Positions 1-64,000 of a stretch of DNA of 64,000 nt are shown here, one piece after another. The notes below the pieces were generated by a model, which saw only the letters and a program-made list of their open reading frames with translations, had not been told where the DNA came from and did not search any database. Numbering within the stretch: the first letter of the stretch is position 1; each line of letters starts with the position of its first letter. The DNA is taken from the NCBI GenBank assembly GCA_017410325.1, contig JAFQRA010000010.1, forward strand, positions 1 to 64,000. The letters are read 5' to 3'. A program made the position numbers and the translations under genes. The DNA comes from Clostridia bacterium. GTDB taxonomy: Bacteria; Bacillota; Clostridia; Oscillospirales; Acutalibacteraceae.

Positions 1-501
1 AAGGAAAAGAAAATAAATGATAATGTCAAAGAAGCCGAGTCTATATTATATGACATTTATTTAGGTGAAAATGATGCTATAGCATTTGAAAAAGCAGTTA
101 ATTTTTTTGGCGGGAAATATGATTTAATCGCCTATATATTTTTCATAAAAAATAAAGATACATATTTACCTATAGCTCCACAGCGTTTTGAAGATGCATT
201 TAAAATATTAGGCATCAATATTAAATTACAATACAATTGTTCTTGGAAGAGTTATTCTGATTACCTTTCAATCATCAGAGAAATTAAAGAGGAATTTGAA
301 AACTGTTTCTCATTAGAAATCAGTCTTTTAGATGCACATTCTTTCGTATGGATGATTAACGAAGCGAAAAAGCATCATATAACAAAGGAAGTTTGGCTTG
401 AAGTCTTACAAAATGATTCTCTGTTAAAACAAAAGGATATAGATGTTTTAAAAAGTTTTTATAATGCTCCGAATCATACTTCCACATGTTCGGAAATGTA
501 A
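1..501 (+). CDS. C-terminal part of an uncharacterised AT-rich accessory protein (5' end outside window)
   Basis: The reading frame is open from the first base to a TAA at 499-501, giving 166 visible residues. It is rich in Lys, Ile and Phe and much more AT-rich than the ribosomal region, which suggests acquired DNA. The segment with FFGGKYDLIAYIFF, LPIAPQRF and a following CSWKSYSDYL recalls a domain I associate with the N-terminal half of some HNH-type restriction proteins, but no HNH motif follows. The protein ends in NHTSTCSEM, immediately before a transposase relic, so the C-terminus may have been cut by the insertion. The function cannot be assigned from this fragment. Confidence 0.6.
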   Translation, partial: KEKKINDNVKEAESILYDIYLGENDAIAFEKAVNFFGGKYDLIAYIFFIKNKDTYLPIAPQRFEDAFKILGINIKLQYNCSWKSYSDYLSIIREIKEEFENCFSLEISLLDAHSFVWMINEAKKHHITKEVWLEVLQNDSLLKQKDIDVLKSFYNAPNHTSTCSEM

Positions 502-565
502 GAGATAACAGGAATTCCTGTTGCAGTATATAATTTGGCTGTAGGTAAGGCTGGAAATAGAATTG

Positions 566-1044
566 CTAGCTTAATACTTCATTGTTCGGACAGATGTAAC
601 AATCGTAATATTCGTCATATACATATTCATATTTTTTGAAATAGCCTTTCTTTGTCTGCGGTCTCTTGTACGGCATTGACGGTATTCTTTCGTCATCAAA
701 TATTCTTTTGCATATCCAAGGTGTTTTGTAGCCTGCATCGGCTGTTACTACTTCTATCTGAGGGAATCTTTTTGTTACTCTGTCATATATCTCATCGAAA
801 GAAACGCTGTCGTGTACATTGCCCGGTACTACTGCAGCATAACCATTTTCACAAGTATTACCGGGTCAATACTCGGTCTGCCGATTTTACTGTATTTCCC
901 CTCTACTATGGGATATATTTTTCTCCAATCTATTGACCTGTCTATTTTTCTAAGCAGATGAAACTTCGGTACCAATTCATCTAAACTTACTATTTCTCCG
1001 TCGTTTCTGTTGCTTCCTGTTCTCTTTTCTTCAAGCATTTTCAT
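566..1044 (-). pseudogene. IS1182-family transposase relic, internally deleted
   Basis: The N-terminal part starts at the ATG at 1042-1044 (MKMLEEKRTG) and carries the typical IS1182 opening, with VSLDELVPK, LLRKIDRSIDW and GRPSIDPVILVKMV. It stops at 829. In another frame directly beyond, about 835 to 566, lies the middle part of the same transposase family: PGNVHDSVSFDEIYDRV, TADAGYKTPWICKRIF, MPYKRPQTKKGYFKKYEY and YDCYICPNNEVLS, then a stop. The two parts meet near a CTGCAG at 830-835, so well over a hundred codons of the catalytic core are missing and the frame has shifted. The C-terminal third is also absent. It cannot encode an active enzyme. Confidence 0.85.
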
Positions 1045-1073
1045 CACCGTAAACATTATACCACATATATAAC

Positions 1074-1101
1074 AAAAAGCCCAGCTTTCGCTGGACTTTT
1101 T
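1074..1101 (-). terminator. Rho-independent terminator downstream of the channel gene
   Basis: On the minus strand a CCAGC-GAAA-GCTGG stem with a GNRA-type loop is flanked by AAAAAG on one side and CTTTTTG on the other. It lies about 55 bases after the stop codon of the minus-strand channel gene and can end its transcript. It is nearly symmetrical, so it could work in both directions. Confidence 0.7.
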
Positions 1102-1156
1102 CGACAGTCTGGCACTTTCAATTGCCAAGTGCTTTTTTATAAAATGAATTTATTCT

Positions 1157-3259
1157 TTAGTGTGCGCTAAACAGTATCAACTTATCTTTTTCTTCTAAGC
1201 TCACCTTGATTCGAGATAAATCCCCTCCGAAAATCTCTATATCTCCGCCGGGTTTAACATAACCCAGCACTATTGTCGGATTAACAAAGCCCATCTTCTC
1301 GCCATCAATAGATGCGTTGTAAACTGCGCGAACCAAATTATCAGCTGTTGTCTCATTTGGAATCTCGTCAAAATAACGCTTAACCTTCTTGACATAAACT
1401 TCCTTGCTACTGTAACTGCCGGAATTATCGTCATAAGAAAGAATATCGTTATAAAAATCGAACAGTGCTTCAAACTCACTTATCTGCGTTATCATTTTGC
1501 TGATGTAACGGTTGCTGATAACAACATTATTTACGCTGTAACTGTTGACAATATCGTGGTGTTTCGGGTCTATTATTTCAACAATTACATCTATGCTTTC
1601 AACATCAAAATCAGGATTTTCCTTTATTTTATTTGAAATTATATCACGCACATACACAAGGTTAGCAAGAGCCTTTGCATCGATATCCTCATTGAGCGCA
1701 GAATCATCGGAAAGAATAAGCACGCTAGTGTCCTCTTCGTTTTCCGAAACAAATTTATCAATTGTAGAACAGATTATATCTTTATCGTACACATCTGCTT
1801 CCACAGTTTTTATAACAAACGAATAATCTTTATAATAGTTCTGCTTTTCCAGACTCTTTTTATCGTCAATGACTATTATTCTTACTATATCTTCTCCGTT
1901 TTTATTCCACTCACTGCAAAAGGCTGCAAAGCCGGCCATAATATGCCTGCACTTGCTGTTGTGCCCCAAAATCACAACATTCTTTCGTTCCATCCAATAA
2001 TCTTTTTTCAATACAACAGAATAATCCGAGCTTTCAACGACAGTTTTTTTATGTATATCTTTATCATTGTCCGCCACATAAAAAGCGAACGAATCATTTC
2101 CTTTTTTCAATGTTGTAATCGGCAAGGCATGATTGTGGTTGGCAAAATATTTCTCAGCAAAGGAAATCTCATCCTCATAAGGATGATGCTCTGAATGAAA
2201 CTCCGCACCCCTGTTTGAAAACAATTCGCTGTATGCGGAATTAAGTTCAGGCATAAGACAAAACTGTGAAAGAATTTGTCCCAAAACTTCATTAACTTTA
2301 ACGGGGATGATATTGCACTTTCCTTCGACTTGTTTTGCTTCGATAATTCTTTCTACAAGTTCAAGTGTCCACGCATCTGTTATTTCAACGATAATTTTCT
2401 GGTTATCCGCAGACTTTGCATCAGCCGTTATATCAGAAACCTGCATTAATGTCTTAATTGTCTGTGAATTTCCTCTGCTGCTTTCCTCTATTTTTTCTCT
2501 GTGTTCAAACTTACAAATGGTATTATTTATATCATTACCCAAAATTATTACCGCACGCGCCTTACTCAACGATATATCATTGAGCTGCTTAGCTGAGAAA
2601 ACATCGCCTTCACGCACCATAACAACTACATTCTTTTGGAACCGTTCTTTGCTAACCGCAAACTTACGTTTAAGCCAAGTAAGTGATTCATACTTTTTCT
2701 CAACAGCTAAATTTTCACGGTCAACGGTATCCGAAAGTCTTTCTTCTATTTCTTTTTCAATCTCTTCTTTTCTTGACTGTACCAAAACAACCACTTTTTG
2801 CTTTTCATCGCTGTACAGCATATCGTTTATAATTTCAGATGCTCTGCTGTTCCAATTCAGAATAACAAAATGGTTTTGCAAATTCAGCTTTCTTTTACCT
2901 GAGTTTGCATTTTCTATGAAGTTTGAAATGTAATTTGTTACATAACCTATTACAGAACCGGTAAAAGAAATCATACCGATTAATACAACCGCAAGACATA
3001 CTGTAGTTATGGCTATGCCTGATTTGCCTATATCAGCCACAACGAACTGAATACAACCCGCATCCAATATCATCGTAATTGTGCATATAGCTGCCTCTAT
3101 AAAGCCCATTTTCTCAGTACCTTCCAGAGACAATGCACTTATAATTAAAGCTGCAACAAGAAAGAATATAATGTTAAATAGCAGAATAACCACCAAAACC
3201 ATTTTTCCGGGATTTTTAACTAATTGAATACTAAACCATTCTTTAATCTTATTTATCAT
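1157..3259 (-). CDS. CASTOR/POLLUX-like ion channel protein with paired RCK-type NAD-binding domains
   Basis: 700 aa. Two hydrophobic helices lie at about residues 20-45 and 82-108, with a shorter hydrophobic segment between them that could be the pore loop. They are followed by two cytosolic Rossmann-like units: the first begins with NHFVILNWNSRASEII (near residue 130), the second with KNVVILGHNSKCRHI (near residue 420). The NWN motif after the first beta strand is typical of the CASTOR/POLLUX family, first known from plant nuclear envelopes and also found in bacteria. A cation channel gated by a ligand is the likely role, but ion and ligand are unknown. A GTG lies two codons upstream inside the Shine-Dalgarno sequence; the ATG at 3257-3259, five bases after GAGGTG, is preferred. 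The gene has its own promoter and terminator and no obvious functional partner nearby. Confidence 0.8.
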   Translation of the reverse strand: MINKIKEWFSIQLVKNPGKMVLVVILLFNIIFFLVAALIISALSLEGTEKMGFIEAAICTITMILDAGCIQFVVADIGKSGIAITTVCLAVVLIGMISFTGSVIGYVTNYISNFIENANSGKRKLNLQNHFVILNWNSRASEIINDMLYSDEKQKVVVLVQSRKEEIEKEIEERLSDTVDRENLAVEKKYESLTWLKRKFAVSKERFQKNVVVMVREGDVFSAKQLNDISLSKARAVIILGNDINNTICKFEHREKIEESSRGNSQTIKTLMQVSDITADAKSADNQKIIVEITDAWTLELVERIIEAKQVEGKCNIIPVKVNEVLGQILSQFCLMPELNSAYSELFSNRGAEFHSEHHPYEDEISFAEKYFANHNHALPITTLKKGNDSFAFYVADNDKDIHKKTVVESSDYSVVLKKDYWMERKNVVILGHNSKCRHIMAGFAAFCSEWNKNGEDIVRIIVIDDKKSLEKQNYYKDYSFVIKTVEADVYDKDIICSTIDKFVSENEEDTSVLILSDDSALNEDIDAKALANLVYVRDIISNKIKENPDFDVESIDVIVEIIDPKHHDIVNSYSVNNVVISNRYISKMITQISEFEALFDFYNDILSYDDNSGSYSSKEVYVKKVKRYFDEIPNETTADNLVRAVYNASIDGEKMGFVNPTIVLGYVKPGGDIEIFGGDLSRIKVSLEEKDKLILFSAH

Positions 3260-3303
3260 TTCCACACCTCATAGTCTTTATTATTCCAACACACCATAAA
3301 ATC

Positions 3304-3332
3304 ATTATATATTGTTTATATAAATAATTCAA
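3304..3332 (-). promoter_or_regulatory. Sigma-A promoter for the channel gene
   Basis: On the minus strand TTGAAT (3327-3332) and a perfect TATAAT (3304-3309) are separated by 17 bases. The start codon is about 45 bases downstream of the -10 box. Confidence 0.75.
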
Positions 3333-3349
3333 GCCATAAAAGAATAAAA

Positions 3350-3385
3350 GGAACAAACTATACTTTTTTCGGTATGGTTTGTTCC
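3350..3385 (-). terminator. Terminator of the dnaX-ybaB-recR unit
   Basis: A GGAACAAAC...GTTTGTTCC inverted repeat with a longer imperfect stem lies 14 bases beyond the recR stop and is followed on the minus strand by TTTTATTCTTTT. It separates the recR transcript from the channel gene promoter, which it nearly touches. Confidence 0.75.
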
Positions 3386-3398
3386 CTGATTTATTATT

Positions 3399-3998
3399 TT
3401 ATATATTCTGTCTGCCTTCGAGGGCACGCAGGAGCGTTACTTCGTCGGCATATTCGAGGTCTGCGCCAACGGGGACACCGTAGGCAAGGCGTGTTGTTGT
3501 AACACCGAGAGGCTTGAGCAGGCGTGAAACGTACATTGCCGTTGCCTCGCCCTCAACCGTCGGGTTGGTTGCCATAATAACCTCTTTAATCTGCCCGTCA
3601 CCCATTCTGGCGATGAGCTCTTTAATCGTCAGTTCTTCGGGGCCGATACCGTTAAGCGGCGAAATAACACCGTTCAAGACGTGGTAGGTGCCGTTGAACT
3701 CACGGGTACGCTCGATTGCGATAACGTCCCTCGGGTCCTCCACAACGCAGACAACCGACATATCTCTGTCCGTCTTTGAGCAAATCGGGCAGAGCTCGTC
3801 CTCCGAAAGGTTGCAGCAGACCGCACAGCGGTGAATTTTCTCGTGCGCATCGAGTATTGCTTTGGCAAAGCCCTTCGCCTGCTCCTTGCTCATATCGAGC
3901 ACATAAAAAGCAAGGCGCTGAGCCGTTTTGTGACCTATGCTCGGCATACGCTCAAACTGCTCGATGAGCTTAGCCAGCGTTGCTACCTCGTAGCCCAT
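3399..3998 (-). CDS. recR: Recombination mediator protein RecR
   Basis: 199 aa, the normal family length. RecR works with RecO and RecF to load RecA on gapped DNA. Visible are an N-terminal helix-hairpin-helix region (IEQFERMPSIGHKTAQRLA), a four-cysteine zinc site (Cys58, Cys61, Cys70, Cys73) and a Toprim domain starting at VCVVEDPRDV, with NPTVEGEATAMY in the later part. The ATG overlaps the stop codon of the upstream gene by one base (TAATG), which indicates translational coupling. It is the last gene of the SRP RNA-dnaX-ybaB-recR unit, an order common in Bacillota. Confidence 0.97.
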   Translation of the reverse strand: MGYEVATLAKLIEQFERMPSIGHKTAQRLAFYVLDMSKEQAKGFAKAILDAHEKIHRCAVCCNLSEDELCPICSKTDRDMSVVCVVEDPRDVIAIERTREFNGTYHVLNGVISPLNGIGPEELTIKELIARMGDGQIKEVIMATNPTVEGEATAMYVSRLLKPLGVTTTRLAYGVPVGADLEYADEVTLLRALEGRQNI

Positions 3999-4336
3999 TA
4001 AAACAGACCCGGGATATTAAGGCCGCCCTTTGCCTTTTCCATGCCCTGCATCATAGCGTCCTCAGCCTTGCGCAGAGCCTCGTTGACAGCGGCAATAACC
4101 ATATCCTGAAGCATTTCAACGTCCTCGGGGTCAACAACCTCGGGGTCGATTTTAATATCCTTGAGAACCTTTGCGCCCGTAACGGTTGCCTCAACGGCAC
4201 CGCCGCCTGCGGAAGCGACATAGTCCGTAGCCTCTACCTCTTCCTGTGTTCTCTGCATTTCTGCCTGCATATCCTGAAGTCTCTGGAGCATTGCTGCCTG
4301 ACCGCCCTGGGGTGCGCCGGGAATTCTTGCTTTCAT
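3998..4336 (-). CDS. YbaB/EbfC family nucleoid-associated protein
   Basis: 112 aa. Members form small dimers that bind DNA with little sequence preference and are nearly always encoded between dnaX and recR, as here. The family core is clear: the helix ending in DMQAEMQRTQEEVE, the strand segment VEATVTGAKVLKDIKIDPEVVDPEDVEML, and the helix VIAAVNEALRKAEDAM. The N-terminus is short and Gly/Gln-rich (PGAPQGGQAAMLQ). The 20-base gap to dnaX carries GAAAGG as ribosome binding site. Confidence 0.95.
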   Translation of the reverse strand: MKARIPGAPQGGQAAMLQRLQDMQAEMQRTQEEVEATDYVASAGGGAVEATVTGAKVLKDIKIDPEVVDPEDVEMLQDMVIAAVNEALRKAEDAMMQGMEKAKGGLNIPGLF

Positions 4337-4356
4337 TTTTATCTATCCTTTCAAAA

Positions 4357-5952
4357 TTAATTACTGATTATATCTATGCCGCTCGCCTGTGCTCTGCTGA
4401 GTAAATCGGCAAGCGGGTCGGTTTCGTGGGGAATCGGCTCTGGCTCGGGAATATTCACCGGCTCGGCAACCTTTTTGAACTTCATCAGGCAGTCTGTGCC
4501 CGTGATATTGTAAAACGCCTTTTTCAGATCCTTGCGGCTTTCCTCGTCCTTGAATTTGCCGACAAGGAAGGCACTGTTGTGGCAGATGTTGACAACGCCG
4601 TCCTTAACGACAGCGTAGGTGTTGAACATCATACTCGCAAGCGGAAGGTTGAAGGTCTTGAGCTCCTGAATAACGTCCGTCCAACAGCCGAGTTCACCGT
4701 CCGGCAGAGTTTTCGGAGAAGGTGCAACGGGCTGAGCCGCAGCCTGCACGGGTGTGTTTTCCTCTGCGGATAGCTGAGCTGTGACGGGCTGCTGCACTGC
4801 AACCGCACCCGTTCTAACTGCGGTTTCAACCGCCGCAACACGCTTGAGAAGCGCATCAACGGATGAATCGAGGTTGGGTGTGCAAAGGCGCACAAAAGCC
4901 ATTTCCGTTTCAACACGGCGGTTGAGTCCCTTGCGCAGGTTACCTGCGGTGACTTCAAGCACGCCTAAAATGTGCATTATGTGTTCGAGCGTATAGCTCA
5001 TTGCCTGAGATTCAAGCTGTTTGAGTTCTGCCGCAGTACATACGATAAGACCCTCCGGCTGTTTGACCGAGCGGATTATCATTAGGTTGCGGTAGTGGTC
5101 GATAAGCTGAGTGCACAGCCGCTCCATATCACAGGAGGCGTTGTGCAAATCGTTTATAACCGAAAGTGCCTTGGCACAGTCGTTGTTCTTAATACAGTCT
5201 GCAAGCAGGAAAAGGTGGTCGTGACCCGTAAGGCCTGCAACGTTGCTGACAAGGTCTGCGGTGACATTCTTACTTTGGCTTGCACATTGGTCGAGGAGTG
5301 AAAGCGCATCACGCATACCGCCGTCGGCAATTTTTGCAATAAGCGAGGCGGCCTCGTTTTCGAGCGCAAAGCCCTCACGCTCTGCAACGAAATTGAGCCT
5401 GTCCGCAATGTCCTGCGGCTCGATGCGCTTGAAATCGAACCGCTGGCAACGGGAAAGGATTGTTGCGGGAAGCTTGTGCACCTCGGTTGTGGCAAGGATG
5501 AATTTGACGTGCTCGGGCGGCTCTTCAAGCGTTTTGAGCAGGGCGTTGAAAGCACCGACAGAGAGCATGTGCACCTCGTCAATGATATAGACCCTGTATT
5601 TTGCCCTGACGGGGGTGTAATTCGCCTCGTCACGCAAATCACGGATGTTGTCAACGCCGTTGTTACTTGCGGCGTCAATTTCTACAACGTCGAGAATTGC
5701 GCCCGAATCTATGCCGCGGCAAACCTCACACTCGTTGCAGGGGTTGCCGTCCTGAAGATTTTCACAGTTGACAGCCTTTGAGAGGATTTTTGCACAGCTC
5801 GTTTTGCCCGTACCCCTTGAACCCGTGAAGAGGTAGGCGTGAGCGAGCTTATTTGCCTTAAGCTCGTTTACAAGAGTATTTGTGACGTGCTGCTGACCGA
5901 CAACATCGCTGAAGGTCTGCGGACGCCAGGTACGGTATAACGCACGGTACAT
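4357..5952 (-). CDS. dnaX: DNA polymerase III subunits gamma/tau
   Basis: 531 aa, the ATPase of the clamp loader. Starting at MYRALYRTWRPQTF, it shows a Walker A P-loop GSRGTGKT (residues 44-51), a zinc module with Cys63, Cys72, Cys75 and Cys78, Walker B YIIDEVHML (about 122-130), sensor 1 ILATTEVHKLP and the SRC arginine-finger motif ILSRCQRF. The C-terminal third is Ala/Pro-rich and then folded, as in Bacillota tau proteins. A GTG three codons upstream lies inside the Shine-Dalgarno GAGAGGTG, so the ATG at 5950-5952, six bases after it, is the better start. I saw no slippery A-run of the kind that gives programmed gamma formation. Confidence 0.97.
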   Translation of the reverse strand: MYRALYRTWRPQTFSDVVGQQHVTNTLVNELKANKLAHAYLFTGSRGTGKTSCAKILSKAVNCENLQDGNPCNECEVCRGIDSGAILDVVEIDAASNNGVDNIRDLRDEANYTPVRAKYRVYIIDEVHMLSVGAFNALLKTLEEPPEHVKFILATTEVHKLPATILSRCQRFDFKRIEPQDIADRLNFVAEREGFALENEAASLIAKIADGGMRDALSLLDQCASQSKNVTADLVSNVAGLTGHDHLFLLADCIKNNDCAKALSVINDLHNASCDMERLCTQLIDHYRNLMIIRSVKQPEGLIVCTAAELKQLESQAMSYTLEHIMHILGVLEVTAGNLRKGLNRRVETEMAFVRLCTPNLDSSVDALLKRVAAVETAVRTGAVAVQQPVTAQLSAEENTPVQAAAQPVAPSPKTLPDGELGCWTDVIQELKTFNLPLASMMFNTYAVVKDGVVNICHNSAFLVGKFKDEESRKDLKKAFYNITGTDCLMKFKKVAEPVNIPEPEPIPHETDPLADLLSRAQASGIDIISN

Positions 5953-5981
5953 AAAATTCACCTCTCATATTACAGTAAAAA

Positions 5982-6121
5982 AACTTTGTCTTGGTCACAT
6001 GGTGTGCAGGCGGACTGTGGCGCACAGTACTTTCTGCTTAATGCTGCTCGGTTCCCCGCCTGACATGGTTCGCAGTGCACCGTCGCACAGAACCCACACA
6101 CCACATGACCAAAACAAAGTT
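5982..6121 (-). ncRNA. ffs: Signal recognition particle RNA (short, 4.5S-like form)
   Basis: The minus strand can form one long hairpin: AACTTTGTTTTGGTCATGTGG at the 5' side pairs with the 3' side ending CCACATGGTCAAGACAAAGTT in mirror order (read on the genes' strand as CATGTGACCAAGACAAAGTT). The apical part carries the conserved SRP core, with GAACCATGTCAGG, GGGGAACCGAGCAGCA and TTAAGCAG, which is the Ffh binding domain and GNRA-type tip. The closing helix runs straight into TTTTTTT, so the RNA makes its own terminator. At about 140 nt it appears to lack the Alu domain found in many Clostridia. The position directly before dnaX is the classic one. Confidence 0.88.
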
Positions 6122-6168
6122 AGTGGTCGGTATTCTATATAAAACACCTAAAGTTATGTTACCAATGT

Positions 6169-6197
6169 ATTATAATATATATTCTTCCCTTTTTCAA
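6169..6197 (-). promoter_or_regulatory. Strong sigma-A promoter for SRP RNA (and possibly dnaX)
   Basis: Minus strand TTGAAA (6192-6197), 17-base spacer, TATAAT (6169-6174). A second, weaker -10 (TAGAAT, 6132-6137) lies closer to the expected 5' end of the SRP RNA, so transcription may start at either place or the RNA may be trimmed. Confidence 0.75.
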
Positions 6198-6231
6198 GAG
6201 GAAAAGCATTATTTTTTAAAGAATTAATTTT

Positions 6232-6256
6232 TGTAGGGGCGACCTTTGGTCGTCTG
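6232..6256. repeat. Short TGTAGGGGCG repeat unit
   Basis: TGTAGGGGCGACCTTTGGTCGTC, in which GCGACC and GGTCGT form a small stem. It belongs to the same family as units at 6642-6711, about 6737-6752 and 24085-24280. It lies in noncoding DNA; about 170 bases around it hold nothing else I recognise. Confidence 0.6.
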
Positions 6257-6303
6257 CTTTATCAGTATATCGCTCTTACGCTTTTCATCACACAAAAAAG
6301 TGT

Positions 6304-6370
6304 GTCATTCTGAGGCATAGCCGAAGAATCTTACAAGACTTCAAGATCCTTCGCTACCGCTCAGGATGAC
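6304..6370. repeat. GTCATTCTGAG...CTCAGGATGAC inverted repeat
   Basis: The ends GTCATTCTGAG and CTCAGGATGAC are near-perfect inverted copies, and the inner halves (GAAGAATCTT and AAGATCCTTCGC) also pair, so the unit can fold into a roughly 67-base hairpin. A second copy with the same ends lies at 7945-8011. This resembles dispersed extragenic palindromes that are widespread in gut Clostridia. Confidence 0.75.
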
Positions 6371-6428
6371 AAACCTTTTATGCATCAGGTTTACAGTCAA
6401 GCCGTTATAGCTTTTAATATTTTCGGAT

Positions 6429-6457
6429 AAAAAACGGGACGGGCGTTGCCCGTCCCG
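6429..6457 (-). terminator. Strong Rho-independent terminator after the 32-aa small protein gene
   Basis: A perfect 10-bp GC-rich stem, CGGGACGGGC with its complement and a 3-base loop (6435-6457), is followed on the minus strand by six T. It starts 11 bases after the small gene's stop codon. Confidence 0.85.
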
Positions 6458-6468
6458 AAAGACAAATT

Positions 6469-6567
6469 TTAAAACCAATCGAGTTTCCAGCCGACAAAAC
6501 CTGCCAAGCCCGAAATTACGCCGACAAGCGGCCACAGGAGTGCCAGAAAATACTGAAAAATACTCAT
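6469..6567 (-). CDS. 32-aa hydrophobic small membrane protein (unknown)
   Basis: The frame from ATG (6565-6567) to TAA (6469-6471) encodes a 32-residue peptide starting MSIFQYFLALLWPL and ending VGWKLDWF. Nearly the whole length is one hydrophobic helix with aromatic ends and a single Lys near the C-terminus. A good Shine-Dalgarno (GGAGAGG, 5-bp spacing) precedes it and a textbook terminator follows, so it is very likely a real gene rather than chance. I do not recognise a family. Small single-helix peptides of this sort include toxins of type I systems and membrane-enzyme regulators; no antitoxin RNA is evident. Confidence 0.6.
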   Translation of the reverse strand: MSIFQYFLALLWPLVGVISGLAGFVGWKLDWF

Positions 6568-6641
6568 TGTTTCCTCTCCTTCTGCTACAGTTGTGTAATT
6601 GTTTCTCGTGTAGTACAATGTAACATCATAAAGTTGACTTT

Positions 6642-6711
6642 TGTAGGGGCGGATATTATCCGCCCGTGCTGATATTGCTCGGTTTGCTGGCGGCTGATAG
6701 CCGCCCCTACA
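6642..6711. repeat. Inverted-repeat unit TGTAGGGGCGG...CCGCCCCTACA
   Basis: A 70-base element with TGTAGGGGCGG at the left end and its exact inverse CCGCCCCTACA at the right end. Each arm also contains its own mini-stem (GCGGATATTATCCGC and GGCGGCTGATAGCCGCC). It looks like two repeat units head to head. There is no coding potential inside, so it could be a small non-autonomous mobile unit. Confidence 0.7.
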
Positions 6712-6747
6712 GTGAAGTTTTAGTTGTTACAGCGTAGTAGGGGCAAT

Positions 6748-7578
6748 TCACTTACCTGCAAGTGCCTGGCATTTGTTATAGACCTTTTCAAGCTGCACGG
6801 CAGAGTCGTTCAGCATTTCCTCAAGCTCAAGAATCGTATAGCTTTCGGTGAGAATTTTATACAGGATATCCAACGAGTCTTCCAACAGTTCACACATTGA
6901 CTGCATATTTTCGTACTGCATATGCATATCGTACACCTGGACAACGGAGATATATGCTGATTCAACGAAGCCGTAGAAATAATCAATGTGCACCTCGTCT
7001 TCCGTTTCGCAGTAGTTGACAAGGCTCTGAATTGCGTAGGCGTGGTTGTTAAGGCTCTGTTCAACGGAACGTGCGCACTGCCTTATCGCCTCAGGAGAAG
7101 CGGTGGCAATACCGTCGTCAATGCCGCTGTCATCATACTCGGGGAGCTTCGCCTCGGTCACGGGCTCTAATTCTGTTGTATCAAGGAACGACGGAGCCGT
7201 AGTCGTAACCTGCGTCGAAGAGGCGGCCTGTGTTATATTCTGCTGATTGTCGTAGGGTGTTGTGTACATAGACGTTATGGGCGGAGCCGTTGAGATAGCG
7301 GGAATTGACGCTAAAAAGCCATCCTTTTTCTTGGTTGTGGTCGGCTTAGCCGTAGTTGCGGTGCGAGTCGTGCTCTTCTTGGCTTCGGTGCTATTCTCGC
7401 TCGGCTTGGTGCTTTCAGTGCTTTGCTCCGTTACCCTTTCTTCTGTAGCCGCCACCGCTTGGGTTGATGAACTGAAATCGCTCTGCGTGGTTGTTTCGGC
7501 TTCGTTTTTCTGCTTTGTGCACGCGGCAAACGAAACAAGCAAAGCAACCGTGAGCAAAGTTGCCGCAAATTTTTTCAT
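6748..7578 (-). CDS. Secreted lipoprotein with low-complexity Thr/Ser/Glu linker (unknown)
   Basis: 276 aa. It begins with a lipoprotein signal MKKFAATLLTVALL ending in the lipobox SFAAC. A long region of about residues 25-110 follows, dominated by Thr, Ser, Glu and Ala (TTTKKKDG, STAPPITS, TQVTTTAPS), a wall- or surface-spanning linker. The C-terminal 110 residues are mostly helical (CARSVEQSLNNHAYAIQSL, VVQVYDMHMQYENMQSM) and look like a four-helix bundle. The start is the ATG at 7576-7578 with AAGGAG nine bases upstream; an in-frame ATG 11 codons earlier has no ribosome binding site. The stop codon lies within a TAGGGGCAATTCACTT repeat fragment. The function is unknown. Confidence 0.8.
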   Translation of the reverse strand: MKKFAATLLTVALLVSFAACTKQKNEAETTTQSDFSSSTQAVAATEERVTEQSTESTKPSENSTEAKKSTTRTATTAKPTTTKKKDGFLASIPAISTAPPITSMYTTPYDNQQNITQAASSTQVTTTAPSFLDTTELEPVTEAKLPEYDDSGIDDGIATASPEAIRQCARSVEQSLNNHAYAIQSLVNYCETEDEVHIDYFYGFVESAYISVVQVYDMHMQYENMQSMCELLEDSLDILYKILTESYTILELEEMLNDSAVQLEKVYNKCQALAGK

Positions 7579-7645
7579 CGTTATTCTCCTTGTACTGTCG
7601 GTAACAATCACAGAACCGTCCCGTGATCGGTTTCTTATTTATTCT

Positions 7646-7777
7646 TTAGTTTACCGTTTCTTCCGTTACTTCGGGCAGGTTGGACTTTGCCTCGATAACA
7701 TCCTCAAACGCAAGGGCAAGGCAGGAACCAATCATCAATGCACCGCCGAGTGCAGCCGCAATAATTAACATAATCAT
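7646..7777 (-). CDS. 43-aa small membrane protein (unknown)
   Basis: The frame from ATG (7775-7777) to TAA (7646-7648) encodes 43 residues: a hydrophobic N-terminal helix (MIMLIIAAALGGALMIGSCLALAF) and an acidic tail (EDVIEAKSNLPEVTEETVN). GGAAGGAG sits just before it. The second ATG (7769-7771) has the better spacing of nine bases and would give 41 aa. A consensus promoter and tandem operator-like repeats stand upstream, which argues for a real, regulated gene. The lipoprotein gene 67 bases downstream may be in the same transcript. I do not recognise a family. Confidence 0.55.
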   Translation of the reverse strand: MIMLIIAAALGGALMIGSCLALAFEDVIEAKSNLPEVTEETVN

Positions 7778-7828
7778 TTACTCCTTCCTTTTTTAACGGG
7801 TTTTGGGTTGTTTTTACTTTGTGATGTG

Positions 7829-7857
7829 ATTATAGCAAGCAAAATTCTGAAAGGCAA
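7829..7857 (-). promoter_or_regulatory. Sigma-A promoter for the 43-aa protein and lipoprotein
   Basis: Minus strand TTGCCT (7852-7857), 17-base spacer, TATAAT (7829-7834). Transcription would start near 7822, leaving a leader of about 45 nt before the first small gene. Confidence 0.75.
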
Positions 7858-7862
7858 GAAAA

Positions 7863-7919
7863 GTTACAACATTGTAACTATTTGTAACCATTTGTAACCA
7901 TTTTGACATAATTTGACAT
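7863..7919 (-). promoter_or_regulatory. Tandem GTTACAAAT repeats just upstream of a -35 box, probable operator
   Basis: Read on the minus strand, two 11-base-spaced ATGTCAAA(A/T) copies are followed by three 10-base repeats GGTTACAAAT, GGTTACAAAT, AGTTACAAT and then an inverted TTGTAAC. The array ends six bases before the -35 box. Helically phased direct repeats in this place are typical of binding sites for activators such as response regulators. Which regulator binds is unknown. Confidence 0.55.
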
Positions 7920-7944
7920 TTCTGCGTATCGGGGTATAAAAAAT

Positions 7945-8011
7945 GTCATTCTGAACGTTAGTGAAGAATCTTTAAGCGGATATAAAGATCCTTCGCTTCG
8001 CTCAGGATGAC
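7945..8011. repeat. Second copy of the GTCATTCTGA...TCAGGATGAC inverted repeat
   Basis: Same ends and inner GAAGAATCTT/AAGATCCTTCGC halves as the unit at 6304-6370, with a different loop. The palindrome extends outwards by AAAAT/ATTTT. Apart from the promoter, operator and terminator annotated here, the 7778-8104 interval holds nothing else I can identify. Confidence 0.75.
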
Positions 8012-8035
8012 ATTTTCTTTTTGTTTGCGGTTGAT

Positions 8036-8066
8036 AAAAAAGCGCCCCGGCTTTTCAGCCGAGGCG
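8036..8066 (-). terminator. Terminator of the ribosomal superoperon
   Basis: Minus strand AACGCCTCGGC, short loop, GCCGGGGCGCT followed by TTTTTAT. It lies about 40 bases after the rplQ stop and closes a transcript that began some 15.8 kb upstream. Confidence 0.85.
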
Positions 8067-8104
8067 TTAAAATGATATCTGTTAGATTTTAAAAGCCGTA
8101 AGAC

Positions 8105-8497
8105 TTACTTGGAAGCCTTCTTAGCCTTCTTTGTCTCCTCAACAGCTGCCTTGTCATCAACGAGCTCGATGATGCACATTTCCGCTGCGTCACCGCGACG
8201 GGGGCCTGTCTTGGTAATACGGCAATAGCCGCCGTTAACATCCTTATATTTGGGGGCGATTTCGTCGAAGAGCTTTTTGACGACCTCTTCCTTTGTGACG
8301 AAAGCAAGAGCCTGACGCTTAGCGTTGAGGCTGTTGTCCTTTGCGACAGTGATCATTTTCTCTGTCAGCGCACGGACTTCCTTTGCCCTTGTAACGGTGG
8401 TTTCAATTTTGCCATTCTCTAAAAGATATGTCACCATTGCACGAAGCATTGCCATACGGTGGTCGCTGGCTCTGCCGAGCTTTCTGGTTCCGGGCAT
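8105..8497 (-). CDS. rplQ: 50S ribosomal protein bL17
   Basis: 130 aa. bL17 sits near the exit tunnel. The conserved N-terminus is clear ([34 protein letters not shown]), followed by [18 protein letters not shown] and [24 protein letters not shown] lysine/alanine-rich C-terminal tail (residues about 113-130) extends the protein beyond the 112-116 residues usual in Clostridia. It is the last gene of the superoperon, 40 bases after rpoA. Confidence 0.97.
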
Positions 8498-8537
8498 TTA
8501 AAACACTCCTTTACAGATAAATGTGTTGGGTTGAAGC

Positions 8538-9488
8538 TTATTCTTCTTCCTTGCGAAGGTCGAAGCCGAGGCTTCTGAGCTTTGCAACAACTTCGTCAAG
8601 AGACTTCTTGCCGAGGTTGCGGACCTTCATCATGTCCTCTTCTGACTTATTGATAAGATCTTCAACCTTGTTGATTCCGGCTCTCTTCAAGCAGTTGAAG
8701 GAGCGCACAGACAGGTCAAGTTCCTCAATGGTCATCTCCAGAACTTTTTCTGTGTTGTTGTCGTCTTTGACAACCATTACCTCTGTGTCGAAAGCCTCAT
8801 CCGACAGATCTCCGAAGAGACTGAGATGCTCGTTGAGGATCTTGGCGCCAAGAGAAACGGCTTCCTTTGCGTTAATGGTGCCGTCTGTCCACACCTCAAG
8901 CGTGAGCTTGTCGTAGTCCGTAATCTGGCCTACACGTGTGTTCTCGACTGTGTAATTAACCTTTAAAACAGGTGTGTAAATAGAGTCAATTGCGATAACG
9001 CCGATGATGGGCTGCATAAGAGCCTTGTTGCGCTCTGCAGAAACGTAGCCGCGACCCTTGTCGCAGGTAAGCTCCATGCTAAGGTGAGCGTCAGCATCAA
9101 GTGTAGCGATGGGCAGCTCGGGGTTGATGATTTCAACCTCGCTGTCTGTGCTGATGTCGCCGGCTGTGACAACGCCTGCGCCTGAAGCGTCGATGTACAT
9201 TGTCTTGGGGCCGTCGCCGTGAATCTTGAGGATTACGCTCTTGAGGTTGAGGACGATCTCTGTTACATCTTCCTTAACACCCTTGATTGTTGAAAACTCG
9301 TGGTGAACGCCTTCAATCTTGACAGATGTGATTGCGTAACCCGGAAGCGAGGAAAGCAGAACTCTTCTAAGGCTGTTGCCGAGAGTTGTGCCGTAGCCAC
9401 GCTCCAGCGGTTCAAGTACGAATCTTCCGTAATCACCGCTTGCGCTGAATTCGGCAGTTTCGATTTTGGGCTTCTCAATTCCGATCAT
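8538..9488 (-). CDS. rpoA: RNA polymerase alpha subunit
   Basis: 316 aa. The N-terminal dimerisation domain (residues about 1-230) includes [27 protein letters not shown], the segment that contacts beta and beta-prime. After an acidic linker with [11 protein letters not shown], the C-terminal domain shows [22 protein letters not shown] and [16 protein letters not shown], the helix-hairpin-helix surface that reads UP elements and activators. It lies between rpsD and rplQ as usual. Confidence 0.99.
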
Positions 9489-9535
9489 TCAAAACCCTCC
9501 TTGTTAAATTGAGTAATATACGCAAAAATTCAATA

Positions 9536-10138
9536 TTACTTCGAGTAAAGCTCGACGATAAGATGCTCCTCAACGGGAGTATCAATCTGCTCACGAGTGG
9601 GGATGCTCAGGACTGTGCCCTTGAGTGTATCCTTCTCACGCTCCATCCATGCGGGTGTGGTGAAGATGGGAGCATCCGAACCTGTAAGGCGAGTGAAAGC
9701 TGCGGAAGAGCGGCTCTTCTCTGCTACCTCAATAACGTCGCCTGCCTTAACCTGATAGGAAGGAATGTTAACCTTTTTGCCGTTAACAGTAAAGTGAGAG
9801 TGGCTGACGAGCTGACGAGCCTGACGGCGAGTAAGAGCAAGACCAAGTCTGAATACTACGTTGTCAAGGCGGCGCTCGCAAGTAATAAGCAGGTTGTCAC
9901 CGGCCTTACCGGGCATTGCAACAGCCTTCTCGTAGTATGTGTGGAACTGCTTCTCAAGAATGCCGTAGATGAACTTAACCTTCTGCTTCTCGTTAAGCTG
10001 CATACCGTACTCACTCTTTTTTCTTCTCCTCTGACCGCCGGGATTACGGAAAGTTTCCTTGTTCGCATAACCCATAACTGCGGGAGAAATGCCCAAAGCT
10101 TTGCAACGCTTAGCGATGGGTTGCATATTCTTTGCCAT
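9536..10138 (-). CDS. rpsD: 30S ribosomal protein uS4
   Basis: 200 aa. uS4 nucleates 16S rRNA 5' domain assembly. The S4 RNA-binding fold is visible at [43 protein letters not shown]. The N-terminal region lacks the four-cysteine zinc site, so this is the zinc-independent form. uS4 is the autoregulator of the alpha operon in several bacteria; no obvious S4-binding pseudoknot was identified upstream here. Confidence 0.98.
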
Positions 10139-10160
10139 TTGCTTGTTACCTCCTTATTTG

Positions 10161-10565
10161 TTATACGCGACGGCGTTTAGGCGGACGGCAACCGTTATGG
10201 GGAATGGGAGTTACGTCCTTAATCATGCTTACTTCAAGACCTGCTGTCTGAAGAGCTCTGATTGCAGCCTCACGGCCTGCGCCGGGACCCTTTACGTAAA
10301 CTTCAACATACTTCATACCGTGTTCCATAGCTGCCTTTGCAGCAGTCTCTGCTGCTGTCTGTGCTGCGAAGGGAGTGGACTTTCTGGAACCTCTGAAGCC
10401 CATTTCGCCTGCGCTTGCCCATGAAACTGCGTTGCCCTGTGTGTCTGTAATAGTGACAATCGTGTTGTTGAAGGTGGACTGGATGTGTGCTGCACCACGC
10501 TCGATGTGCTTGCGCTCACGGCGTCTGCGTGTTGCACCGGCTTTTTTAACGTTAGCTTTTGCCAT
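10161..10565 (-). CDS. rpsK: 30S ribosomal protein uS11
   Basis: 134 aa. It is part of the platform at the E site. Hallmarks are [41 protein letters not shown] and the C-terminal [18 protein letters not shown]. The Asn-Gly in HNGC is the position that becomes isoaspartate in some bacteria. Confidence 0.98.
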
Positions 10566-10583
10566 GACTTATTCCTCCTTCAC

Positions 10584-10952
10584 TTACTTTTTCTTGTTAG
10601 CAATCGTCTTCTTGGGGCCCTTACGGGTACGAGCGTTTGTCTTTGAACGCTGACCTCTTACGGGGAGACCCTTGCGGTGGCGTAAGCCACGGTAGCAGCC
10701 GATTTCTACAAGTCTCTTGATGTCGAATGCGGTTTCTCTTCTGAGATCACCTTCGACCTTAACGTTGTGGTCGATATACTCACGGAGCTTGGAAACCTCG
10801 TCTTCTGTGAGGTCCTTTACTCTCGTGTCGGGATTAATCCCTGTTGCCGCGATAATGTCTTTAGCTGTCTTAGGACCGATGCCGTAGATGTATGTGAGGC
10901 CGACTTCGACTCTCTTATCTCTGGGCAGGTCAACACCTGATATACGCGCCAT
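10584..10952 (-). CDS. rpsM: 30S ribosomal protein uS13
   Basis: 122 aa. uS13 lies in the head and contacts P-site tRNA and the 50S bridge. Recognised by [26 protein letters not shown], the helical middle [12 protein letters not shown]-like segment and the basic tail [34 protein letters not shown]. Eighteen bases separate it from rpsK. Confidence 0.98.
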
Positions 10953-10987
10953 TTTTCAGTTGCACCTCCGTTAATGGTTTGCGTCAA

Positions 10988-11101
10988 TTAACCCTGACGC
11001 TGCTTGTGCTTGGGATTCTCACAGATAACCATGATCTTACCCTTGCGCTTAATGACTTTGCACTTCTCGCAAATTTTCTTTACAGAAGGTCTGACTTTCA
11101 T
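10988..11101 (-). CDS. rpmJ: 50S ribosomal protein bL36
   Basis: 37 aa, exactly the usual length, read from the ATG at 11099-11101 to the TAA at 10988-10990. It starts [17 protein letters not shown] and ends NPKHKQRQG. The zinc ligands Cys11, Cys14, Cys27 and the His of PKH are all present, so this is the C+ form. AGGAGG precedes the start. It sits in its standard place between infA and rpsM. Confidence 0.96.
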
Positions 11102-11131
11102 TTGGAATACCTCCTTGATAATACGCTGTGC

Positions 11132-11350
11132 TTATTTTGTTCTCCACGTAATGCGGCCCTTGGTCAGGTCGTACGGTGACATTTCAACCGTTACCTTGTC
11201 GCCGGGAAGGATTCGGATGTAGTTCATTCTCAGCTTACCTGAGATGTGAGCTAGCAGCCTGTGTCCGTTCTCAAGCTCTACCTGAAAGGTTGCATTCGGG
11301 AGCGCTTCGATTACTGTACCTTCAACTTCGATCATATCCTGTTTTGACAT
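11132..11350 (-). CDS. infA: Translation initiation factor IF-1
   Basis: 72 aa, a single OB fold that blocks the A site during initiation. Typical sequence: [61 protein letters not shown] and GRITWR near the end. Confidence 0.98.
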
Positions 11351-11370
11351 TAACTTTTACCTCCCTGAGT

Positions 11371-11619
11371 TCATTGAGCCTTGCCGTCTTTTTCGGCGAG
11401 TGCTTTTCTTAAACTGCGATTGGTTGCCATTGCGCTTTGTTCGAGCACCGTGTTCGTGGGCGCTGTGTGCAACGGGTTTTTGAGCTTCGGCTTTTCCAGC
11501 CTTCGCTCCTTGCCGTCAGCAAGCAGCAACCACTTACCCTTGGTACCGACAACAGCCATTAGCTTATCTTTGTCGTGCCCCGCCTTCGTGCGGACGACAC
11601 TTCCTGTTCTGAGCTCCAT
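11371..11619 (-). CDS. KOW-domain RNA-binding protein (L14e-like)
   Basis: 82 aa. The first half is a KOW motif (LRTGSVVRTKAGHDKDKLMAVVGTKGKWLLLADGKERRLEKPK), related to the KOW modules of L14e/L27e-like proteins. The second half (ATNRSLRKALAEK) is basic and probably helical. It lies between map and infA, a conserved place for this gene in Clostridia, and probably acts in ribosome assembly or translation. Its exact role is not known. Confidence 0.85.
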   Translation of the reverse strand: MELRTGSVVRTKAGHDKDKLMAVVGTKGKWLLLADGKERRLEKPKLKNPLHTAPTNTVLEQSAMATNRSLRKALAEKDGKAQ

Positions 11620-11630
11620 ATCAATTCTCC

Positions 11631-12380
11631 TTATTCTGTGGTGAGAATCTTCGGACCGTCGTTCGTTATTGCAACGGTATGCTCAAAATGTGCAGACAGA
11701 CCTGCGTCTTTCGTCTTTATAGTCCAGCCGTCTGAGAGCTGTCTGACCTCGTAGCCACCCGCATTTATCATGGGTTCAATGGCCAAAGTCATGCCCGGTA
11801 ACAGGCGCACACCTCTGCCGGGTGTGCCGTAATTGGGTACTCCGGGGTCTTCGTGCAGCTTTGTGCCTATTCCGTGTCCAACGAAATCGCGTACGACGGA
11901 ATAGCCTCTTTCCTCACAGTAGCGTTGTACCGCAGCGGATATATCGCCGATTCTGCCGCCTGCAACAGCCGCCTTGATACCTTCGTAAAGGCTTTCTCTG
12001 GTGGTGTTGATCAGCCGCTCCGCTTCAGGGCTGATTTTGCCCGCTGCGAAAGTGGCGGCGTTATCGCCGTGATAGCCGTTGATTGTGGCGCCAAGGTCAA
12101 TGCTGACTATGTCGCCTTCACGGATGACACGCTTCTTGCTCGGAATGCCGTGAATAACCTCGTCGTTTATGGAAATGCATGCGGTGGCAGGAAAGCCGTT
12201 GTAATTCAGGAAGTTGGGCTTAGCACCCTGCCTGATTATATACTCGTAAGCTATGCGGTCAATTTCCTCGGTTGTTACGCCGGGCTGAACCGCCTCGCCT
12301 GCCACTCTTAATGCCCCAGCCGAGATTCTGCAAGCCTCTCTCATAAGGGCGAGCTCCCGATTGGTTTTCAGCACTATCAT
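11631..12380 (-). CDS. map: Methionine aminopeptidase, type I
   Basis: 249 aa. It removes the initiator methionine from new proteins. The pita-bread fold signatures are present: NYNGFPATACISINDEVIHGIP, the metal-binding aspartates in SIDLGATINGYHGDNAATF, the histidine in VGHGIGTKLHEDPGVPNYG, and glutamates in LAIEPMIN and AHFEHTVAI. It has no N-terminal extension (type Ia). The start codon lies two bases after the adk stop. Confidence 0.98.
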   Translation of the reverse strand: MIVLKTNRELALMREACRISAGALRVAGEAVQPGVTTEEIDRIAYEYIIRQGAKPNFLNYNGFPATACISINDEVIHGIPSKKRVIREGDIVSIDLGATINGYHGDNAATFAAGKISPEAERLINTTRESLYEGIKAAVAGGRIGDISAAVQRYCEERGYSVVRDFVGHGIGTKLHEDPGVPNYGTPGRGVRLLPGMTLAIEPMINAGGYEVRQLSDGWTIKTKDAGLSAHFEHTVAITNDGPKILTTE

Positions 12381-12382
12381 GC

Positions 12383-13015
12383 TTAATCCTCCAAAGCCTT
12401 GAGGGTGAGTGCTGTTGTATCAGCAACTTCCTCCTGACCTACAACTATGCGAAGGATGCCCTTCTTCTCATAGTAATCCTTGAGCGGCTCTGTCTGCTCG
12501 TGGTAAACGTGCAGTCTGTCGAGAACCGTGTCGGGATGATCGTCTTTTCTCTGAACCAGCTCACCGCCGCATGCGTTACATACGCCGTCCTGAGCGGGCT
12601 TCTTGTATTCGAGGTGGTAGGAAGAACCGCACGCTTTGCAGACACGTCTGCCGGACATTCTGCGAACTATTCTTTCGTCCTCTACCTCAATGCTGATTAC
12701 TCGGTCAATGATTACGCCCATTGCATCGAGTGCCTCAGCCTGGGGAATTGTTCTGGGGAAGCCGTCGAGAATGAAGCCGTTGGCACAATCATCCTTTGCA
12801 AGGCGTTCCTTGATGATGCCGATAACAACATCATCGGGAACGAGCTGACCTGCATCGATGAATGATTTTGCCTTGAGGCCCATCTCTGTGCCGTTGGCAA
12901 GGGCTTCACGAATGATATTGCCGGTTGAAACAGCAGGGATAGAAAGCTTTTCGCTGATGACCTCAGCCTGTGTGCCCTTACCTGCGCCCGGTGCGCCGAG
13001 AAGAATCAGTTTCAT
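12383..13015 (-). CDS. adk: Adenylate kinase
   Basis: 210 aa. It interconverts 2 ADP with ATP and AMP. The P-loop GAPGAGKGTQA is at residues 7-17, the AMP site at TGNIIREAL, and GFILDGFPRTIPQAE follows. The LID is the long, zinc-containing form with CKACGSSYH and CNACGGEL (four cysteines), common in Gram-positive bacteria. The gene sits between secY and map as in most Bacillota. Confidence 0.98.
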   Translation of the reverse strand: MKLILLGAPGAGKGTQAEVISEKLSIPAVSTGNIIREALANGTEMGLKAKSFIDAGQLVPDDVVIGIIKERLAKDDCANGFILDGFPRTIPQAEALDAMGVIIDRVISIEVEDERIVRRMSGRRVCKACGSSYHLEYKKPAQDGVCNACGGELVQRKDDHPDTVLDRLHVYHEQTEPLKDYYEKKGILRIVVGQEEVADTTALTLKALED

Positions 13016-13041
13016 ATCAATTGTCCTTTCCGGCTTAATTC

Positions 13042-14388
13042 TTAATCAAGGAAGCCCTTATAGTGACGCATCATCATCTGGCTCTCAAGCTGCTTAACGG
13101 TTTCAAGTGCGACACCAACCATAATGATGATTGACGTACCGCCCAGGGAGATGTTGATACCCTGGCTGTAGTAACCGTCGGAGAACTTGTCGAGGCAGAA
13201 GGTAGCAACCTGGCTGAAGAGTGTCGGGAAAAGTGCGACAACGCTCAGAAGGAGTGCGCCCATAAGTGTGAGTCTTGACAGAATCTTTGCAATATAATCG
13301 GATGTGGGCTTGCCGGGACGGATACCCGGAATAGCACCGCTGTTCTTACGGATGTTGTTTGCCATTTCGATGGGATTGTACTGAATCTGTGCATAGAAGT
13401 ATGCAAAGAAGATAATCATTACGAAATAGAGAACAATGTAAACAGGGTGTGTTGCCTGGAAGATACCGAAGAAGGTGTTCCAGGGGCTATCCTCCGAAAC
13501 GTTTACAAACATCTGAATCGTGGGAGGAAGAGAAAGGATAGATGAAGCAAAGATGACGGGCATAACGCCGGACATATTTACTTTCATCGGAATGTGTGTA
13601 CTCTGGCCGCCGTACATCTTTCTGCCGACAACTCTCTTTGCGTACTGCACGGGAATGCGTCTTTCAGCGTTGTCCATCCAAACGATGAAGGCAATCATAA
13701 GAAGTGCCATAACACCGACGAAGGGAGCAAGTACGTAGTAGGGACCGCCAAGCTGGAAGTAAGAGACTACGGACATAACCATTGCGGGGATACGGGAAAC
13801 GATACCTGCAAAAAGGATGATGGAGATACCGTTGCCGATGCCCTTGTTGTTAATCTGCTCGCCGAGCCACATAATGAATGCGGTACCGGCTGTGAGGCAG
13901 AGGATAATAACAAGTGCCTGGAAGACTGCGTAGAAGCCGGTGAACTTAGCACCGCTGTCGTCAGTCATAAGGTAGTTCTGATTTCTCAGATAGAAGTAGT
14001 ATGCGGTGGACTGCATGAGACCGAGGCCTACGGTAACAAAACGTGTGATGGACGCAATCTTCTTGCGGCCTTCCTCGCCTTCCTTGGAGAGTCTCTCGAG
14101 GGGAGGAATTGCTACAGTGAGGAGCTGCATGATAATTGACGAGTTGATGTACGGGGTAATCGACATAGCGAAGATTGTACCGTATGCAAACGCGTCACCT
14201 GTCATCATGCTCAGGTAGCTCATAAACGTGCCCTCTGCTGCACCCTGAAGGATACCGCCTTCAGCGATGTTAGTGAAAGGAACGGGAATTGCTGCACCGA
14301 GTCTGAATATAAAGATGATGAGGGCTGTGAACAGTATCTTTTTACGCAGGTCGGCAATCTTCCACGCGTTGATTATTGTTTGCAGCAC
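13042..14388 (-). CDS. secY: Protein translocase subunit SecY
   Basis: 448 aa with ten membrane helices, forming the Sec channel. Visible signatures include the plug-region start GAAIPVPF, FAMSITPYINSSIIMQLL (helix 2), QLLTVAIPPLERL, RVVGRKMYGGQSTHIPMKVNMSGVMPVIFASS and GIRPGKPTSDYIAKILSRLT (cytosolic loop for SecA and ribosome). It starts with GTG (14386-14388), one base after the rplO stop TGA, with AGGTGATC as ribosome binding site. Confidence 0.98.
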   Translation of the reverse strand: MLQTIINAWKIADLRKKILFTALIIFIFRLGAAIPVPFTNIAEGGILQGAAEGTFMSYLSMMTGDAFAYGTIFAMSITPYINSSIIMQLLTVAIPPLERLSKEGEEGRKKIASITRFVTVGLGLMQSTAYYFYLRNQNYLMTDDSGAKFTGFYAVFQALVIILCLTAGTAFIMWLGEQINNKGIGNGISIILFAGIVSRIPAMVMSVVSYFQLGGPYYVLAPFVGVMALLMIAFIVWMDNAERRIPVQYAKRVVGRKMYGGQSTHIPMKVNMSGVMPVIFASSILSLPPTIQMFVNVSEDSPWNTFFGIFQATHPVYIVLYFVMIIFFAYFYAQIQYNPIEMANNIRKNSGAIPGIRPGKPTSDYIAKILSRLTLMGALLLSVVALFPTLFSQVATFCLDKFSDGYYSQGINISLGGTSIIIMVGVALETVKQLESQMMMRHYKGFLD

Positions 14389-14389
14389 C

Positions 14390-14833
14390 TCAGATCACCT
14401 CTGCCTTTCCGCCTGCAGCTTCAATCTTTGCCTTAGCAGACTCAGAAAATGCATTGACCTTAACGGTGAGCTTCTTTGTGATTTCGCCGTTGCCGAGAAC
14501 CTTTACGCCGTCGAGCTCCTTCTTAACAAGGCCTGCTGCGATGAGAGCCTCAACGTCGACTACTGCGCCGTCTGCGAACTTCTCTTCAAGAGCGGAAAGA
14601 TTAACAATAGCAATCTCTTTTGCGAAAATGTTGACGAAGCCTCTCTTGGGGATTCGTCTCTGAAGGGGCATCTGGCCGCCTTCGAAACCGGCTCTCATGC
14701 CTCTGCCGGCACGAGCCTTCTGACCTTTGTGACCCTTACCTGCGGTCTTACCCTGACCGGAAGCGGGACCTCTACCGATACGCTTGCGTTCCGCTGTGGA
14801 ACCGGGTGCCGGTGAAAGTTCATGTAATTTCAT
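14390..14833 (-). CDS. rplO: 50S ribosomal protein uL15
   Basis: 147 aa. Recognised by [43 protein letters not shown] broken over the start region, the basic 23S-binding extension, followed by [18 protein letters not shown] and a C-terminal globular domain ending GGKAEVI. It is directly followed by secY. Confidence 0.98.
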
Positions 14834-14852
14834 TTCTCAAGCACCTCCTTGC

Positions 14853-15032
14853 TTACGCTTCGCTTACCTGAACAAGGTGAACTATCTTCTTAACCTTGCC
14901 CTGAGTAGCTGCATTATCGGGCTGAACCTTTTCATCACCAATCTTCTTGAGACCGAGTGAGTGAGCGGTGGCAATCTGGCTCTTATTGGAACCGATCAGA
15001 CTTTTGACGAGCTTGACCTTAATATCTGCCAT
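14853..15032 (-). CDS. rpmD: 50S ribosomal protein uL30
   Basis: 59 aa starting MADIKVKLVKSLIGSNKSQ, with the family segment ATAHSLGLKKIGDEKVQPDNAATQGKVKKIVHLV split around its middle. The ATG at 15030-15032 is nine bases after AAGGAGG. An in-frame GTG three codons upstream lies within the ribosome binding site and is not the start. uL30 is missing in some lineages but present here. Confidence 0.96.
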   Translation of the reverse strand: MADIKVKLVKSLIGSNKSQIATAHSLGLKKIGDEKVQPDNAATQGKVKKIVHLVQVSEA

Positions 15033-15046
15033 TTGTTCCACCCTCC

Positions 15047-15547
15047 TTAACCAAGAATTTCTTCTGCTGACTTACCGCGGACAGCTGCAATCTCATCAAG
15101 AGAACGAAGCTGCTTGAGACCGTCGATAGTAGCTCTTACAACATTGCAGGGGTTGTTGGAACGGAGAGCCTTGGAACGGATGTCCTTGATACCAACTGTT
15201 TCAACAACTGCACGGACAGGGCCGCCGGCGATAACACCGGTACCGGGTGCAGCGGGCTTGAGCAGAACAACGCCTGCGCCAAACTTGCCGATAACCTCGT
15301 GAGGAATTGTTGTGCCCTTCAGAGATACTCTGAAGAGGTTCTTCTTAGCATCCTCAATGCCCTTGCGGATAGCGTCCGGAACTTCGCCGGACTTACCAAG
15401 GCCGAAGCCTACGAGACCGTTGCCGTCGCCGACAACTACGAGAGCAGCAAACTTGAATATACGGCCGCCCTTAACTGTTTTAGAAACGCGGTTGATGGTA
15501 ACTACGCGCTCCTGGAGTTCTAATGCCGATGCGTCGATTTTAGCCAA
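15047..15547 (-). CDS. rpsE: 30S ribosomal protein uS5
   Basis: 166 aa. uS5 guards decoding accuracy and the mRNA entry. The N-terminal double-stranded-RNA-binding-like domain has [23 protein letters not shown] and [23 protein letters not shown], and the C-terminal domain has [23 protein letters not shown] and [15 protein letters not shown]. Confidence 0.98.
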
Positions 15548-15564
15548 AGTTTTACCCTCCTTAC

Positions 15565-15924
15565 TCAGAACTTCAGGCCGCCCTCACGGGCGCCTTCGGC
15601 CAGTTCTTGCACACGGCCGTGGTAGATATAACCGCCTCTGTCGAATACAACGTTTTCAACGCCTTTTTCGATAGCGCGCTTTGCGACTAATTCGCCGACC
15701 TTGCGGGCAGCGGACTTGTTTCCGCCGTACTCTGCGAAATCCTTCTCAACAGATGAAGCTGCAGCGATTGTTACGCCGTTAACATCATCGATGAGCTGAG
15801 CATAGATATGCTGAAGGGAGCGGAATACGCTGAGACGGGGGCACTCCGGTGTACCGGAGATCTTTTTACGCACTCTTGCATGACGTGCGTCTCTTGCCTT
15901 TCTTGTTTCAGGCTTTTTAACCAT
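15565..15924 (-). CDS. rplR: 50S ribosomal protein uL18
   Basis: 119 aa, a 5S rRNA-binding protein. Features are the basic N-terminus ([36 protein letters not shown], broken here) and the C-terminal [28 protein letters not shown] signature. Confidence 0.98.
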
Positions 15925-15945
15925 TTCGTTTCAACTCCTTCAATC

Positions 15946-16488
15946 TTATTTACCCTTACCGGCTTTACCTTCTTTGCGGCGGATGTGTTCGTCAACGTAC
16001 TTGATGCCCTTGCCCTTATACGGCTCGGGGGGACGCTTCTCGCGAACTTCAGCAGCAAACTGGCCAACCTTCTGCTTGTCGGGACCGGAAACAATGATCT
16101 TGTTGGGTGTGGGACACTCAACTGTAATGCCCTCGGGAGCAGTCATGATAACCTGGTGTGAGAAACCGAGGTTCATAACGAGATCCTTGCCCTGTACCTG
16201 TACACGGTAACCAACGCCGTTAACGTCGAGCTCCTTCTTGTAGGACTCGTTAACACCTGTAACCATGTTAGCAATAAGTGTACGTGTAAGACCGTGAAGT
16301 GATCTGTTCATCTTGTCGTCATTGGGGCGGGAAACAGTAATTGTTGCGCCGTCCTTCTCAACGACCATATTTGAGTGTACGGTTCTTGTAAGTGTACCCT
16401 TGGGGCCCTTAACCGTAACTGTGCTGCCGTCGATTGTTACGTCAACACCTGCGGGAATCGCAATGGGCATTCTGCCTATTCTTGACAT
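15946..16488 (-). CDS. rplF: 50S ribosomal protein uL6
   Basis: 180 aa with two repeated alpha/beta domains. It starts [15 protein letters not shown], has the first-domain strand [15 protein letters not shown] and the diagnostic C-terminal [26 protein letters not shown]. It lies near the sarcin-ricin loop and factor site. Confidence 0.98.
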
Positions 16489-16503
16489 CTGTGCAGCACC
16501 TCC

Positions 16504-16902
16504 TTACCAAACGAATGCAAGGATTTCGCCGCCGACATTGGCCTTGCGAGCATCCTTATCTGTCATAATACCCTTTGAGGTTGAGAGGATTGCAATACCG
16601 AGGCCGTTCATAACCTTGGGCATATCCTCACAATTTGTGTACATACGCAGACCGGGCTTGGAAACTCTGCGCAGACCTGTAATAATCTGGGACTTGTTGG
16701 GGCCGTACTTGAGGGTGATCTCGATCATACCCTGCTTGCCGTCGTCCTCAACCTTAAAGCTCTTGATATAGCCCTCATCAACAAGAATCTGAGCAATTGC
16801 CTTCTTCATGTTGGATGCGGGAACCTTCACTGTATCATGCTTAGCGGAATTTGCGTTACGGATTCTCGTAAGCATATCAGCGATGGAATCAGTGATTTGC
16901 AT
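16504..16902 (-). CDS. rpsH: 30S ribosomal protein uS8
   Basis: 132 aa. [17 protein letters not shown] at the N-terminus and [26 protein letters not shown] at the C-terminus are diagnostic; the conserved STSKG loop binds helix 21 of 16S rRNA. In E. coli uS8 represses the spc operon; I did not find an obvious copy of its target next to rplE here. Confidence 0.98.
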
Positions 16903-16927
16903 ACCGTTACCTCCTTTGCAATTGCTC

Positions 16928-17113
16928 TTACCAGCTTGCTTTCTTTACGCCGGGAATCTGGCCGTCGTGTGCCAGCTCCCTGAAGCAGATGCGGCATACG
17001 CCGTACTTACGAAGATAGGCGTGGGGTCTACCGCAGATCTTGCATCTGTTGTACTGTCTTGTTGAATACTTAGCGGGTCTTGCCTGCTTTACCTTCATTG
17101 ATGTCTTAGCCAC
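16928..17113 (-). CDS. rpsZ: 30S ribosomal protein uS14, zinc-binding form
   Basis: 61 aa, the short C+ type of uS14. Zinc ligands are CKIC (Cys24, Cys27) and CRIC (Cys40, Cys43), with [11 protein letters not shown] between them. The gene lies between rplE and rpsH as in other Bacillota. Also named rpsN type Z. Confidence 0.97.
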
Positions 17114-17125
17114 AGTATTCCCTCC

Positions 17126-17674
17126 TTACTTTGAGAACGGAGCGCCCATAAGAGTGAGCAGCTCGCGAGCTTCTTCGTCTGTGTTGGCTGTGGTTACGAA
17201 GCAGATATCCATACCTCTTACCTTGTCGATCTTATCATAATCGATTTCGGGGAAAACAAGCTGCTCCTTGAGACCCATGGAGTAGTTACCTCTGCCGTCG
17301 AAAGAGTTGGGATTAATGCCTCTGAAGTCACGAACGCGGGGAAGAGCGAGGTTGAAGAATCTTTCAACAAACTCGTACATTCTCTCGCCTCTGAGTGTGA
17401 CCTTAACACCGATGTTCATACCCTCACGAAGCTTGAAGTTTGCAACGGACTTCTTAGCCTTACAAACGATGGGCTTCTGACCGGTGATCTGGGAAAGGTC
17501 GGAGATGATAGCGTCGATAGCCTTGGGGTTATCTCTTGCCTCGCCGGCGCCGACGTTGATAACGACCTTGTCAAGCTTCGGGATCTGCATGACGCTCTTG
17601 TAACCAAACTTCTTCATAAGAGCAGGCGCAATCTCGTTCTTGTACTGTTCTTTAAGCTGTGCCATTTCAGTCAT
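17126..17674 (-). CDS. rplE: 50S ribosomal protein uL5
   Basis: 182 aa, 5S rRNA-binding and P-site-facing. Recognised by [16 protein letters not shown]-like N-terminus ([25 protein letters not shown]), [21 protein letters not shown] and [23 protein letters not shown] lies three bases from the first ATG and twelve from a second ATG (MAQLKEQ), so the exact start, 182 or 179 aa, is uncertain. Confidence 0.97.
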
Positions 17675-17683
17675 GTACCTCCC

Positions 17684-18007
17684 TTAAAATTCTGCTCCGC
17701 AGTCTGCCTTCTTGCAGGTGCGTACCTTCTGACCTTTAGCGTTGATTTTGCTGCCGGTTCTTGTAGCTCTGCCGCACTTGGGGCAGATAAGCTGAACCTT
17801 GTCAGCGTAGAGTGCGCTCTCAGCCTTTACAAGGCCGCCGGGCTCACCCATCTTGCGGGGCTTTACGTGCTTTGTTACGATGTTTACACCCTCAACAATA
17901 ACCTTGTTTTCGCTGGGAGAAACCTGCATAACCTTGCCGCGTGCGCCACGGTATTTACCGTTGATGACGACTACTTCGTCGCCCTTTTTAACATGAACCT
18001 TATTCAT
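17684..18007 (-). CDS. rplX: 50S ribosomal protein uL24
   Basis: 107 aa. It initiates 50S assembly. The KOW motif is VHVKKGDEVVVINGKYRGARGKVMQV. The C-terminal part has CPKCGRATR and a later CKKADC, which makes a plausible zinc ribbon found in a subset of bacterial uL24. The ATG at 18005-18007 follows GGAGG by ten bases; an in-frame start 22 codons upstream would run into rplN's intergenic space and is not supported. Confidence 0.96.
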   Translation of the reverse strand: MNKVHVKKGDEVVVINGKYRGARGKVMQVSPSENKVIVEGVNIVTKHVKPRKMGEPGGLVKAESALYADKVQLICPKCGRATRTGSKINAKGQKVRTCKKADCGAEF

Positions 18008-18023
18008 TATCAAAGTACCTCCA

Positions 18024-18392
18024 TTAAAGCACTTCGGGAGCGAGAGAGAGAATCTTTGTGAATTCCTTATCACGAAGCTCTCTTGCTACCGGCCCGAAAA
18101 TACGCGTGCCCCTGGGATTCTTGTCTTCCTTGATGATAACGGCTGCGTTTTCGTCGAAACGAATGTATGTGCCGTCATCACGGCGGATGCTGAATGCTGT
18201 ACGAACTACGACAGCCTTAACAACATCACCCTTCTTGACAACTCCGCCGGGTGTTGCTTTTTTAACAGAAGCAACAATGACGTCGCCTACATGAGCATAT
18301 CTCTTCTTGGTACCGCCGAGAACACGGATGCACATAATTTCCTTTGCGCCTGTGTTGTCGGCTACCTTAAGGTAAGTCTGTTGCTGTATCAC
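18024..18392 (-). CDS. rplN: 50S ribosomal protein uL14
   Basis: 122 aa, the usual length, forming intersubunit bridges and the RsfS docking site. Hallmarks are [27 protein letters not shown] (broken), [13 protein letters not shown] and the central [30 protein letters not shown]. Confidence 0.98.
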
Positions 18393-18421
18393 AGTATTTG
18401 CCTCCTTACACTAGCGTGAAA

Positions 18422-18679
18422 TTACTTTGCCTTCTCGATGATCTCAACTACGCGCCATCTCTTGTCCTTGGACATGGGGCGTGTTTCCATAACGAGTACG
18501 CGGTCGCCGATACCACACTCATTGTTTTCGTCGTGTGCCTTCAGCTTGATTGTGTTGTTGATGATTTTCTTGTAGAGAGGGTGCGGAACTCTGTCCTTAA
18601 CGGAAACGACAACTGTCTTATCCATCTTGTCGCTGGTTACGATACCGACTCTTGTTTTTCTAAGGTTTCTTTCGCTCAT
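18422..18679 (-). CDS. rpsQ: 30S ribosomal protein uS17
   Basis: 85 aa, an OB-fold primary binding protein of the 30S body. Signatures are [62 protein letters not shown] and VVEIIEKAK at the end. Confidence 0.98.
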
Positions 18680-18696
18680 TGAACTTGACCTCCTCT

Positions 18697-18900
18697 TTAA
18701 GCCTCTGTGCCGTGAAGTTCGATATCACGCTGAACTGTCTTGATTCTTGCGATATCCTTCTTTACAGCACTGATGCGCATCGGATTGTCGAGCTGATTAA
18801 CGGCTTGCTGGAAGCGCAGTTTAAACAGCTCGTCCTTCAGCTCAAGCAGCTTAGCATCCAGCTCTTTAGCGGAAAGCTTTCTGATTTCACTGGCTTTCAT
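18697..18900 (-). CDS. rpmC: 50S ribosomal protein uL29
   Basis: 67 aa, two antiparallel helices at the exit tunnel rim, next to trigger factor and SRP sites. The family core is [36 protein letters not shown] and [12 protein letters not shown]. The start codon overlaps the rplP stop by one base (TAATG), so the two are translationally coupled. Confidence 0.97.
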
Positions 18901-19325
18901 TATTGCTCACCATCCGTTTCTTCCTTAGTTACAAACTTGCACTTGATAGGCAGTTTGTTTGCAGCGAGACGCATAGCCTCACGTGCTACAACTTCGTCAA
19001 CACCGGCAACCTCAAACATAACTCTGCCGGGCTTAACAACTGCTACCCAATATTCCGGAGAACCTTTACCGGAACCCATTCGGGTTTCAGCGGGCTTCTC
19101 TGTAATCGGCTTGTCGGGGAAAATCTTGATCCATACCTGACCGCCACGCTTTGTGTAACGGGTCATAGCGATACGGGCTGCCTCAATCTGGTTTGAGGTA
19201 ATCCATGCGGGTTCGAGAGCCTGGAGACCGAACTGGCCGTAAGTAACCTTGTTACCACGGTGAGCAGCGCCCTTAAGACGGCCTCTCTGTACTCTACGGT
19301 ATTTTACACGCTTCGGTAACAGCAT
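18900..19325 (-). CDS. rplP: 50S ribosomal protein uL16
   Basis: 141 aa, located at the A site. It has [46 protein letters not shown] and [22 protein letters not shown]. Both ends overlap the neighbours by one base in TAATG form (rpsC upstream, rpmC downstream). Confidence 0.98.
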
Positions 19326-19996
19326 TACTTTGCTCCTCCTTCCCTGCGAGGCTTACGAGCATCGTGAAGAACCTCGCCCTTGTAGATCCAAACCTTGACA
19401 CCGATGATGCCGTAGGTTGTGTGTGCTTCTGCGAAGCCATAGTCGATATCGGCGCGGATTGTCTGCAGCGGGATTGTACCCTCGTGATACTGCTCTGTAC
19501 GTGCAATTTCTGCACCGCCGATACGGCCGGAAACCTGAGTCTTGATACCCTTTGCGCCGAGCTTCATTGTGCGGCTGATAGCCTGCTTGAGTGCACGGCG
19601 GAAGGAAACTCTCTTTTCGAGCTGAGCAGCAATGCCCTCAGCAACGAGCTGTGCGTCAAGGTCGGGCTGCTTAACCTCTACGATGTTGATGAAGACTTCC
19701 TTATCGCCGGAGATCTTCTTCTCGCAGATCTTCTTAAGCTTCTCGATCTCGCTGCCGCCGCGGCCGATAACCATGCCGGGCTTTGCACAGTGAATGTTGA
19801 TACGAACGCGCTTTGCGTCACGCTCAATCTCTACCTTCGGAACACCTGCGGGAGCAAGTGCCTTGAGGAGGTATTCACGGAGATTGTAGTCTTCAACGAG
19901 TGTGTCGCCGAAGCTGCTTGCGTCTGCATACCAACGGGATTCCCAATCTTTGATAACACCGATTCTAAGACCGGTAGGATTAATTTTCTGTCCCAT
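19325..19996 (-). CDS. rpsC: 30S ribosomal protein uS3
   Basis: 223 aa, part of the mRNA entry helicase. It starts [24 protein letters not shown] and has a KH type II domain with the [15 protein letters not shown] loop near residue 80, followed by [28 protein letters not shown] and the C-terminal [23 protein letters not shown] domain. Confidence 0.98.
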
Positions 19997-20015
19997 AATT
20001 TAACCTCCTCCTTTC

Positions 20016-20351
20016 TTATTCTTTCTCTGCTACTGTGATTGTGATGTGCGAAGTTCTCTTGTTGATTCTGTTCGCACGACCCTGTGCTCTGGGTCTGATT
20101 CTCTTAAGGATGGGACCGGGGCCAACGTTGCAGGCTGCAACGTAGAGCTTGGAAACATCCATATCGTTGTTATTCTCAGCGTTAGCGATTGCTGACTTGA
20201 GCAGCTTGCCAACGGGTTCACACGCGGCCTTGGGCGTGTATTTGAGAATTGCAAGAGCCTTATCAACAGGCTGATTGCGGATTAAGTCAAGCACGATCTG
20301 AACCTTGCGGGGTGCGATGCGCACGAAGGTTGCTTTTGCTGTTGCTTGCAT
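20016..20351 (-). CDS. rplV: 50S ribosomal protein uL22
   Basis: 111 aa. The globular start is [23 protein letters not shown], and the long beta-hairpin that lines the exit tunnel ends with [30 protein letters not shown]. Macrolide resistance mutations in other species map to that loop; nothing unusual is seen here. Confidence 0.98.
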
Positions 20352-20372
20352 TTAATTACACTCCTTTCGACC

Positions 20373-20648
20373 TTATCTGTTTGATGTTTTTGAACCGGCG
20401 TGACCCTTGAAGGTTCTCGTCGGAGCGAACTCACCGAGCTTGTGACCGACCATATCCTCTGTTACATATACCGGAACGTGCTTACGTCCGTCGTGAACAG
20501 CGAAGGTGTGGCCGACAAAGTCCGGGAAGATCGTTGAACTGCGGCTCCAAGTCTTGAGGACTGTCTTTTCGCCGTTCTTGTTCATTTCCAAAACTCTTTC
20601 GAGCAGCTTGGGTTGCACGAAAGGTCCTTTTTTAACACTTCTACCCAT
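20373..20648 (-). CDS. rpsS: 30S ribosomal protein uS19
   Basis: 91 aa in the head of the 30S subunit. [19 protein letters not shown] at the start, [48 protein letters not shown] (broken in places) and HAGSKTSNR at the end are diagnostic. Confidence 0.98.
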
Positions 20649-20672
20649 TACTTTTTAGCTCCTTTCATCAAC

Positions 20673-21506
20673 TTACTTGCCGTTACGACGCTTTACGATA
20701 AGCTTGTCGGAAGGCTTCTTGTGAGCTCTTGTCTTGAGACCGAGAGCAGGCTTGCCCCAAGGTGTTACGGGACCGGGACGACCGATGGGGGACTTACCCT
20801 CACCACCGCCGTGGGGGTGATCGCAGGGGTTCATAACCGAACCGCGGACTGTAGGTCTCCAACCCATGTGACGCTTGCGGCCTGCTTTACCGATCTTGAC
20901 GTTTTCGTGTGTGCCGTTGCCGACAACACCGACTGTAGCCATACAGGTAACAGGTACGTTTCTGAGCTCGCCGGAGGGAAGACGGAGAAGAGCGTAAACG
21001 CCTTCCTTAGCCATAAGCTGTGCGCAGTTACCTGCTGCTCTTGCAAGCTGACCGCCTCTGCCGGGGTAAAGCTCAACGTTGTGTACGAAAGTACCAACGG
21101 GAATGTTTACGAGGGGAAGTGCATTACCGGGGATGATATCTGCATCCTCACCGGCTCTGACTGTTGCGCCGACCTTCAGACCCTCGGGAGCGAGGATGTA
21201 TCTGAACTCGCCGTCCTCATACTTGAGGAGTGCGATGTGAGCGGAACGGTTGGGATCGTACTCGATTGTCTCAACTGTAGCGTCGATGCCGAACTTGTTT
21301 CTCTTGAAATCAATGATACGGTACTTTGTACGATTGCCGCCGCCACGGTGACGGACTGTGATTCTGCCGTAGCTGTTACGGCCGGACTTTTTGTTCATCG
21401 GAGCGAGAAGGCTCTTGTGAGGTGCTACCTTTGAAAGTCCTGAGTAATCTGTAACCGACATATTACGTCTTGCGTTTGTTGTCGGGCTATAGATCTTTAT
21501 AGACAT
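20673..21506 (-). CDS. rplB: 50S ribosomal protein uL2
   Basis: 277 aa, essential for subunit joining and the peptidyl transferase centre. It starts [18 protein letters not shown], and has [23 protein letters not shown] and the conserved [25 protein letters not shown] loop with the functionally important histidine. The ATG at 21504-21506 follows AAGGAG by about ten bases; a longer in-frame reading to 21554 lacks a ribosome binding site and exceeds the family length. Confidence 0.98.
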
Positions 21507-21583
21507 AAGTTTCACTCTCCTTAAAGCGGCTTCGCGGAGTATGTCTTGCTCCATACCTTACCGCCGGATAATAATTGTTTTAA

Positions 21584-21610
21584 ATATTTATTACTTTGTA
21601 TAATAAATAT
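21584..21610 (-). promoter_or_regulatory. AT-rich hairpin in the rplW-rplB gap
   Basis: A perfect 10-bp ATATTTATTA/TAATAAATAT stem with a seven-base loop lies six bases after the rplW stop, in one of only two gaps near 100 bases inside the superoperon. It has no T-run, so it is more likely an mRNA processing, stability or regulatory element than a terminator. Confidence 0.45.
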
Positions 21611-21615
21611 AGTGA

Positions 21616-21915
21616 TTACATCATACCGTCGAAGAACTCGATGGTCTTGGACTCTTCCGTAAGAGTAACAACTGCCTTCTTCCAGGAAGCTGTCATACCC
21701 TCGTAGCGGCCGTATCTGCGGAGCTTGCCGGTGCAGTTAACTGTGTTAACCTTAGCAACCTTTGTGCCCTCGAAAAGCTTTTCAACAGCCTGAGCGATTT
21801 CGATCTTGTTGGCATCCTTAGCAACTACGAAGCTGTACTTCTTGAATGCTGTGCCTGCCATGCTTTCCTCTGTGATAAGAGGACGGATGATGATATCCTG
21901 TGCTAACTTGCTCAT
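21616..21915 (-). CDS. rplW: 50S ribosomal protein uL23
   Basis: 99 aa, at the tunnel exit where trigger factor and SRP dock. Signatures: [74 protein letters not shown] (in parts). The ATG overlaps the rplD stop by four bases (ATGA). Confidence 0.98.
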
Positions 21916-22535
21916 GCGTAAACCTCCTCGATCTTCGCAACGGCATCCTTAAGAACTACGATAGTGTCGCAGTTGAGAATGTCGTATACATTCAAAGTGT
22001 TTACAAGCGAAACCTTTACGCCTGCAATGTTGCGTGCGCTTCTGTAGACAACGTCATCCTTCTCGGGGAGAACGATAAGTGTCTTCTTGCCGGTGTTGAG
22101 AGCGCTGAGAACCTTAACAACTTCCTTTGTCTTGATTGCCTCAAGCTTGAAGGAGTCGAGAACTACAAGCTCCTCACCTGCAACCTTAGAAGAGAGAGCA
22201 GACTTCATAGCAAGTCTTCTGACCTTCTTGTTGATGTCGCCGCCGTAAGTACGGGGCTTGGGACCGTGGGCGATACCGCCGTGGTACCACTGGGGAGCTC
22301 TTGTGGAGCCCTGGCGTGCACGGCCTGAACCCTTCTGTCTCCAGGGCTTCTTGCCGCCGCCGCTTACCTCTGAGCGTGTACGGGTTGACTGTGTACCCTG
22401 ACGCTGGTTAGCCAAATAGTTGACTACTACGAGATGCATTGCGTACATATTCGGCTCGATAGCGAAAATGCTGTCTGCAAGCTCGATATCGGAAACTTTC
22501 TTTCCGCTTACATCAAATACTGATACTGTAGGCAT
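21912..22535 (-). CDS. rplD: 50S ribosomal protein uL4
   Basis: 207 aa. The tunnel-reaching loop is clear ([30 protein letters not shown], broken at the start), followed by [17 protein letters not shown] and a Rossmann-like C-terminal domain. In E. coli uL4 represses the S10 operon by acting on its leader; whether that holds for the long leader of this operon is open. Confidence 0.98.
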
Positions 22536-22551
22536 TTAGTACACTCCCTTC

Positions 22552-23187
22552 TTACGCTTTCTTGCAAGTGTCTTTGATTACGACGAAGCTGCCCTTGGGG
22601 CCGGGGATGGCGCCCTTGATAGCGATGAGATTGTTCTCTGCGTCGATCTTGACAATGCTGAGATTCTGAACTGTGACCTTCTCGTTACCGAGGTGACCTG
22701 CGAGCTTCTTTCCCTTGTAAACACGGGAAGGATCGCTACATGCGCCCAGGGAACCTGCGTGTCTTGCGACAGGACCTGTACCGTGGGATTCCTTCAGGCG
22801 AGAGAAGTTCCATCTCTTGATTGCGCCTGCTGTGCCTTTACCCTTGCTTGTGCCCGTGACATCAACCATGTCGCCGGCAGCAAAGATATCAGCCTTGATA
22901 ACGTCGCCGACGTTCACACCGGAAATATCAGAAAGTCTGAATTCCTTGAGAACCTTCTTGGGGGCGACGTCTGCCTTAGCAAAGTGACCCTTGAGGGGCT
23001 TTGTAAGACGCTCGACCTTTACATCCTGGAAGCCGAGCTGAACGGACTCGTAACCGTCGTTCTCGATTGTCTTCTTCTGTGTTACGGGGCAGGGACCTGC
23101 CTCAACAACAGTTACCGGAACAACCTTGCCGTTCGCATCGAAGATCTGTGTCATACCGATCTTCTTGCCGATAATACCTTTTTGCAT
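22552..23187 (-). CDS. rplC: 50S ribosomal protein uL3
   Basis: 211 aa. It starts MQKGIIGKKIGMTQIFD and has WNFSRLKESHGTGPVARHAGSLGACSDPSRVYKGKKLAGHLG, the extension that reaches the peptidyl transferase centre, then VTVQNLSIVKIDAENN. A 99-base gap separates it from rpsJ. Confidence 0.98.
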   Translation of the reverse strand: MQKGIIGKKIGMTQIFDANGKVVPVTVVEAGPCPVTQKKTIENDGYESVQLGFQDVKVERLTKPLKGHFAKADVAPKKVLKEFRLSDISGVNVGDVIKADIFAAGDMVDVTGTSKGKGTAGAIKRWNFSRLKESHGTGPVARHAGSLGACSDPSRVYKGKKLAGHLGNEKVTVQNLSIVKIDAENNLIAIKGAIPGPKGSFVVIKDTCKKA

Positions 23188-23214
23188 TTTGACTTTGTCT
23201 CCTTTCGGTTATTG

Positions 23215-23282
23215 GTTGGCATTCAGCCAACATGACCTGTGAAACGTACTATATTATGATGTATATAATATAGGGAACAGGT
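23215..23282 (-). promoter_or_regulatory. Two hairpins in the rpsJ-rplC gap
   Basis: In the 99-base gap a nested stem has outer arms ACCTGT/ACAGGT (23277-23282 with 23235-23240) and an inner TATATTAT/ATAATATA stem (23265-23272 with 23250-23257). It is followed towards rplC by a GTTGGC/GCCAAC hairpin (23215-23231), just before the GAAAGGAG ribosome binding site. This is unusual in an operon whose other gaps are mostly under 40 bases; it may control rplC translation or mRNA processing. Confidence 0.45.
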
Positions 23283-23286
23283 GATT

Positions 23287-23598
23287 TTACAGCTTGATCT
23301 CGATCTCTACGCCTGCGGGAAGCTCAAGTGCTGTGAGAGCTTCAACAGTCTTGTTTGAGGGTCTGATGATGTCGATAAGCCTTTTGTGTGTTCTCTGCTC
23401 AAACTGCTCACGGGAATCCTTGTACTTGTGAACAGCGCGGAGAATTGTTACGATCTCCTTCTCTGTGGGCAGCGGAACGGGACCGGAAACCTGAGCGTTT
23501 GTACGTCTTGCGGTTTCAACGATTTTCTCTGCTGCTTTGTCTACGAGGTTGTGATCGTAGCTCTTGAGTCTGATTCTGATCTTGTTTTTGACTGCCAT
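23287..23598 (-). CDS. rpsJ: 30S ribosomal protein uS10
   Basis: 103 aa, first gene of the superoperon. uS10 is a head protein and also the NusE antitermination factor. It starts [20 protein letters not shown] and has [40 protein letters not shown] (in parts). The ATG at 23596-23598 follows AGGAGG; the frame stays open about 50 codons upstream into the leader, but no ribosome binding site or family similarity supports a longer protein. Confidence 0.98.
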
Positions 23599-23875
23599 TG
23601 TTACGCCTCCTAAAAATTTGGCGGGCTGCGCTTTTAGCACACTGCCCCGGGTGTTTCTAACCGAGCCATTCAAAATCCGAAAAGTATCTGAACTACTTTC
23701 CGGTGGCCATAAGCGCAATTTCACCCCTTGTTCGTCCGTGAGAAGACGCATCGAGGATGAGAACTATTACTAGTCGCCCGGTTCGATGATCGGACATGCT
23801 CCACGGAAATTCCCTGCTTCGGTGAGCAGCCACCTTCCGTTTCTACGCATATCTGCACACTATCTAATAGCATGC
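23599..23875 (-). promoter_or_regulatory. Long structured leader of the ribosomal superoperon
   Basis: Transcription is expected to start near 23875, leaving about 277 untranslated bases before rpsJ. The leader contains a CCGGAAAGTA/TACTTTTCGG hairpin (23677-23703) and further complementary segments (for example GTCCG near 23790 with CGGAC near 23730). The length and structure suggest autoregulation by an encoded ribosomal protein, as known for the E. coli S10 leader, but I do not recognise a known leader family. Confidence 0.55.
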
Positions 23876-23881
23876 TCCAGT

Positions 23882-23910
23882 ATAATATCATAATATTGTG
23901 CAGATTGCAA
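23882..23910 (-). promoter_or_regulatory. Promoter of the ribosomal superoperon
   Basis: Minus strand TTGCAA (23905-23910), 17-base spacer, TATTAT (23882-23887). It is the only strong promoter seen for the 15.5-kb cluster. Confidence 0.75.
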
Positions 23911-24084
23911 GCGTTTTTTGAAAAAAATTTCAGTTTTTTTACTTTTATTATATATACATATAGGAGCCCCTTTTCTCCCCTCTTTTTCCGTCATATCTAA
24001 CAAAATATATAGCAAAAATTCATTAGTAACCGCCAAAAATAAATTTGGCAGTTTTGACGAAACGAGTTTTGGCGAATTGCAATT

Positions 24085-24280
24085 TGTAGGGGCGCCCTTT
24101 GGTCGTCCGTCAAATCAGAACAACCTAAAAAAGAACATTCCGTAGGGGACGGCGTCCTCGACGTCCCATTGTAAAATATTATATCAATTTTACGGCTAGC
24201 TGTAGGGACAATTCACTTGCTTGTCCGCCGTATAATCACAATGTCCGTACATTTCGGGCGAATACAATTCGCCCCTACTG
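24085..24280. repeat. Cluster of four TGTAGGGG hairpin repeats
   Basis: Units start at 24085 (TGTAGGGGCGCCCTTTGGTC), 24141 (CGTAGGGGACGGCGTCCTCG) and 24201 (TGTAGGGACAATTCACTTGC), and there is an inverted unit ending CGCCCCTACTG at 24280. Each has the same opening and then a different short inverted repeat. Together they fill most of the otherwise empty 23.9-24.3 kb interval between the S10 promoter and the fhs promoter; no gene was found there. Confidence 0.65.
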
Positions 24281-24307
24281 TAATTTATTATATAAGCAAC
24301 AATGTAC

Positions 24308-24336
24308 TTGTTATTTTAAATAATCCGTGATATAAT
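24308..24336 (+). promoter_or_regulatory. Sigma-A promoter of fhs
   Basis: TTGTTA (24308-24313), 17-base spacer, TATAAT (24331-24336), with the fhs start codon 43 bases downstream. No tetrahydrofolate riboswitch is visible in the short leader. Confidence 0.8.
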
Positions 24337-24379
24337 TTATAACAATATATTCAAATTCTGATTCAGGAAGTGATAAGTA

Positions 24380-26047
24380 ATGTTAACAGACATTGAAATT
24401 GCTCAGGCGGCGAAGATGCAGCCGATAACCGAAATTGCCGATGCGGCAGGTATTTCACGCGATTACCTTGAGCCCTACGGCAAGTACAAGGCAAAGCTCG
24501 ATTTCACGGCTATCCCGGAGTCCGTTGACAAAAAAGGCAAGCTCGTACTCGTTACGGCTATTACCCCCACACCCGCAGGCGAAGGCAAGACAACTACCAC
24601 AATCGGTCTTGCTGACGGCATGAAGAGAATAGGCAAAAACGTTATGGTTGCCCTTCGCGAGCCCTCTCTCGGCCCCGTTTTCGGTGTTAAGGGCGGTGCC
24701 GCAGGCGGCGGCTACGCACAGGTTGTGCCGATGGAGGACATCAACCTGCACTTCACGGGTGATTTCCACGCAATCGGTGCGGCAAATAACCTGCTTGCCG
24801 CAATGCTTGACAACCACATCTACCAGGGCAACAGTCTCAACATCGACCCCAGAAGAATCACCTGGAAGCGCTGTGTTGATATGAACGACAGACAGCTTCG
24901 CTTTGTTACCGACGGTCTCGGCGGCAGAGTCAACGGTGTCCCCCGTGAGGACGGCTACGACATAACCGTTGCTTCCGAGATTATGGCTGTGCTCTGCCTT
25001 GCAACCTCAATGACAGACCTCAAGGAGCGCCTTTCCAGAATCATTGTCGGCTACACCTACGACGAAAAACCCGTTACCGCAGGCGAGCTCAAGGCGGCAG
25101 GCGCAATGGCAGCGCTTCTCAAGGATGCTATAAAGCCCAACCTTGTTCAGACTCTTGAAGGTACACCTGCCCTTGTTCACGGCGGTCCTTTCGCAAATAT
25201 TGCACACGGCTGTAACTCCGTTACCGCTACAAAGCTTGCACTTCGTCTGGGCGATTACGCTATCACGGAAGCAGGCTTCGGCGCTGACCTCGGCGCAGAG
25301 AAATTCCTCGATATCAAGTGCCGCTACGCAGGCCTGACTCCGAGCGCGGTTGTAATCGTTGCAACAATCCGTGCGCTTAAAATGCACGGCGGTGTTCCCA
25401 AAACTGAGCTCAACGGCGAAAACCTTGAGGCACTCGAAAAGGGTATCCCGAATCTTCTCCGCCACGTTTCAAATATTAAAAACGTATATAAACTCCCGAG
25501 CGTTGTTGCTGTCAACCGCTTCCCGACCGATACGGATGCCGAAATCGACCTTGTTATCGCAAAGTGCAAGGAGCTCGGCGTAAACGTTGTGCTTTCAACC
25601 GTTTGGGCAGAAGGCGGCAAGGGCGGCGAAGAGCTCGCCAAGGAAGTTGTACGCCTTTGCGAAGAGCCCAACGATTTCACCTTCTCCTACGACCTCGACT
25701 GCTCAATCGAAGAAAAGATTGAAGCAATCGTCAAAAAGGTTTACGGCGGCGACGGCGTGAGCATACTCCCTGCCGCAAAGAAGCAGATTGACTCTCTCAC
25801 CGCACTTGGCTATTCCAACCTGCCGATTTGCGTTGCAAAAACCCAGTACAGCTTCTCCGACGATCCGACAAAGCTCGGCGCACCCGAAGGCTTCAAGGTC
25901 ACAATCAAGAACGTCAAAATCTCCGCAGGCGCAGGCTTCATAGTAGTCCTCACAGGCGACATTATGACTATGCCCGGTCTCCCGAAGGTACCCGCCGCAG
26001 AAAGAATCGACGTTGACGAAAACGGCAAAATAACAGGCCTTTTCTGA
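24380..26047 (+). CDS. fhs: Formate--tetrahydrofolate ligase
   Basis: 555 aa, the full family length. It makes 10-formyl-tetrahydrofolate from formate, THF and ATP for purine synthesis, fMet-tRNA and, in acetogens, the methyl branch of the Wood-Ljungdahl pathway. Signatures: P-loop [19 protein letters not shown] near residue 65, [23 protein letters not shown], the folate-site region [11 protein letters not shown], and [12 protein letters not shown]. The start [13 protein letters not shown] has AGGAAGTGATAAGTA upstream. It stands alone between its own promoter and terminator; no other Wood-Ljungdahl gene is in the window, so acetogenesis cannot be inferred. Confidence 0.98.
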
Positions 26048-26066
26048 TAATTAAACTTTTATTGAA

Positions 26067-26101
26067 CAAACAGAGAGCAGTCGCTTTGACCGCTCTCTGT
26101 T
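26067..26101 (+). terminator. Terminator of fhs, probably shared with the convergent spore gene
   Basis: AAACAGAGAGC and GCTCTCTGTTT form a long stem (with an inner GTC/GAC) followed by CACTTTT. On the other strand it is followed by GTTCAATAAAAG, so it could also help end the convergent minus-strand transcript. Confidence 0.8.
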
Positions 26102-26151
26102 TCACTTTTGCGGTATCATTACACCGCACCGATTATTCTACAACCGGAAGG

Positions 26152-26349
26152 TTATCTCATATTCTGTTCGTAGGACTGGATCATCTTCTTGACCATCTGA
26201 CCGCCGACTGAACCTGCTTCACGGGAAGTGAGGTCGCCGTTGTAGCCCTGCTTGAGGTTTACGCCGACTTCGTTTGCTGCTTCCATCTTAAATCTGTTAA
26301 GCGCTTCACGTGCCTCGGGTACTACGCTCTTGTTGCTGCTCTTAGCCAT
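26152..26349 (-). CDS. Alpha/beta-type small acid-soluble spore protein
   Basis: 65 aa. These proteins coat DNA in spores and are digested by the GPR protease at germination. The GPR site region is KMEAANEVGVNL and the DNA-binding core is GDLTSREAGSVGGQMVKKMI, close to the family pattern GxLTSRxxGxVGGxMVKxMI. AGGAG lies ahead of the ATG. A GATAATA element about 60 bases upstream could be part of a forespore (sigma-G) promoter, but the -35 is not clear. Its presence is the best evidence that this organism forms spores. Confidence 0.95.
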   Translation of the reverse strand: MAKSSNKSVVPEAREALNRFKMEAANEVGVNLKQGYNGDLTSREAGSVGGQMVKKMIQSYEQNMR

Positions 26350-26449
26350 TTCAAATTACACTCCTTTGCTGAAATCTTTCGTTTGTGTTTGCTCTATTAT
26401 TATCGGTGTGTAATTTTGTTTTATTATTGTTAAGTTTTGTTAACAAAAG

Positions 26450-26478
26450 CAACCGCCTATCGTTATGATAAGCGGTTG
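26450..26478 (-). terminator. Terminator after the first secreted serine hydrolase
   Basis: CAACCGC/GCGGTTG with inner TATC/GATA pairing, followed on the minus strand by CTTTTGTT. On the plus strand it is followed by TTCTTTT. Confidence 0.7.
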
Positions 26479-26519
26479 TTCTTTTAATATTTGATTTTAA
26501 ATTTTCAAATCAGCGTAAA

Positions 26520-28454
26520 TTAGCCTAAAAGAAAATCTACAAAGCCTCTTGCGCCGACGACTGCGTGTGTAATGTCGTTTGCGCCCTTGAGGATGAAGTT
26601 GAGAGCCTTATCGCCGAAGCCGGGCTCTTCCTCTGCTGTGTAAACACCGATTTCGACCATCATAGCTTCAACTGCGTCGAAGTAGGGCTGGTCAACCTCG
26701 GGGTCACAGATAGGGTTAGCGGCTGCCTTATCTGCTGCGTCGAGAACTGCCTGCTGGTCAGCGGTGAGCTCGTAACCCGTTTCTGCGCAGTATCTTTCAA
26801 GGTCGGGAAGGTTGTATCTCTGATAATCTCTGAGATTTCTTGCGCCGTTGAACTGCGGGAAGTAATACTCGTCTTCCTTGGGGTCGTCACAGTCTTCAAC
26901 CGTCTTTACGTGGCCCGTTGCAAGTTCGAGAGCAAGTGCGATAGCAACGTTGTTGTACTCAAGCTCGTGCTTCTGCTGATAGAAGAACCAAGAGGCTTCC
27001 TTGCGGTATGTAGTGGAGATATCAATTGAACCGTCGGGAGAAAGCTCTCTGCCCTTTGTATCCTCAAACTTTGTGCCTGCGGCAACGTAGGATGTACCGG
27101 GAGCAGTTGAATTGATGTTGATGATTTCATCGGAGTTTGTTGTGGGAGCGCTCTTCATAAAGCCGAAGGCGGAGTAATCGGAAGTGATTGCGCCGAAGGG
27201 AAGGCCGTAGCCGGAGATGAAGGAGAAGGTTACGCCTTCTTTTTCAAGAGCAGTCATAGTTGCGTTGAGCCTCTTCTTGGCCGCCTGGAAAGCATCTGCC
27301 TCTGCCTTTACGACGTCGGACTTGATGAGGTGCTTGACAGAGTCATACTTGTAAGTGGGAATGAGGTTGCACAGCGAGGGTGTTGCGCAGAGAAGCTCTG
27401 TTGCAATGCCCTGAAGAGCCATATCGACAAAACCTCTGAGAACATTCTTGGGGAAAATACGAAGAACGATGTTGATAAGATAACCCCAGGGCTCGCCGAG
27501 AAGGTCGCCGATGATGCCGTTGTAGAAGAGGTCTGCAGAATTGTCGCAGAATTCGCCTGCAAGCATATCCGCAACAACGTCACTGCCGTCCCATGCGCCG
27601 ACGATACTGACTACGCGGCGGATGTGGTTTTCGGCAACCGTGGGATACTCATCCATATAAGCGGTGACAATGGAAGCACCCATACTCATGGGAACAAGAA
27701 CGATATCCTTTGCGCCGACCTTGTTTTCCTCAAGGACTGTTTCGACAAACTCGTGCATTGCCGCTACGTTCTTGGAGGTGTAGGAGAATGCGTTGAAGTT
27801 GAAGACGTAGAGATAATCTTCAAAGTTCTCGCCGAATTTTTCGCGTGCAATTTCCTTACATGGAATTGAAGAATAGAAGCGGTTCTTTGCTTCGCTTTCA
27901 AATGTACCGTCTTCCTTGGTGATACCGGGGAATTCGGAAACGGGCATAGCGTATCTGGGAGTGACTACTCTCGGGTCGCCGTTGCCGTCTTCATTTACGA
28001 TGTTGAAATGGAAAAGGTCTCTGACAATCTTGTCAACCTTGTCCTGGTCAATAATGTTTACTCTGATAACGGAAGAAATAAGGAGCTCAAGCACTGCACC
28101 GACGATAGTCATAATCGTGCTCTTGTCGTTGAAGACCTCGTCAAAGCTGTTGAAAAGGTTCCATCTGGAAAGATACTTGCCCTCTGCAATAAGGGGAGCA
28201 TAGTTTTCAAAATCCTGAAGTGTGCCGTTTTCAAAAGCGCCTTCCTGTGTGTAGCTCTCATCGAAAAGATAAGAGTAGCTCTGACCGATACCTGTTACGA
28301 AAACAACAAGGCTGTTTTCACCCTCGGCAAATGCGCTTTCGAGGGAGCTTGCCGTTGTAACACGGGGCTCGTTTGCGGTTTGAGCAAACGTGGGCACAAG
28401 AACCATAGGTACGACCATTGCAATTGAAAGAATAATTGCTATAATTTTTTTCAT
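26520..28454 (-). CDS. Secreted alpha/beta-hydrolase-like protein, paralogue 1 of 3
   Basis: 644 aa with a Sec signal peptide (MKKIIAIILSIAMVVPMVL, residues 1-25). An oxyanion-type strand LVVFVTGIGQS is at about 49-59, and a nucleophile elbow VPMSMGAS with Ser257 follows. Alignment by eye with two paralogues in this window (at 40.5-44.3 kb) gives conserved downstream blocks: DEIININST (Asp442), SPDGSIDIST (472-481) and KHELEYNN (His496-Glu497). Ser257, Asp442 and His496 are therefore my proposed triad. The first Gly of the usual GxSxG is replaced by Pro. Substrate unknown; a lipase or esterase on lipid or acylated glycan is likely. Unlike its paralogues it stands alone, divergent from the ceramidase-like gene. 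Confidence 0.75.
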   Translation of the reverse strand: MKKIIAIILSIAMVVPMVLVPTFAQTANEPRVTTASSLESAFAEGENSLVVFVTGIGQSYSYLFDESYTQEGAFENGTLQDFENYAPLIAEGKYLSRWNLFNSFDEVFNDKSTIMTIVGAVLELLISSVIRVNIIDQDKVDKIVRDLFHFNIVNEDGNGDPRVVTPRYAMPVSEFPGITKEDGTFESEAKNRFYSSIPCKEIAREKFGENFEDYLYVFNFNAFSYTSKNVAAMHEFVETVLEENKVGAKDIVLVPMSMGASIVTAYMDEYPTVAENHIRRVVSIVGAWDGSDVVADMLAGEFCDNSADLFYNGIIGDLLGEPWGYLINIVLRIFPKNVLRGFVDMALQGIATELLCATPSLCNLIPTYKYDSVKHLIKSDVVKAEADAFQAAKKRLNATMTALEKEGVTFSFISGYGLPFGAITSDYSAFGFMKSAPTTNSDEIININSTAPGTSYVAAGTKFEDTKGRELSPDGSIDISTTYRKEASWFFYQQKHELEYNNVAIALALELATGHVKTVEDCDDPKEDEYYFPQFNGARNLRDYQRYNLPDLERYCAETGYELTADQQAVLDAADKAAANPICDPEVDQPYFDAVEAMMVEIGVYTAEEEPGFGDKALNFILKGANDITHAVVGARGFVDFLLG

Positions 28455-28697
28455 GGTAATCCTCCTGTTCGGATTTATTATTACAATTTAATATAATAAC
28501 ACTTATTCTCTTTATTTTAAATACATTTTTGAATTTTTTGCCTTTTGTACAAAAACCGCCCTTGTTTTATATCTATTTTGCCCATAGACTAACTTTCGCT
28601 TTTATATTTACTTTTATATATAATAATGGTAATATGTTAATATCTATATATTTTCCGTTTCGGCATTTTGCCGGACGGAAGGAAAGAGGTAATATTA

Positions 28698-30554
28698 ATG
28701 AACAAAAAAATCACGGCAATTATTGCAGTTTTACTGTGTCTGTGCATAATTATGCCTACAGCGGCATTTGCAAACAACACGGAAGAAGCAGCCTACAGCT
28801 CTGTTGAGGAGTACGTTGCTTCTGTACAGAATGAGGAAGAGGTTGACAGCAATTTGAGCGCAAAAATCGCAGGCGCAAAGTTCCTTAACAAACTCAGCAA
28901 CTTCTTTATCAACAGCGTTCTGGCAAACGTGCTCAACGCCATCATTCCCGATTCGGCTGCAGTTGCAGATTACGAGGAATTTGACATCAACAAATACGAC
29001 AACTTCTACGCAGGTATGGATAAGTTTATCGATGAGCCTCAGGGCGACAAGGTATGGAGCCTCGGCTACGGCAAAGCTTCCGTTCTTCCTGCGGATTTCG
29101 GCACCAAGAAGTATGCAAAGGGTGCCTACATCCCCTACATTTTCGGCGACAGTATGTACAAGGATGAAGACGGCGTAGAGGAAGACCTTATGGTAAGAAC
29201 AGTTGTTATGGACGACGGCTCCGGCAGAGGCAAGGTCGTTTTCATTGCGCTTGATGCCATGGGCTTTGCAAATGCAGACGTAAGACTTGTGCGTGAAGGC
29301 CTTAAGGAAATTGCAAAGAAGTACAATATTGTCAGCATCAACGTTTCCTGCACACACATTCACACGGGTATCGACTCCCAGGGTGTATGGACAGACCCCA
29401 TCGGCTGTATCGTCAACAACATTTTCAGCAAGAACGTAAAGTACGGTGTTGAACGCTCCTTTATTGATGCAGTTGTCAAGGGCTCGAAGAAATCAGTTGA
29501 AGAAGCTCTTGCAAATATGACAGAGGGCAAGCTCTATTACGCAAAGACCGATGTCGGCGAGTATGTACACGACAGAACAGCCCCCATCGCACTTGATCCC
29601 TTCCTTTACAAGCTTGAGTTTGTTCCCTTTGATGAAACCGCAACACCCACAATCATTGCTACATACGGCTGCCATCCCGAGTCTGCAAGCTACGACTGGG
29701 CAAGTGCAGACCCCGAAAAAACACTTTCCTTCGACACAAAGTTCTCTCCCGACTTTATCTGGCACGCAGAAAAGGTTATAAACGATGCCGGCTATAACTT
29801 CATCTTCCTTCAGGGCAACGTTTCAACAGTTACTTCCGGCAGAAGTCTGACAGGCGACGGCATTGACGACTTCCCCGGCAACGCACACTACACAGCAGTC
29901 CGCTACGGCTATGAAATCGGATACATCATCCTCGGTATGAGCATGACGGAAGAAGAAAGAATTGCCCTTAACGAGGCAACGGGCGACAGACTCGGCGTAG
30001 CCACTTACGCAAACAAGCCCGATGAATACCCCCACTACACTATATGGTATGAAGGCCTTGAAACGGTTGAGGCTGTTGAAGTCAAGCCCGTACTCAACAT
30101 CAAGCACAAGCAGTTCACGGTAAGAATTGACAACAATATCATCACTCTCCTTGGTAAGACCTCCGTTGCCGACAACTTCGTTCTGAATGATGACAGCGGC
30201 AGACACTACACCGTTTCCGAGGTAGGCTACCTTGAAATCGGCGACAATATGAAGGTATATATGAGCCCCGGTGAAACCTTCGGCGAGCTTTTCCTCGGCG
30301 GCAGCGGTGCAGAAGGCTTTGAGCTCAAGCCCATCAGAGAGTACACGGGCGAAGACATTATCGTTATGGATCTTATGAATGACGCTGCAGGCTACGTTGC
30401 CAACCCCGCAAACTTTGTTCTTGCAGGTCTTCAGTACAACGAAAACTCCGGTGAGTTTGACAGCGACACATGGTGCCTTATCTCCTACGGCAAGGGCGCA
30501 GCAACCGCATTCATCGGCAGCTTCTATGAGATTTACGACAGCGTAAGAAAATAA
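28698..30554 (+). CDS. Secreted neutral/alkaline ceramidase-fold hydrolase 1
   Basis: 618 aa with signal peptide MNKKITAIIAVLLCLCIIMPTAAFA. Neutral ceramidases are zinc amidases. Recognisable blocks are GRGKVVFIALDAMGFANADVRLVREGL, VSCTHIHTG (His222), YGCHPES (His326), GNVS (Ser376, matching the GDVS serine tetrapeptide), SPGETF (Glu526) and NDAAGYV (Tyr566), which line up with the four zinc ligands and the serine known from the Pseudomonas enzyme. The N-terminal ~110 residues are extra. The start is the ATG at 28698-28700 after GGAAAGAGG; an in-frame ATG ten codons upstream lacks a binding site. True substrate may be another acyl-amide. It leads a plus-strand operon with a mannosidase and a second family member. 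Confidence 0.75.
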   Translation: MNKKITAIIAVLLCLCIIMPTAAFANNTEEAAYSSVEEYVASVQNEEEVDSNLSAKIAGAKFLNKLSNFFINSVLANVLNAIIPDSAAVADYEEFDINKYDNFYAGMDKFIDEPQGDKVWSLGYGKASVLPADFGTKKYAKGAYIPYIFGDSMYKDEDGVEEDLMVRTVVMDDGSGRGKVVFIALDAMGFANADVRLVREGLKEIAKKYNIVSINVSCTHIHTGIDSQGVWTDPIGCIVNNIFSKNVKYGVERSFIDAVVKGSKKSVEEALANMTEGKLYYAKTDVGEYVHDRTAPIALDPFLYKLEFVPFDETATPTIIATYGCHPESASYDWASADPEKTLSFDTKFSPDFIWHAEKVINDAGYNFIFLQGNVSTVTSGRSLTGDGIDDFPGNAHYTAVRYGYEIGYIILGMSMTEEERIALNEATGDRLGVATYANKPDEYPHYTIWYEGLETVEAVEVKPVLNIKHKQFTVRIDNNIITLLGKTSVADNFVLNDDSGRHYTVSEVGYLEIGDNMKVYMSPGETFGELFLGGSGAEGFELKPIREYTGEDIIVMDLMNDAAGYVANPANFVLAGLQYNENSGEFDSDTWCLISYGKGAATAFIGSFYEIYDSVRK

Positions 30555-30582
30555 TTAAAAAACGAAGTTGGTGACTTCTTAT

Positions 30583-33500
30583 ATGAAAAAGAACAAGCCA
30601 AAGATTTATACCGCAGCCACGGCGCACCTTGATACGTCGTGGCTGTGGCCGCTTGAAGAAACGGTAAATAACTATATTCCCGACACCGTAAAAAGCAATT
30701 TCAGACTGCTTGAAAAATATCCCGAATACAAATTCAATTTTGAGGGCAGCTACAGATACGAGCTAATCAAAGAATACTACCCCGAGGATTTCGAGAAAAT
30801 CCGCAGTTATATAAAGAGCGGCCGCTGGCACCCCTGCGGTGCGTGCTACGAAAACGGAGAAGTAAACATCCCCTCCCCCGAAGCGCTCACCCGCAATATT
30901 CTGTACGGCAACGGCTTTTTTGAAAAGGAGTTCGGCGTTCGCTCCAACGATATTTTCCTGCCTGACTGCTTCGGCTTCGGCAAGGCTCTGCCTTCCGTGG
31001 CCGCCCATTCGGGGCTGACTGGCTTTTCCACGGGCAAGCTTTTCTGGGGCTGCTCCGTTGATGTTCCGTTTGACATGGGCAAGTGGCTGGGCCCCGACGG
31101 CAAGGGAATTTGGGCGGCGCTTATGCCGTTTTCGTACACAACAGCCTTCGGCAAAATGGAAAAGGCAAAGCGTGTACACGAAAAAATTGAAAACAATAAA
31201 AAGAAAAATCTGCCCGGTATCACTCTTGCCTACCACGGCATAGGTGACAGAGGCGGTGCACCGTGTAAATCCTCCGTTAAAAACGTTGTCAATGCACAGC
31301 GCAACAATGAAGAGTCGGATTTTGAAGTATTTTCCGCAACAACGAAGGAATTCTTCGACGCAGTTGACAGCCTGCCCGAAGAGGAAAAGAGCAAGCTTCC
31401 CGTTTACGACGGTGAGTTTCTGCTGACCGCTCACGGTGCAGGCAGCTACACCTCGCGAACGGTGACAAAACGCTGGAACAGACGGTGCGAGCTTCTTGCA
31501 GATGCCGCAGAAAGATTTGCGGGTGCGGCATTTGTAAACGGGCTTATCAAGTATCCGCAATACTCAATTGACACAGCCTGGAAAAAGGCCATAGCACACC
31601 ACTTCCACGACGACATTACGGGCACGTCCTTTGAAGAATGCTACAAGCGCAATCACAACGACTACGTTCAGGCAATGAACACTCTTTCGGCGGAATACAC
31701 AGCCGCCTGCAAGGCACTTTCAGCTCAGCTTGACACGAGCTTTGCCCAAGGTATTCCCGTTGTTGTTTCCAACCCCGTACAGACCGCCTCAACGAGAAAA
31801 GAAGCGGTTAAGGTAAAAATAAACGGCACTGCGGAAAGCTACCGCGTGTTTAATAAAGACGGTGAGGAAGTCCCCTCACAGACAAAAGCAATTTCCCCAA
31901 CAGAAAAGGAAATCACCTTTGCGGCCGACGTTCCCTCCAATGCTCTTGCGGTTTACGATCTGCGTGAAGCAGAAGAAGCAAGCGCACTTTCAACTCAGCT
32001 TTGCGTTTGCGAAAACCGCATTGAAAACAAAAACTTAAGAGTTGAAATTGATTCGCACGGCGATATCTGTTCGGTTTTCGACAAAAGACTGAACAAGGAG
32101 CTCTTGGCCAAGCCCGTAAAGCTCCTGCTTTTAAACAATACCCACAGCTTTGACTGGCCTGCGTGGGAGGTAAAATACGCCGACCTTTGCGAAAAGCCCT
32201 ACGCCACGGCAGAGAAGCCGACCGTAAAAATTCTTGACAGCGGTGCGGCGCTTGCTTCGCTTGAAATCACACGCACGGCAGGCAAATCAACGTTCAGGCA
32301 AATCGTGTCGCTTGACAGCGAAAGCGAATACGTTTCGGTATACAACGAAACCGACTGGCGTGAGGAAGCAACGCTTCTCAAGGCTGAATTTAGCTTCACC
32401 GCAGAGAATGATTTTGCAAGCTACGACATAGGAATGGGCTGCACAAGGCGCGGCACGAACACCGAAAAGCTGTGCGAAGTGCCTGCGCAGAAATGGGCAG
32501 ACATTACGGCAGAGGATGAAAGCTGCGGCGTTTCGGTTTTCAGCGACTCAAGAACGGGTTGGGATAAGCCCGACAAATCGACCCTGAGACTAACCCTTGT
32601 TCACACCCCGCTGACGGGCTACCGCTGGGAATGCTCACAGCACGTTATGGATATGGGACTCAACCGCTATTCGTTTGCGGTTATGGGGCACAAGGGTTCA
32701 CCCGAAACGGTGACACAGTATGCAGACAGCTTCTGCCAGCCCATGCACACCTTTGTAACAGAAAAGCACGCGGGCACATTCGGCAGAGAATACAGCTTTG
32801 TCAAGCTCAATAACGACACTGTGCGCATTACGGCGCTCAAAAAAGCACAGGACAGCGACAGAATCGTTTTGCGTGTGACGGAGTGCTCGGGCAGGGACTG
32901 CGAAAACGTTGAAGCCGTTTTCGCAAAGCCGATAATTGAAGCCTATGCAATACGGGGCGATGAAGCCGAAATCGGTGCATACCCCGTTAAAGACGGAAAG
33001 CTGTGCTTTGACATTAAGCACAACGAAATAAAGAGCTTTGCTCTCGTTTTTGAAAAGGCGGAAAGCAAAGCCGACTGCGGCAAAAGAATCACGCTCAATT
33101 ATAACGCAACGGGCATTACGGCAGACAGCGGCCGCGGCACGGCTACGCTAAAAGGCGGAATATCCGTACCGCGTGAGCTGACACCCGATAAGCTGCTCTT
33201 TGCAGGCGTTGAATATGAGTTTTCGGCCAACAGCAAAAACTGTCTCGTGTGCGACGGCAGTAAAATCACCGTCGGCGAAGGCTTCCGAAAGCTTCACCTG
33301 CTTTTAACCTCGCTTGACGGCGACAAAACTGTTGTATTCCGTTGCGGCGAAAAGGCTTATAAAATACCCGTGCAGGACTGCTTTGAAGAGGTCGGCCACT
33401 GGGATTTGATGCAGGAAAAGCTTACGGGTTATATCAAGCCCCGGCCGCAGGCAGTCACCTTCACCCACACGCACGGCAAAAACGGCAATATGACGGCAAA

Positions 33501-33882
33501 ACAGTTTTATGTTTTCCACGCCGAAATACCCCTTGACGGCGGTACTGAGGTAACACTTCCGGCAGACGAAAGTATTGTAATTTTTGCCGCAACCGCCGAA
33601 AAAGCCGATTATGCATTTAAAAAGGGTGACGGGCATTTCGATTCACTTGAAAAGCGCAAATTCGACTATGAATTTTCCCCGTATGCAATTAAGCGGATGA
33701 ACCCCAACTCGCTTGAACGCATACTCGACAAATTCTTTGACAGAAGCTTTGTTATCCGTATAAATGACGGCAGCTTCTACAATAAATTCTCACTCGGCGA
33801 GCTGTACTACATACTGCGAAAGCTGAGCGAAAGCGTAAACTTAAAAAAACAGGTTCAAAAGCTGACCGACAGCCGAAAATAA
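30583..33882 (+). CDS. GH38 alpha-mannosidase, cytosolic
   Basis: 1099 aa with no signal peptide. Catalytic-domain marks: AHLDTSWLW with zinc ligands His15 and Asp17, FLPDCFGFG with the nucleophile Asp128, and the zinc histidine region HHFHDDITGTSFEECYKRNHNDY. A central helical bundle and long beta-sandwich C-terminal domains follow (FDIGMGCTRRG-like SYDIGMGCTRRG, NRYSFAVMGH). GH38 enzymes remove alpha-mannose with retention from N-glycans or small mannosides. The start ATG 30583-30585 is chosen over an upstream TTG. It lies 28 bases after the first ceramidase-like gene and 24 bases before the second, so all three should be made together. Confidence 0.92.
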   Translation: MKKNKPKIYTAATAHLDTSWLWPLEETVNNYIPDTVKSNFRLLEKYPEYKFNFEGSYRYELIKEYYPEDFEKIRSYIKSGRWHPCGACYENGEVNIPSPEALTRNILYGNGFFEKEFGVRSNDIFLPDCFGFGKALPSVAAHSGLTGFSTGKLFWGCSVDVPFDMGKWLGPDGKGIWAALMPFSYTTAFGKMEKAKRVHEKIENNKKKNLPGITLAYHGIGDRGGAPCKSSVKNVVNAQRNNEESDFEVFSATTKEFFDAVDSLPEEEKSKLPVYDGEFLLTAHGAGSYTSRTVTKRWNRRCELLADAAERFAGAAFVNGLIKYPQYSIDTAWKKAIAHHFHDDITGTSFEECYKRNHNDYVQAMNTLSAEYTAACKALSAQLDTSFAQGIPVVVSNPVQTASTRKEAVKVKINGTAESYRVFNKDGEEVPSQTKAISPTEKEITFAADVPSNALAVYDLREAEEASALSTQLCVCENRIENKNLRVEIDSHGDICSVFDKRLNKELLAKPVKLLLLNNTHSFDWPAWEVKYADLCEKPYATAEKPTVKILDSGAALASLEITRTAGKSTFRQIVSLDSESEYVSVYNETDWREEATLLKAEFSFTAENDFASYDIGMGCTRRGTNTEKLCEVPAQKWADITAEDESCGVSVFSDSRTGWDKPDKSTLRLTLVHTPLTGYRWECSQHVMDMGLNRYSFAVMGHKGSPETVTQYADSFCQPMHTFVTEKHAGTFGREYSFVKLNNDTVRITALKKAQDSDRIVLRVTECSGRDCENVEAVFAKPIIEAYAIRGDEAEIGAYPVKDGKLCFDIKHNEIKSFALVFEKAESKADCGKRITLNYNATGITADSGRGTATLKGGISVPRELTPDKLLFAGVEYEFSANSKNCLVCDGSKITVGEGFRKLHLLLTSLDGDKTVVFRCGEKAYKIPVQDCFEEVGHWDLMQEKLTGYIKPRPQAVTFTHTHGKNGNMTAKQFYVFHAEIPLDGGTEVTLPADESIVIFAATAEKADYAFKKGDGHFDSLEKRKFDYEFSPYAIKRMNPNSLERILDKFFDRSFVIRINDGSFYNKFSLGELYYILRKLSESVNLKKQVQKLTDSRK

Positions 33883-33906
33883 AAATTAAAAAAGGAGAAT
33901 AACGGT

Positions 33907-35652
33907 ATGAAAAACACAAGCAAAAAAGTTATATCCGTTTTACTCGCAATTACCCTTTTGTTCACAGGCACGACCTTCGCCTCGGCAACTGACGGCGAAG
34001 CCGCTGACAACAGCGGTATTATGTTTGCAACGAACTTAATCAACGGAATTCTCAACGCAGTTTTCAAGGGCTTCGGCTCACTCTTCCCCAACGATGCCCC
34101 CACGCTTGAGGAATACGAAAGCGAAAACTTCTACGAGGGTACTCAAAGCTTCCTCGACGAGCCTGCTCAAGGTGCAAAGTGGAAGCTCGGCTTCGGCAAG
34201 GCAAGCATGGTGCCCGAAAACCTTCGCAACGGCTCCAAGCAGTACTACACCGGCGGCTACTTCACACAGAAAATCAACGGTGTTTACGACGACCAGGGCG
34301 CAAACGCCGTAGCAATGACGGACTCCTCCGGCAGAGGCACCGTTGTTATGGTTGCAATTGACGGTATCGGCGTAAACAACGCCGACGTACGCTCAATCCG
34401 TGCGCTTGCAGAAGAAAAGCTGCTTGCCAAGGGCATATTCAATGACATTGTTGCAATCAACATAAACGCAACACACTGCCACACTGTTATTGATACACAG
34501 GGCTTCGGCCTTGAGCTTATCGGCAAGGTATTCCAGAATCTTTTCTCCTTCCTTCCCTTTATTGAAAAAGCAAGAAGCATCAACCCCGAATTTCATGCTC
34601 TTATGATTGAAGGCGCATCAGACGCAATTGTTCAGGCTTATATGAATATGGAGCCCGGTGAGCTTTACTACTTTGAAACCGTCGGTATCGGCAGAAGTGA
34701 GAAAAACGGCACCTATCCCGACGATGAGTACAGCTACCTGCTCAACAAGCGTTACAACACCGAAGCATATCAGAACTTTATTGCCTGCTTCAAGTTTGTG
34801 CCCGACAACACAGAGTCTGCCCCCACAATATTTGCAAACGTAGGCGGTCATCCCACAACAATTTCAAGAGAAACAAAGCTTCTCTCCGCAGACTATCCAC
34901 ACTATACTGAGGTTAAAATCAACGATGCCGGTATGAACTTTATGTTCATTCAGGGTGCACAGTCACCGATTTCCGTCAATGACAGCACAGTAGAAAACAA
35001 AGGAATTTTAGACGAAATCGAGGCAGAAATTGCCGCTGACCCCAGAGTTGAGGATTACAGACGTCCCAAGAGACTCGGCTATGAATTTGCAAGGCTTATT
35101 CTTGAAGCATCAGAAAAAGCAGAAAAGGTTGAGCCCGTTATCAACGTAAAGATGGCTGAGGTCACAGTTCCGCTCGAATACGGTCTGCTTGAGCTCGGCG
35201 TAGCGGCTGACCTGCTCGGCACAACAACCGTGCGCGATTCCTCCGCACCCGCAAAGTTCTCCGTAATCAGTGAGGTCGGCTACCTTGAAATCGGCACGGA
35301 CATCGTTATGCTCACAGTACCCGGCGAGCTTATTCCCGAGCTTGTATACGGCAACGTGGTTGACAAAACTCAGGCTTACCTCGGCACAGACTGGGAGCTT
35401 GACTGCACGGCAGAGCTTCTTGACGAGGACAAGACGGTGCTTGTAATGGGCCTTTGCAACGATGCACTCGGCTACATCGTGCCCGACAACGACTACGCTC
35501 CGTTCATTGCCGACTCACTCTGGAACACTGACGCAGGTGAAAAGCTCTGGGGTCCCGCCCACAGACACTATGAGGAAATGCTCTCAACCGGCAGCAAGGC
35601 AGGCTCCACAATCATCGGCGCACTCAACGCACTTGTCAATGAAGTAAAATAA
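33907..35652 (+). CDS. Secreted neutral/alkaline ceramidase-fold hydrolase 2
   Basis: 581 aa with signal peptide MKNTSKKVISVLLAITLLFTGTTFASA. It shares all key blocks with the enzyme encoded two genes upstream: SSGRGTVVMVAIDGIGVNNADVRSI, NATHCHT (His192), GGHPTT (His315), GAQS (Ser353), VPGELIPE (Glu474) and NDALGYI (Tyr523), as well as FSVISEVGYLEIG. Overall similarity is moderate, so the two are old paralogues and may take different substrates. The ribosome binding site AAAGGAG is strong. The same mature start region (NLINGILNAVFKGFG) before the catalytic domain resembles the helical N-terminal extension of the first enzyme. Confidence 0.75.
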   Translation: MKNTSKKVISVLLAITLLFTGTTFASATDGEAADNSGIMFATNLINGILNAVFKGFGSLFPNDAPTLEEYESENFYEGTQSFLDEPAQGAKWKLGFGKASMVPENLRNGSKQYYTGGYFTQKINGVYDDQGANAVAMTDSSGRGTVVMVAIDGIGVNNADVRSIRALAEEKLLAKGIFNDIVAININATHCHTVIDTQGFGLELIGKVFQNLFSFLPFIEKARSINPEFHALMIEGASDAIVQAYMNMEPGELYYFETVGIGRSEKNGTYPDDEYSYLLNKRYNTEAYQNFIACFKFVPDNTESAPTIFANVGGHPTTISRETKLLSADYPHYTEVKINDAGMNFMFIQGAQSPISVNDSTVENKGILDEIEAEIAADPRVEDYRRPKRLGYEFARLILEASEKAEKVEPVINVKMAEVTVPLEYGLLELGVAADLLGTTTVRDSSAPAKFSVISEVGYLEIGTDIVMLTVPGELIPELVYGNVVDKTQAYLGTDWELDCTAELLDEDKTVLVMGLCNDALGYIVPDNDYAPFIADSLWNTDAGEKLWGPAHRHYEEMLSTGSKAGSTIIGALNALVNEVK

Positions 35653-35683
35653 GCAAAAATAATTTTTTCAGGGGTGAAAAATT

Positions 35684-37291
35684 ATGGCAAAAAAGCAACA
35701 GCCTGTTTCAAGCTCGCGTGAATCCTTTGAGCAGCTGCGTGCGCTGCAGGAGCAGCAGGCTGAAAAGGCTGCCGCTGAGCAGGTGCCCAACCGACGTTAT
35801 GTCGGCACAAAGGAAACGCTCGGTTTTATAATCTGGGATGCGGCACAGAGCTTCAACATCAACATCTTCTCAACCCGTTTCATAACCAGCATTGTCGGTG
35901 TTGACCTGGGCTTGCAGACTCTGGTCAACTCCATCAACAGTGTATGGGATATCGTCAACGATATTTTCTTCGGTGCCGTTGTCGATAAAACGCGTACCCG
36001 TTGGGGTAAGTTCAGACCCTACCTTCTTTTCCTTGCCGTGCCCGGCTGTGTGCTCACGTCACTTTACTGGCTGATGCCGCACCTGTTCACGGATTCCTCC
36101 TCAACAGACATTCTCAAATTCATTTTCTACTTTATTCTCACCATAGCGCGTGAGGGCGTGGGCACCTTCCAGACCATTTCAAGAACAGGTCTGATGTCTA
36201 CGATTACGCCTCACCCCGTTGACCGTACCCGCCTGATTACCCTTGCTAACTTTGCTTCGGGCTTCTTCGGCGAAAAGCTTCCCGAGCAGGCGGTAACAAT
36301 CCTTATCGACGTACTGCGCAATATGTACATTCAGGATTCCACCAAGCTTTCAAACGCTTACACCCACCTTTTCGTCGGTATGGGCGTTTTCACAACGGTG
36401 GCCTCGAGTGCAGCCTCCTTCTGGTTCTTCTACAACTCGAAGGAAAGGGTTATGCAGTCAGTCAAGTCGCCGAGTATTATTCAGTCGGTCAAATCCGTTG
36501 TTATGAACAAGCCGCTGCTTCTGATTACGCTTTCCGACTTCCTCAGCGGCTTTGCAATCAAAGGCAGTGAGGACGATTACTACACCGACGTTCTTCACTT
36601 CTCGTCAATGACACTCGTTGCAGGTATTCCCGCCGCACCCATCAGCCCCCTGAGCTATTCCTGGGTACCGTGGATGAGAGCACGCTTCTCAAGCCGTCTG
36701 CTCTACATACTTGCAAAAGAAATCGGCAACATCCTCTACATCCCCGTTTTCCTTTTCGGCTGTATCGGCATGAAGAAGGATTATTCGGGCGGTATGTACC
36801 AGAAGGTTGTTCCCATGGGCTTTGCCATGGCCTTGTGGGAGCTTATATGGACAATATTCTTCGGACTTAAATCCGTTATCGGTACAGAAATGTACAACGA
36901 AGCAATGGACTACTGCGAATGGAAAAACGGCTACCGCACCGAGGCTATGGCTTCCGTTGCAAAGGGCATTGCCGCAAAGGTTTCCTCCAACACAAGTACT
37001 GTTGTTACCACAGCACTGAAGAAGGCTATCGGCTACGAGGCAAACGCATTCAGAACGGGTGCAGAGCAGACCGACAAGGTCAAGTTCTTCCTGTTTGCAA
37101 TGTTCACGATTATTCCTGCCGTTACCGGCTCACTGGGCATCATCCCGATGCTGTTCTACGACCTGAACAACGACAAGAAAGAAAAGATGTATGCAGAGCT
37201 TCTTGCGCGCCGTAACCTTATGTCTGCCGCCGCTTCAACGGGCGACATTGAAACGATGGAGCTTGCCGCAAAGTCGCAGATTAAGGACTGA
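35684..37291 (+). CDS. GPH-family sugar:cation symporter (MFS type), 1
   Basis: 535 aa, about twelve membrane helices. Glycoside-pentoside-hexuronide symporters import oligosaccharides or glycosides with Na+ or H+. The family motif is VVDKTRTRWGKFRPYLL after helix 2, with GVGTFQTISRTGLMSTITP and GTEMYNEAMDYCEWKNGYRTEAMA later. The first 40 residues are hydrophilic and Gln/Glu-rich (EQLRALQEQQAEKAAAEQ). It probably brings the products of the secreted enzymes to the cytosolic mannosidase. Confidence 0.88.
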   Translation: MAKKQQPVSSSRESFEQLRALQEQQAEKAAAEQVPNRRYVGTKETLGFIIWDAAQSFNINIFSTRFITSIVGVDLGLQTLVNSINSVWDIVNDIFFGAVVDKTRTRWGKFRPYLLFLAVPGCVLTSLYWLMPHLFTDSSSTDILKFIFYFILTIAREGVGTFQTISRTGLMSTITPHPVDRTRLITLANFASGFFGEKLPEQAVTILIDVLRNMYIQDSTKLSNAYTHLFVGMGVFTTVASSAASFWFFYNSKERVMQSVKSPSIIQSVKSVVMNKPLLLITLSDFLSGFAIKGSEDDYYTDVLHFSSMTLVAGIPAAPISPLSYSWVPWMRARFSSRLLYILAKEIGNILYIPVFLFGCIGMKKDYSGGMYQKVVPMGFAMALWELIWTIFFGLKSVIGTEMYNEAMDYCEWKNGYRTEAMASVAKGIAAKVSSNTSTVVTTALKKAIGYEANAFRTGAEQTDKVKFFLFAMFTIIPAVTGSLGIIPMLFYDLNNDKKEKMYAELLARRNLMSAAASTGDIETMELAAKSQIKD

Positions 37292-37301
37292 GGAGAAGCA
37301 A

Positions 37302-38465
37302 ATGGAAGTAAGATACATCAGACCCGATGAGGCAGCCGCTTACCTCAAGGTTTCCGCCGCTTCGTTTATATGGCAGTTTGACGCGCAGGTTGACAAAGAG
37401 GTAGAATCGCCCGTGCTTGCCGCCTTTAATGACGGTAAGCTCGTTGCAGGCGCAGAAATGTTTGATTTCAAAACGAATTTCTGCGGCAACGTACTCAATT
37501 CAATCGTTGTCAGCGGTATCTGCTCACAGCCGGAGGCAAGAAGAACGGGCGGCGTAAGAGAGATTTTCAACGAAATAGGCAGAACGGCAATTGAAAAGGA
37601 TTGGGCGTTCGGCTTTCTGCGCCCCTTCTCAATTGCCTGTTACGAAAAATTCGGCTATGCCAACCTCAACCGTATGTTTGCAATCAAAATCCCCTTTGCA
37701 AATATGACCCATATCCCCCGCAACACGGATGTTGAGCTTTACACGGGTGAACAGCTTAATGAAATTTGTGCACTTCACAACAAATGTGCATTCAATGAAA
37801 ACCTGCTCACCCTGCGCGAGGACGAAAAGCATTTCTGCGCCAAGCCCCTTGAAGAAGCGGTTTACACTTATCTGCGCCGTAATGCTTCGGATGAAGCGGA
37901 CGGCTACGTGCGCTTCAAGGTAAACAGGGATAACCGTATTCTTATCGTACAGGAATTGTTCGTTCTTTCAAAGGATGCTCTTTACGGCTTGCTCGGCTTC
38001 CTTCGCAATTACGACGGTATAGTCGATTATATGCGCGTAAGAGGACAGTATCAGGGCTCGCCGCTTTCGTGTGTTGCGGACAGAATTGACAACGTTGTTT
38101 ACGAGCCTGACGGAGGCGTTGCAGGCAGAATTTACAATATGCAAAAGCTGCTTGAAAATAACGCCTACCCCGAAAAGCACGGCAGATTCAGCTTGCTCAG
38201 CCTTGATGAATTTGAGCAGAATAATGGCATTTTCGAGGTTGAGTATGAAAACGGAAAGGCCACCGTCACGCGCCGTGAAAGCGGTAATTACGATATTTCG
38301 CTCACACCGCCTGCCGCCGCACGGCTTATCCTTGCAGGCGAAGGACACACCGCACATTCTGCCTCCTTCATTGACGGAGTTGAAATCTGCGGCAATGCCG
38401 ACGATTTTTTCAGAGCCTTCCCCCACCGCGTAACCTGTTTTTACGACAGCTTCTGGTCAACATAA
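37302..38465 (+). CDS. GNAT acetyltransferase, Eis-like
   Basis: 387 aa. Eis-type proteins have two GNAT folds and a sterol-carrier-protein-like C-terminal domain. The N-terminal GNAT shows VRYIRPDEA, LNSIVVSGICSQPEARRTGGVREIFNEI (acetyl-CoA loop region with the R-x-x-G-like RRTGG) and FLRPFSIACYEKFGY; the second unit follows near LFVLSKDALYGLLGFL. The ATG at 37302-37304 follows GAGGAG and lies 10 bases after the transporter stop. It could acetylate an amino-sugar or amine substrate of the pathway, but that is inference. Confidence 0.85.
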   Translation: MEVRYIRPDEAAAYLKVSAASFIWQFDAQVDKEVESPVLAAFNDGKLVAGAEMFDFKTNFCGNVLNSIVVSGICSQPEARRTGGVREIFNEIGRTAIEKDWAFGFLRPFSIACYEKFGYANLNRMFAIKIPFANMTHIPRNTDVELYTGEQLNEICALHNKCAFNENLLTLREDEKHFCAKPLEEAVYTYLRRNASDEADGYVRFKVNRDNRILIVQELFVLSKDALYGLLGFLRNYDGIVDYMRVRGQYQGSPLSCVADRIDNVVYEPDGGVAGRIYNMQKLLENNAYPEKHGRFSLLSLDEFEQNNGIFEVEYENGKATVTRRESGNYDISLTPPAAARLILAGEGHTAHSASFIDGVEICGNADDFFRAFPHRVTCFYDSFWST

Positions 38466-38471
38466 ATTTTT

Positions 38472-38504
38472 AAGCCTGTTTCCCTTTTGCAGAAACAGGC
38501 TTTT
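38472..38504 (+). terminator. Terminator between acetyltransferase and DUF4838 gene
   Basis: AAGCCTGTTTC and GAAACAGGCTT enclose a nine-base loop and are followed by TTT. It lies 6 bases after the acetyltransferase stop, with only 12 bases left before the next gene, so it may attenuate rather than fully end the transcript. Confidence 0.75.
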
Positions 38505-38516
38505 TAAAAAGAGGAG

Positions 38517-40439
38517 ATGATTTCCATTAAAACCTTTAAAAAAATTATAAGTATTACTGCGGCACTTTCTCTGACTGCTTCGTGCTTTACGCTTGCCGCC
38601 TCTGCAAAGGAAAACGAGTTTGACGTAATGCAGGCGGCTATTGTAACGGATGAAGCTCCGACACCGCAGGAAAGCTACGCTGCCGAAAGGCTGAAATACT
38701 ACCTCGACAAAATTACAGGCAGAGATGTACCTGTTATTACGGACAGCGATGAGGCTGAGTACGAAATTTCCGTAGGCGCAACCAGCCGCTGCGAAAGCGA
38801 TTTCTCTTCCGCCGCCGACGGCAGCTACACCATAACCTCCACCGAAACGGACGTAATTATCCACGGTGCAGGCAACAAGGGCACGATAAACGGCGTATAC
38901 GCCTTCCTTGAAAAATACTGCGGCTGTCATTGGTACGAAAAAGACGTTATCGTAACACCCGAAAATTCCGCACTCACCGTGCCTGCCGGAATTGATGAGG
39001 AATACACACCGTTTTTTGAGTACAGCGAAACCGATACAACAAGCGCAAGGGACCCCGAGTTTTCCGTTGCCAACGGTCTGACGGGCGGTATTTACAAAAA
39101 GCTCACGGCTGAGCAGGGCTATGCGGTTGAATACCTCGGCGGCTCAAGCCACACGCTCGTAAACCGCTACTGCAAGCCCTCTGTTTATTTTGATGAGCAC
39201 CCTGAATACTTTGCCTTGCGTGACGGTGTACGCACGGGCACACAGCTTTGCCTTACCAACGAAGACGTCAAGGACACAGTTACTAAAGAAGTGCTGGAGC
39301 TGCTTGAGGAAAAGCACAACCCCGCGGCTACCGAGCAAATTCTTTCAATCACTCAGGCTGACAACGGCGAATACTGCCAATGCGAAAGCTGTGCGGCACT
39401 CGACAGCACCTACGGCTCGCCGGCAGGTACGATGCTCGCCTTCGTAAACGAGATTGCCGGCAGGATAAAGGCCACGGGCAAATACGACAATATCGTTTTT
39501 GACACCTTTGCCTACCAATACACACGCACGGCACCGACCGGCATCGTACCGCGTGACGACGTTATAGTGCGCCTTTGCTCGATAGAGTGCTGCTTCGGTC
39601 ACACGCTGGACGACCCGAAATGCGATGCAAACACTACCTTTATGCAGGACCTTGAGGACTGGAGCAAAATCTGCAACAGACTGTATATATGGAATTACAA
39701 CCTCAACTGCGACGAAAGCGTAAACATATACGCAAACTTCGGCACGCTGCAGAGAAACACACAGATTTTCTACGAGCACAACGTAAAGGGAATTTACCAG
39801 CAGGGTGTTTTCTACATTGCGGAATGTGACGGCGAATTCGGCGAAATGAAGAACTACCTTCTCACAAAGCTTATGCAAAACCCCTACCTTGATTTTGAGG
39901 CGGAAATGCTCGGCTATGCACAGGCTGTTTACGGTCCAGGAGGAAAGCACATCAAAGAATTTATAGATATCATTACCGACCACGCCGTAACAAGCACGAA
40001 GCACCTTTACATTGAAGAGGATTCCCGCTTCTCCCTGCCCGGTATGATGCCGTGGGAAGTAAGCCGCTGTGACGAGCTGTGGGAGCTTGCAAAAGCTCAG
40101 GCTGAAACAGAAGAACAGCTCAACCGTATTCTCCGCTCCGAAATCAGCTGGCGATACTGGAAATGCTCCAATATGCGAAGCGAGTTTTCAAGGCTTCAGC
40201 ACCCGTACCTGTGGATGAAGGCCAACAAGGATTTGTACAACGATTTCGTCAAATTCGGCATAACCCGTATGGGCGAAAGAGTTAACCACGAGCTTTCAAG
40301 CAACGATTTAAGACACCTTACCCGCAGAATTTACACCTGGATTACTCTTTACGATGAGCCTATCTGGGATGCGATTAATCCCTATGCGGTAAAGCTCTAT
40401 GAAATCCTTGAAAAGTCTTATAGCTTCTTACATTCTTAA
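38517..40439 (+). CDS. Secreted DUF4838 protein, glycoside-hydrolase-like
   Basis: 640 aa with a signal peptide (FKKIISITAALSLTASCFTLAASA). The first domain (about 40-150: ESYAAERLKYYLDKITGRDVPVI, YEISVGATSR, IIHGAGNKGTINGVYAFLEKYCGCHWY) has the fold found at the start of alpha-glucuronidase and hexosaminidase-type enzymes. The DUF4838 barrel follows with LCLTNEDV, SITQADNGEYCQCESCAALD, VRLCSIECCFGH and YIWNYNLN. Most members are predicted polysaccharide enzymes without a proven reaction. The ATG lies directly against its GAGGAG; see findings for a possible ATT start at 38529. The C-terminus (residues about 520-640) is helical. Confidence 0.8.
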   Translation: MISIKTFKKIISITAALSLTASCFTLAASAKENEFDVMQAAIVTDEAPTPQESYAAERLKYYLDKITGRDVPVITDSDEAEYEISVGATSRCESDFSSAADGSYTITSTETDVIIHGAGNKGTINGVYAFLEKYCGCHWYEKDVIVTPENSALTVPAGIDEEYTPFFEYSETDTTSARDPEFSVANGLTGGIYKKLTAEQGYAVEYLGGSSHTLVNRYCKPSVYFDEHPEYFALRDGVRTGTQLCLTNEDVKDTVTKEVLELLEEKHNPAATEQILSITQADNGEYCQCESCAALDSTYGSPAGTMLAFVNEIAGRIKATGKYDNIVFDTFAYQYTRTAPTGIVPRDDVIVRLCSIECCFGHTLDDPKCDANTTFMQDLEDWSKICNRLYIWNYNLNCDESVNIYANFGTLQRNTQIFYEHNVKGIYQQGVFYIAECDGEFGEMKNYLLTKLMQNPYLDFEAEMLGYAQAVYGPGGKHIKEFIDIITDHAVTSTKHLYIEEDSRFSLPGMMPWEVSRCDELWELAKAQAETEEQLNRILRSEISWRYWKCSNMRSEFSRLQHPYLWMKANKDLYNDFVKFGITRMGERVNHELSSNDLRHLTRRIYTWITLYDEPIWDAINPYAVKLYEILEKSYSFLHS

Positions 40440-40466
40440 TTATATTAAAAACAATATATAAACAAT

Positions 40467-40504
40467 AAATCCCACAGACTGCTTCAGGCATATCTGTGGG
40501 ATTT
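40467..40504. terminator. Shared bidirectional terminator between convergent operons
   Basis: AAATCCCACAGA and TCTGTGGGATTT form a 12-bp perfect stem. It stands between the plus-strand DUF4838 gene and the minus-strand hydrolase gene. T-rich runs lie on the plus side (GTGTTTT) and, less strongly, on the minus side (ATTGTTTA). Confidence 0.8.
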
Positions 40505-40528
40505 GTGTTTTAATTCATTTATTTGTGA

Positions 40529-42349
40529 TTATTTGCTGATTCCCAAAAGCGTTGCGAATGCATTAAAAAGGTTAACGATTGTAAGCAGAGGCATTTCGGA
40601 GAAGCCGTTGGGGCCGTAATTATCGAACAGCCACAGGCTGAGGTTTGTGAAGAAGGTTGAGGGCTCTTCGGGAACGCTTGCCTCTCTTACGCCAATCTTG
40701 ACGAGGATGGCAACAAGTCTGTCTTCAACCTCTTTCTGCTGGCCGTCGTAGCAGGCCTTGTTGGCAACGAAGGCTTCTGCCTCGGCAAGAGCTTCTGCAA
40801 GCTCCTTGGCATCCTCCTCGCTGAGCGTTGAGGGGTCAACAGCCTTTGCTTCGGGTATGTAGTGGTTATTGAGAGCACGGGGGTCTCTTCTGCCGCTGAA
40901 CTGCGGGAAATCGGCTACCGAGTAAACGTCCTTAATATCGTCTGTTGCAAGGAGTCTTGTTGCAAGAGCGATAATAGCATCATTTCTTGCTGTCTGCTCG
41001 TGACCCTGGCCGTCGAAATAGAAGGTGTGGTCGGGAAGAAGGCCCGTTGAAGCGTCAACTACGTTGTCGGGAGAAACGTGGTTGTGAGAGGAGTCGGAGC
41101 AGTTGGGGCTTGTATTGGCCTGTACGTAATCCTCACCGAGTGTTTCGCCTACAATTGCGCTCTTAACGCCCATAGCCGTTGATGAAAGGTGGATAATACC
41201 GTCAGCATTGTCGTTGTTCCAGGAGTTACCGATAAGGTACATCGGTACATCGTAGTCAACGATGTTGAAAACCTCAACACCCTTGTCAACAAGAGTCTGG
41301 ATGTTTGCAAGCGAATCAAGCTGTGCCTGATAGAACTTATCTGTCTGTGCCTTGATGCCGGGCTTATCTGCAAGAACTGCAGCAGAAGCGGCAGGATAAT
41401 CCTCCTTCGGGCAAAGGCCCCAGATGCTTGTGATGTTACCTGCAATATCATTTACAAGGCAGTCTGCAACCTTGTGGAGAGCATTGGTGAGTACCTGGTC
41501 GGGAATGATTCTTGCAATAACCTCAATCATTCTTGCATCTTCCTCGTCCATAAGAGCTTCAAGGAAGCCGTTGTAGAGGAAGTCTGTGTCAAAGAATGCA
41601 AAGTCCTGCCTTAAAAGGTCGCCTACGATTGTAGAACCGTTGAGAGCGGGAACGATATAAACAACCTTTTCAAGCTTATCCATAACGTCGGGATAGTAAT
41701 CCAGAAGAGCGTTTGCAATTGAGCCGCCCATACTGATGGGAACGATATTGACCTTCTCGTGGCCCGTCTCTTCAAGAACCATCTGAATGAAATCGTAAAG
41801 CTCGTTTACGGTGTTTTCAAGGTTGCTGAAGGAGTTGTATGCGAAGTAGTAAAGGTGATCCTCACCCGCCTGCTTAGCAAAATCCTGAAGAGGAATGTTG
41901 TTGTAAATCTGCTCCTTTTCGTAGTCTGAACATTCAGCTACGGAGTAGAGATACTTTTCAACCTCAATGTTGCCTGTGTTCTTGCCTGTCTCTTCATCAC
42001 ACAGGTTAACCTCAAACGCATCCATAAGAATGGAGCAGAGTGCATCGGAAAGGCCGACATCTGCCTGGAAGAAAAGGGAGAGAAGCACGGGGAAAACAGC
42101 CTTGATAACGATTGAGCCGACATCGACAACTGCGGGGAAGGCGCTTATTCTGTCGCCGTCCGAGTCGAGAAGATAGTCGCCGTTATCATCCAGCGCCCAA
42201 ACGTTGGACTGACCGATACCGGGAACAACAATTGCGGGGCAGGTGTCGCAATCGCCCTGGCACTCGGTTTTGACTGTTGCGGATGCACTCATTGAAACCA
42301 TTGAAAATGCAAGCGCAAAAACAAGTACGAGTGAAATAACTTTTTTCAT
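40529..42349 (-). CDS. Secreted alpha/beta-hydrolase-like protein, paralogue 2 of 3
   Basis: 606 aa with signal peptide MKKVISLVLVFALAFSMVSMSASA. It has CPAIVVPGIGQSNVW (oxyanion strand, about 37-51), nucleophile elbow VPISMGGS (Ser206), NADGIIHLSST (probable acid), HNHVSPDNVVDASTGLLPD and GQGHEQTARND (probable catalytic His). The region before the elbow is mostly helical (VVDVGSIVIKAVFPVLLSLFF) and could be a lid. Four cysteines near the mature N-terminus (CQGDCDTC) may form disulfides or bind metal. It is last in a minus-strand operon with paralogue 3, a beta-helix protein and a phosphodiesterase-like protein. Confidence 0.75.
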   Translation of the reverse strand: MKKVISLVLVFALAFSMVSMSASATVKTECQGDCDTCPAIVVPGIGQSNVWALDDNGDYLLDSDGDRISAFPAVVDVGSIVIKAVFPVLLSLFFQADVGLSDALCSILMDAFEVNLCDEETGKNTGNIEVEKYLYSVAECSDYEKEQIYNNIPLQDFAKQAGEDHLYYFAYNSFSNLENTVNELYDFIQMVLEETGHEKVNIVPISMGGSIANALLDYYPDVMDKLEKVVYIVPALNGSTIVGDLLRQDFAFFDTDFLYNGFLEALMDEEDARMIEVIARIIPDQVLTNALHKVADCLVNDIAGNITSIWGLCPKEDYPAASAAVLADKPGIKAQTDKFYQAQLDSLANIQTLVDKGVEVFNIVDYDVPMYLIGNSWNNDNADGIIHLSSTAMGVKSAIVGETLGEDYVQANTSPNCSDSSHNHVSPDNVVDASTGLLPDHTFYFDGQGHEQTARNDAIIALATRLLATDDIKDVYSVADFPQFSGRRDPRALNNHYIPEAKAVDPSTLSEEDAKELAEALAEAEAFVANKACYDGQQKEVEDRLVAILVKIGVREASVPEEPSTFFTNLSLWLFDNYGPNGFSEMPLLTIVNLFNAFATLLGISK

Positions 42350-42388
42350 AACAATACCTCTTTTTTGCTTAATTTTGGCTTTTTATAA

Positions 42389-44260
42389 TCACTTGCCGGT
42401 AATCCAATCGGCAAGCTTTCTTACGGGAGTGAGAAGTCTGTCAACGGGGCTTCCGCCGCCGAAGAGAGCAAGCGAGCCCTTGCTCATTGCGTATGTAATG
42501 CTTTGGAAGAAGGGGTCAAGCGGAGAATCCTTTGCAGATTCGATGTTTTCGTAGCCGGGTGCGCCGACCTGATGAAGCGCTGCGATAATTCTTGCTTCCG
42601 CCGCTTCAACTCTGGGCTGGTCAGCAACCGTCAGTTTAAGAACAGCCTCACACTCTGCAATTGCGGCGTTGAGCTCTGCCTTGTCCTCTTCGCTGAGAGT
42701 TGACTGGTCAACTTTCTTTGCATCGGGCAGCTTCCAGCGGCGGATGCTCTGCGTGTAGCACGGGCCGTTAAACTGCGGATAATTTTCGGGGTCTGAATTA
42801 ACATCCGTCACTTCGCCGAGGATGATGGCCTTGGCAAGGTTGAGAACAACATCATTATAACCCACCTCGTGGTGCTGGTCAAGGAAAATCCAGGTGTTTT
42901 CGGGAAGAATTGCCGTTGATGCGTCAACCATATTGTCGGGTGAAACGTGGTTGTGGTCGGGATTGTCACAATACGTATTCTTTTCGTAATCAACGTCTGC
43001 AAGTGTCTGCTGACCCGCAGCACCCGTTGCGCCGAGTGTGGTTGAGGTAAGATTTACAATACCGTCGGAATTTACCTTTTCTGCAGAAGCAACGATATTG
43101 AAGTATGTGTACATCTCTTCGCCCAAATCAAGGTTTGCGCCTGCGATTGAGTTGACGCGCACACCGTCTGCAACAGCGTCAAGAATGTTCTGCTTAAGGT
43201 TGAGCCTTGCCTGCTGGAAGCTGTCCGTTCTTGCTCTGAGCTCGGGCTTGTCGCTGAGATACCTTTCGGCAAGAGCCTCATATCTGTAGGAGGGAAGCAT
43301 AGCCCAGAACTGCGGACAGTTGAGCATAAGCGTGTCAAGTATGGCGCTCATCGCACCCGTAAGAAGACCGTCTATGGCTGAACGGGGAACGATGTGGAGA
43401 AGTGCGTTGATGAGATAACCGAGTGTGGGCTTGCCTTCGGACTCAATCATAATTTTTTCAAAGAACTCGTGGTAAAGATATTCGTCCTCAAGACGCCACT
43501 CTCTTGCATAGAAATCGGCAACGATATCCGTACCGTCCAGGCAGGCAACAGCATTGACAATCTGGTCAAGCTCGCCGTGGCCGTACTTTTCAAGATAAGC
43601 CGTAAGTATGGTACCGCCGAGGCTGACGGGAAGGAGAGAAACCTTGTCGTGGCCCGTCTGCTCCTTGACCATTTCGATATACTCTGCAAGGTCGTCGGCG
43701 GAATCCATCGGGTCGCCGACAAGATTGAAGGTGAAGAAATAAACGTGGTCCTCGCCGATTTCGTCAACGAGCGCCTGCATCGGCACCATTCTGTAGGTCC
43801 AGTCAAGGTCTTCGTCAGACATATGTTCAAGTGAATAATTCCAACGCTTCGTCTTAAGGTTTTCTACGTGGTTGCCCTCTTCGTCACAGCGCTGATACTT
43901 GAAAATATCGGAAACGAGGTCGTATGCAACCTTATCTACCCCAAGGTTTGTCTGCAGGAATATACTGCCGAGAACGGTGAGTATTGCTTTTGCGATGGCA
44001 CCGGTCGAAAGTGCTTCTTCGTTGAGAATGAGAAGCGTAGAGCCGATGTGACTGCCGTTGTACATAACGGGCTCGTCATTTTTATCGTAAAGGTATGTTG
44101 GTGAATGGTTGATGCCGGGAAGAACGATTACGGGTGAATGCTCGCACCTGCCCCTGCAGTCCGTCTCAAGGGTTGAAGCATTTACACCTGCCGCTCCGAC
44201 ACCGGCCAGCATTGCTGCACAAACCATAAATGCGATCACTCTCTTAAAAGTTTTTTTCAT
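42389..44260 (-). CDS. Secreted alpha/beta-hydrolase-like protein, paralogue 3 of 3
   Basis: 623 aa with signal peptide MKKTFKRVIAFMVCAAMLAGVGAAGVNA. Shared marks: CRGRCEHSPVIVLPGINHSPTYLY, LPVSLGGT (Ser213), NSDGIVNLTST, HNHVSPDNMVDASTAILPE and DQHHEVGYND. It is clearly closer to paralogue 2 than to paralogue 1 (same Cys-rich start, same helical insertion). AGGAGG is nine or so bases ahead of the ATG. The adjacent pair suggests local duplication. As for the others, lipase or carboxylesterase activity is inferred from fold motifs only. Confidence 0.75.
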   Translation of the reverse strand: MKKTFKRVIAFMVCAAMLAGVGAAGVNASTLETDCRGRCEHSPVIVLPGINHSPTYLYDKNDEPVMYNGSHIGSTLLILNEEALSTGAIAKAILTVLGSIFLQTNLGVDKVAYDLVSDIFKYQRCDEEGNHVENLKTKRWNYSLEHMSDEDLDWTYRMVPMQALVDEIGEDHVYFFTFNLVGDPMDSADDLAEYIEMVKEQTGHDKVSLLPVSLGGTILTAYLEKYGHGELDQIVNAVACLDGTDIVADFYAREWRLEDEYLYHEFFEKIMIESEGKPTLGYLINALLHIVPRSAIDGLLTGAMSAILDTLMLNCPQFWAMLPSYRYEALAERYLSDKPELRARTDSFQQARLNLKQNILDAVADGVRVNSIAGANLDLGEEMYTYFNIVASAEKVNSDGIVNLTSTTLGATGAAGQQTLADVDYEKNTYCDNPDHNHVSPDNMVDASTAILPENTWIFLDQHHEVGYNDVVLNLAKAIILGEVTDVNSDPENYPQFNGPCYTQSIRRWKLPDAKKVDQSTLSEEDKAELNAAIAECEAVLKLTVADQPRVEAAEARIIAALHQVGAPGYENIESAKDSPLDPFFQSITYAMSKGSLALFGGGSPVDRLLTPVRKLADWITGK

Positions 44261-44282
44261 ATTTATTCAAGCCTCCTAAGCT

Positions 44283-45221
44283 TTACTGTTCACCTGTTAT
44301 TATTTTTTGGTCAAGCTTGCCGATAAATAAATTGTCTTCTGCAGTCAATTCAGCCGCGTCGGGATTTTCAAGTATAATACCGTAGCTTGGAGAATCCGTT
44401 TCTTCAGGTGCCGCAAAAACGTTGCTTCTGACCGTCAGCCCGTAAACCATAGGGCGGAAAAAGACATATCCCCTGCTCTTTCCTTCCCTGCCCGAAGGGC
44501 CGTCAAAAATATTGTTTTCGATAAGAATATCGTGGTGGTCTATATCACCGTGGTGTCCTACGCCGGGGAAGCCGTCACACTTAAAGATGTTGTTTCTTAT
44601 AACAATGTTACGGCAGACGGTGTCGTCAGACTTGAAGTCTATCAGCTTACCATCGCAGTTGTAAACGGGGCCGTAGGAGCCGTCACGTGACATATCAAGC
44701 TGAATCTGCTCGTTGAAAAGATTCTCTGTTTTAAACGTATACGAAGGGCCGTCAAAAACACAGTTTTGTATTGTCGTGTTTTCCGTACCGTTTATTTCAA
44801 TATAGTGCCAATGAGCACAGTGAACGAAACGGCAGTTTTCAATAGTGATATTACTGCAATGCACGGTATTTACAAGTGTGCTGGGCTCGGTAAGGTTTTC
44901 GTTACCGTCAAAGATACCGCCCGAAATCACAACATCGTGCGTACCTTCATACCTGCCCCACTCCGGCTCGGAATAGGATGCAAGAAGATATCTTGTAAGC
45001 GGTTCGCTTTTATCGCTTCTGAGCAATACAGCCTTGTCCGAAAACTTAAGCGTCTGGTACGAATAGAAAATCAGCGCTCCCGAAAGAAGATAAGTTCCGT
45101 CAGGAAAATAGACCGTTCCGCCGTCCTTAACTTCATCTATGCAAGCCTGCAAGGCTTTGGTGTCGTCATGAATACCGTCGGCATAAACGCCCTTGTCCTT
45201 TAATACATTTATAAAATTCAT
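44283..45221 (-). CDS. Right-handed beta-helix protein, pectate-lyase/polygalacturonase type
   Basis: 312 aa without a signal peptide. It begins with the pectate_lyase_3-type cap: GVYADGIHDDTKALQACIDEVKDGGTVYFPDGTYLLSGAL. Several beta-helix coils follow with alternating N/I/V pattern (HDVVISGGIFDGN, SNITIENCRFVHC, NTTIQNCVFDG, NIVIRNNIFKCDGF, DILIENNIFDG, LTVRSNVFA). Members act on uronic acid polymers or other glycans, but no catalytic set could be fixed by eye. The lack of an export signal is notable: it would act on imported material or be a non-enzymatic glycan binder. Confidence 0.8.
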   Translation of the reverse strand: MNFINVLKDKGVYADGIHDDTKALQACIDEVKDGGTVYFPDGTYLLSGALIFYSYQTLKFSDKAVLLRSDKSEPLTRYLLASYSEPEWGRYEGTHDVVISGGIFDGNENLTEPSTLVNTVHCSNITIENCRFVHCAHWHYIEINGTENTTIQNCVFDGPSYTFKTENLFNEQIQLDMSRDGSYGPVYNCDGKLIDFKSDDTVCRNIVIRNNIFKCDGFPGVGHHGDIDHHDILIENNIFDGPSGREGKSRGYVFFRPMVYGLTVRSNVFAAPEETDSPSYGIILENPDAAELTAEDNLFIGKLDQKIITGEQ

Positions 45222-45234
45222 CCTGCTTTCACTC

Positions 45235-46155
45235 CTAAATCAGTTCGGATGTATGCGGTACTTTGGAAATTCTCGGTGCCGCACCTGTAAGATGGGAGAT
45301 ATCGCGGTAAGCGGGAATTGCGCCGTCGTTAAAAAGGTCTTCGGGAATCTGTGAAGTCCAGCCCGCCTCATCAAACTCGGGCAAATCAATGCCAAACGAA
45401 TAAAGCACTACGGCGGCAAGGTCTCTTATATTCATTTTTTCAAGCTGAACCTTGTTCACACCCCTGCCTGCCGCGGCAAAGGTGACGTATTTTTCGCCGT
45501 CCGTCCAGCCGCCGTGGCCGCCGCCCTGGCCGTTGCCGGGGTTTGTGCCTCCGTGGTCGGCAATCACAATAAACAGCGTGTCGTCAATTATTCCCGCATC
45601 CTTTGCGGCGGTGTAAACATCGTTTACAAGCACATCAACCTCGCTGATACGCTTGAGATGCTCGGGTGTACCGTAGCCGTGCTTGTGGCCTGCACCGTCC
45701 ACACTGTCAAACTGAATGAAAAGAAAATCGGGCTTTTTAGCCTTAATATAGTCACAGATTACGGGGGCAAGTGCATCGTCGTTGGCCGTGTCGTGAGAAA
45801 CACCGAGGTTATCCTCAACTATACCGTATGTAATCGGATTCCAGTCACAGTAAGAGCCGAGCTCAGCCTCGGGATAAGCTGCCTTTATTCTGCGGAAAAG
45901 CGAGGGATAAGGCGAATCTGCAGGATAAGGCGTTGAGCTTACGATACCGTTTGTAAGCTTATGTACCTCGGGGCCGACACCCAGAAGCATTGAGCCCCAG
46001 CACTCGGCACTGATTGACGGATTTGAAGCAAGTGCATCGTAAATAACGGCACCGTCAGCAAAAATACTGTCAAAATACGGCGTGTCGGCATCCTTGACAA
46101 AAGAGCCTGCACCGTCAATACCGAGAACAATTACGTGAGAATGTTTTCTGCCCAT
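45235..46155 (-). CDS. Alkaline phosphatase superfamily protein (nucleotide pyrophosphatase/phosphodiesterase type)
   Basis: 306 aa, cytosolic. The metal-site start is HVIVLGIDGAGSFV, then a substrate/nucleophile region PSISAECWGSMLLGVGPEVHK with a Ser or Thr-type nucleophile, IQFDSVDGAGHKHGYGT and the second metal site ADHGGTNPGNGQGGGHGG. The length is short for the family but the metal motifs look complete. It would hydrolyse a phosphodiester or sulfate ester. First gene of the operon that continues with the beta-helix protein and hydrolase paralogues 3 and 2. Confidence 0.85.
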   Translation of the reverse strand: MGRKHSHVIVLGIDGAGSFVKDADTPYFDSIFADGAVIYDALASNPSISAECWGSMLLGVGPEVHKLTNGIVSSTPYPADSPYPSLFRRIKAAYPEAELGSYCDWNPITYGIVEDNLGVSHDTANDDALAPVICDYIKAKKPDFLFIQFDSVDGAGHKHGYGTPEHLKRISEVDVLVNDVYTAAKDAGIIDDTLFIVIADHGGTNPGNGQGGGHGGWTDGEKYVTFAAAGRGVNKVQLEKMNIRDLAAVVLYSFGIDLPEFDEAGWTSQIPEDLFNDGAIPAYRDISHLTGAAPRISKVPHTSELI

Positions 46156-46194
46156 ACCGTTTCACCATCCAAATTAAGGATAATATTATTCTAT

Positions 46195-46223
46195 ATTATA
46201 ATATAATAAATTGCACAATTCAA
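46195..46223 (-). promoter_or_regulatory. Promoter of the phosphodiesterase-hydrolase operon
   Basis: Minus strand TTGAAT (46218-46223), 17-base spacer, TATAAT (46195-46200), about 40 bases upstream of the start codon. Confidence 0.75.
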
Positions 46224-46258
46224 TAATAATTTACTAAAAATTTTTGTGAAAAATGAAA

Positions 46259-46286
46259 AGCAGCACACACGAATGTATATGCTGCT
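46259..46286 (-). terminator. Terminator of the isomerase-dehydrogenase-membrane protein operon
   Basis: Minus strand AGCAGCA, 14-base loop, TGCTGCT followed by TTTCATTTTT. It lies 6 bases after the stop of the membrane protein gene. Confidence 0.7.
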
Positions 46287-46291
46287 GAAAA

Positions 46292-48397
46292 TTATCCGTT
46301 TTTTCTTACCGCCTTGTCAAAATCAAGCTCAAGACTGTGCTCGGGCGTTTTGATTTTTACCGCTTTATCCTTGCGCCTTGCCTTGCAGAAAATGCTGTCA
46401 TAGCGGTCAAACACCGTTTTTTCGGCCTTTCCGTCAACGGTAAAGCCGCCGTTATACGACACAAAAAGCTCTGCGCAGGCTGTTTTGTAGCTGACACAGC
46501 CGCCGCTTGCTGTAAAGCTGTTCTGCTTTACTCTTTCTTTGAATCGGGCAAAGCTTTCCGTGTCGCAGTCTGAAAGCTCGGTGACATAGCAATGGTATTC
46601 TCCGCCCGTGCGGCACAGGTCAAAGCCGTTTTCAAGGCTTGATTTTTCGGGCAAAGCCCTGCCCTTGAGCAAGCCTTTTGCCGAATCGGGGTTATAGGGC
46701 TTATACTCCAATTTCCCGTCCGAAATAAGCGCAACAAAAACACCTTTTTTCCGTGCAAAAACCGTATTGCCGTCAAGCTCAAACTCATCGTACAAATCAC
46801 GGGGCATATACGCGTGGGTTATATCGCAGATTGCGCCTTCGCCAAGCCTTTTTTTGTGCGGAAGCTTGTATATTGTTACGTTCACGTTTTCGTGCTGTAC
46901 GCTCATCGGGCGTCTGCCGTTGCCAACCCAATAACCCGGCGAAGCACCGTACTTTCCGTTGCCGCTACCTGCAGGATGAGTGGTGAAAAGCGTTAATTCC
47001 TCGGCAATATTCGCCGTCCACACGTGGTCCTGCGCACCGCAGGCACCGACGTCCTTGCACACATCGGTTGACATTGAATAACGGGCGTTGCGGTAAGTAT
47101 AAACATTACCTCTGCCGAGGGCTATTCCGTGGGGCATAATGCTGTGCTTTCGGGCAAACTTTTCCCAATTCACGCACTTTAAAACAGTAAGGTTTAAAAA
47201 CTTGAAATAGCTTAAAAATTTGTTGGTGTACAGTCCGTTCTTTTTAAGATATTCAAGTGTATTTTTTATCACCTGAGGATTCGTAAAGGTCTCAGCACCC
47301 GTCTGCGCCATAATCTGAAAATCGATCTGCCCGACAAGGTTTTCGCTGACCATATCGTCGGGTGAAAGGCCGCAGCTCATTTTTGAAACGAACGTTTCAT
47401 CCGTCAAGGCAATGTCCTTTACAGCGTTCGGCAGAGTATAAAAACCCTTTTCAACAATATCGGTAAAGCACAGGACTATGTAATTCGGCTTTTTGGCAAG
47501 CGAAGCCCCGATAAGCCTCTTTTCCCGCTCGGAAATTCCGGGAGCGGCAAGCAGTTTTTCTGCCGCCTCCCTGCCCCAGAGGATATTCATTGCGCACTGT
47601 ATGCTGTTGCCCGTGCAGTTTGCCGCCTTGTTGTTGCCGTACATTCTGGAGCTTGCCGCAACAAAGCGGTTATTGACAGAATTCAGCGCAACATCCAGCC
47701 ACAGAATATCCATAACTATTTTCATTTGCTCAATCGCTTTTTCGGCCTTTGAATAAGCGATGAAATTAGCCATAGGCGCAATATCCTCGGCAAGATAGTT
47801 GTTGCTTAAGTATTCGGAAAAGCCGTAGTCAAAGCGCTGCTGCATCCAGATACGAATTTTGCTCAATGCTTTTTTTCTGTGCTCTTCGCCTGATTTACCG
47901 TCGTTTGTGAAAACCTCATTCTGCCACTCCTGGCCTGCAAGATACTCGCTGACAGCAAAGAGAAGCTGATGGTTTTCCGACCAGTAGCACATACTGTCGT
48001 CGCCCGGCTCATCCATTGAATACTTGAAATTCAGAAAAGTATTTTTTATAAGAGCTTTACATTCGGGATTGAGTTCATTATGACAATCCTTATAAATCTT
48101 AAAGAGCAGCTGTGCACGGAAATCCGCACAGTCAAAGCGACAGTTCATATATTCCGCCTGCTTCAAAAGCAGAGAATATGTTTCCTCCTCGCTGAAGGAA
48201 GGCTCGGTCTGCTTACCGCAGAGGAAAAGATACAGCTCCTCAAAGCTTTTGCCGTTAACGTTCAGCGAAAATTTTTCCGCATCCGCCTTGTGGGGCAAAT
48301 CCGGCAAGGGCTTGATTTTCAGCAGCCGCAAAAGCTCAGCCGCAGTAAGCAGCACCAAAAACACGATTACCGCAAGCAGCACATACAAAACCGTCAT
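46292..48397 (-). CDS. Membrane-anchored large protein, possible glycan lyase/hydrolase (unknown)
   Basis: 701 aa. One N-terminal membrane helix (MTVLYVLLAVIVFLVLLTAAELL) is followed by an extracellular body. The middle is strongly alpha-helical with CYWSENHQLLFAVSEYLAG, QQRFDYGFSEYLSNNYLAEDIAPMANF and NRFVAASSRMYGNNKAANC, which looks like an alpha/alpha toroid. The last third is beta-rich with ALGRGNVYTYRNARYSM, HPAGSGNGKYGASPGYWVGNGRRPMSVQHENV. That order is seen in heparinase/alginate-lyase type polysaccharide lyases, but I cannot match a named family. The ATG at 48395-48397 lies four bases after the preceding stop; a TTG at 48425-48427 with GAGG six bases ahead is an alternative start that adds ten basic residues. 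Confidence 0.7.
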   Translation of the reverse strand: MTVLYVLLAVIVFLVLLTAAELLRLLKIKPLPDLPHKADAEKFSLNVNGKSFEELYLFLCGKQTEPSFSEEETYSLLLKQAEYMNCRFDCADFRAQLLFKIYKDCHNELNPECKALIKNTFLNFKYSMDEPGDDSMCYWSENHQLLFAVSEYLAGQEWQNEVFTNDGKSGEEHRKKALSKIRIWMQQRFDYGFSEYLSNNYLAEDIAPMANFIAYSKAEKAIEQMKIVMDILWLDVALNSVNNRFVAASSRMYGNNKAANCTGNSIQCAMNILWGREAAEKLLAAPGISEREKRLIGASLAKKPNYIVLCFTDIVEKGFYTLPNAVKDIALTDETFVSKMSCGLSPDDMVSENLVGQIDFQIMAQTGAETFTNPQVIKNTLEYLKKNGLYTNKFLSYFKFLNLTVLKCVNWEKFARKHSIMPHGIALGRGNVYTYRNARYSMSTDVCKDVGACGAQDHVWTANIAEELTLFTTHPAGSGNGKYGASPGYWVGNGRRPMSVQHENVNVTIYKLPHKKRLGEGAICDITHAYMPRDLYDEFELDGNTVFARKKGVFVALISDGKLEYKPYNPDSAKGLLKGRALPEKSSLENGFDLCRTGGEYHCYVTELSDCDTESFARFKERVKQNSFTASGGCVSYKTACAELFVSYNGGFTVDGKAEKTVFDRYDSIFCKARRKDKAVKIKTPEHSLELDFDKAVRKNG

Positions 48398-48401
48398 AAG
48401 C

Positions 48402-49397
48402 TTATGCCATCCTCTCAAGAGCCTCAAGCGTTACCTCGTAGCGTGTGGGCTTGCCCGCAAGAAAGCTCTCCATTTCTTCCATCATATAATAAGCCATACG
48501 CTGCGGCTCGTTGCCCGTACTGCCTGCGATATGAGGCGTAAGAATTGCGTTGGGCACCCAGAAAAGCGGGTTTATGTACGGGAAGAATTCTTTTTTCAGC
48601 ACGTCGCCCACAAAGGTTCTCGACGGGTGAAGCAGCAGAGAAAGCGCAAGCGAATACTCCGCAACCTGTGCTCCCCTGCCCGTATTTATAAAGGTTGAAC
48701 GCTTTTTCATCAGTTTGAAAAGCCTGTAGTTGAAAACATTTTCAAGCTCGGGCTTGTTGGCAAGGTGGTTGCTGATTACGTCACATTCCCTGAAAAGCGT
48801 TTCCATATCGACAAGGGTAACGCCCAGCGATTCTGCCGTTTCCTTTGAAACAAACGGGTCGCAGGCAAAAACCTCAACATCGAGCGCCTTAAGCCTTTCG
48901 GCAACCATTCTGCCGATTGCGCCCAGACCCACAAGGCCGACCTTGCAGCCGAAATTGCCCGTGCAGGAATTGGCAAAGTAAAGCGAGCGAAGCGGCAGAA
49001 CGTGATAATACTTTGCCGCCTGAAAATAGCCCTTTGCCGCAAGAGAAATCTGCGCAAAGGTGTATTCCGCCACGGGCACCGCGTTTGCCGCAAAGGCCGA
49101 GTAAACCCTTATTCCGCTTTCAAGAAACGGCCGCGCAAAATACTGCACCGTACCTGCGGAATAGAAAACCGCCTTGAGGTCGGGCATATATTCGGCAATT
49201 TCCTCTTTAGTGAACTGCGGCATACCCCAGGTTGCAAAGGCGATTTCACAGCCCTTCAGAAAACCCCTGTGCTGTTCAATATTCTTCTTGCTTATTCTCG
49301 GCGAAAGCTCGCCGTATCCTGATAATTTTTCAAGCACCTCGGGCGTATAAACCTTTGAAAACTGCAGTTGATTGCTGCCGAAAAGAGCGATTTTCAC
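48402..49397 (-). CDS. D-isomer-specific 2-hydroxyacid dehydrogenase family protein
   Basis: 331 aa. NAD-dependent oxidoreductase that interconverts a 2-hydroxyacid and a 2-ketoacid. NAD fold VGLVGLGAIGRMVAERLKALDVEVFACDPF at about 155-185, the catalytic arginine region SNHLANKPELEN, FINTGRGAQV and the catalytic His in LTPHIAGST. It starts with GTG (49395-49397), overlapping the stop of the upstream isomerase by GTGA, so the two are coupled. In this operon it could process a sugar acid. Confidence 0.88.
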   Translation of the reverse strand: MKIALFGSNQLQFSKVYTPEVLEKLSGYGELSPRISKKNIEQHRGFLKGCEIAFATWGMPQFTKEEIAEYMPDLKAVFYSAGTVQYFARPFLESGIRVYSAFAANAVPVAEYTFAQISLAAKGYFQAAKYYHVLPLRSLYFANSCTGNFGCKVGLVGLGAIGRMVAERLKALDVEVFACDPFVSKETAESLGVTLVDMETLFRECDVISNHLANKPELENVFNYRLFKLMKKRSTFINTGRGAQVAEYSLALSLLLHPSRTFVGDVLKKEFFPYINPLFWVPNAILTPHIAGSTGNEPQRMAYYMMEEMESFLAGKPTRYEVTLEALERMA

Positions 49398-50155
49398 TTT
49401 GCCCCACCAACCTTGTCCTTAAGTCTTTTCATATCCTTAATCATACACGACGGTATTCCGTAATAACCGCAAAGGTATGTGTATTCAAGCAGTATATTCC
49501 CGTCAAAGCCCGACTGCTTTATTTTGTCAAGAAGCTTATCAATATACGTCGGGTTGAATTTCGGAAACTGCTCACGGCTCTGCTCCGAATAGGAAATATG
49601 TACCGTTTCAATATACGGCAATGTGCGCTCAATGCGGTCAAGGTCGTATTGCAGACGCTTATAGCGTGACTGGAAATACGTCCTGAAATTGTCACAGCCG
49701 ACATCTCCGTGAATTTTAAGAAAAGCATCGGTGTTGTTGTTGAAAGTATTGTCGTGACATTCCGGGCAGACGGTAAGCCCGTATTCCTTTGCCGTATTGC
49801 AGATGTTTTTTGTGTCCTCAACTATTTGCTCATACGTTGCTTCGTCGGTCTTTTCGCTGTCGGCTTTACCGAGCCACACACGCACGCTGCGTGCGCCCAT
49901 AGTGCTTGCAATTTCGCAGATTTTCTTCCACTCCCCGGCGTTTTTACAGCCGACACGGTAATAGCTCGCGTAAGAATTTATGCGTATACCCGCCTTGTCG
50001 CAAAGCTGCTTTGCACGCAAGGCATCCTCAATGCTTTTCACGTGTTTGTCTCCGCCCCATTCAATGCAGTCAGCCTCTGCCTGACGGGCTATATTTACGA
50101 TTTTTTCCAAATCCTTAATCTGTCGGAAGGAGGTCGTGGTAAAACCGAAATCCAT
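49394..50155 (-). CDS. Sugar phosphate isomerase/epimerase, xylose-isomerase-like TIM barrel
   Basis: 253 aa. AP-endonuclease-2-like barrel with DFGFTTTSF, DCIEWGGD (Glu metal ligand), GIRINSYASYY, SVRVWLGKADSEK, LTVCPECHDNTFNN (Glu and His ligands), ETVHISYSEQSREQ and ILLEYTY (final Glu). Members isomerise or epimerise sugars and keto-sugars. The ATG at 50153-50155 is preferred over in-frame starts four codons upstream. First gene of an operon with the dehydrogenase and the membrane protein. Confidence 0.85.
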   Translation of the reverse strand: MDFGFTTTSFRQIKDLEKIVNIARQAEADCIEWGGDKHVKSIEDALRAKQLCDKAGIRINSYASYYRVGCKNAGEWKKICEIASTMGARSVRVWLGKADSEKTDEATYEQIVEDTKNICNTAKEYGLTVCPECHDNTFNNNTDAFLKIHGDVGCDNFRTYFQSRYKRLQYDLDRIERTLPYIETVHISYSEQSREQFPKFNPTYIDKLLDKIKQSGFDGNILLEYTYLCGYYGIPSCMIKDMKRLKDKVGGAK

Positions 50156-50186
50156 AATAATCACCAACCGTAGTCATATTATTTTC

Positions 50187-50215
50187 AGTTTAGCATATAA
50201 CAAACGGAAACTCAA
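50187..50215 (-). promoter_or_regulatory. Promoter of the isomerase operon
   Basis: Minus strand TTGAGT (50210-50215), 17-base spacer, TAAACT (50187-50192). It is back-to-back with the plus-strand transporter promoter at 50230-50258, which gives a compact divergent control region. Confidence 0.6.
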
Positions 50216-50229
50216 CAGAAAAATAACTG

Positions 50230-50258
50230 TTGTTATAAGATAAAATGTGTGATATGAT
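50230..50258 (+). promoter_or_regulatory. Promoter of the transporter-oxidoreductase operon
   Basis: TTGTTA (50230-50235), 17-base spacer, TATGAT (50253-50258). The start codon lies about 40 bases downstream. The two -35 regions of the divergent operons are only 14 bases apart, so one regulator could serve both. Confidence 0.65.
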
Positions 50259-50296
50259 TATTTTGTAATTCGAAAAAACATAAAGGAGCTGAAAGA

Positions 50297-51766
50297 GTGG
50301 CAAAATTCAACATAAAAGAAAAATACAATGAAATGAAAAACAACCCCGATGTTGCCTTCAAGGAGCAGGTCGGCTATGTTTCGGGCGTATTCGGCAACTG
50401 TATGGGCCAGGACTCGGTCAGCACATACACCGACCAGTTTATGTACGACTATATGGGCCTCAAATCCCACCACATCGTTGCGATGAAATCCGTCACAACA
50501 GGCGTTAATATTCTCATTGCCCCGATTGTCGGCGCGATGCTTGACAACAACCATTCCTCCAAGGGCAATGCCAGGCGGTTTATGACGGCGTCCGCCATTC
50601 CGTTTACGCTTTCATCAATCCTTCTTTTTATTGTCCCGTCATCATCAATTACATTCAACGTTATCTGGAGCTTTCTGCTTTTCCTGCTTTTCAATATTGC
50701 GGACACCTTCTTTGACGTTGCGCTGTCAACGCTTTCCGTAAGAATGACACCAAACGCAAAATCCAGAAAGAATTTCTACACCATAGCCCAGCTCGCCTCC
50801 ACTCTCGGCTCAATGCTGCCCGGCGGTATGGTGCCGATACTTATCGAGCTTCAGGGAAACGACTACGCCAAGGAAAAGTGGGCTTTCTTCACCGTTGCGC
50901 TCGTTTTCGGCATACTCGGCCTTTTCACAATGCTCGTGCCCTGCTTTACACTCAAAGAGCGTAATATCGTTCTTCCGCCGCGCGAAAAAGAAAAGAAGGT
51001 CAAAATTGACTACAAGCTCATTCTGCTCAACAGACCGCTGCTTCTGCTTTGCTTAAGCCAGGTTATTGAGTCCGTCAGGCAGGTGTGCTACAACTCTCTC
51101 CCCTTCTTTTATAAGCACACCCTTAACCGCTACGGTATGAAAACCTATGTTGAAATCGGCAGCTCTACGCTCTCCTATGCAGGTCTTCTTTCCGTACCCT
51201 TTGTCGGCAAAAAGCGTTCCTCAAGAGATATTGTTGTGTGGGGCTACCTGCACACGGGTATATGTTACCTGATTCTTCTGACCTTCGGCTACAAGAGCCT
51301 TTGGCTGGTCGGTATTCTTATTGCACTGGGCGGTATGCCCAACGCCGCAATGAGCGCCGCAAAAAGAATACTTCTTGCCGACTCGACCGACTATATGGAG
51401 TGGAAGAGCTTTAAGAAATACGGCGTTGCACAGCGTAACGAGGGTATGGTTTTCGCCTTCAACACAATGGTTTCCCGTATTGCCGCACTCTGGAAGGAGC
51501 TGCTTGTCAACGGCGGTATGGCACTCATCGGCTATCAGAGCGCAGTTTCAATCAACGGCGTTATGACCGAGGCGGTACAAACCCCCGAAACACTCCACGG
51601 CATATTCCTGCTCGTTGCAATCCCCGGTATTATAGGCAACCTTGTACCCGGTATTATTATGATGTTCGACAACTTCACGGGCAAGCGCAAGGAAAAAATT
51701 ATGAGCGAGCTTGAAGAAATCCGGGCCGCAAGCGCAGCAGCAGCGGCAGAAATCCGGACTGTATAA
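50297..51766 (+). CDS. GPH-family sugar:cation symporter (MFS type), 2
   Basis: 489 aa, about twelve membrane helices. It resembles the transporter at 35.7 kb in architecture: PIVGAMLDNNHSSKGNARRFM after helix 2, LSTLSVRMTPNAKSRKNFYT, and MSAAKRILLADSTDYMEWKSFKKYGVAQRNEGM in the later loop. It starts with GTG (50297-50299) behind AAAGGAG. It sits at the head of the plus-strand operon with the flavin oxidoreductase and opposite the isomerase operon, which suggests a shared substrate. Confidence 0.87.
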   Translation: MAKFNIKEKYNEMKNNPDVAFKEQVGYVSGVFGNCMGQDSVSTYTDQFMYDYMGLKSHHIVAMKSVTTGVNILIAPIVGAMLDNNHSSKGNARRFMTASAIPFTLSSILLFIVPSSSITFNVIWSFLLFLLFNIADTFFDVALSTLSVRMTPNAKSRKNFYTIAQLASTLGSMLPGGMVPILIELQGNDYAKEKWAFFTVALVFGILGLFTMLVPCFTLKERNIVLPPREKEKKVKIDYKLILLNRPLLLLCLSQVIESVRQVCYNSLPFFYKHTLNRYGMKTYVEIGSSTLSYAGLLSVPFVGKKRSSRDIVVWGYLHTGICYLILLTFGYKSLWLVGILIALGGMPNAAMSAAKRILLADSTDYMEWKSFKKYGVAQRNEGMVFAFNTMVSRIAALWKELLVNGGMALIGYQSAVSINGVMTEAVQTPETLHGIFLLVAIPGIIGNLVPGIIMMFDNFTGKRKEKIMSELEEIRAASAAAAAEIRTV

Positions 51767-51807
51767 TTGAAACCATTCTATGTAAGAAATAAACGGAGGG
51801 ACTTATT

Positions 51808-53781
51808 ATGAACCCGAAATACCCCAATCTGTTATCACCCGGTAAAATCGGCAAGGTTGAGCTTCGCAACAAAACCGTTATGGCTGCAATGGGCATGAGC
51901 CAGAGTGACGGCGGCTTTGTAAACAAGGCGGTGCTCAACCACTACGCAGAAAGAGCCAAGGGCGGAGTAGGTGCAATTATTGTTGAAGTTACCTGCGTTG
52001 ATTCCCCACTCGGACTCAACACCAAGGGTATGCTCATAATTGATGACGATAAATACATCCCCGGTATGGCACAGCTTGCCGACGTTATTCACCAAGGCGG
52101 TTCAAAGGCTTTTCTTCAGCTTTCCCACACGGGCAGAGGTGCAAGAAGAAAAATTATAGGCGACCAACCCGTCGGACCGAGTGCCGTTGCAATGCCATAC
52201 TCGTATATGATGGGTCTTGCAAACGAAACACCCCGTGCCCTTACAATTAACGAAATAAAGGCGATTGAAGAAAAGTATGCCCAGGCTGCTCTGCGTGCAA
52301 AGAAGGCAGGCTTTGACGGCGTTGAAATTCACGCAGTAGGCTACTACCTCGGACAGCAGTTTTTATCCAAAACAGCCAATGTCCGCACGGACGAATACGG
52401 CGGCAGCCGTGAAAACAGAATCCGTTTCCACCTGAACATAATAAAGCGAATCCGTGAGCTTTGCGGTGAGGATTTTGCGATAATAGTCAAGCTCTCCGTT
52501 ATCGAAATGGGCAAGGACGGCGGTATTTCAATGCCCGACGGTCTTTACTACTGCAAAAAGCTTCAGGAAGCAGGCGTCGACGCAATCGAAGTGCTTGCAG
52601 GTATTTGGTCAGGCGAGGCAGGCAAAAACCAGAAGCCCGAATCCGCATATTCCGACTGTATGGCGGTAGCCCTCTGCCTTGTTATGAAAATCGGTCTTAT
52701 GCTGACTACAGGCAAGAAAAAGATTACTCTTATCGGCGGCGGCCGTGCACAAAATCCCGTTGCCTCTGAAAAGGCACTTAAATCAAAGCAGTGCGACCTT
52801 ATATTTATCGGTCACGGTCTGCTTGCACAGCCTGACCTTGTCAACCTTATAGACGAGGACAGAGAGGACGAAATCCGACCCTGTATCGGCTGCGGTCACT
52901 GTGTTGACCACCAGCTTCAGCACGGTGAAAGAGCTATCTGCTCAGGCAATGCCGTGCTTGCAAGAGGCGACAATGATTACACGGTAACCCCTGCCCTGAC
53001 AAAGAAAAAGGTTGTCGTTATCGGTGCAGGTGTTGCAGGTGTTGAGGCAGCAAGAATTGCAGCAATGAGAGGACACACGGTTGACCTTTATGAAGCGGCA
53101 AACGAGGTAGGCGGTCAGATGAATCTCGCCTGCAAACCGCCGTTCAAGCAGCATCTCGGTCTGATGAAGCCATACCTTGAAAGACAGCTTGAGCTTCATG
53201 GTGTAAACGCTCACCTTGGCAGAAAATTAACCAAGGAAGCTGTGCTTGCAATGAACGCAGATGCGGTTGTCTGCGCAACAGGCGTCACACCCGTTCCACT
53301 TAAAATTGAGGGCGCTGACAGAGCTGTCAATGCGGTTGATATCCTCAACGGCAAGGAAAGCGGAAAGAACACAGTCGTAATCGGCGGCGGCTCAATAGGC
53401 TGTGAAACGGCAGAATACCTCGCAAAGCAGGGCAAGAAGGTAACAATCATCGAAATGACGGATACCCTTGCAGGCAACACAGGCAAAACCGACCAGACAA
53501 TTCTTCTCGGTCACCTAAAGGGTCACGGCGTAAAGCTGCTCACCGAATCGAAGGTTGAGAAAATCACCGCAACGGATGTTGTTTACAAAACCAAGGACGG
53601 CAAGACAAACTCCGTCAAAGCCGACACGGTTGTTTTTGCAGTCGGCGGCAGACCCGAAACAACGCTTTACGAGTCACTTAAAGACGAAATAAAAGAAATC
53701 TACAATATCGGCGATTCCAACGGCGGCGGAATTATTCCCAACGCTGTTTATGAGGGATACACCGTCGGTAACCTGATTTAA
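51808..53781 (+). CDS. NADH:flavin oxidoreductase/2-enoate reductase family (OYE-type with FAD domain)
   Basis: 657 aa. The N-terminal TIM barrel binds FMN (LLSPGKIGKVELRNKTVMAAMG, FLQLSHTGRGAR, GVEIHAVGYYLGQQFLS, RTDEYGGSRENRIRF). A cysteine cluster for 4Fe-4S follows (RPCIGCGHCVDHQ and a later CSGN). The C-terminal half has two Rossmann units, VVVIGAGVAGVEAARIAAMRGHTVDLYEA and TVVIGGGSIGCETAEYLAKQGKKVTIIE. Related enzymes reduce enoates, dienoyl-CoA or steroid-like alkenes. The usual catalytic His-Gly-Tyr in HAxHGYL is replaced by HAVGYYL, so substrate chemistry may differ. It may reduce a lignan, terpenoid or other aglycone. Confidence 0.9.
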   Translation: MNPKYPNLLSPGKIGKVELRNKTVMAAMGMSQSDGGFVNKAVLNHYAERAKGGVGAIIVEVTCVDSPLGLNTKGMLIIDDDKYIPGMAQLADVIHQGGSKAFLQLSHTGRGARRKIIGDQPVGPSAVAMPYSYMMGLANETPRALTINEIKAIEEKYAQAALRAKKAGFDGVEIHAVGYYLGQQFLSKTANVRTDEYGGSRENRIRFHLNIIKRIRELCGEDFAIIVKLSVIEMGKDGGISMPDGLYYCKKLQEAGVDAIEVLAGIWSGEAGKNQKPESAYSDCMAVALCLVMKIGLMLTTGKKKITLIGGGRAQNPVASEKALKSKQCDLIFIGHGLLAQPDLVNLIDEDREDEIRPCIGCGHCVDHQLQHGERAICSGNAVLARGDNDYTVTPALTKKKVVVIGAGVAGVEAARIAAMRGHTVDLYEAANEVGGQMNLACKPPFKQHLGLMKPYLERQLELHGVNAHLGRKLTKEAVLAMNADAVVCATGVTPVPLKIEGADRAVNAVDILNGKESGKNTVVIGGGSIGCETAEYLAKQGKKVTIIEMTDTLAGNTGKTDQTILLGHLKGHGVKLLTESKVEKITATDVVYKTKDGKTNSVKADTVVFAVGGRPETTLYESLKDEIKEIYNIGDSNGGGIIPNAVYEGYTVGNLI

Positions 53782-53801
53782 ACCAAACATAATAATTTTA
53801 A

Positions 53802-53840
53802 AAACACAGTATCAGCGCTGACCGATACTGTGTTTTTTAT
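53802..53840. terminator. Bidirectional terminator between convergent genes
   Basis: AAACACAGTATC and GATACTGTGTTT form a 12-bp stem, followed by TTTTAT on the plus strand and by TTTAAAATT on the minus strand. It serves the oxidoreductase and the convergent SGNH hydrolase. Confidence 0.85.
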
Positions 53841-53843
53841 TTG

Positions 53844-54683
53844 TCAGATAAATATATTGTAAATAACTGATATGTAATGGAATATTATTCCCAGCATTCT
53901 CATAGGCATTGTGAATATTGCCGGTATCTGAATATCTTTTCCCTTTACGGCAATAACCGGAGCTGCATCCGTACCGAGCCCGAGGTCAGAGAGTGTTTCA
54001 AGGACTGTTTGAGCGATTAATTCGTTGCCCTGTGCGCTGGGGTGAATTTCGTCATCGGCATAGTTGAGTGCATCGTCACCAAGTGCCGTTGCGACATCGA
54101 CAACAACAATCTCACCCGGATTTTCTTCGGCAAAGCGTCTTATCTGTGCGTTTATTCTGTCTGCACCCTGCTGATAAGCTTCTCCGATATAGCCTGTCTG
54201 GGGGTTGTAAATTGTCTGCATAAGAATAACCGCATCGTCGTTGTGTGAATTGATTATTCTGACTATTTCGCAGAAATTCGTATAAAAACCGTCTGCTATT
54301 CTGTCGTATTCGGTATGGTCGTTTTTTGCAATCGAATCAAACATCAGCCCCAAAAGGTTGCTCATCAAAAAATCGTTTCCGCCGATTGAGATGCTGATTA
54401 TATCCGCCTTTTCAAGGTCGCTGATTACGCTTTCTTCCTTAAGTCTGTTAATCAGATTGTTGGTTGTGTGTCCGGGTATTGCGTGGTTGGCATAATCGTA
54501 GCCGTTGGTGTCCGCAACAATTTTGCCGTAGCACGCCTCTCTTGAATTGGATATTCCCGAGCCGTAGGCAATTGAATCGCCAAGCACAAGGTAAAACTGT
54601 TTTTCATCCTCTGCATATGCAAAAATACTCAAAGCACCCAAAAGGATAACAACAGTCATAATAACCGATATCAGTTTTTTCAT
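53844..54683 (-). CDS. Secreted SGNH/GDSL hydrolase
   Basis: 279 aa with signal peptide MKKLISVIMTVVILLGALSIFAYA. Block I is YLVLGDSIAYGSGIS (nucleophile Ser), block III ISIGGNDFL, and block V DDEIHPSAQG with the Asp-x-x-His dyad. These enzymes deacylate lipids or remove acetyl groups from glycans. The C-terminus is hydrophobic (MRMLGIIFHYISVIYNIFI) and may hold it at the membrane. The ATG at 54681-54683 follows AGAGGAG; 13 codons of upstream open frame are not supported. Confidence 0.88.
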   Translation of the reverse strand: MKKLISVIMTVVILLGALSIFAYAEDEKQFYLVLGDSIAYGSGISNSREACYGKIVADTNGYDYANHAIPGHTTNNLINRLKEESVISDLEKADIISISIGGNDFLMSNLLGLMFDSIAKNDHTEYDRIADGFYTNFCEIVRIINSHNDDAVILMQTIYNPQTGYIGEAYQQGADRINAQIRRFAEENPGEIVVVDVATALGDDALNYADDEIHPSAQGNELIAQTVLETLSDLGLGTDAAPVIAVKGKDIQIPAIFTMPMRMLGIIFHYISVIYNIFI

Positions 54684-54805
54684 AACGCAAACTCCTCTGC
54701 TCTTTTTTCTAAAATATATCATCCGATTTTTAAAATGTCAATATTCCCCAACAGAAATAATAGGCGTAATGCATAATAATCTTTTTGTAAAAATATAATT
54801 CCTTG

Positions 54806-54834
54806 TTGAAAAAACAAAGAAAGCATTGTATAAT
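54806..54834 (+). promoter_or_regulatory. Promoter of the GH3-esterase operon
   Basis: TTGAAA (54806-54811), 17-base spacer, TATAAT (54829-54834), a near-perfect sigma-A promoter with the start codon about 32 bases downstream. Confidence 0.8.
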
Positions 54835-54866
54835 GACAATAAAGAATAATGCAAAGAGGTGTCCGT

Positions 54867-57470
54867 ATGAAAGCAAAATTCATAAAAGTCGTTTCATTAT
54901 TACTTGTTTTCTCACTTATTGTAACCGTTACCGCAGTTGCAACGAGCGGCGATGTTGACCCCGAAATCATTGCCCAAACCCGTCAGACAGCGGTAGAGAT
55001 TGAAAGCGAAGGCATAGTCCTTCTCAAGAATGAGAACAATTTCCTGCCGCTTGAAAACAAAAAAGTAAACATATTCGGCGCAGGCTCCGTCTGCCCGTTT
55101 TTCGGCGGTGCGGGCTCGGGCGCAATCACGACCGATGACCCCGTTACTCTTTATGAGGCATTTGAAGCAGAGGGCATTGAGTATAACTCCGAGCTTCGTG
55201 CGCTTTACGAAAAGCACTGCCTTTCAAACGAGCTTCCCAAAACCGACAACACGGTTATCAACAACCTTCTCCAGGTGCTTCTTGCAAAGAACACACTTGA
55301 AGAAATGAACCCGAAGCACCTGACGGATGAGCTTCTCAAAAACGCAGTTGCTTTTTCCGACACGGCAATTATCGTAATCAGCCGCACAAGTGCCGAGGGC
55401 ACAGACCACACGGTTGAAACGCTCAGCCTTTCCGCAGACGAAACCGCAATGGTTGAAAAGGTAACGGCAGCATTTGAGAATGTCGTTGTGCTTTTCAATA
55501 TCGGCAACGTTATGGAAATGGGCTGGATTGACGAGTACGAAAGCATTAAGGCTGCGGCTATTATCTGGATTCCGGGCGAATTCGGTATGACTGCCGTACC
55601 GCAGATGTTAAACGGCAAGGTCAACCCTTCGGGCAGACTTACAGACACAATCGCATACAAAATTGACGACCATCCTTCAAGCGTCTGCTTCGGCAGCAAC
55701 AGCTACAACGGCGGCAAGAATTTCGTAGAATACTACGAGGGCATTTACATAGGCTACCGTTATTTTGAAACCTTTGCAAAGGACAAGGTGCAGTACCCCT
55801 TCGGCTACGGTCTTTCATACACAAGCTTTGAAAAAGAAGTTATTTCAACAGAATTCAACGCTGAAACCATAACCGTAGAGGTTAACGTCACAAACACGGG
55901 CGATAAGGCAGGCAAGGAAGTTGTTCAGCTTTATTACAGCACACCCTATACCGAGGGCGGCATTGAAAAGAGCGCAATCTGCCTTGGCGGTTTTGCCAAA
56001 ACAGAGCTTCTCGCCCCCGGTAACAGCCAAACGCTTACAATCACTTTCAAGACAGACGATATGGCTTCTTATGATTACAAGGTCAACGAAGCCTGGGTGC
56101 TTGAAGAAGGCACATACAAAATCATTGTCGCAAACGATGTAAGGAACCACATCGCTTCTTACGATTACGAAATAAACGAAACAAAGGTAATCAAGAACGA
56201 CCCCGTAACGGGCACAGAAATTGAAAACCTGTTTGACGATGTTTACAGCGGATATGAAATTATGTCAAGGGCAGATGTTGCCGCCACATATCCCGAGCTT
56301 CGTGAACTGAACAAAGACGATTATGTTATTGACGTTGACAAGGTTCCCGAACCCACTACCGAAGGCGAAGCCCCGAAAATGGGCGTAAAATACGACAAGA
56401 CCATCACCCTGCAGGATGTTGCAAAGGATGAAAGCCTTTGGGATGCCTTCCTCGACCAGCTCACCCTCGACGAAATGACAATGCTTGTAATCAACGGCGG
56501 TTACGAAACACACGGCGTCGAAAGGCTCGGCATACCTCACACAATGGATAATGACGGCCCATCAAGCGTAAAGGGCAGAAACGGCCTTGTCTACACCGAC
56601 AGTGGTACGGCTTACCCCTGCGCTACGGCTATAGCCTGCACGTGGAACACAGACCTTGCCTACGAAATGGGTAAGGGCGCAGGCAAGGAAGCAGCAGATA
56701 TGGGCACGGACACCTGGTATGCACCGGGTGCTAACATCCACCGCAACCCCAGAGGCGGCAGAAACTTTGAATACTTCTCCGAAGACCCGACAATTTCGGG
56801 CATTATGGCGGCAGAAATCATCAAGGGCGCCAACTCCGAAAGCCTTGTAACAACAATCAAGCACTACGCACTCAACGACCAGGAATCCCACAGAAACGGC
56901 GTTTTCACCTGGTGTGATGAGCAGGCAATGCGTGAAATCTACCTCAAGGCATTTGAAATTCCCGTAAAGGAAGCACAGCCCAAGGGCATAATGTCGGCAT
57001 ACAACCGTATCGGCACAAAGTGGTGCGGCTCAAGTTCAGCACTTCTCAACGACCTTCTGCGTGATGAGTGGGGCTTTGAAGGCTTTGTTGTTTCAGACTA
57101 CTCCTCCAACTTTACGGGCAGCGGCTATATGAGCCCCGTGCTCGCTGTTTACAACGGCAACGATACCATCCTTTCAGGTATGTGGGCACTGCAGGCACTT
57201 CAGCATAAAGCGGCTGTCAAGCTCGCCTACGCAAAAGACCCCATCGGCTTCGGCAATGCGCTTCGTGAAGCCTGCAAAAACCTCTGCATAATGAAAATGG
57301 AAACCAAGGCATTCAAAAACCCCGAAATCACCTACGATTCGTCACTCATCGGCACACTTGACACCCTTGACGACTGGACCTTTGAATTCCCCTATGTCTT
57401 CACTTTCTTAAGATTTATTTTAAACAACATCACCAATGTCGTAATCTACGCATTCAGATTTATTCTTTAA
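54867..57470 (+). CDS. GH3 beta-glucosidase with permuted domain order, secreted and membrane-associated
   Basis: 867 aa. After a signal peptide (MKAKFIKVVSLLLVFSLIVTVTAVA) comes what is normally the second GH3 domain (EGIVLLKNENNFLPLE, PVTLYEAFEAEGI, YPFGYGLSYTSFE), then an Fn3-like unit (VEVNVTNTGDKAGKEVVQLY), and only then the (beta/alpha)8 domain (ERLGIPHTMDNDGPSSV, YAPGANIHRNPRGGRNFEYFSEDP, TIKHYALNDQE). The nucleophile is Asp744 in GFVVSDYSSN. This reversed order is known from rumen bacterial beta-glucosidases. The last 25 residues are hydrophobic and end in IYAFRFIL, probably a membrane anchor. The ATG 54867-54869 is chosen over one six codons upstream because of AGAGGTG spacing. Confidence 0.92.
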   Translation: MKAKFIKVVSLLLVFSLIVTVTAVATSGDVDPEIIAQTRQTAVEIESEGIVLLKNENNFLPLENKKVNIFGAGSVCPFFGGAGSGAITTDDPVTLYEAFEAEGIEYNSELRALYEKHCLSNELPKTDNTVINNLLQVLLAKNTLEEMNPKHLTDELLKNAVAFSDTAIIVISRTSAEGTDHTVETLSLSADETAMVEKVTAAFENVVVLFNIGNVMEMGWIDEYESIKAAAIIWIPGEFGMTAVPQMLNGKVNPSGRLTDTIAYKIDDHPSSVCFGSNSYNGGKNFVEYYEGIYIGYRYFETFAKDKVQYPFGYGLSYTSFEKEVISTEFNAETITVEVNVTNTGDKAGKEVVQLYYSTPYTEGGIEKSAICLGGFAKTELLAPGNSQTLTITFKTDDMASYDYKVNEAWVLEEGTYKIIVANDVRNHIASYDYEINETKVIKNDPVTGTEIENLFDDVYSGYEIMSRADVAATYPELRELNKDDYVIDVDKVPEPTTEGEAPKMGVKYDKTITLQDVAKDESLWDAFLDQLTLDEMTMLVINGGYETHGVERLGIPHTMDNDGPSSVKGRNGLVYTDSGTAYPCATAIACTWNTDLAYEMGKGAGKEAADMGTDTWYAPGANIHRNPRGGRNFEYFSEDPTISGIMAAEIIKGANSESLVTTIKHYALNDQESHRNGVFTWCDEQAMREIYLKAFEIPVKEAQPKGIMSAYNRIGTKWCGSSSALLNDLLRDEWGFEGFVVSDYSSNFTGSGYMSPVLAVYNGNDTILSGMWALQALQHKAAVKLAYAKDPIGFGNALREACKNLCIMKMETKAFKNPEITYDSSLIGTLDTLDDWTFEFPYVFTFLRFILNNITNVVIYAFRFIL

Positions 57471-57494
57471 AATAAACATAAGGAGTTGATATTT

Positions 57495-58376
57495 ATGACA
57501 GAGTTTTTCCAAAGAATTATTGCGATTCTCCTTTCTTCCGTCAGCGTAATTTCAACATTTATCGGCGGTTTATCGTTTGAAAATTATGAGCTTTTCAAAG
57601 ACATCCGCTACGGCGAAGCGGAAAGAAACATTATGGATATCTATGTGCCAGACTCGGCTTATGAAAACGAGCACAACGGTGTAATACTCTATATCCACGG
57701 CGGCTCTTGGACAGGCGGCAACAAGGAAGATATGGCATCAAAGGCCAAGCGCTTTGCCCGGAAGGGATACATAACCGCAAGCATGAATTACACCCTTTAT
57801 GCTGACGGACTTTTCGGCAAGGTAACCGCACTTACAATGTGTGACGAAATAGGCAAAGCAATTGAAAAAATCAAAGCCTTTTCCGACGAAAAAGAGCTTA
57901 ACATCACAAAGCTTGCCGTTTCGGGCTATTCAGCCGGTGCACACCTTTCAATGCTCTACGGTTTTTCAAGGGCAAATGAGTCTGCAATCGAGCTTGTATT
58001 TACCGCAAATCAGGTAGGCCCGTCCGATTTTCATTCGGAAGTCTGGGGCAGCACAGGCCTTGCAAGTATGCTTTCGGGCATTGAAATCACAGCGGAAATG
58101 ACTGACACACAAAAAGAAGAGGTAATCAGCCTCGTTTCCCCCACCGCCTATGTTACAAAAGATACCGTACCCTCAATTCTCGCCTACGGCGGCACGGATA
58201 TGATAGTCCCATCGGGCAACGCCGAAAGAATCAAAACGGCATTTGAAACCGCAGGCGCAACCCACCGCTATATCCTCTATCCCCTCTCCAACCACGGCCT
58301 CGGCCTCGACCCGCTGTGCGAAATGGAATATATCAACACAGTCGAAGAGTACTGTAAGGAATATTTCGGGTATTGA
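57495..58376 (+). CDS. Alpha/beta hydrolase, esterase/acetylhydrolase type
   Basis: 293 aa. N-terminal hydrophobic segment (FFQRIIAILLSSVSVISTFIGGLSF) can act as an export signal or anchor. The hormone-sensitive-lipase/BD-FAE-like signatures are LYIHGGSWTGG (oxyanion hole), SGYSAGAHLSM (nucleophile Ser), YGGTDMIVPSGNA (Asp) and SNHGLGLD (His). It lies 24 bases after the GH3 gene and probably removes acyl groups from the same glycosides. The ATG at 57495-57497 is nine bases after AGGAG. Confidence 0.88.
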   Translation: MTEFFQRIIAILLSSVSVISTFIGGLSFENYELFKDIRYGEAERNIMDIYVPDSAYENEHNGVILYIHGGSWTGGNKEDMASKAKRFARKGYITASMNYTLYADGLFGKVTALTMCDEIGKAIEKIKAFSDEKELNITKLAVSGYSAGAHLSMLYGFSRANESAIELVFTANQVGPSDFHSEVWGSTGLASMLSGIEITAEMTDTQKEEVISLVSPTAYVTKDTVPSILAYGGTDMIVPSGNAERIKTAFETAGATHRYILYPLSNHGLGLDPLCEMEYINTVEEYCKEYFGY

Positions 58377-58399
58377 TCATTTAAAGCAAGCTGTATAAC

Positions 58400-58430
58400 A
58401 AAGACCGCATCATTTCCCGATGCGGTCTTT
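58400..58430. terminator. Bidirectional terminator between esterase and RtcB operon
   Basis: AAAGACCGCATC and GATGCGGTCTTT make a 12-bp stem between two convergent operons. T-tracts are weak on both sides (GGCTTTATT; GTTATAC). Confidence 0.7.
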
Positions 58431-58444
58431 GGCTTTATTAAATA

Positions 58445-59626
58445 TTATTTACCTGCTTTGAAATTATAGACGGGCTTTATTATTTTATTTATTTCAACCG
58501 TCGGCTCAATCAGCTTAACAATTTCGTCCATAGGCTTATATGCCATGGGAGATTCGTCAATCGTTGAAATATCGGCAGAGGTCGTATAAATGCCTTGCAT
58601 TGCCTCTTTATATTCGTCCACCGTAAACAGCTCCTTTGCCTCGCCTCTGCTGACCAGTCTGCCTGCGCCGTGGGGAGCGGAAAAATTCCAGTCGGGGTTG
58701 CCCTTACCGGTGGCTACGAGACAGCCGTCACGCATATTCATCGGGATAAGCACCTTCTGACCTTCGTGAGCAGGAATTGCACCCTTGCGCACTATACCCT
58801 CATCATCAATAAAATTGTGAAGAGTTTCAAAGGACTCAGCCTTTGCTATACCGAAATGCTTCATAATGTCATCGGCAATTTTTCTTCTGTTTCGGCTTGC
58901 AAAATCCTGACACATACGCATATCGTGCATATAGCCCTGAGCTTCCTCGCCCTCGAAATAGCAGTATTCGGGCGGAGTTTTTGTGCGCTTGGCAAACCTT
59001 GCCGTAATCTTGACCAGCTCATCGGGAATTTCTGCCATTCTGCCCTGCGCGGCAAGTCGGTCGTGCACCTCCTTTTTCGTTGCTTCTGCGGCGTTTTTGC
59101 AGGCAAGCGTTGCCTTTTGCTGGTAGAGCTTGGCAACCTGCAAGCCCAGATTCCGTGAGCCCGTATGAATTACAAGGTACTTATTATCCTCCTCGTCACG
59201 GTCAAGCTCAATAAAATGGTTGCCCCCGCCCAGTGTACCCAGCGAACAGTATATTCTGTCAAGGTCACGCAATTCGCCGTAGCAGTAAAGGTCTTTTATA
59301 AAATCCATATCGCCGTAGCTTTTGCGAAGATTGCTGCCTGCGGGTATACTGCGGTGAATAAATCCATCGAGCTCTTCAAGGTCTATATCAGCCCTACCAA
59401 GGCACACAGTAAGCATACCGCAGCCGATATCAACACCTATAACGTTGGGAATAACCCTGTTGCCTAACGTTGCGGTAAAGCCGACAACACAGCCGCTGCC
59501 GTAATGAACATCGGGCATTATGCGCACCTTTGAATCTGCAAACGGCGGCTGAGACAGAAGATTATAAATCTGGTTAACCGCAGTCGGCTCAACGTTTTCC
59601 GTAAATATTTTAAGGTCATAAGCCAT
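58445..59626 (-). CDS. rtcB: RtcB family RNA ligase
   Basis: 393 aa. RtcB joins RNA 2',3'-cyclic phosphate or 3'-phosphate ends to 5'-OH ends using GTP and Mn2+. The metal and catalytic residues are in place: Asp66 and Cys69 in GVDIGCGM, His137 in GTLGGGNHFIE, His154 in HTGSRNLG, His270 in ETLHNF and the guanylated His319 in SAPHGAGR. It is shorter than the E. coli or archaeal enzymes and belongs to the short bacterial branch. The ATG at 59624-59626 follows AAGGTGG. Archease is not encoded nearby. It is last in the five-gene operon with the ADP-ribosylglycohydrolase, WG, VWA and HTH-like proteins. Confidence 0.93.
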   Translation of the reverse strand: MAYDLKIFTENVEPTAVNQIYNLLSQPPFADSKVRIMPDVHYGSGCVVGFTATLGNRVIPNVIGVDIGCGMLTVCLGRADIDLEELDGFIHRSIPAGSNLRKSYGDMDFIKDLYCYGELRDLDRIYCSLGTLGGGNHFIELDRDEEDNKYLVIHTGSRNLGLQVAKLYQQKATLACKNAAEATKKEVHDRLAAQGRMAEIPDELVKITARFAKRTKTPPEYCYFEGEEAQGYMHDMRMCQDFASRNRRKIADDIMKHFGIAKAESFETLHNFIDDEGIVRKGAIPAHEGQKVLIPMNMRDGCLVATGKGNPDWNFSAPHGAGRLVSRGEAKELFTVDEYKEAMQGIYTTSADISTIDESPMAYKPMDEIVKLIEPTVEINKIIKPVYNFKAGK

Positions 59627-59664
59627 AATTATCACACCACCTTTTTTAAAACTTTGTTTCTTGC

Positions 59665-60459
59665 TTATCTGTTGTAAAGTTCTTGAGAATAGCCCCAGTA
59701 ATAGTCCTGAAGGGTTTCGTCAAGATAATCAAAAACCTCTTCCTGAATGTCCTCGGGTATTCCGTAAAAGGCCTCGGCAATTGCGCCTGCTATACAGCCC
59801 TGTGTGTCAGCATCGCCGCCGAGAGAAACCGCGTTCCGAACCGCATCCTCAAAATCCTCCGACTCAAGGAAGCAGACTATGGCCTGCGGCACACTGCCCT
59901 CGCAGGACACATCAAAGCTGTAGCCCGGTCTGATTTCATCAACGGTAAAGCCAAGGTTATAGTATTTGTCCTCTATGTACTCTCTTATCTCGTCTTTGTC
60001 CGAGCCGTTGCGTGCCATATATACTGCTGCCGCAACAGCCTGCGCGCCTCTGATGCCCTCGGGGTGGCTGTGAGTTACCTCTGCGCTCCATTTTGCCAGC
60101 AGCTCCGCCTGCTCAAGGCTGTCCGCCGCCCACGCAACGGGAGAAACCCTCATAGCCGAGCCGTTGGAATAGCTGCCGTAACCCCCTTGTGTATCACTCA
60201 TCAGCCAGCCGTAAAACATTCTGCCGTACCCTGCATCGGGATACTGTCTACCCAGCTCACGCATACGTTCAACAAGACAGGATTTGAACATTTCTTCGTC
60301 ATCAATGTCCGAGTCAACGCACGCACAGCCTACGGCAATTGTCATAATGCTGTCATCGGTTGCCCTGCAGGCACCGTCAAAAAGCCTGAAATCCTTGCTT
60401 TTGTCCGAATAAGTCTCATAGGGAGAGCCTACTATGTCACCTATAATTGCACCTAACAT
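59665..60459 (-). CDS. ADP-ribosylglycohydrolase family protein
   Basis: 264 aa, all-helical two-magnesium enzyme that removes ADP-ribose from proteins or other molecules (DraG/ARH type). Metal-binding blocks: MLGAIIGDIVGSPYE at the start, ATDDSIMTIAVG (Asp-Asp), and SLGGDADTQGCIAGAIAEAFYGIP near the C-terminus. The start is ATG 60457-60459 after GAAGGTG; the longer open frame overlaps the upstream gene. It may reverse an ADP-ribose mark on RNA ends or proteins in the same stress module as RtcB, which is inference. Confidence 0.9.
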   Translation of the reverse strand: MLGAIIGDIVGSPYETYSDKSKDFRLFDGACRATDDSIMTIAVGCACVDSDIDDEEMFKSCLVERMRELGRQYPDAGYGRMFYGWLMSDTQGGYGSYSNGSAMRVSPVAWAADSLEQAELLAKWSAEVTHSHPEGIRGAQAVAAAVYMARNGSDKDEIREYIEDKYYNLGFTVDEIRPGYSFDVSCEGSVPQAIVCFLESEDFEDAVRNAVSLGGDADTQGCIAGAIAEAFYGIPEDIQEEVFDYLDETLQDYYWGYSQELYNR

Positions 60460-60478
60460 TTCTTTCACCTTCCATATA

Positions 60479-61957
60479 TTATAATATAAATATTTCATTT
60501 TTTCTTCCCGTGGCGGCTATATAGCCGCTGTTATCGTTGAGCCATTCAATGCGGTCATACAGTAAATCAACTACCGTGTTGCCGTCAGCATCAATAAGCC
60601 CCATCCTTTGTACACCATCAATATATTCTTTAACCGTTAGCAACGGATTTTCCAAACCGCCTATTAACCCTCGCTTGTGCGATATCAGCTCATTTCCATC
60701 AAAATCGCAAAGGGACATTTCAAAGGTATTGCAGCCGATATAAACCACTCTTCTTTTTTCATAGTTTATACCGTGAACTTGCTTGCCCTCCTCCGAAATG
60801 AACAGAACCTTTCCTTCTCTGTCAACCAAGCCGTACCGCATCGGACGGACATCGCCTATACGTGCGATATACGGATAGCACCGGGTAAAAATAGAAGTAA
60901 ACTCCGAATCAAATATTTCGTTGCCGTCACGGTCAATAAGCGTTACTACGCTGCGTCTTTTTTTATTAGTGAGAACCTTGAAATATCCGTTTTCCTCAAA
61001 TGATATATGGCTGTATTTCGGTTCTATAATCACCTTTCTATTATTGATATCATACACACCGACATAATCGTACTCATTTTCATTATAAACACACACCATA
61101 TCTACAAAAATAGCCAGCCCGTCGTGCACTTCAACAATCTTTTTATACTTCGGTTCAATCAAAAGATTGCCGTCAGAATCAGCAACACCCCATACTTCTT
61201 TTTCACCGACCGTGCAACATACTGCAAAAAAGCGGCCGTCCAATGACACACGCCTGATGCACGAATACTTGAACTCAACAACTTCGTTTCCGTTTTTGTC
61301 GATTATACCCCAACGTACGTCTTCGGCGGTATAAATAAACTCCTCAGGGTCAAAAACCCATTCGCCCTTTGCGGCAATAGCTGTTCCATGCTGAAAATTC
61401 TCCGCAAAAACATACTGTGGCTTTACGGCTTCTTCACCCTGTGTGTCTATAAAGCCCCATATACCGGGATTGTTATAGCCGTGGTTTCTGCTGACGAAAT
61501 CTCTTTCAAGCACAGGCATCGCAGATACCATACAAAGTCCGTCGGTGTAGTCACCGATTTCACTGTATTTTCTGTCGGTAAGAAGCTGCGGGTCAAACAG
61601 AAATTCACCCGAGCGGTTTATGAACCCTTCCTTTCCGTCACGGTATACTTTTGCTATGCCGTTTTCGAACGGAGAAACATCCTCATAAACAGGCTCAATA
61701 ACAAATTCAAAATCCGTGTTTATGTAGCCGAAGCCTTTTTTTCTCAAGCCAACAAAGGCAAGACCCTCGTGAAAATCGCTTGCAAAGTCGAAAACGTCAG
61801 ATTTCTTACCGCTGTTCATATCCCAAAAATAAATCTTTTCGCCTGCCACAGGCTCAACGCTGTTGTTGTGCACCTTGAGATAACCTGTTTCTTTATCCTG
61901 AAACACCGCATCCGCTTCAAACTCCTCAATTCTCTTCGGCGAATAAGTTTTGCTCAT
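60479..61957 (-). CDS. WG-repeat protein
   Basis: 492 aa made of about nine repeats of the WG type, each with G-(F/L/I)-I-D-x-x-G and a following EPKY-like step: FGYINTDFEFVIEPVYEDV, EGFINRSGEFLFDPQL, WGFIDTQGEEAVKPQY, WGIIDKNGNEVVEFKY, WGVADSDGNLLIEPKY, VGVYDINNRKVIIEPKY, YGLVDREGKVLF, MGLIDADGNTVVDLLY. No signal peptide is present, so it is cytosolic. WG repeats form beta-propeller- or solenoid-like scaffolds of unknown task; here it may dock proteins or RNA in the operon's module. GGAGGGG precedes the ATG. Slightly more AT-rich than neighbours. Confidence 0.85.
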   Translation of the reverse strand: MSKTYSPKRIEEFEADAVFQDKETGYLKVHNNSVEPVAGEKIYFWDMNSGKKSDVFDFASDFHEGLAFVGLRKKGFGYINTDFEFVIEPVYEDVSPFENGIAKVYRDGKEGFINRSGEFLFDPQLLTDRKYSEIGDYTDGLCMVSAMPVLERDFVSRNHGYNNPGIWGFIDTQGEEAVKPQYVFAENFQHGTAIAAKGEWVFDPEEFIYTAEDVRWGIIDKNGNEVVEFKYSCIRRVSLDGRFFAVCCTVGEKEVWGVADSDGNLLIEPKYKKIVEVHDGLAIFVDMVCVYNENEYDYVGVYDINNRKVIIEPKYSHISFEENGYFKVLTNKKRRSVVTLIDRDGNEIFDSEFTSIFTRCYPYIARIGDVRPMRYGLVDREGKVLFISEEGKQVHGINYEKRRVVYIGCNTFEMSLCDFDGNELISHKRGLIGGLENPLLTVKEYIDGVQRMGLIDADGNTVVDLLYDRIEWLNDNSGYIAATGRKNEIFIL

Positions 61958-62008
61958 TTTTCTCCCCTCCTATCAACAATAAACACGTTCCTTTACGTTT
62001 TTTCGCAA

Positions 62009-62659
62009 TCAATCGTTCTTTCGCTCATTGAAATCATAGTCAAGCCTCATTCGCCACTCTTTCGGAATGCGCTTTTTCTTCCTGACGCTGCTTACAGCCA
62101 TTGAAACGGAATCGTAAAGAATTCTTGTGCCCTGCCCGTCAGACCTGTAATTGACCGCATTTTCGCTGTCAATGCCGTACATCGCCGCAGTTTCCACAGC
62201 ATCAATATTCGCACCGATAAAAATGAACTCCCAACCGTGCTCGACCTTTTGCTTTTCAATCATAGCCTTTACCTGAGCGCTGCCGTAATTTCTGCTTGCA
62301 TTTTCCTTACCGTCGGTTGTGATTACAAACACCGTCTTTTCGGGCACATCCTCCTCACGGATATATTTGTGAATGTTTTCAATGTGCTCAATAGCCGAGC
62401 CGAGAGCATCAATCAGCGCTGTACAGCCGCCGACAAAGTATTGCTTTTCGGTCATCGGTGCAACATTGGGCAAAGCCACTCTGTCGTGCAGAATTTCAAA
62501 GCTGCTGTCAAACAGAACAGTCGATACCCAGCAAATACCGTCCTGCTTTTTCTGTTTTTCAATCATGGCGTTGAAGCCGCCTATCGTATCGCCTTCAAGA
62601 CCTTCCATTGAGCCGCTTCTGTCGATAATAAACACAAGCTCAGTAATACCGTTTTTCAT
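62009..62659 (-). CDS. VWA-domain protein, cytosolic
   Basis: 216 aa, consisting almost entirely of one von Willebrand factor A domain. The MIDAS metal motif is DRSGSM (Asp13, Ser15, Ser17), with conserved FVITTDGKENAS later. A sequence typical of phage/plasmid-style cytosolic VWAs (EGDTIGGFNAMIEKQKKQDG) follows the MIDAS. The ATG at 62657-62659 follows GGAGG; the frame is open 36 codons further upstream without support. VWA proteins often act with a ligand or AAA ATPase; none is encoded here. Confidence 0.9.
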   Translation of the reverse strand: MKNGITELVFIIDRSGSMEGLEGDTIGGFNAMIEKQKKQDGICWVSTVLFDSSFEILHDRVALPNVAPMTEKQYFVGGCTALIDALGSAIEHIENIHKYIREEDVPEKTVFVITTDGKENASRNYGSAQVKAMIEKQKVEHGWEFIFIGANIDAVETAAMYGIDSENAVNYRSDGQGTRILYDSVSMAVSSVRKKKRIPKEWRMRLDYDFNERKND

Positions 62660-62763
62660 TTTTCTTTCCTCCGTAATATAAATATGATTCGGGCTTTCTT
62701 TCAACCCTGTAACCGCATTATATACGAAGGAATAATATAAAAGGTCTCCTCTCGGTAGACTTT

Positions 62764-63372
62764 TCAAACCGAGCCCAGCAGCTCGAGATCGAAGTGATAA
62801 AGCACTTCGTTAACCTCAAAAATATCGGTGTAATTCCCCGTTTTAAGGAAATATTCAATAACAAGATCAAATTTATCCGAGTGTGACAGACATAAGCCTG
62901 CCGTGCTGAGCAGATGGTTTGCCTCGTCAAGCTCAAGTCTCAAGCCTATTGCAAAGGCAAGCACTATGTATTTGCTCGGCTTATAATCGGGGTTGCACTT
63001 TATCTTCGAAAAAGTCTTTTTGTTGATGTTGGATTTTTTATAGCACTCAACATCGGTGTAGCCCCTTTTGTCAATGTAATAAAAAAGCGTTTCGGCGAAG
63101 CCCTTATCCATATTTGCTAAAATGTCATCCATTATACTTTCGGGAAACGGCATACACAGCTTTGCCGTTTTTTCGAGAAAACCACTGCTTACATATTTTG
63201 TTTTTGGCTTTTCCTGATTTTCACGCAGACATTCTCTGACAAATTCATCCCTGACTTTTTCGGGCTCGGGCAAAATCTCATCCGCATTATAATTTTTTTC
63301 AATATAAAGCGTTATACATTTAAGAATTTTGCTGTCCTGTTCAGACATAAATTCAATACCCCGATTTTTCAT
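62764..63372 (-). CDS. Putative HTH-like protein heading the RtcB/ADP-ribosylglycohydrolase operon
   Basis: 202 aa, helical. The region VECYKKSNINKKTFSKIKCNPDYKPSKYIVLAFAIGLRLELDEANHLLSTAGLCLSHSDKFDLVIEYFLKTGNY has the look of an XRE/lambda-repressor-type helix-turn-helix followed by a conserved C-terminal helical unit; I recall similar proteins next to macro-domain, VWA and ADP-ribose genes in Clostridia. The N-terminal 100 residues are helical and unassigned. An in-frame ATG at 63411 begins only two bases after the expected transcription start, so the ATG at 63370-63372 with AAAGG nine bases upstream is preferred; ATG 63348 is a further option. It is likely the operon's regulator or an RNA/ligand sensor. 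Confidence 0.7.
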   Translation of the reverse strand: MKNRGIEFMSEQDSKILKCITLYIEKNYNADEILPEPEKVRDEFVRECLRENQEKPKTKYVSSGFLEKTAKLCMPFPESIMDDILANMDKGFAETLFYYIDKRGYTDVECYKKSNINKKTFSKIKCNPDYKPSKYIVLAFAIGLRLELDEANHLLSTAGLCLSHSDKFDLVIEYFLKTGNYTDIFEVNEVLYHFDLELLGSV

Positions 63373-63419
63373 ATACTCAAACCTTTCTTTAAGCAATGGT
63401 ACATAACTCATCGACTGAA

Positions 63420-63447
63420 ATTATACCATAAATGCAATAAAATACAA
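63420..63447 (-). promoter_or_regulatory. Promoter of the RtcB operon
   Basis: Minus strand TTGTAT, 16-base spacer, TATAAT (63420-63425). The next 40 bases would be leader to the preferred start codon. The promoter is back-to-back with the NamZ-like gene promoter. Confidence 0.6.
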
Positions 63448-63487
63448 CTGCCGTAAAGCAAAGGTTTGAAACATCAGCTTTTTTCAA

Positions 63488-63516
63488 TTGCAAATGCGTC
63501 TGAATTGTTGTAGAAT
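63488..63516 (+). promoter_or_regulatory. Promoter of the NamZ-like gene
   Basis: TTGCAA (63488-63493), 17-base spacer, TAGAAT (63511-63516), start codon 34 bases downstream with AGGAGG in between. Confidence 0.75.
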
Positions 63517-63550
63517 AAGAATATATCAGCTTACAGGAGGAAGGTTAGAT

Positions 63551-64000
63551 ATGAAAACGGCAAAGCAGAAGTTATTTTGCGGTGCGGATGTGGTTTCACG
63601 TGACGGGTTTGATTTTGAAGGCCGCTGCGGTCTTATTACCAACCACACAGGTGTGCTGCGAGACCTTTCTTCAACCGTGGATATGCTCAGGGAAAAATGC
63701 GGCCTTGTGGCCCTTTTTGGCCCCGAACACGGCGTAAGGGGCGATATCCAGGCAGGCGAAGGCGTAACGTCTTATACCGACAAAAAAACGGGACTTCCCG
63801 TTTACAGCCTGTTCGATGAAGATACAACGGAAAGCGAAAAAGCGCTTGCAAGCCTTGACACGGTTGTTTTTGACATCCAGGACGTGGGCGCAAGGTTTTA
63901 CACCTATGCTTACACTATGACTGATGCTATGAAGCTTTGTGCAGAAAACGGCATAAAGTTCGTCGTGCTTGACAGGCCCAATCCCATAGGCGGAGTAAAG
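63551..64000 (+). CDS. DUF1343/NamZ-like exo-beta-N-acetylmuramidase (3' end outside window)
   Basis: 150 residues visible, open to the end of the window. The N-terminal family blocks are FEGRCGLITNHTGVLRD, LVALFGPEHGVRGDIQAGEGV, GLPVYSLFDED, VVFDIQDVGARFYTYAYTM and VVLDRPNPIGG. NamZ (GH171) releases N-acetylmuramic acid from peptidoglycan ends. No signal peptide is present, so it would act on recovered muropeptides in the cytosol. AGGAGG precedes the ATG. Confidence 0.9.
   Translation, partial: MKTAKQKLFCGADVVSRDGFDFEGRCGLITNHTGVLRDLSSTVDMLREKCGLVALFGPEHGVRGDIQAGEGVTSYTDKKTGLPVYSLFDEDTTESEKALASLDTVVFDIQDVGARFYTYAYTMTDAMKLCAENGIKFVVLDRPNPIGGVK

Follow-up and report, generated by a model that had tools for sequence, protein, structure and literature searches.

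A mosaic HTH–VWA gene row with an ADP-ribosylglycohydrolase and an RtcB RNA ligase in a Clostridia bacterium, and its possible relation to predicted ADP-ribose-reversal systems

The gut bacterium Clostridia bacterium GCA_017410325.1 carries, within the window analysed here (the whole stretch of 64 kb), five ORFs on the minus strand in the order HTH–VWA–WG–ARH–RtcB. The HTH protein gene (62764..63411) encodes a Cro/C1-type HTH with conserved C-terminal helices and lacks a macro domain; its start is at 63411 or, more likely, at Met14 (63372), which by eye is preceded by AAAGAAAGG. It is followed by a stand-alone VWA gene (62009..62659; ATG at 62659, with the mechanical ORF beginning upstream at TTG 62767), a gene for a WG-repeat protein of 492 aa (60479..61957; PF14903, 4.6e-50), an ARH/ARG ADP-ribosylglycohydrolase gene (59665..60459; ATG at 60459; PF03747, 2e-37) and a gene for an RtcB family RNA ligase (58445..59620; ATG at 59620; Pfam RtcB, 1.1e-57). 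With the likely starts, all five of which were judged by eye from the sequence, the genes are separated by 104, 51, 19 and 44 nt, bearing out the first-pass annotation, which had described five minus-strand genes with short gaps.

The five genes are putatively transcribed as one operon. An extended -10-like TGGTATAAT lies at 63420..63428 on the minus strand, approximately 10 nt before the first ATG of the HTH gene; it was noticed by eye and is absent from the list produced by our scan. A terminator-like hairpin of 13 pairs (58399..58431), given for the plus strand by the scan, lies in the gap that separates RtcB from the convergent gene next to it. The scan found no clear excess of either class of site over shuffled sequence, with 14 promoter-like sites against 11.2 (sd 4.1) and 12 terminator-like sites against 8.6 (sd 3.1). 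For known RNAs within the operon, Rfam gave no match in the whole window at gathering thresholds and none in 57000–64000 at E<=1. Among the five genes there is no PADLOC match to a known defence family and no transferase or nuclease family detectable with Pfam.

The motifs of RtcB, ARH and VWA had been called intact, and a check of all three proteins agrees. RtcB contains D64/C67, N134-H135, H152, H268 and H317, which we take to be its metal ligands and guanylate-accepting His, and most of these stretches aligned to solved RtcB structures. The catalytic His first reported is present, its number changing from 319 to 317 when counted from ATG 59620. ARH has TDD at 34–36 and GGDADTQ at 214; against solved structures it scores best with ARH3 (3.6e-16, compared with 7.7e-8 for DraG), while in NCBIfam the best model is that of DraG, at 58 of 337 bits, far below the cut-off. 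The VWA protein keeps the MIDAS motif DRSGSM and matches Pfam VWA at 0.001, below the curated cut-off; the DxSGSM pattern is found in 112 of 117 VWA proteins scoring above 150 bits. Neither VWA nor WG matched a solved structure by sequence.

The HTH protein has no Pfam match. It corresponds to the Cro/C1-like C-terminal portion of a widespread kind of macro-HTH protein, the macro domain itself being missing, and is 60% identical to the matching part of one such protein (L093). Among the fold families compared, its predicted helical fold is of the Cro/C1 (XRE) type, with conservation in the helix-3 stretch. Most of its relatives are fused to a macro ADP-ribose domain, as judged with one macro query only, so that divergent macro domains may be missed. 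In annotated genomes the macro-HTH proteins are labelled 'O-acetyl-ADP-ribose deacetylase' or 'macro domain-containing protein', and the VWA proteins 'vWA domain-containing protein'.

The VWA family is present in 88 of the 295 genomes of the order. HTH lies within 4 kb of VWA in 75 of 93 VWA loci, always on the same strand, and upstream in 97 of the 99 loci that have both. With neighbourhood genes called by a simple in-house ORF chooser, one to three genes of at least 75 aa are interposed between HTH and VWA in 36 of the 99. The cargo of these rows is mixed, including cation efflux, ArsC/Spx-like, GH43 with MFS, esterase and CAAX protease genes, so that membership of the same row argues only weakly for a common pathway. 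Plasmids also carry HTH–VWA relatives, and one phage record (L072) has a macro-HTH gene and a VWA gene, although a VWA scan of viral contigs returned no relative.

The HTH protein had been proposed as the switch of the operon. The predicted Cro/C1-like fold fits such a role; for a common operator upstream of HTH genes, no shared motif stood out in 75 regions, which is a weak test. The commonest 8-mer there, AAAGGAGG, resembles a ribosome-binding site and occurs in nine of the 75 regions, and further 8-mers, among them ATTTTTTC, AGAATAAA and CGGTGAAA, occur in eight, where five plain shuffles reach six to seven. Among the inverted repeats listed, all with arms of 6 nt, none recurs from one region to another.

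ARH recurs beside VWA. In seven of the 93 VWA loci of the order, one of which (L167) rests on 29 bits, ARH is encoded within 4 kb on the same strand. By coordinates, six ARH places lie beside VWA in five of the 295 genomes, two of the places being in the operon's own genome, against about 0.15 expected by a rough hand estimate (Poisson ~1e-8, or 6e-7 without the operon window). A Selenomonas plasmid (L071) has macro-HTH, ARH and VWA together, and on the operon's own contig, 62 kb away, a paralogous locus (L087) has WYL, macro-HTH, HD_4, ARH and VWA. In a tree, the operon ARH branches apart from other VWA-linked ARHs.

ARH is also found near RtcB in other Clostridia. The best match seen for both operon proteins is in another Clostridia genome (L173; 75% identity for ARH and 78% for RtcB), where the two genes stay paired, 19 nt apart. 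Elsewhere a calcineurin-like gene, ARH and RtcB form a row (L225), and a third locus (L238) has ARH, three WYL/WCX genes, RtcB and DUF2828-DUF7788, with approximately 4 kb from ARH to RtcB. L173 and L225 have ARH near RtcB in the absence of VWA. Around the 80 nearest RtcB loci, within up to 5 kb on each side (37 of the loci having the whole 5 kb to left and right), none of VWA, HTH, macro or WG was found, and the ten other genomes of the genus that were searched contained no RtcB. Other HTH–VWA rows contain RtcB (L068) and RlaP (L092). In a quick-method tree the RtcBs of the operon and of L068, both full-length and VWA-linked, are not sisters, which speaks against one common origin. In the accessible text of the literature on RtcB with ADP-ribosyl we found no published ARH–RtcB gene pair.

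The exact five-gene set occurs in this genome alone among the collections searched, the outcome that the first-pass annotation had named as refuting its five-gene module; a conserved five-gene operon is rejected within those collections. In a sister species the left flank is 98.5% identical and the operon is absent, and four congeners carry other genes next to the esterase. A recombinase fragment lies near the operon-less site of the sister species. The operon is a mosaic of HTH–VWA, ARH–RtcB and WG. WG is a local addition without linkage elsewhere in the neighbourhoods read: the best relative seen in another genome shares 33% identity with it, and four class-level WG neighbourhoods, from 44 other genomes with a match, contained none of RtcB, ARH, VWA and HTH. 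The scaffold function first suggested for the WG protein is consequently not supported, nor is a conserved scaffold role.

The closest published kind is the ARG-centric host systems, themselves a prediction (Viruses 2022, 14:1977; PMC9503650, section 3.8), in which an ARG hydrolase, an HTH regulator, a phosphatase and a vWA chaperone, sometimes with Macro, are proposed to counter viral ADP-ribosylation by acting on proteins. In that account a WYL- or Nudix-HTH regulator occurs in more than 42% of systems and a phosphatase in a little more than 55%, and section 3.8 names actinobacteria, planctomycetes and proteobacteria. The operon shares with them an ARG/ARH protein (PF03747, with TDD and GGDADTQ) uncoupled from a transferase, an HTH, a vWA with intact MIDAS and a putative chaperone role, macro-linked relatives and variable accessory genes; neither ADP-ribosyltransferase nor sirtuin was detected with Pfam in the five genes and two downstream genes; on the other side of the operon lies a gene at 63488–64672. 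It differs in the addition of RtcB and WG and in lacking a phosphatase (Pfam, five genes) and a WYL/Nudix regulator, its HTH being Cro/C1-like. The paralogue L087, in contrast, also has the WYL and HD phosphatase (HD_4) genes, and is by its gene make-up a near-textbook copy of the section 3.8 systems. The new element in the operon is RtcB, which in PMC9503650 occurs once, in the reference list; 'WG repeat' occurs nowhere in that paper.

A nucleic-acid ligase adjoining an ADP-ribose hydrolase is also seen in the Deinococcus radiodurans operon DRB0100-DRB0099-DRB0098 (ligase, PARG, HD/polynucleotide kinase), which its authors think could conceivably clear ADP-ribosylated phosphate ends (PMC11833690). 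Its RNA/DNA ligase is, however, of a different kind, its PARG is macro-type rather than ARH, and HTH and VWA are absent from it as described there. With the RtcR-RtcBA type of RNA-repair operon, the present one has the RtcB ligase in common. RtcB operons also occur with TROVE/Ro-like or SPFH/Band-7 partners, and the RtcB relatives that we read lie beside Band_7 or WYL with DUF2828/DUF7788. Here there is no DUF2828 or Band_7, RtcA and RtcR are found neither among the five genes nor in two downstream genes (Pfam), and VWA is a stand-alone protein of 216 aa. With macro-HTH/VWA gene pairs the operon shares both families and their order, differing in the loss of the macro domain.

We tentatively favour, at a little short of an even chance, the reading that the operon is a variant, peculiar to this species, of the predicted ARG/vWA systems for ADP-ribose reversal, into which an RNA ligase has been recruited. 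Attack by phage, toxin or stress would leave RNAs cleaved, ADP-ribosylated or both; the putatively ARH3-like hydrolase would strip RNA phosphate ends, and perhaps proteins too, of ADP-ribose, freeing a 3'-phosphate that RtcB with GTP would join to a 5'-OH end. As a Mg-dependent peptide-binding adaptor, the VWA protein may bind and present substrates, with the HTH protein as a regulator or nucleic-acid-binding partner of VWA; ARH could stand in for the missing macro part, WG would be an optional extra, and the HTH–VWA and ARH–RtcB halves would work together. Counting against this reading are the single occurrence of the five-gene set, the nearest RtcB loci without VWA, HTH, macro or WG, the searched congeners without RtcB, the mixed cargo of HTH–VWA rows, the missing WYL/Nudix regulator and phosphatase, the lack of a KptA/Tpt1 match that could point to an origin of ADP-ribose on RNA ends, and the place of the operon ARH in the tree. 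Published biochemistry, the ARH–RtcB neighbours and the recurrence of ARH with VWA support the RNA-repair and ADP-ribose-reversal interpretation already put forward in the first-pass annotation. Human ARH3 and the ARH3-like SCO5809 remove ADP-ribose from RNA phosphate ends (PMC6582358, PMC11833690), and neither 3'- nor 5'-ADPr-RNA is ligated by E. coli RtcB (PMC9458441), which makes 'uncap, then ligate' plausible for the operon ARH and RtcB; on 2'-OH and guanosine RNA adducts, ARH-type enzymes are reported to have no action (PMC11833690), a further point against it. The fuller scheme, in which ARH uncaps cleaved 3'-phosphate ends for its RtcB partner to seal while [macro-]HTH/VWA is both sensor and substrate adaptor, we consider unlikely as a whole.

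Two other readings are each possible, if on balance doubtful. The row may hold two unrelated modules that came under one promoter at a variable site, with HTH–VWA a general stress or regulatory pair driving any cargo, ARH–RtcB a separate repair unit, WG a passenger and no single pathway. The mixed cargo, the interposed genes in 36 of 99 loci, the other genes next to the esterase in four congeners, the separate placement of the L068 RtcB and the unlinked WG all fit this, whereas ARH recurs with VWA above the rough chance estimate, and ADP-ribose chemistry is common to both halves, through macro-HTH in most relatives and through ARH here. Alternatively, ARH and VWA may clean ADP-ribosylated host proteins, as put forward for the ARG-centric systems, while RtcB deals separately with RNA cleaved in the same attack, the two enzymes not sharing an RNA end; this protein-directed defence overlaps with our favoured reading, and the two are not exclusive. 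Section 3.8 of PMC9503650 proposes protein targets and a vWA chaperone, the best-scoring structure, ARH3, takes off serine-linked ADP-ribose (PMC9458441), and the operon's genome has no match to KptA/Tpt1; ARH by RtcB without VWA in L173 and L225, however, points to a more direct RNA link. It is very improbable that one of the five proteins is the toxin of a toxin–antitoxin or abortive system: the empty site of the sister species with its recombinase fragment, and the plasmid- and phage-borne HTH–VWA relatives, would suit such a system, but in the five genes Pfam shows neither a transferase nor a nuclease family, and PADLOC matches none of them.

If the variant-system reading is true, two repair chemistries, ADP-ribose removal and RtcB ligation, would be linked in one operon, and if uncapping followed by ligation is also true, there would be an ADP-ribose-directed branch of RNA repair built on RtcB. 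The pairing of ARH with RtcB can be tested in vitro, since the two are neighbours in three separate Clostridia settings (L173 and the operon counted together, L225 and L238). The analysis also shows that the VWA partner, encoded by 88 of the order's 295 genomes, keeps company with ADP-ribose enzymes.

The five minus-strand open reading frames at 58445-63411, encoding in order an HTH protein, VWA, a WG-repeat protein, ADP-ribosylglycohydrolase (ARH) and RtcB, lie where the first-pass annotation had placed them. The short gaps it described measure 104, 51, 19 and 44 nt when the likely ATG starts are used, and sequence comparison found in the operon proteins the catalytic motifs it had called intact. 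Pfam supports RtcB (1.1e-57), ARH (2e-37) and the WG repeats (4.6e-50); the VWA match is weak (0.001, below the curated cut-off), the HTH protein has no family match in Pfam, and PADLOC gave no match among the five genes. A 13-pair hairpin (58399-58431) lies between RtcB and the convergent gene, and we infer that the five genes are transcribed jointly. Elsewhere in the window, the minus strand carries an SRP RNA (6001-6099) and an S10-Clostridia leader (23774-23853).

The conserved core of the operon is the HTH and VWA genes. Across the order, 88 of 295 genomes contain VWA, the operon's own included (E<=1e-20); the loci taken number 93 (all 96 listed places minus two part-matches in G234, with the two places in G308 taken as one locus). 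Within 4 kb of VWA, HTH is found in 75 of the 93, on the same strand in all 75, and a macro match in 65; six of the 18 loci lacking HTH have less than 2 kb of contig upstream. HTH is upstream in 97 of 99 loci holding both genes, drawn from VWA-, HTH- and genus-based selection. Plasmid records of Vescimonas (the two about 4 kb apart) and Selenomonas, and a phage record, likewise carry both genes. Phage record L072 (IMGVR 15682261) carries at 7422-9653 a VWA gene and a macro-HTH, the form with a fused macro domain that the window copy lacks.

What lies between HTH and VWA varies: the interval is empty of genes of at least 75 aa in 63 of the 99 loci and holds one to three in 36. Named cargo, among scanned genes only, includes ArsC/Spx-like, cation efflux, GH43 with MFS, esterase, CAAX protease, Y-family polymerase, exonuclease-like, RlaP, HD phosphatase, ARH and RtcB genes. 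With cargo so mixed, operon membership alone is weak evidence. The WG gene was found, in the 295-genome order set (E<=1e-20), in its own genome only; across the class 45 of 391 genomes matched, its own included (E<=1e-8), the best other at 33% identity, and four class-level WG neighbourhoods examined held no RtcB, ARH, VWA or HTH. At a single VWA locus, L115, a WG gene lies close by on the opposite strand.

Several individual rows may be recorded here. Locus L092 (6652-9808) holds a macro-less HTH, flavodoxin/4Fe-4S, RlaP (RNA-repair polymerase-beta family) and VWA, with one opposite-strand ORF among them. A DUF2828-DUF7788 protein stands immediately upstream of VWA in L099 (6972-9227), and the same family adjoins RtcB in L073 and L238. 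In L121 and L134 two genes separate macro-HTH from VWA in an identical order, one for a Y-family DNA polymerase (by Pfam in L134) and a short one. Three congeners (L278, L280, L281) have a gene of about 248 aa in that position, a Rce1-like CAAX protease in L278, the one scanned.

ARH stands out among this cargo. It lies within 4 kb of VWA in seven of the 93 loci, always on the same strand; six of these matches are firm, at some 232 bits or higher, and the seventh, L167, reaches only 29 bits. Judged by match coordinates, five genomes hold six ARH places beside VWA, two of them in the operon's own genome, where a hand estimate would expect about 0.15. Selenomonas ruminantium pSRC2 (L071) has macro-HTH, ARH (8441-9373) and VWA together, ARH in between; this ARH gene is missing from the distributed gene table.

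RtcB occurs in 45 of the 295 genomes (E<=1e-10), and in that set is near VWA only in the window and, as a C-terminal fragment (96-aa ORF, L094), in G356. The HTH-based set adds G107 (L068), with a full RtcB gene between macro-HTH and VWA. The window and L068 proteins are not sisters in a quick tree, and RtcB therefore appears to have joined rows of this kind at least twice. The five-gene linkage envisaged by the first-pass annotation was not seen outside the window in the collections searched. Among 80 RtcB loci kept from 191 relatives in a scan of genome contigs, taken with up to 5 kb per side (the full length on both sides in 37, on one in 34), there was no HTH, VWA, macro or WG match, and ARH was present in three. 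ARH and RtcB are 19 nt apart in L173 (sheep-colon Clostridia), whose proteins are the closest seen to those of the window (RtcB 78%, ARH 75% identity). L225 reads calcineurin-like gene, ARH, RtcB, and L238 reads ARH, WYL-WCX, WYL, WCX, RtcB, DUF2828-DUF7788, with about 4 kb from ARH to RtcB. L167 scored too low to enter the 15-row ARH tree, in which the window ARH clusters with that of L173 and with ARHs that have no VWA nearby, apart from the seven other VWA-linked ones. The operon thus appears to unite an HTH-VWA pair with an ARH-RtcB pair, rather than to be a VWA-ARH system with a later gain of RtcB.

The operon occupies a variable site. A search of 10 further genomes of the genus gave no RtcB; eight of them have one VWA each. 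Seven of these loci show the macro-HTH form, and in the remaining one (L282) the contig stops within the macro match. G153 shares the left flank at 98.5% identity across 6334 bases, as far as 58374, where the esterase gene ends; the rest of that contig holds an AAA/DUF4143 gene and a fragment of a serine recombinase, and neither RtcB nor VWA was found in that genome. G150 has both flanks with different genes between, and G152 and G157 match the left flank only. Where the window has 58374-63488, other genes adjoin the esterase in four congeners, one with a serine-recombinase fragment.

Among published systems the nearest in kind is the ARG-centric host system, itself a prediction (PMC9503650, section 3.8). 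Of that make-up the window operon keeps ARH, HTH and vWA; the WYL/Nudix regulator and the phosphatase are missing, and RtcB and WG are extra. A paralogue on the same contig fits the published description closely; this second system (L087, C7:117000-136500) comprises a WYL regulator, macro-HTH, HD_4, ARH and VWA. In published biochemical work, human ARH3 strips ADP-ribose off RNA phosphates at the 5' and 3' ends (PMC6582358), ARH3-like SCO5809 likewise clears both ends, guanosine and 2'-OH adducts were not cleared by ARH-type enzymes (PMC11833690), and RNA with ADP-ribose at its 3' or 5' end is not ligated by E. coli RtcB (PMC9458441). For a Deinococcus operon of ligase, PARG and HD/kinase, PMC11833690 considers a role in end repair possible. 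KptA/Tpt1 had no match in the operon's genome, which counts against a reading based on ADP-ribosylated RNA ends. An ARH-RtcB gene pair does not appear in passages of PMC9503650, PMC9458441, PMC4012209, PMC7824862 and PMC4275035. The operon is real and would form a coherent repair module; the bold part of this proposal is the joining of ARH with RtcB.
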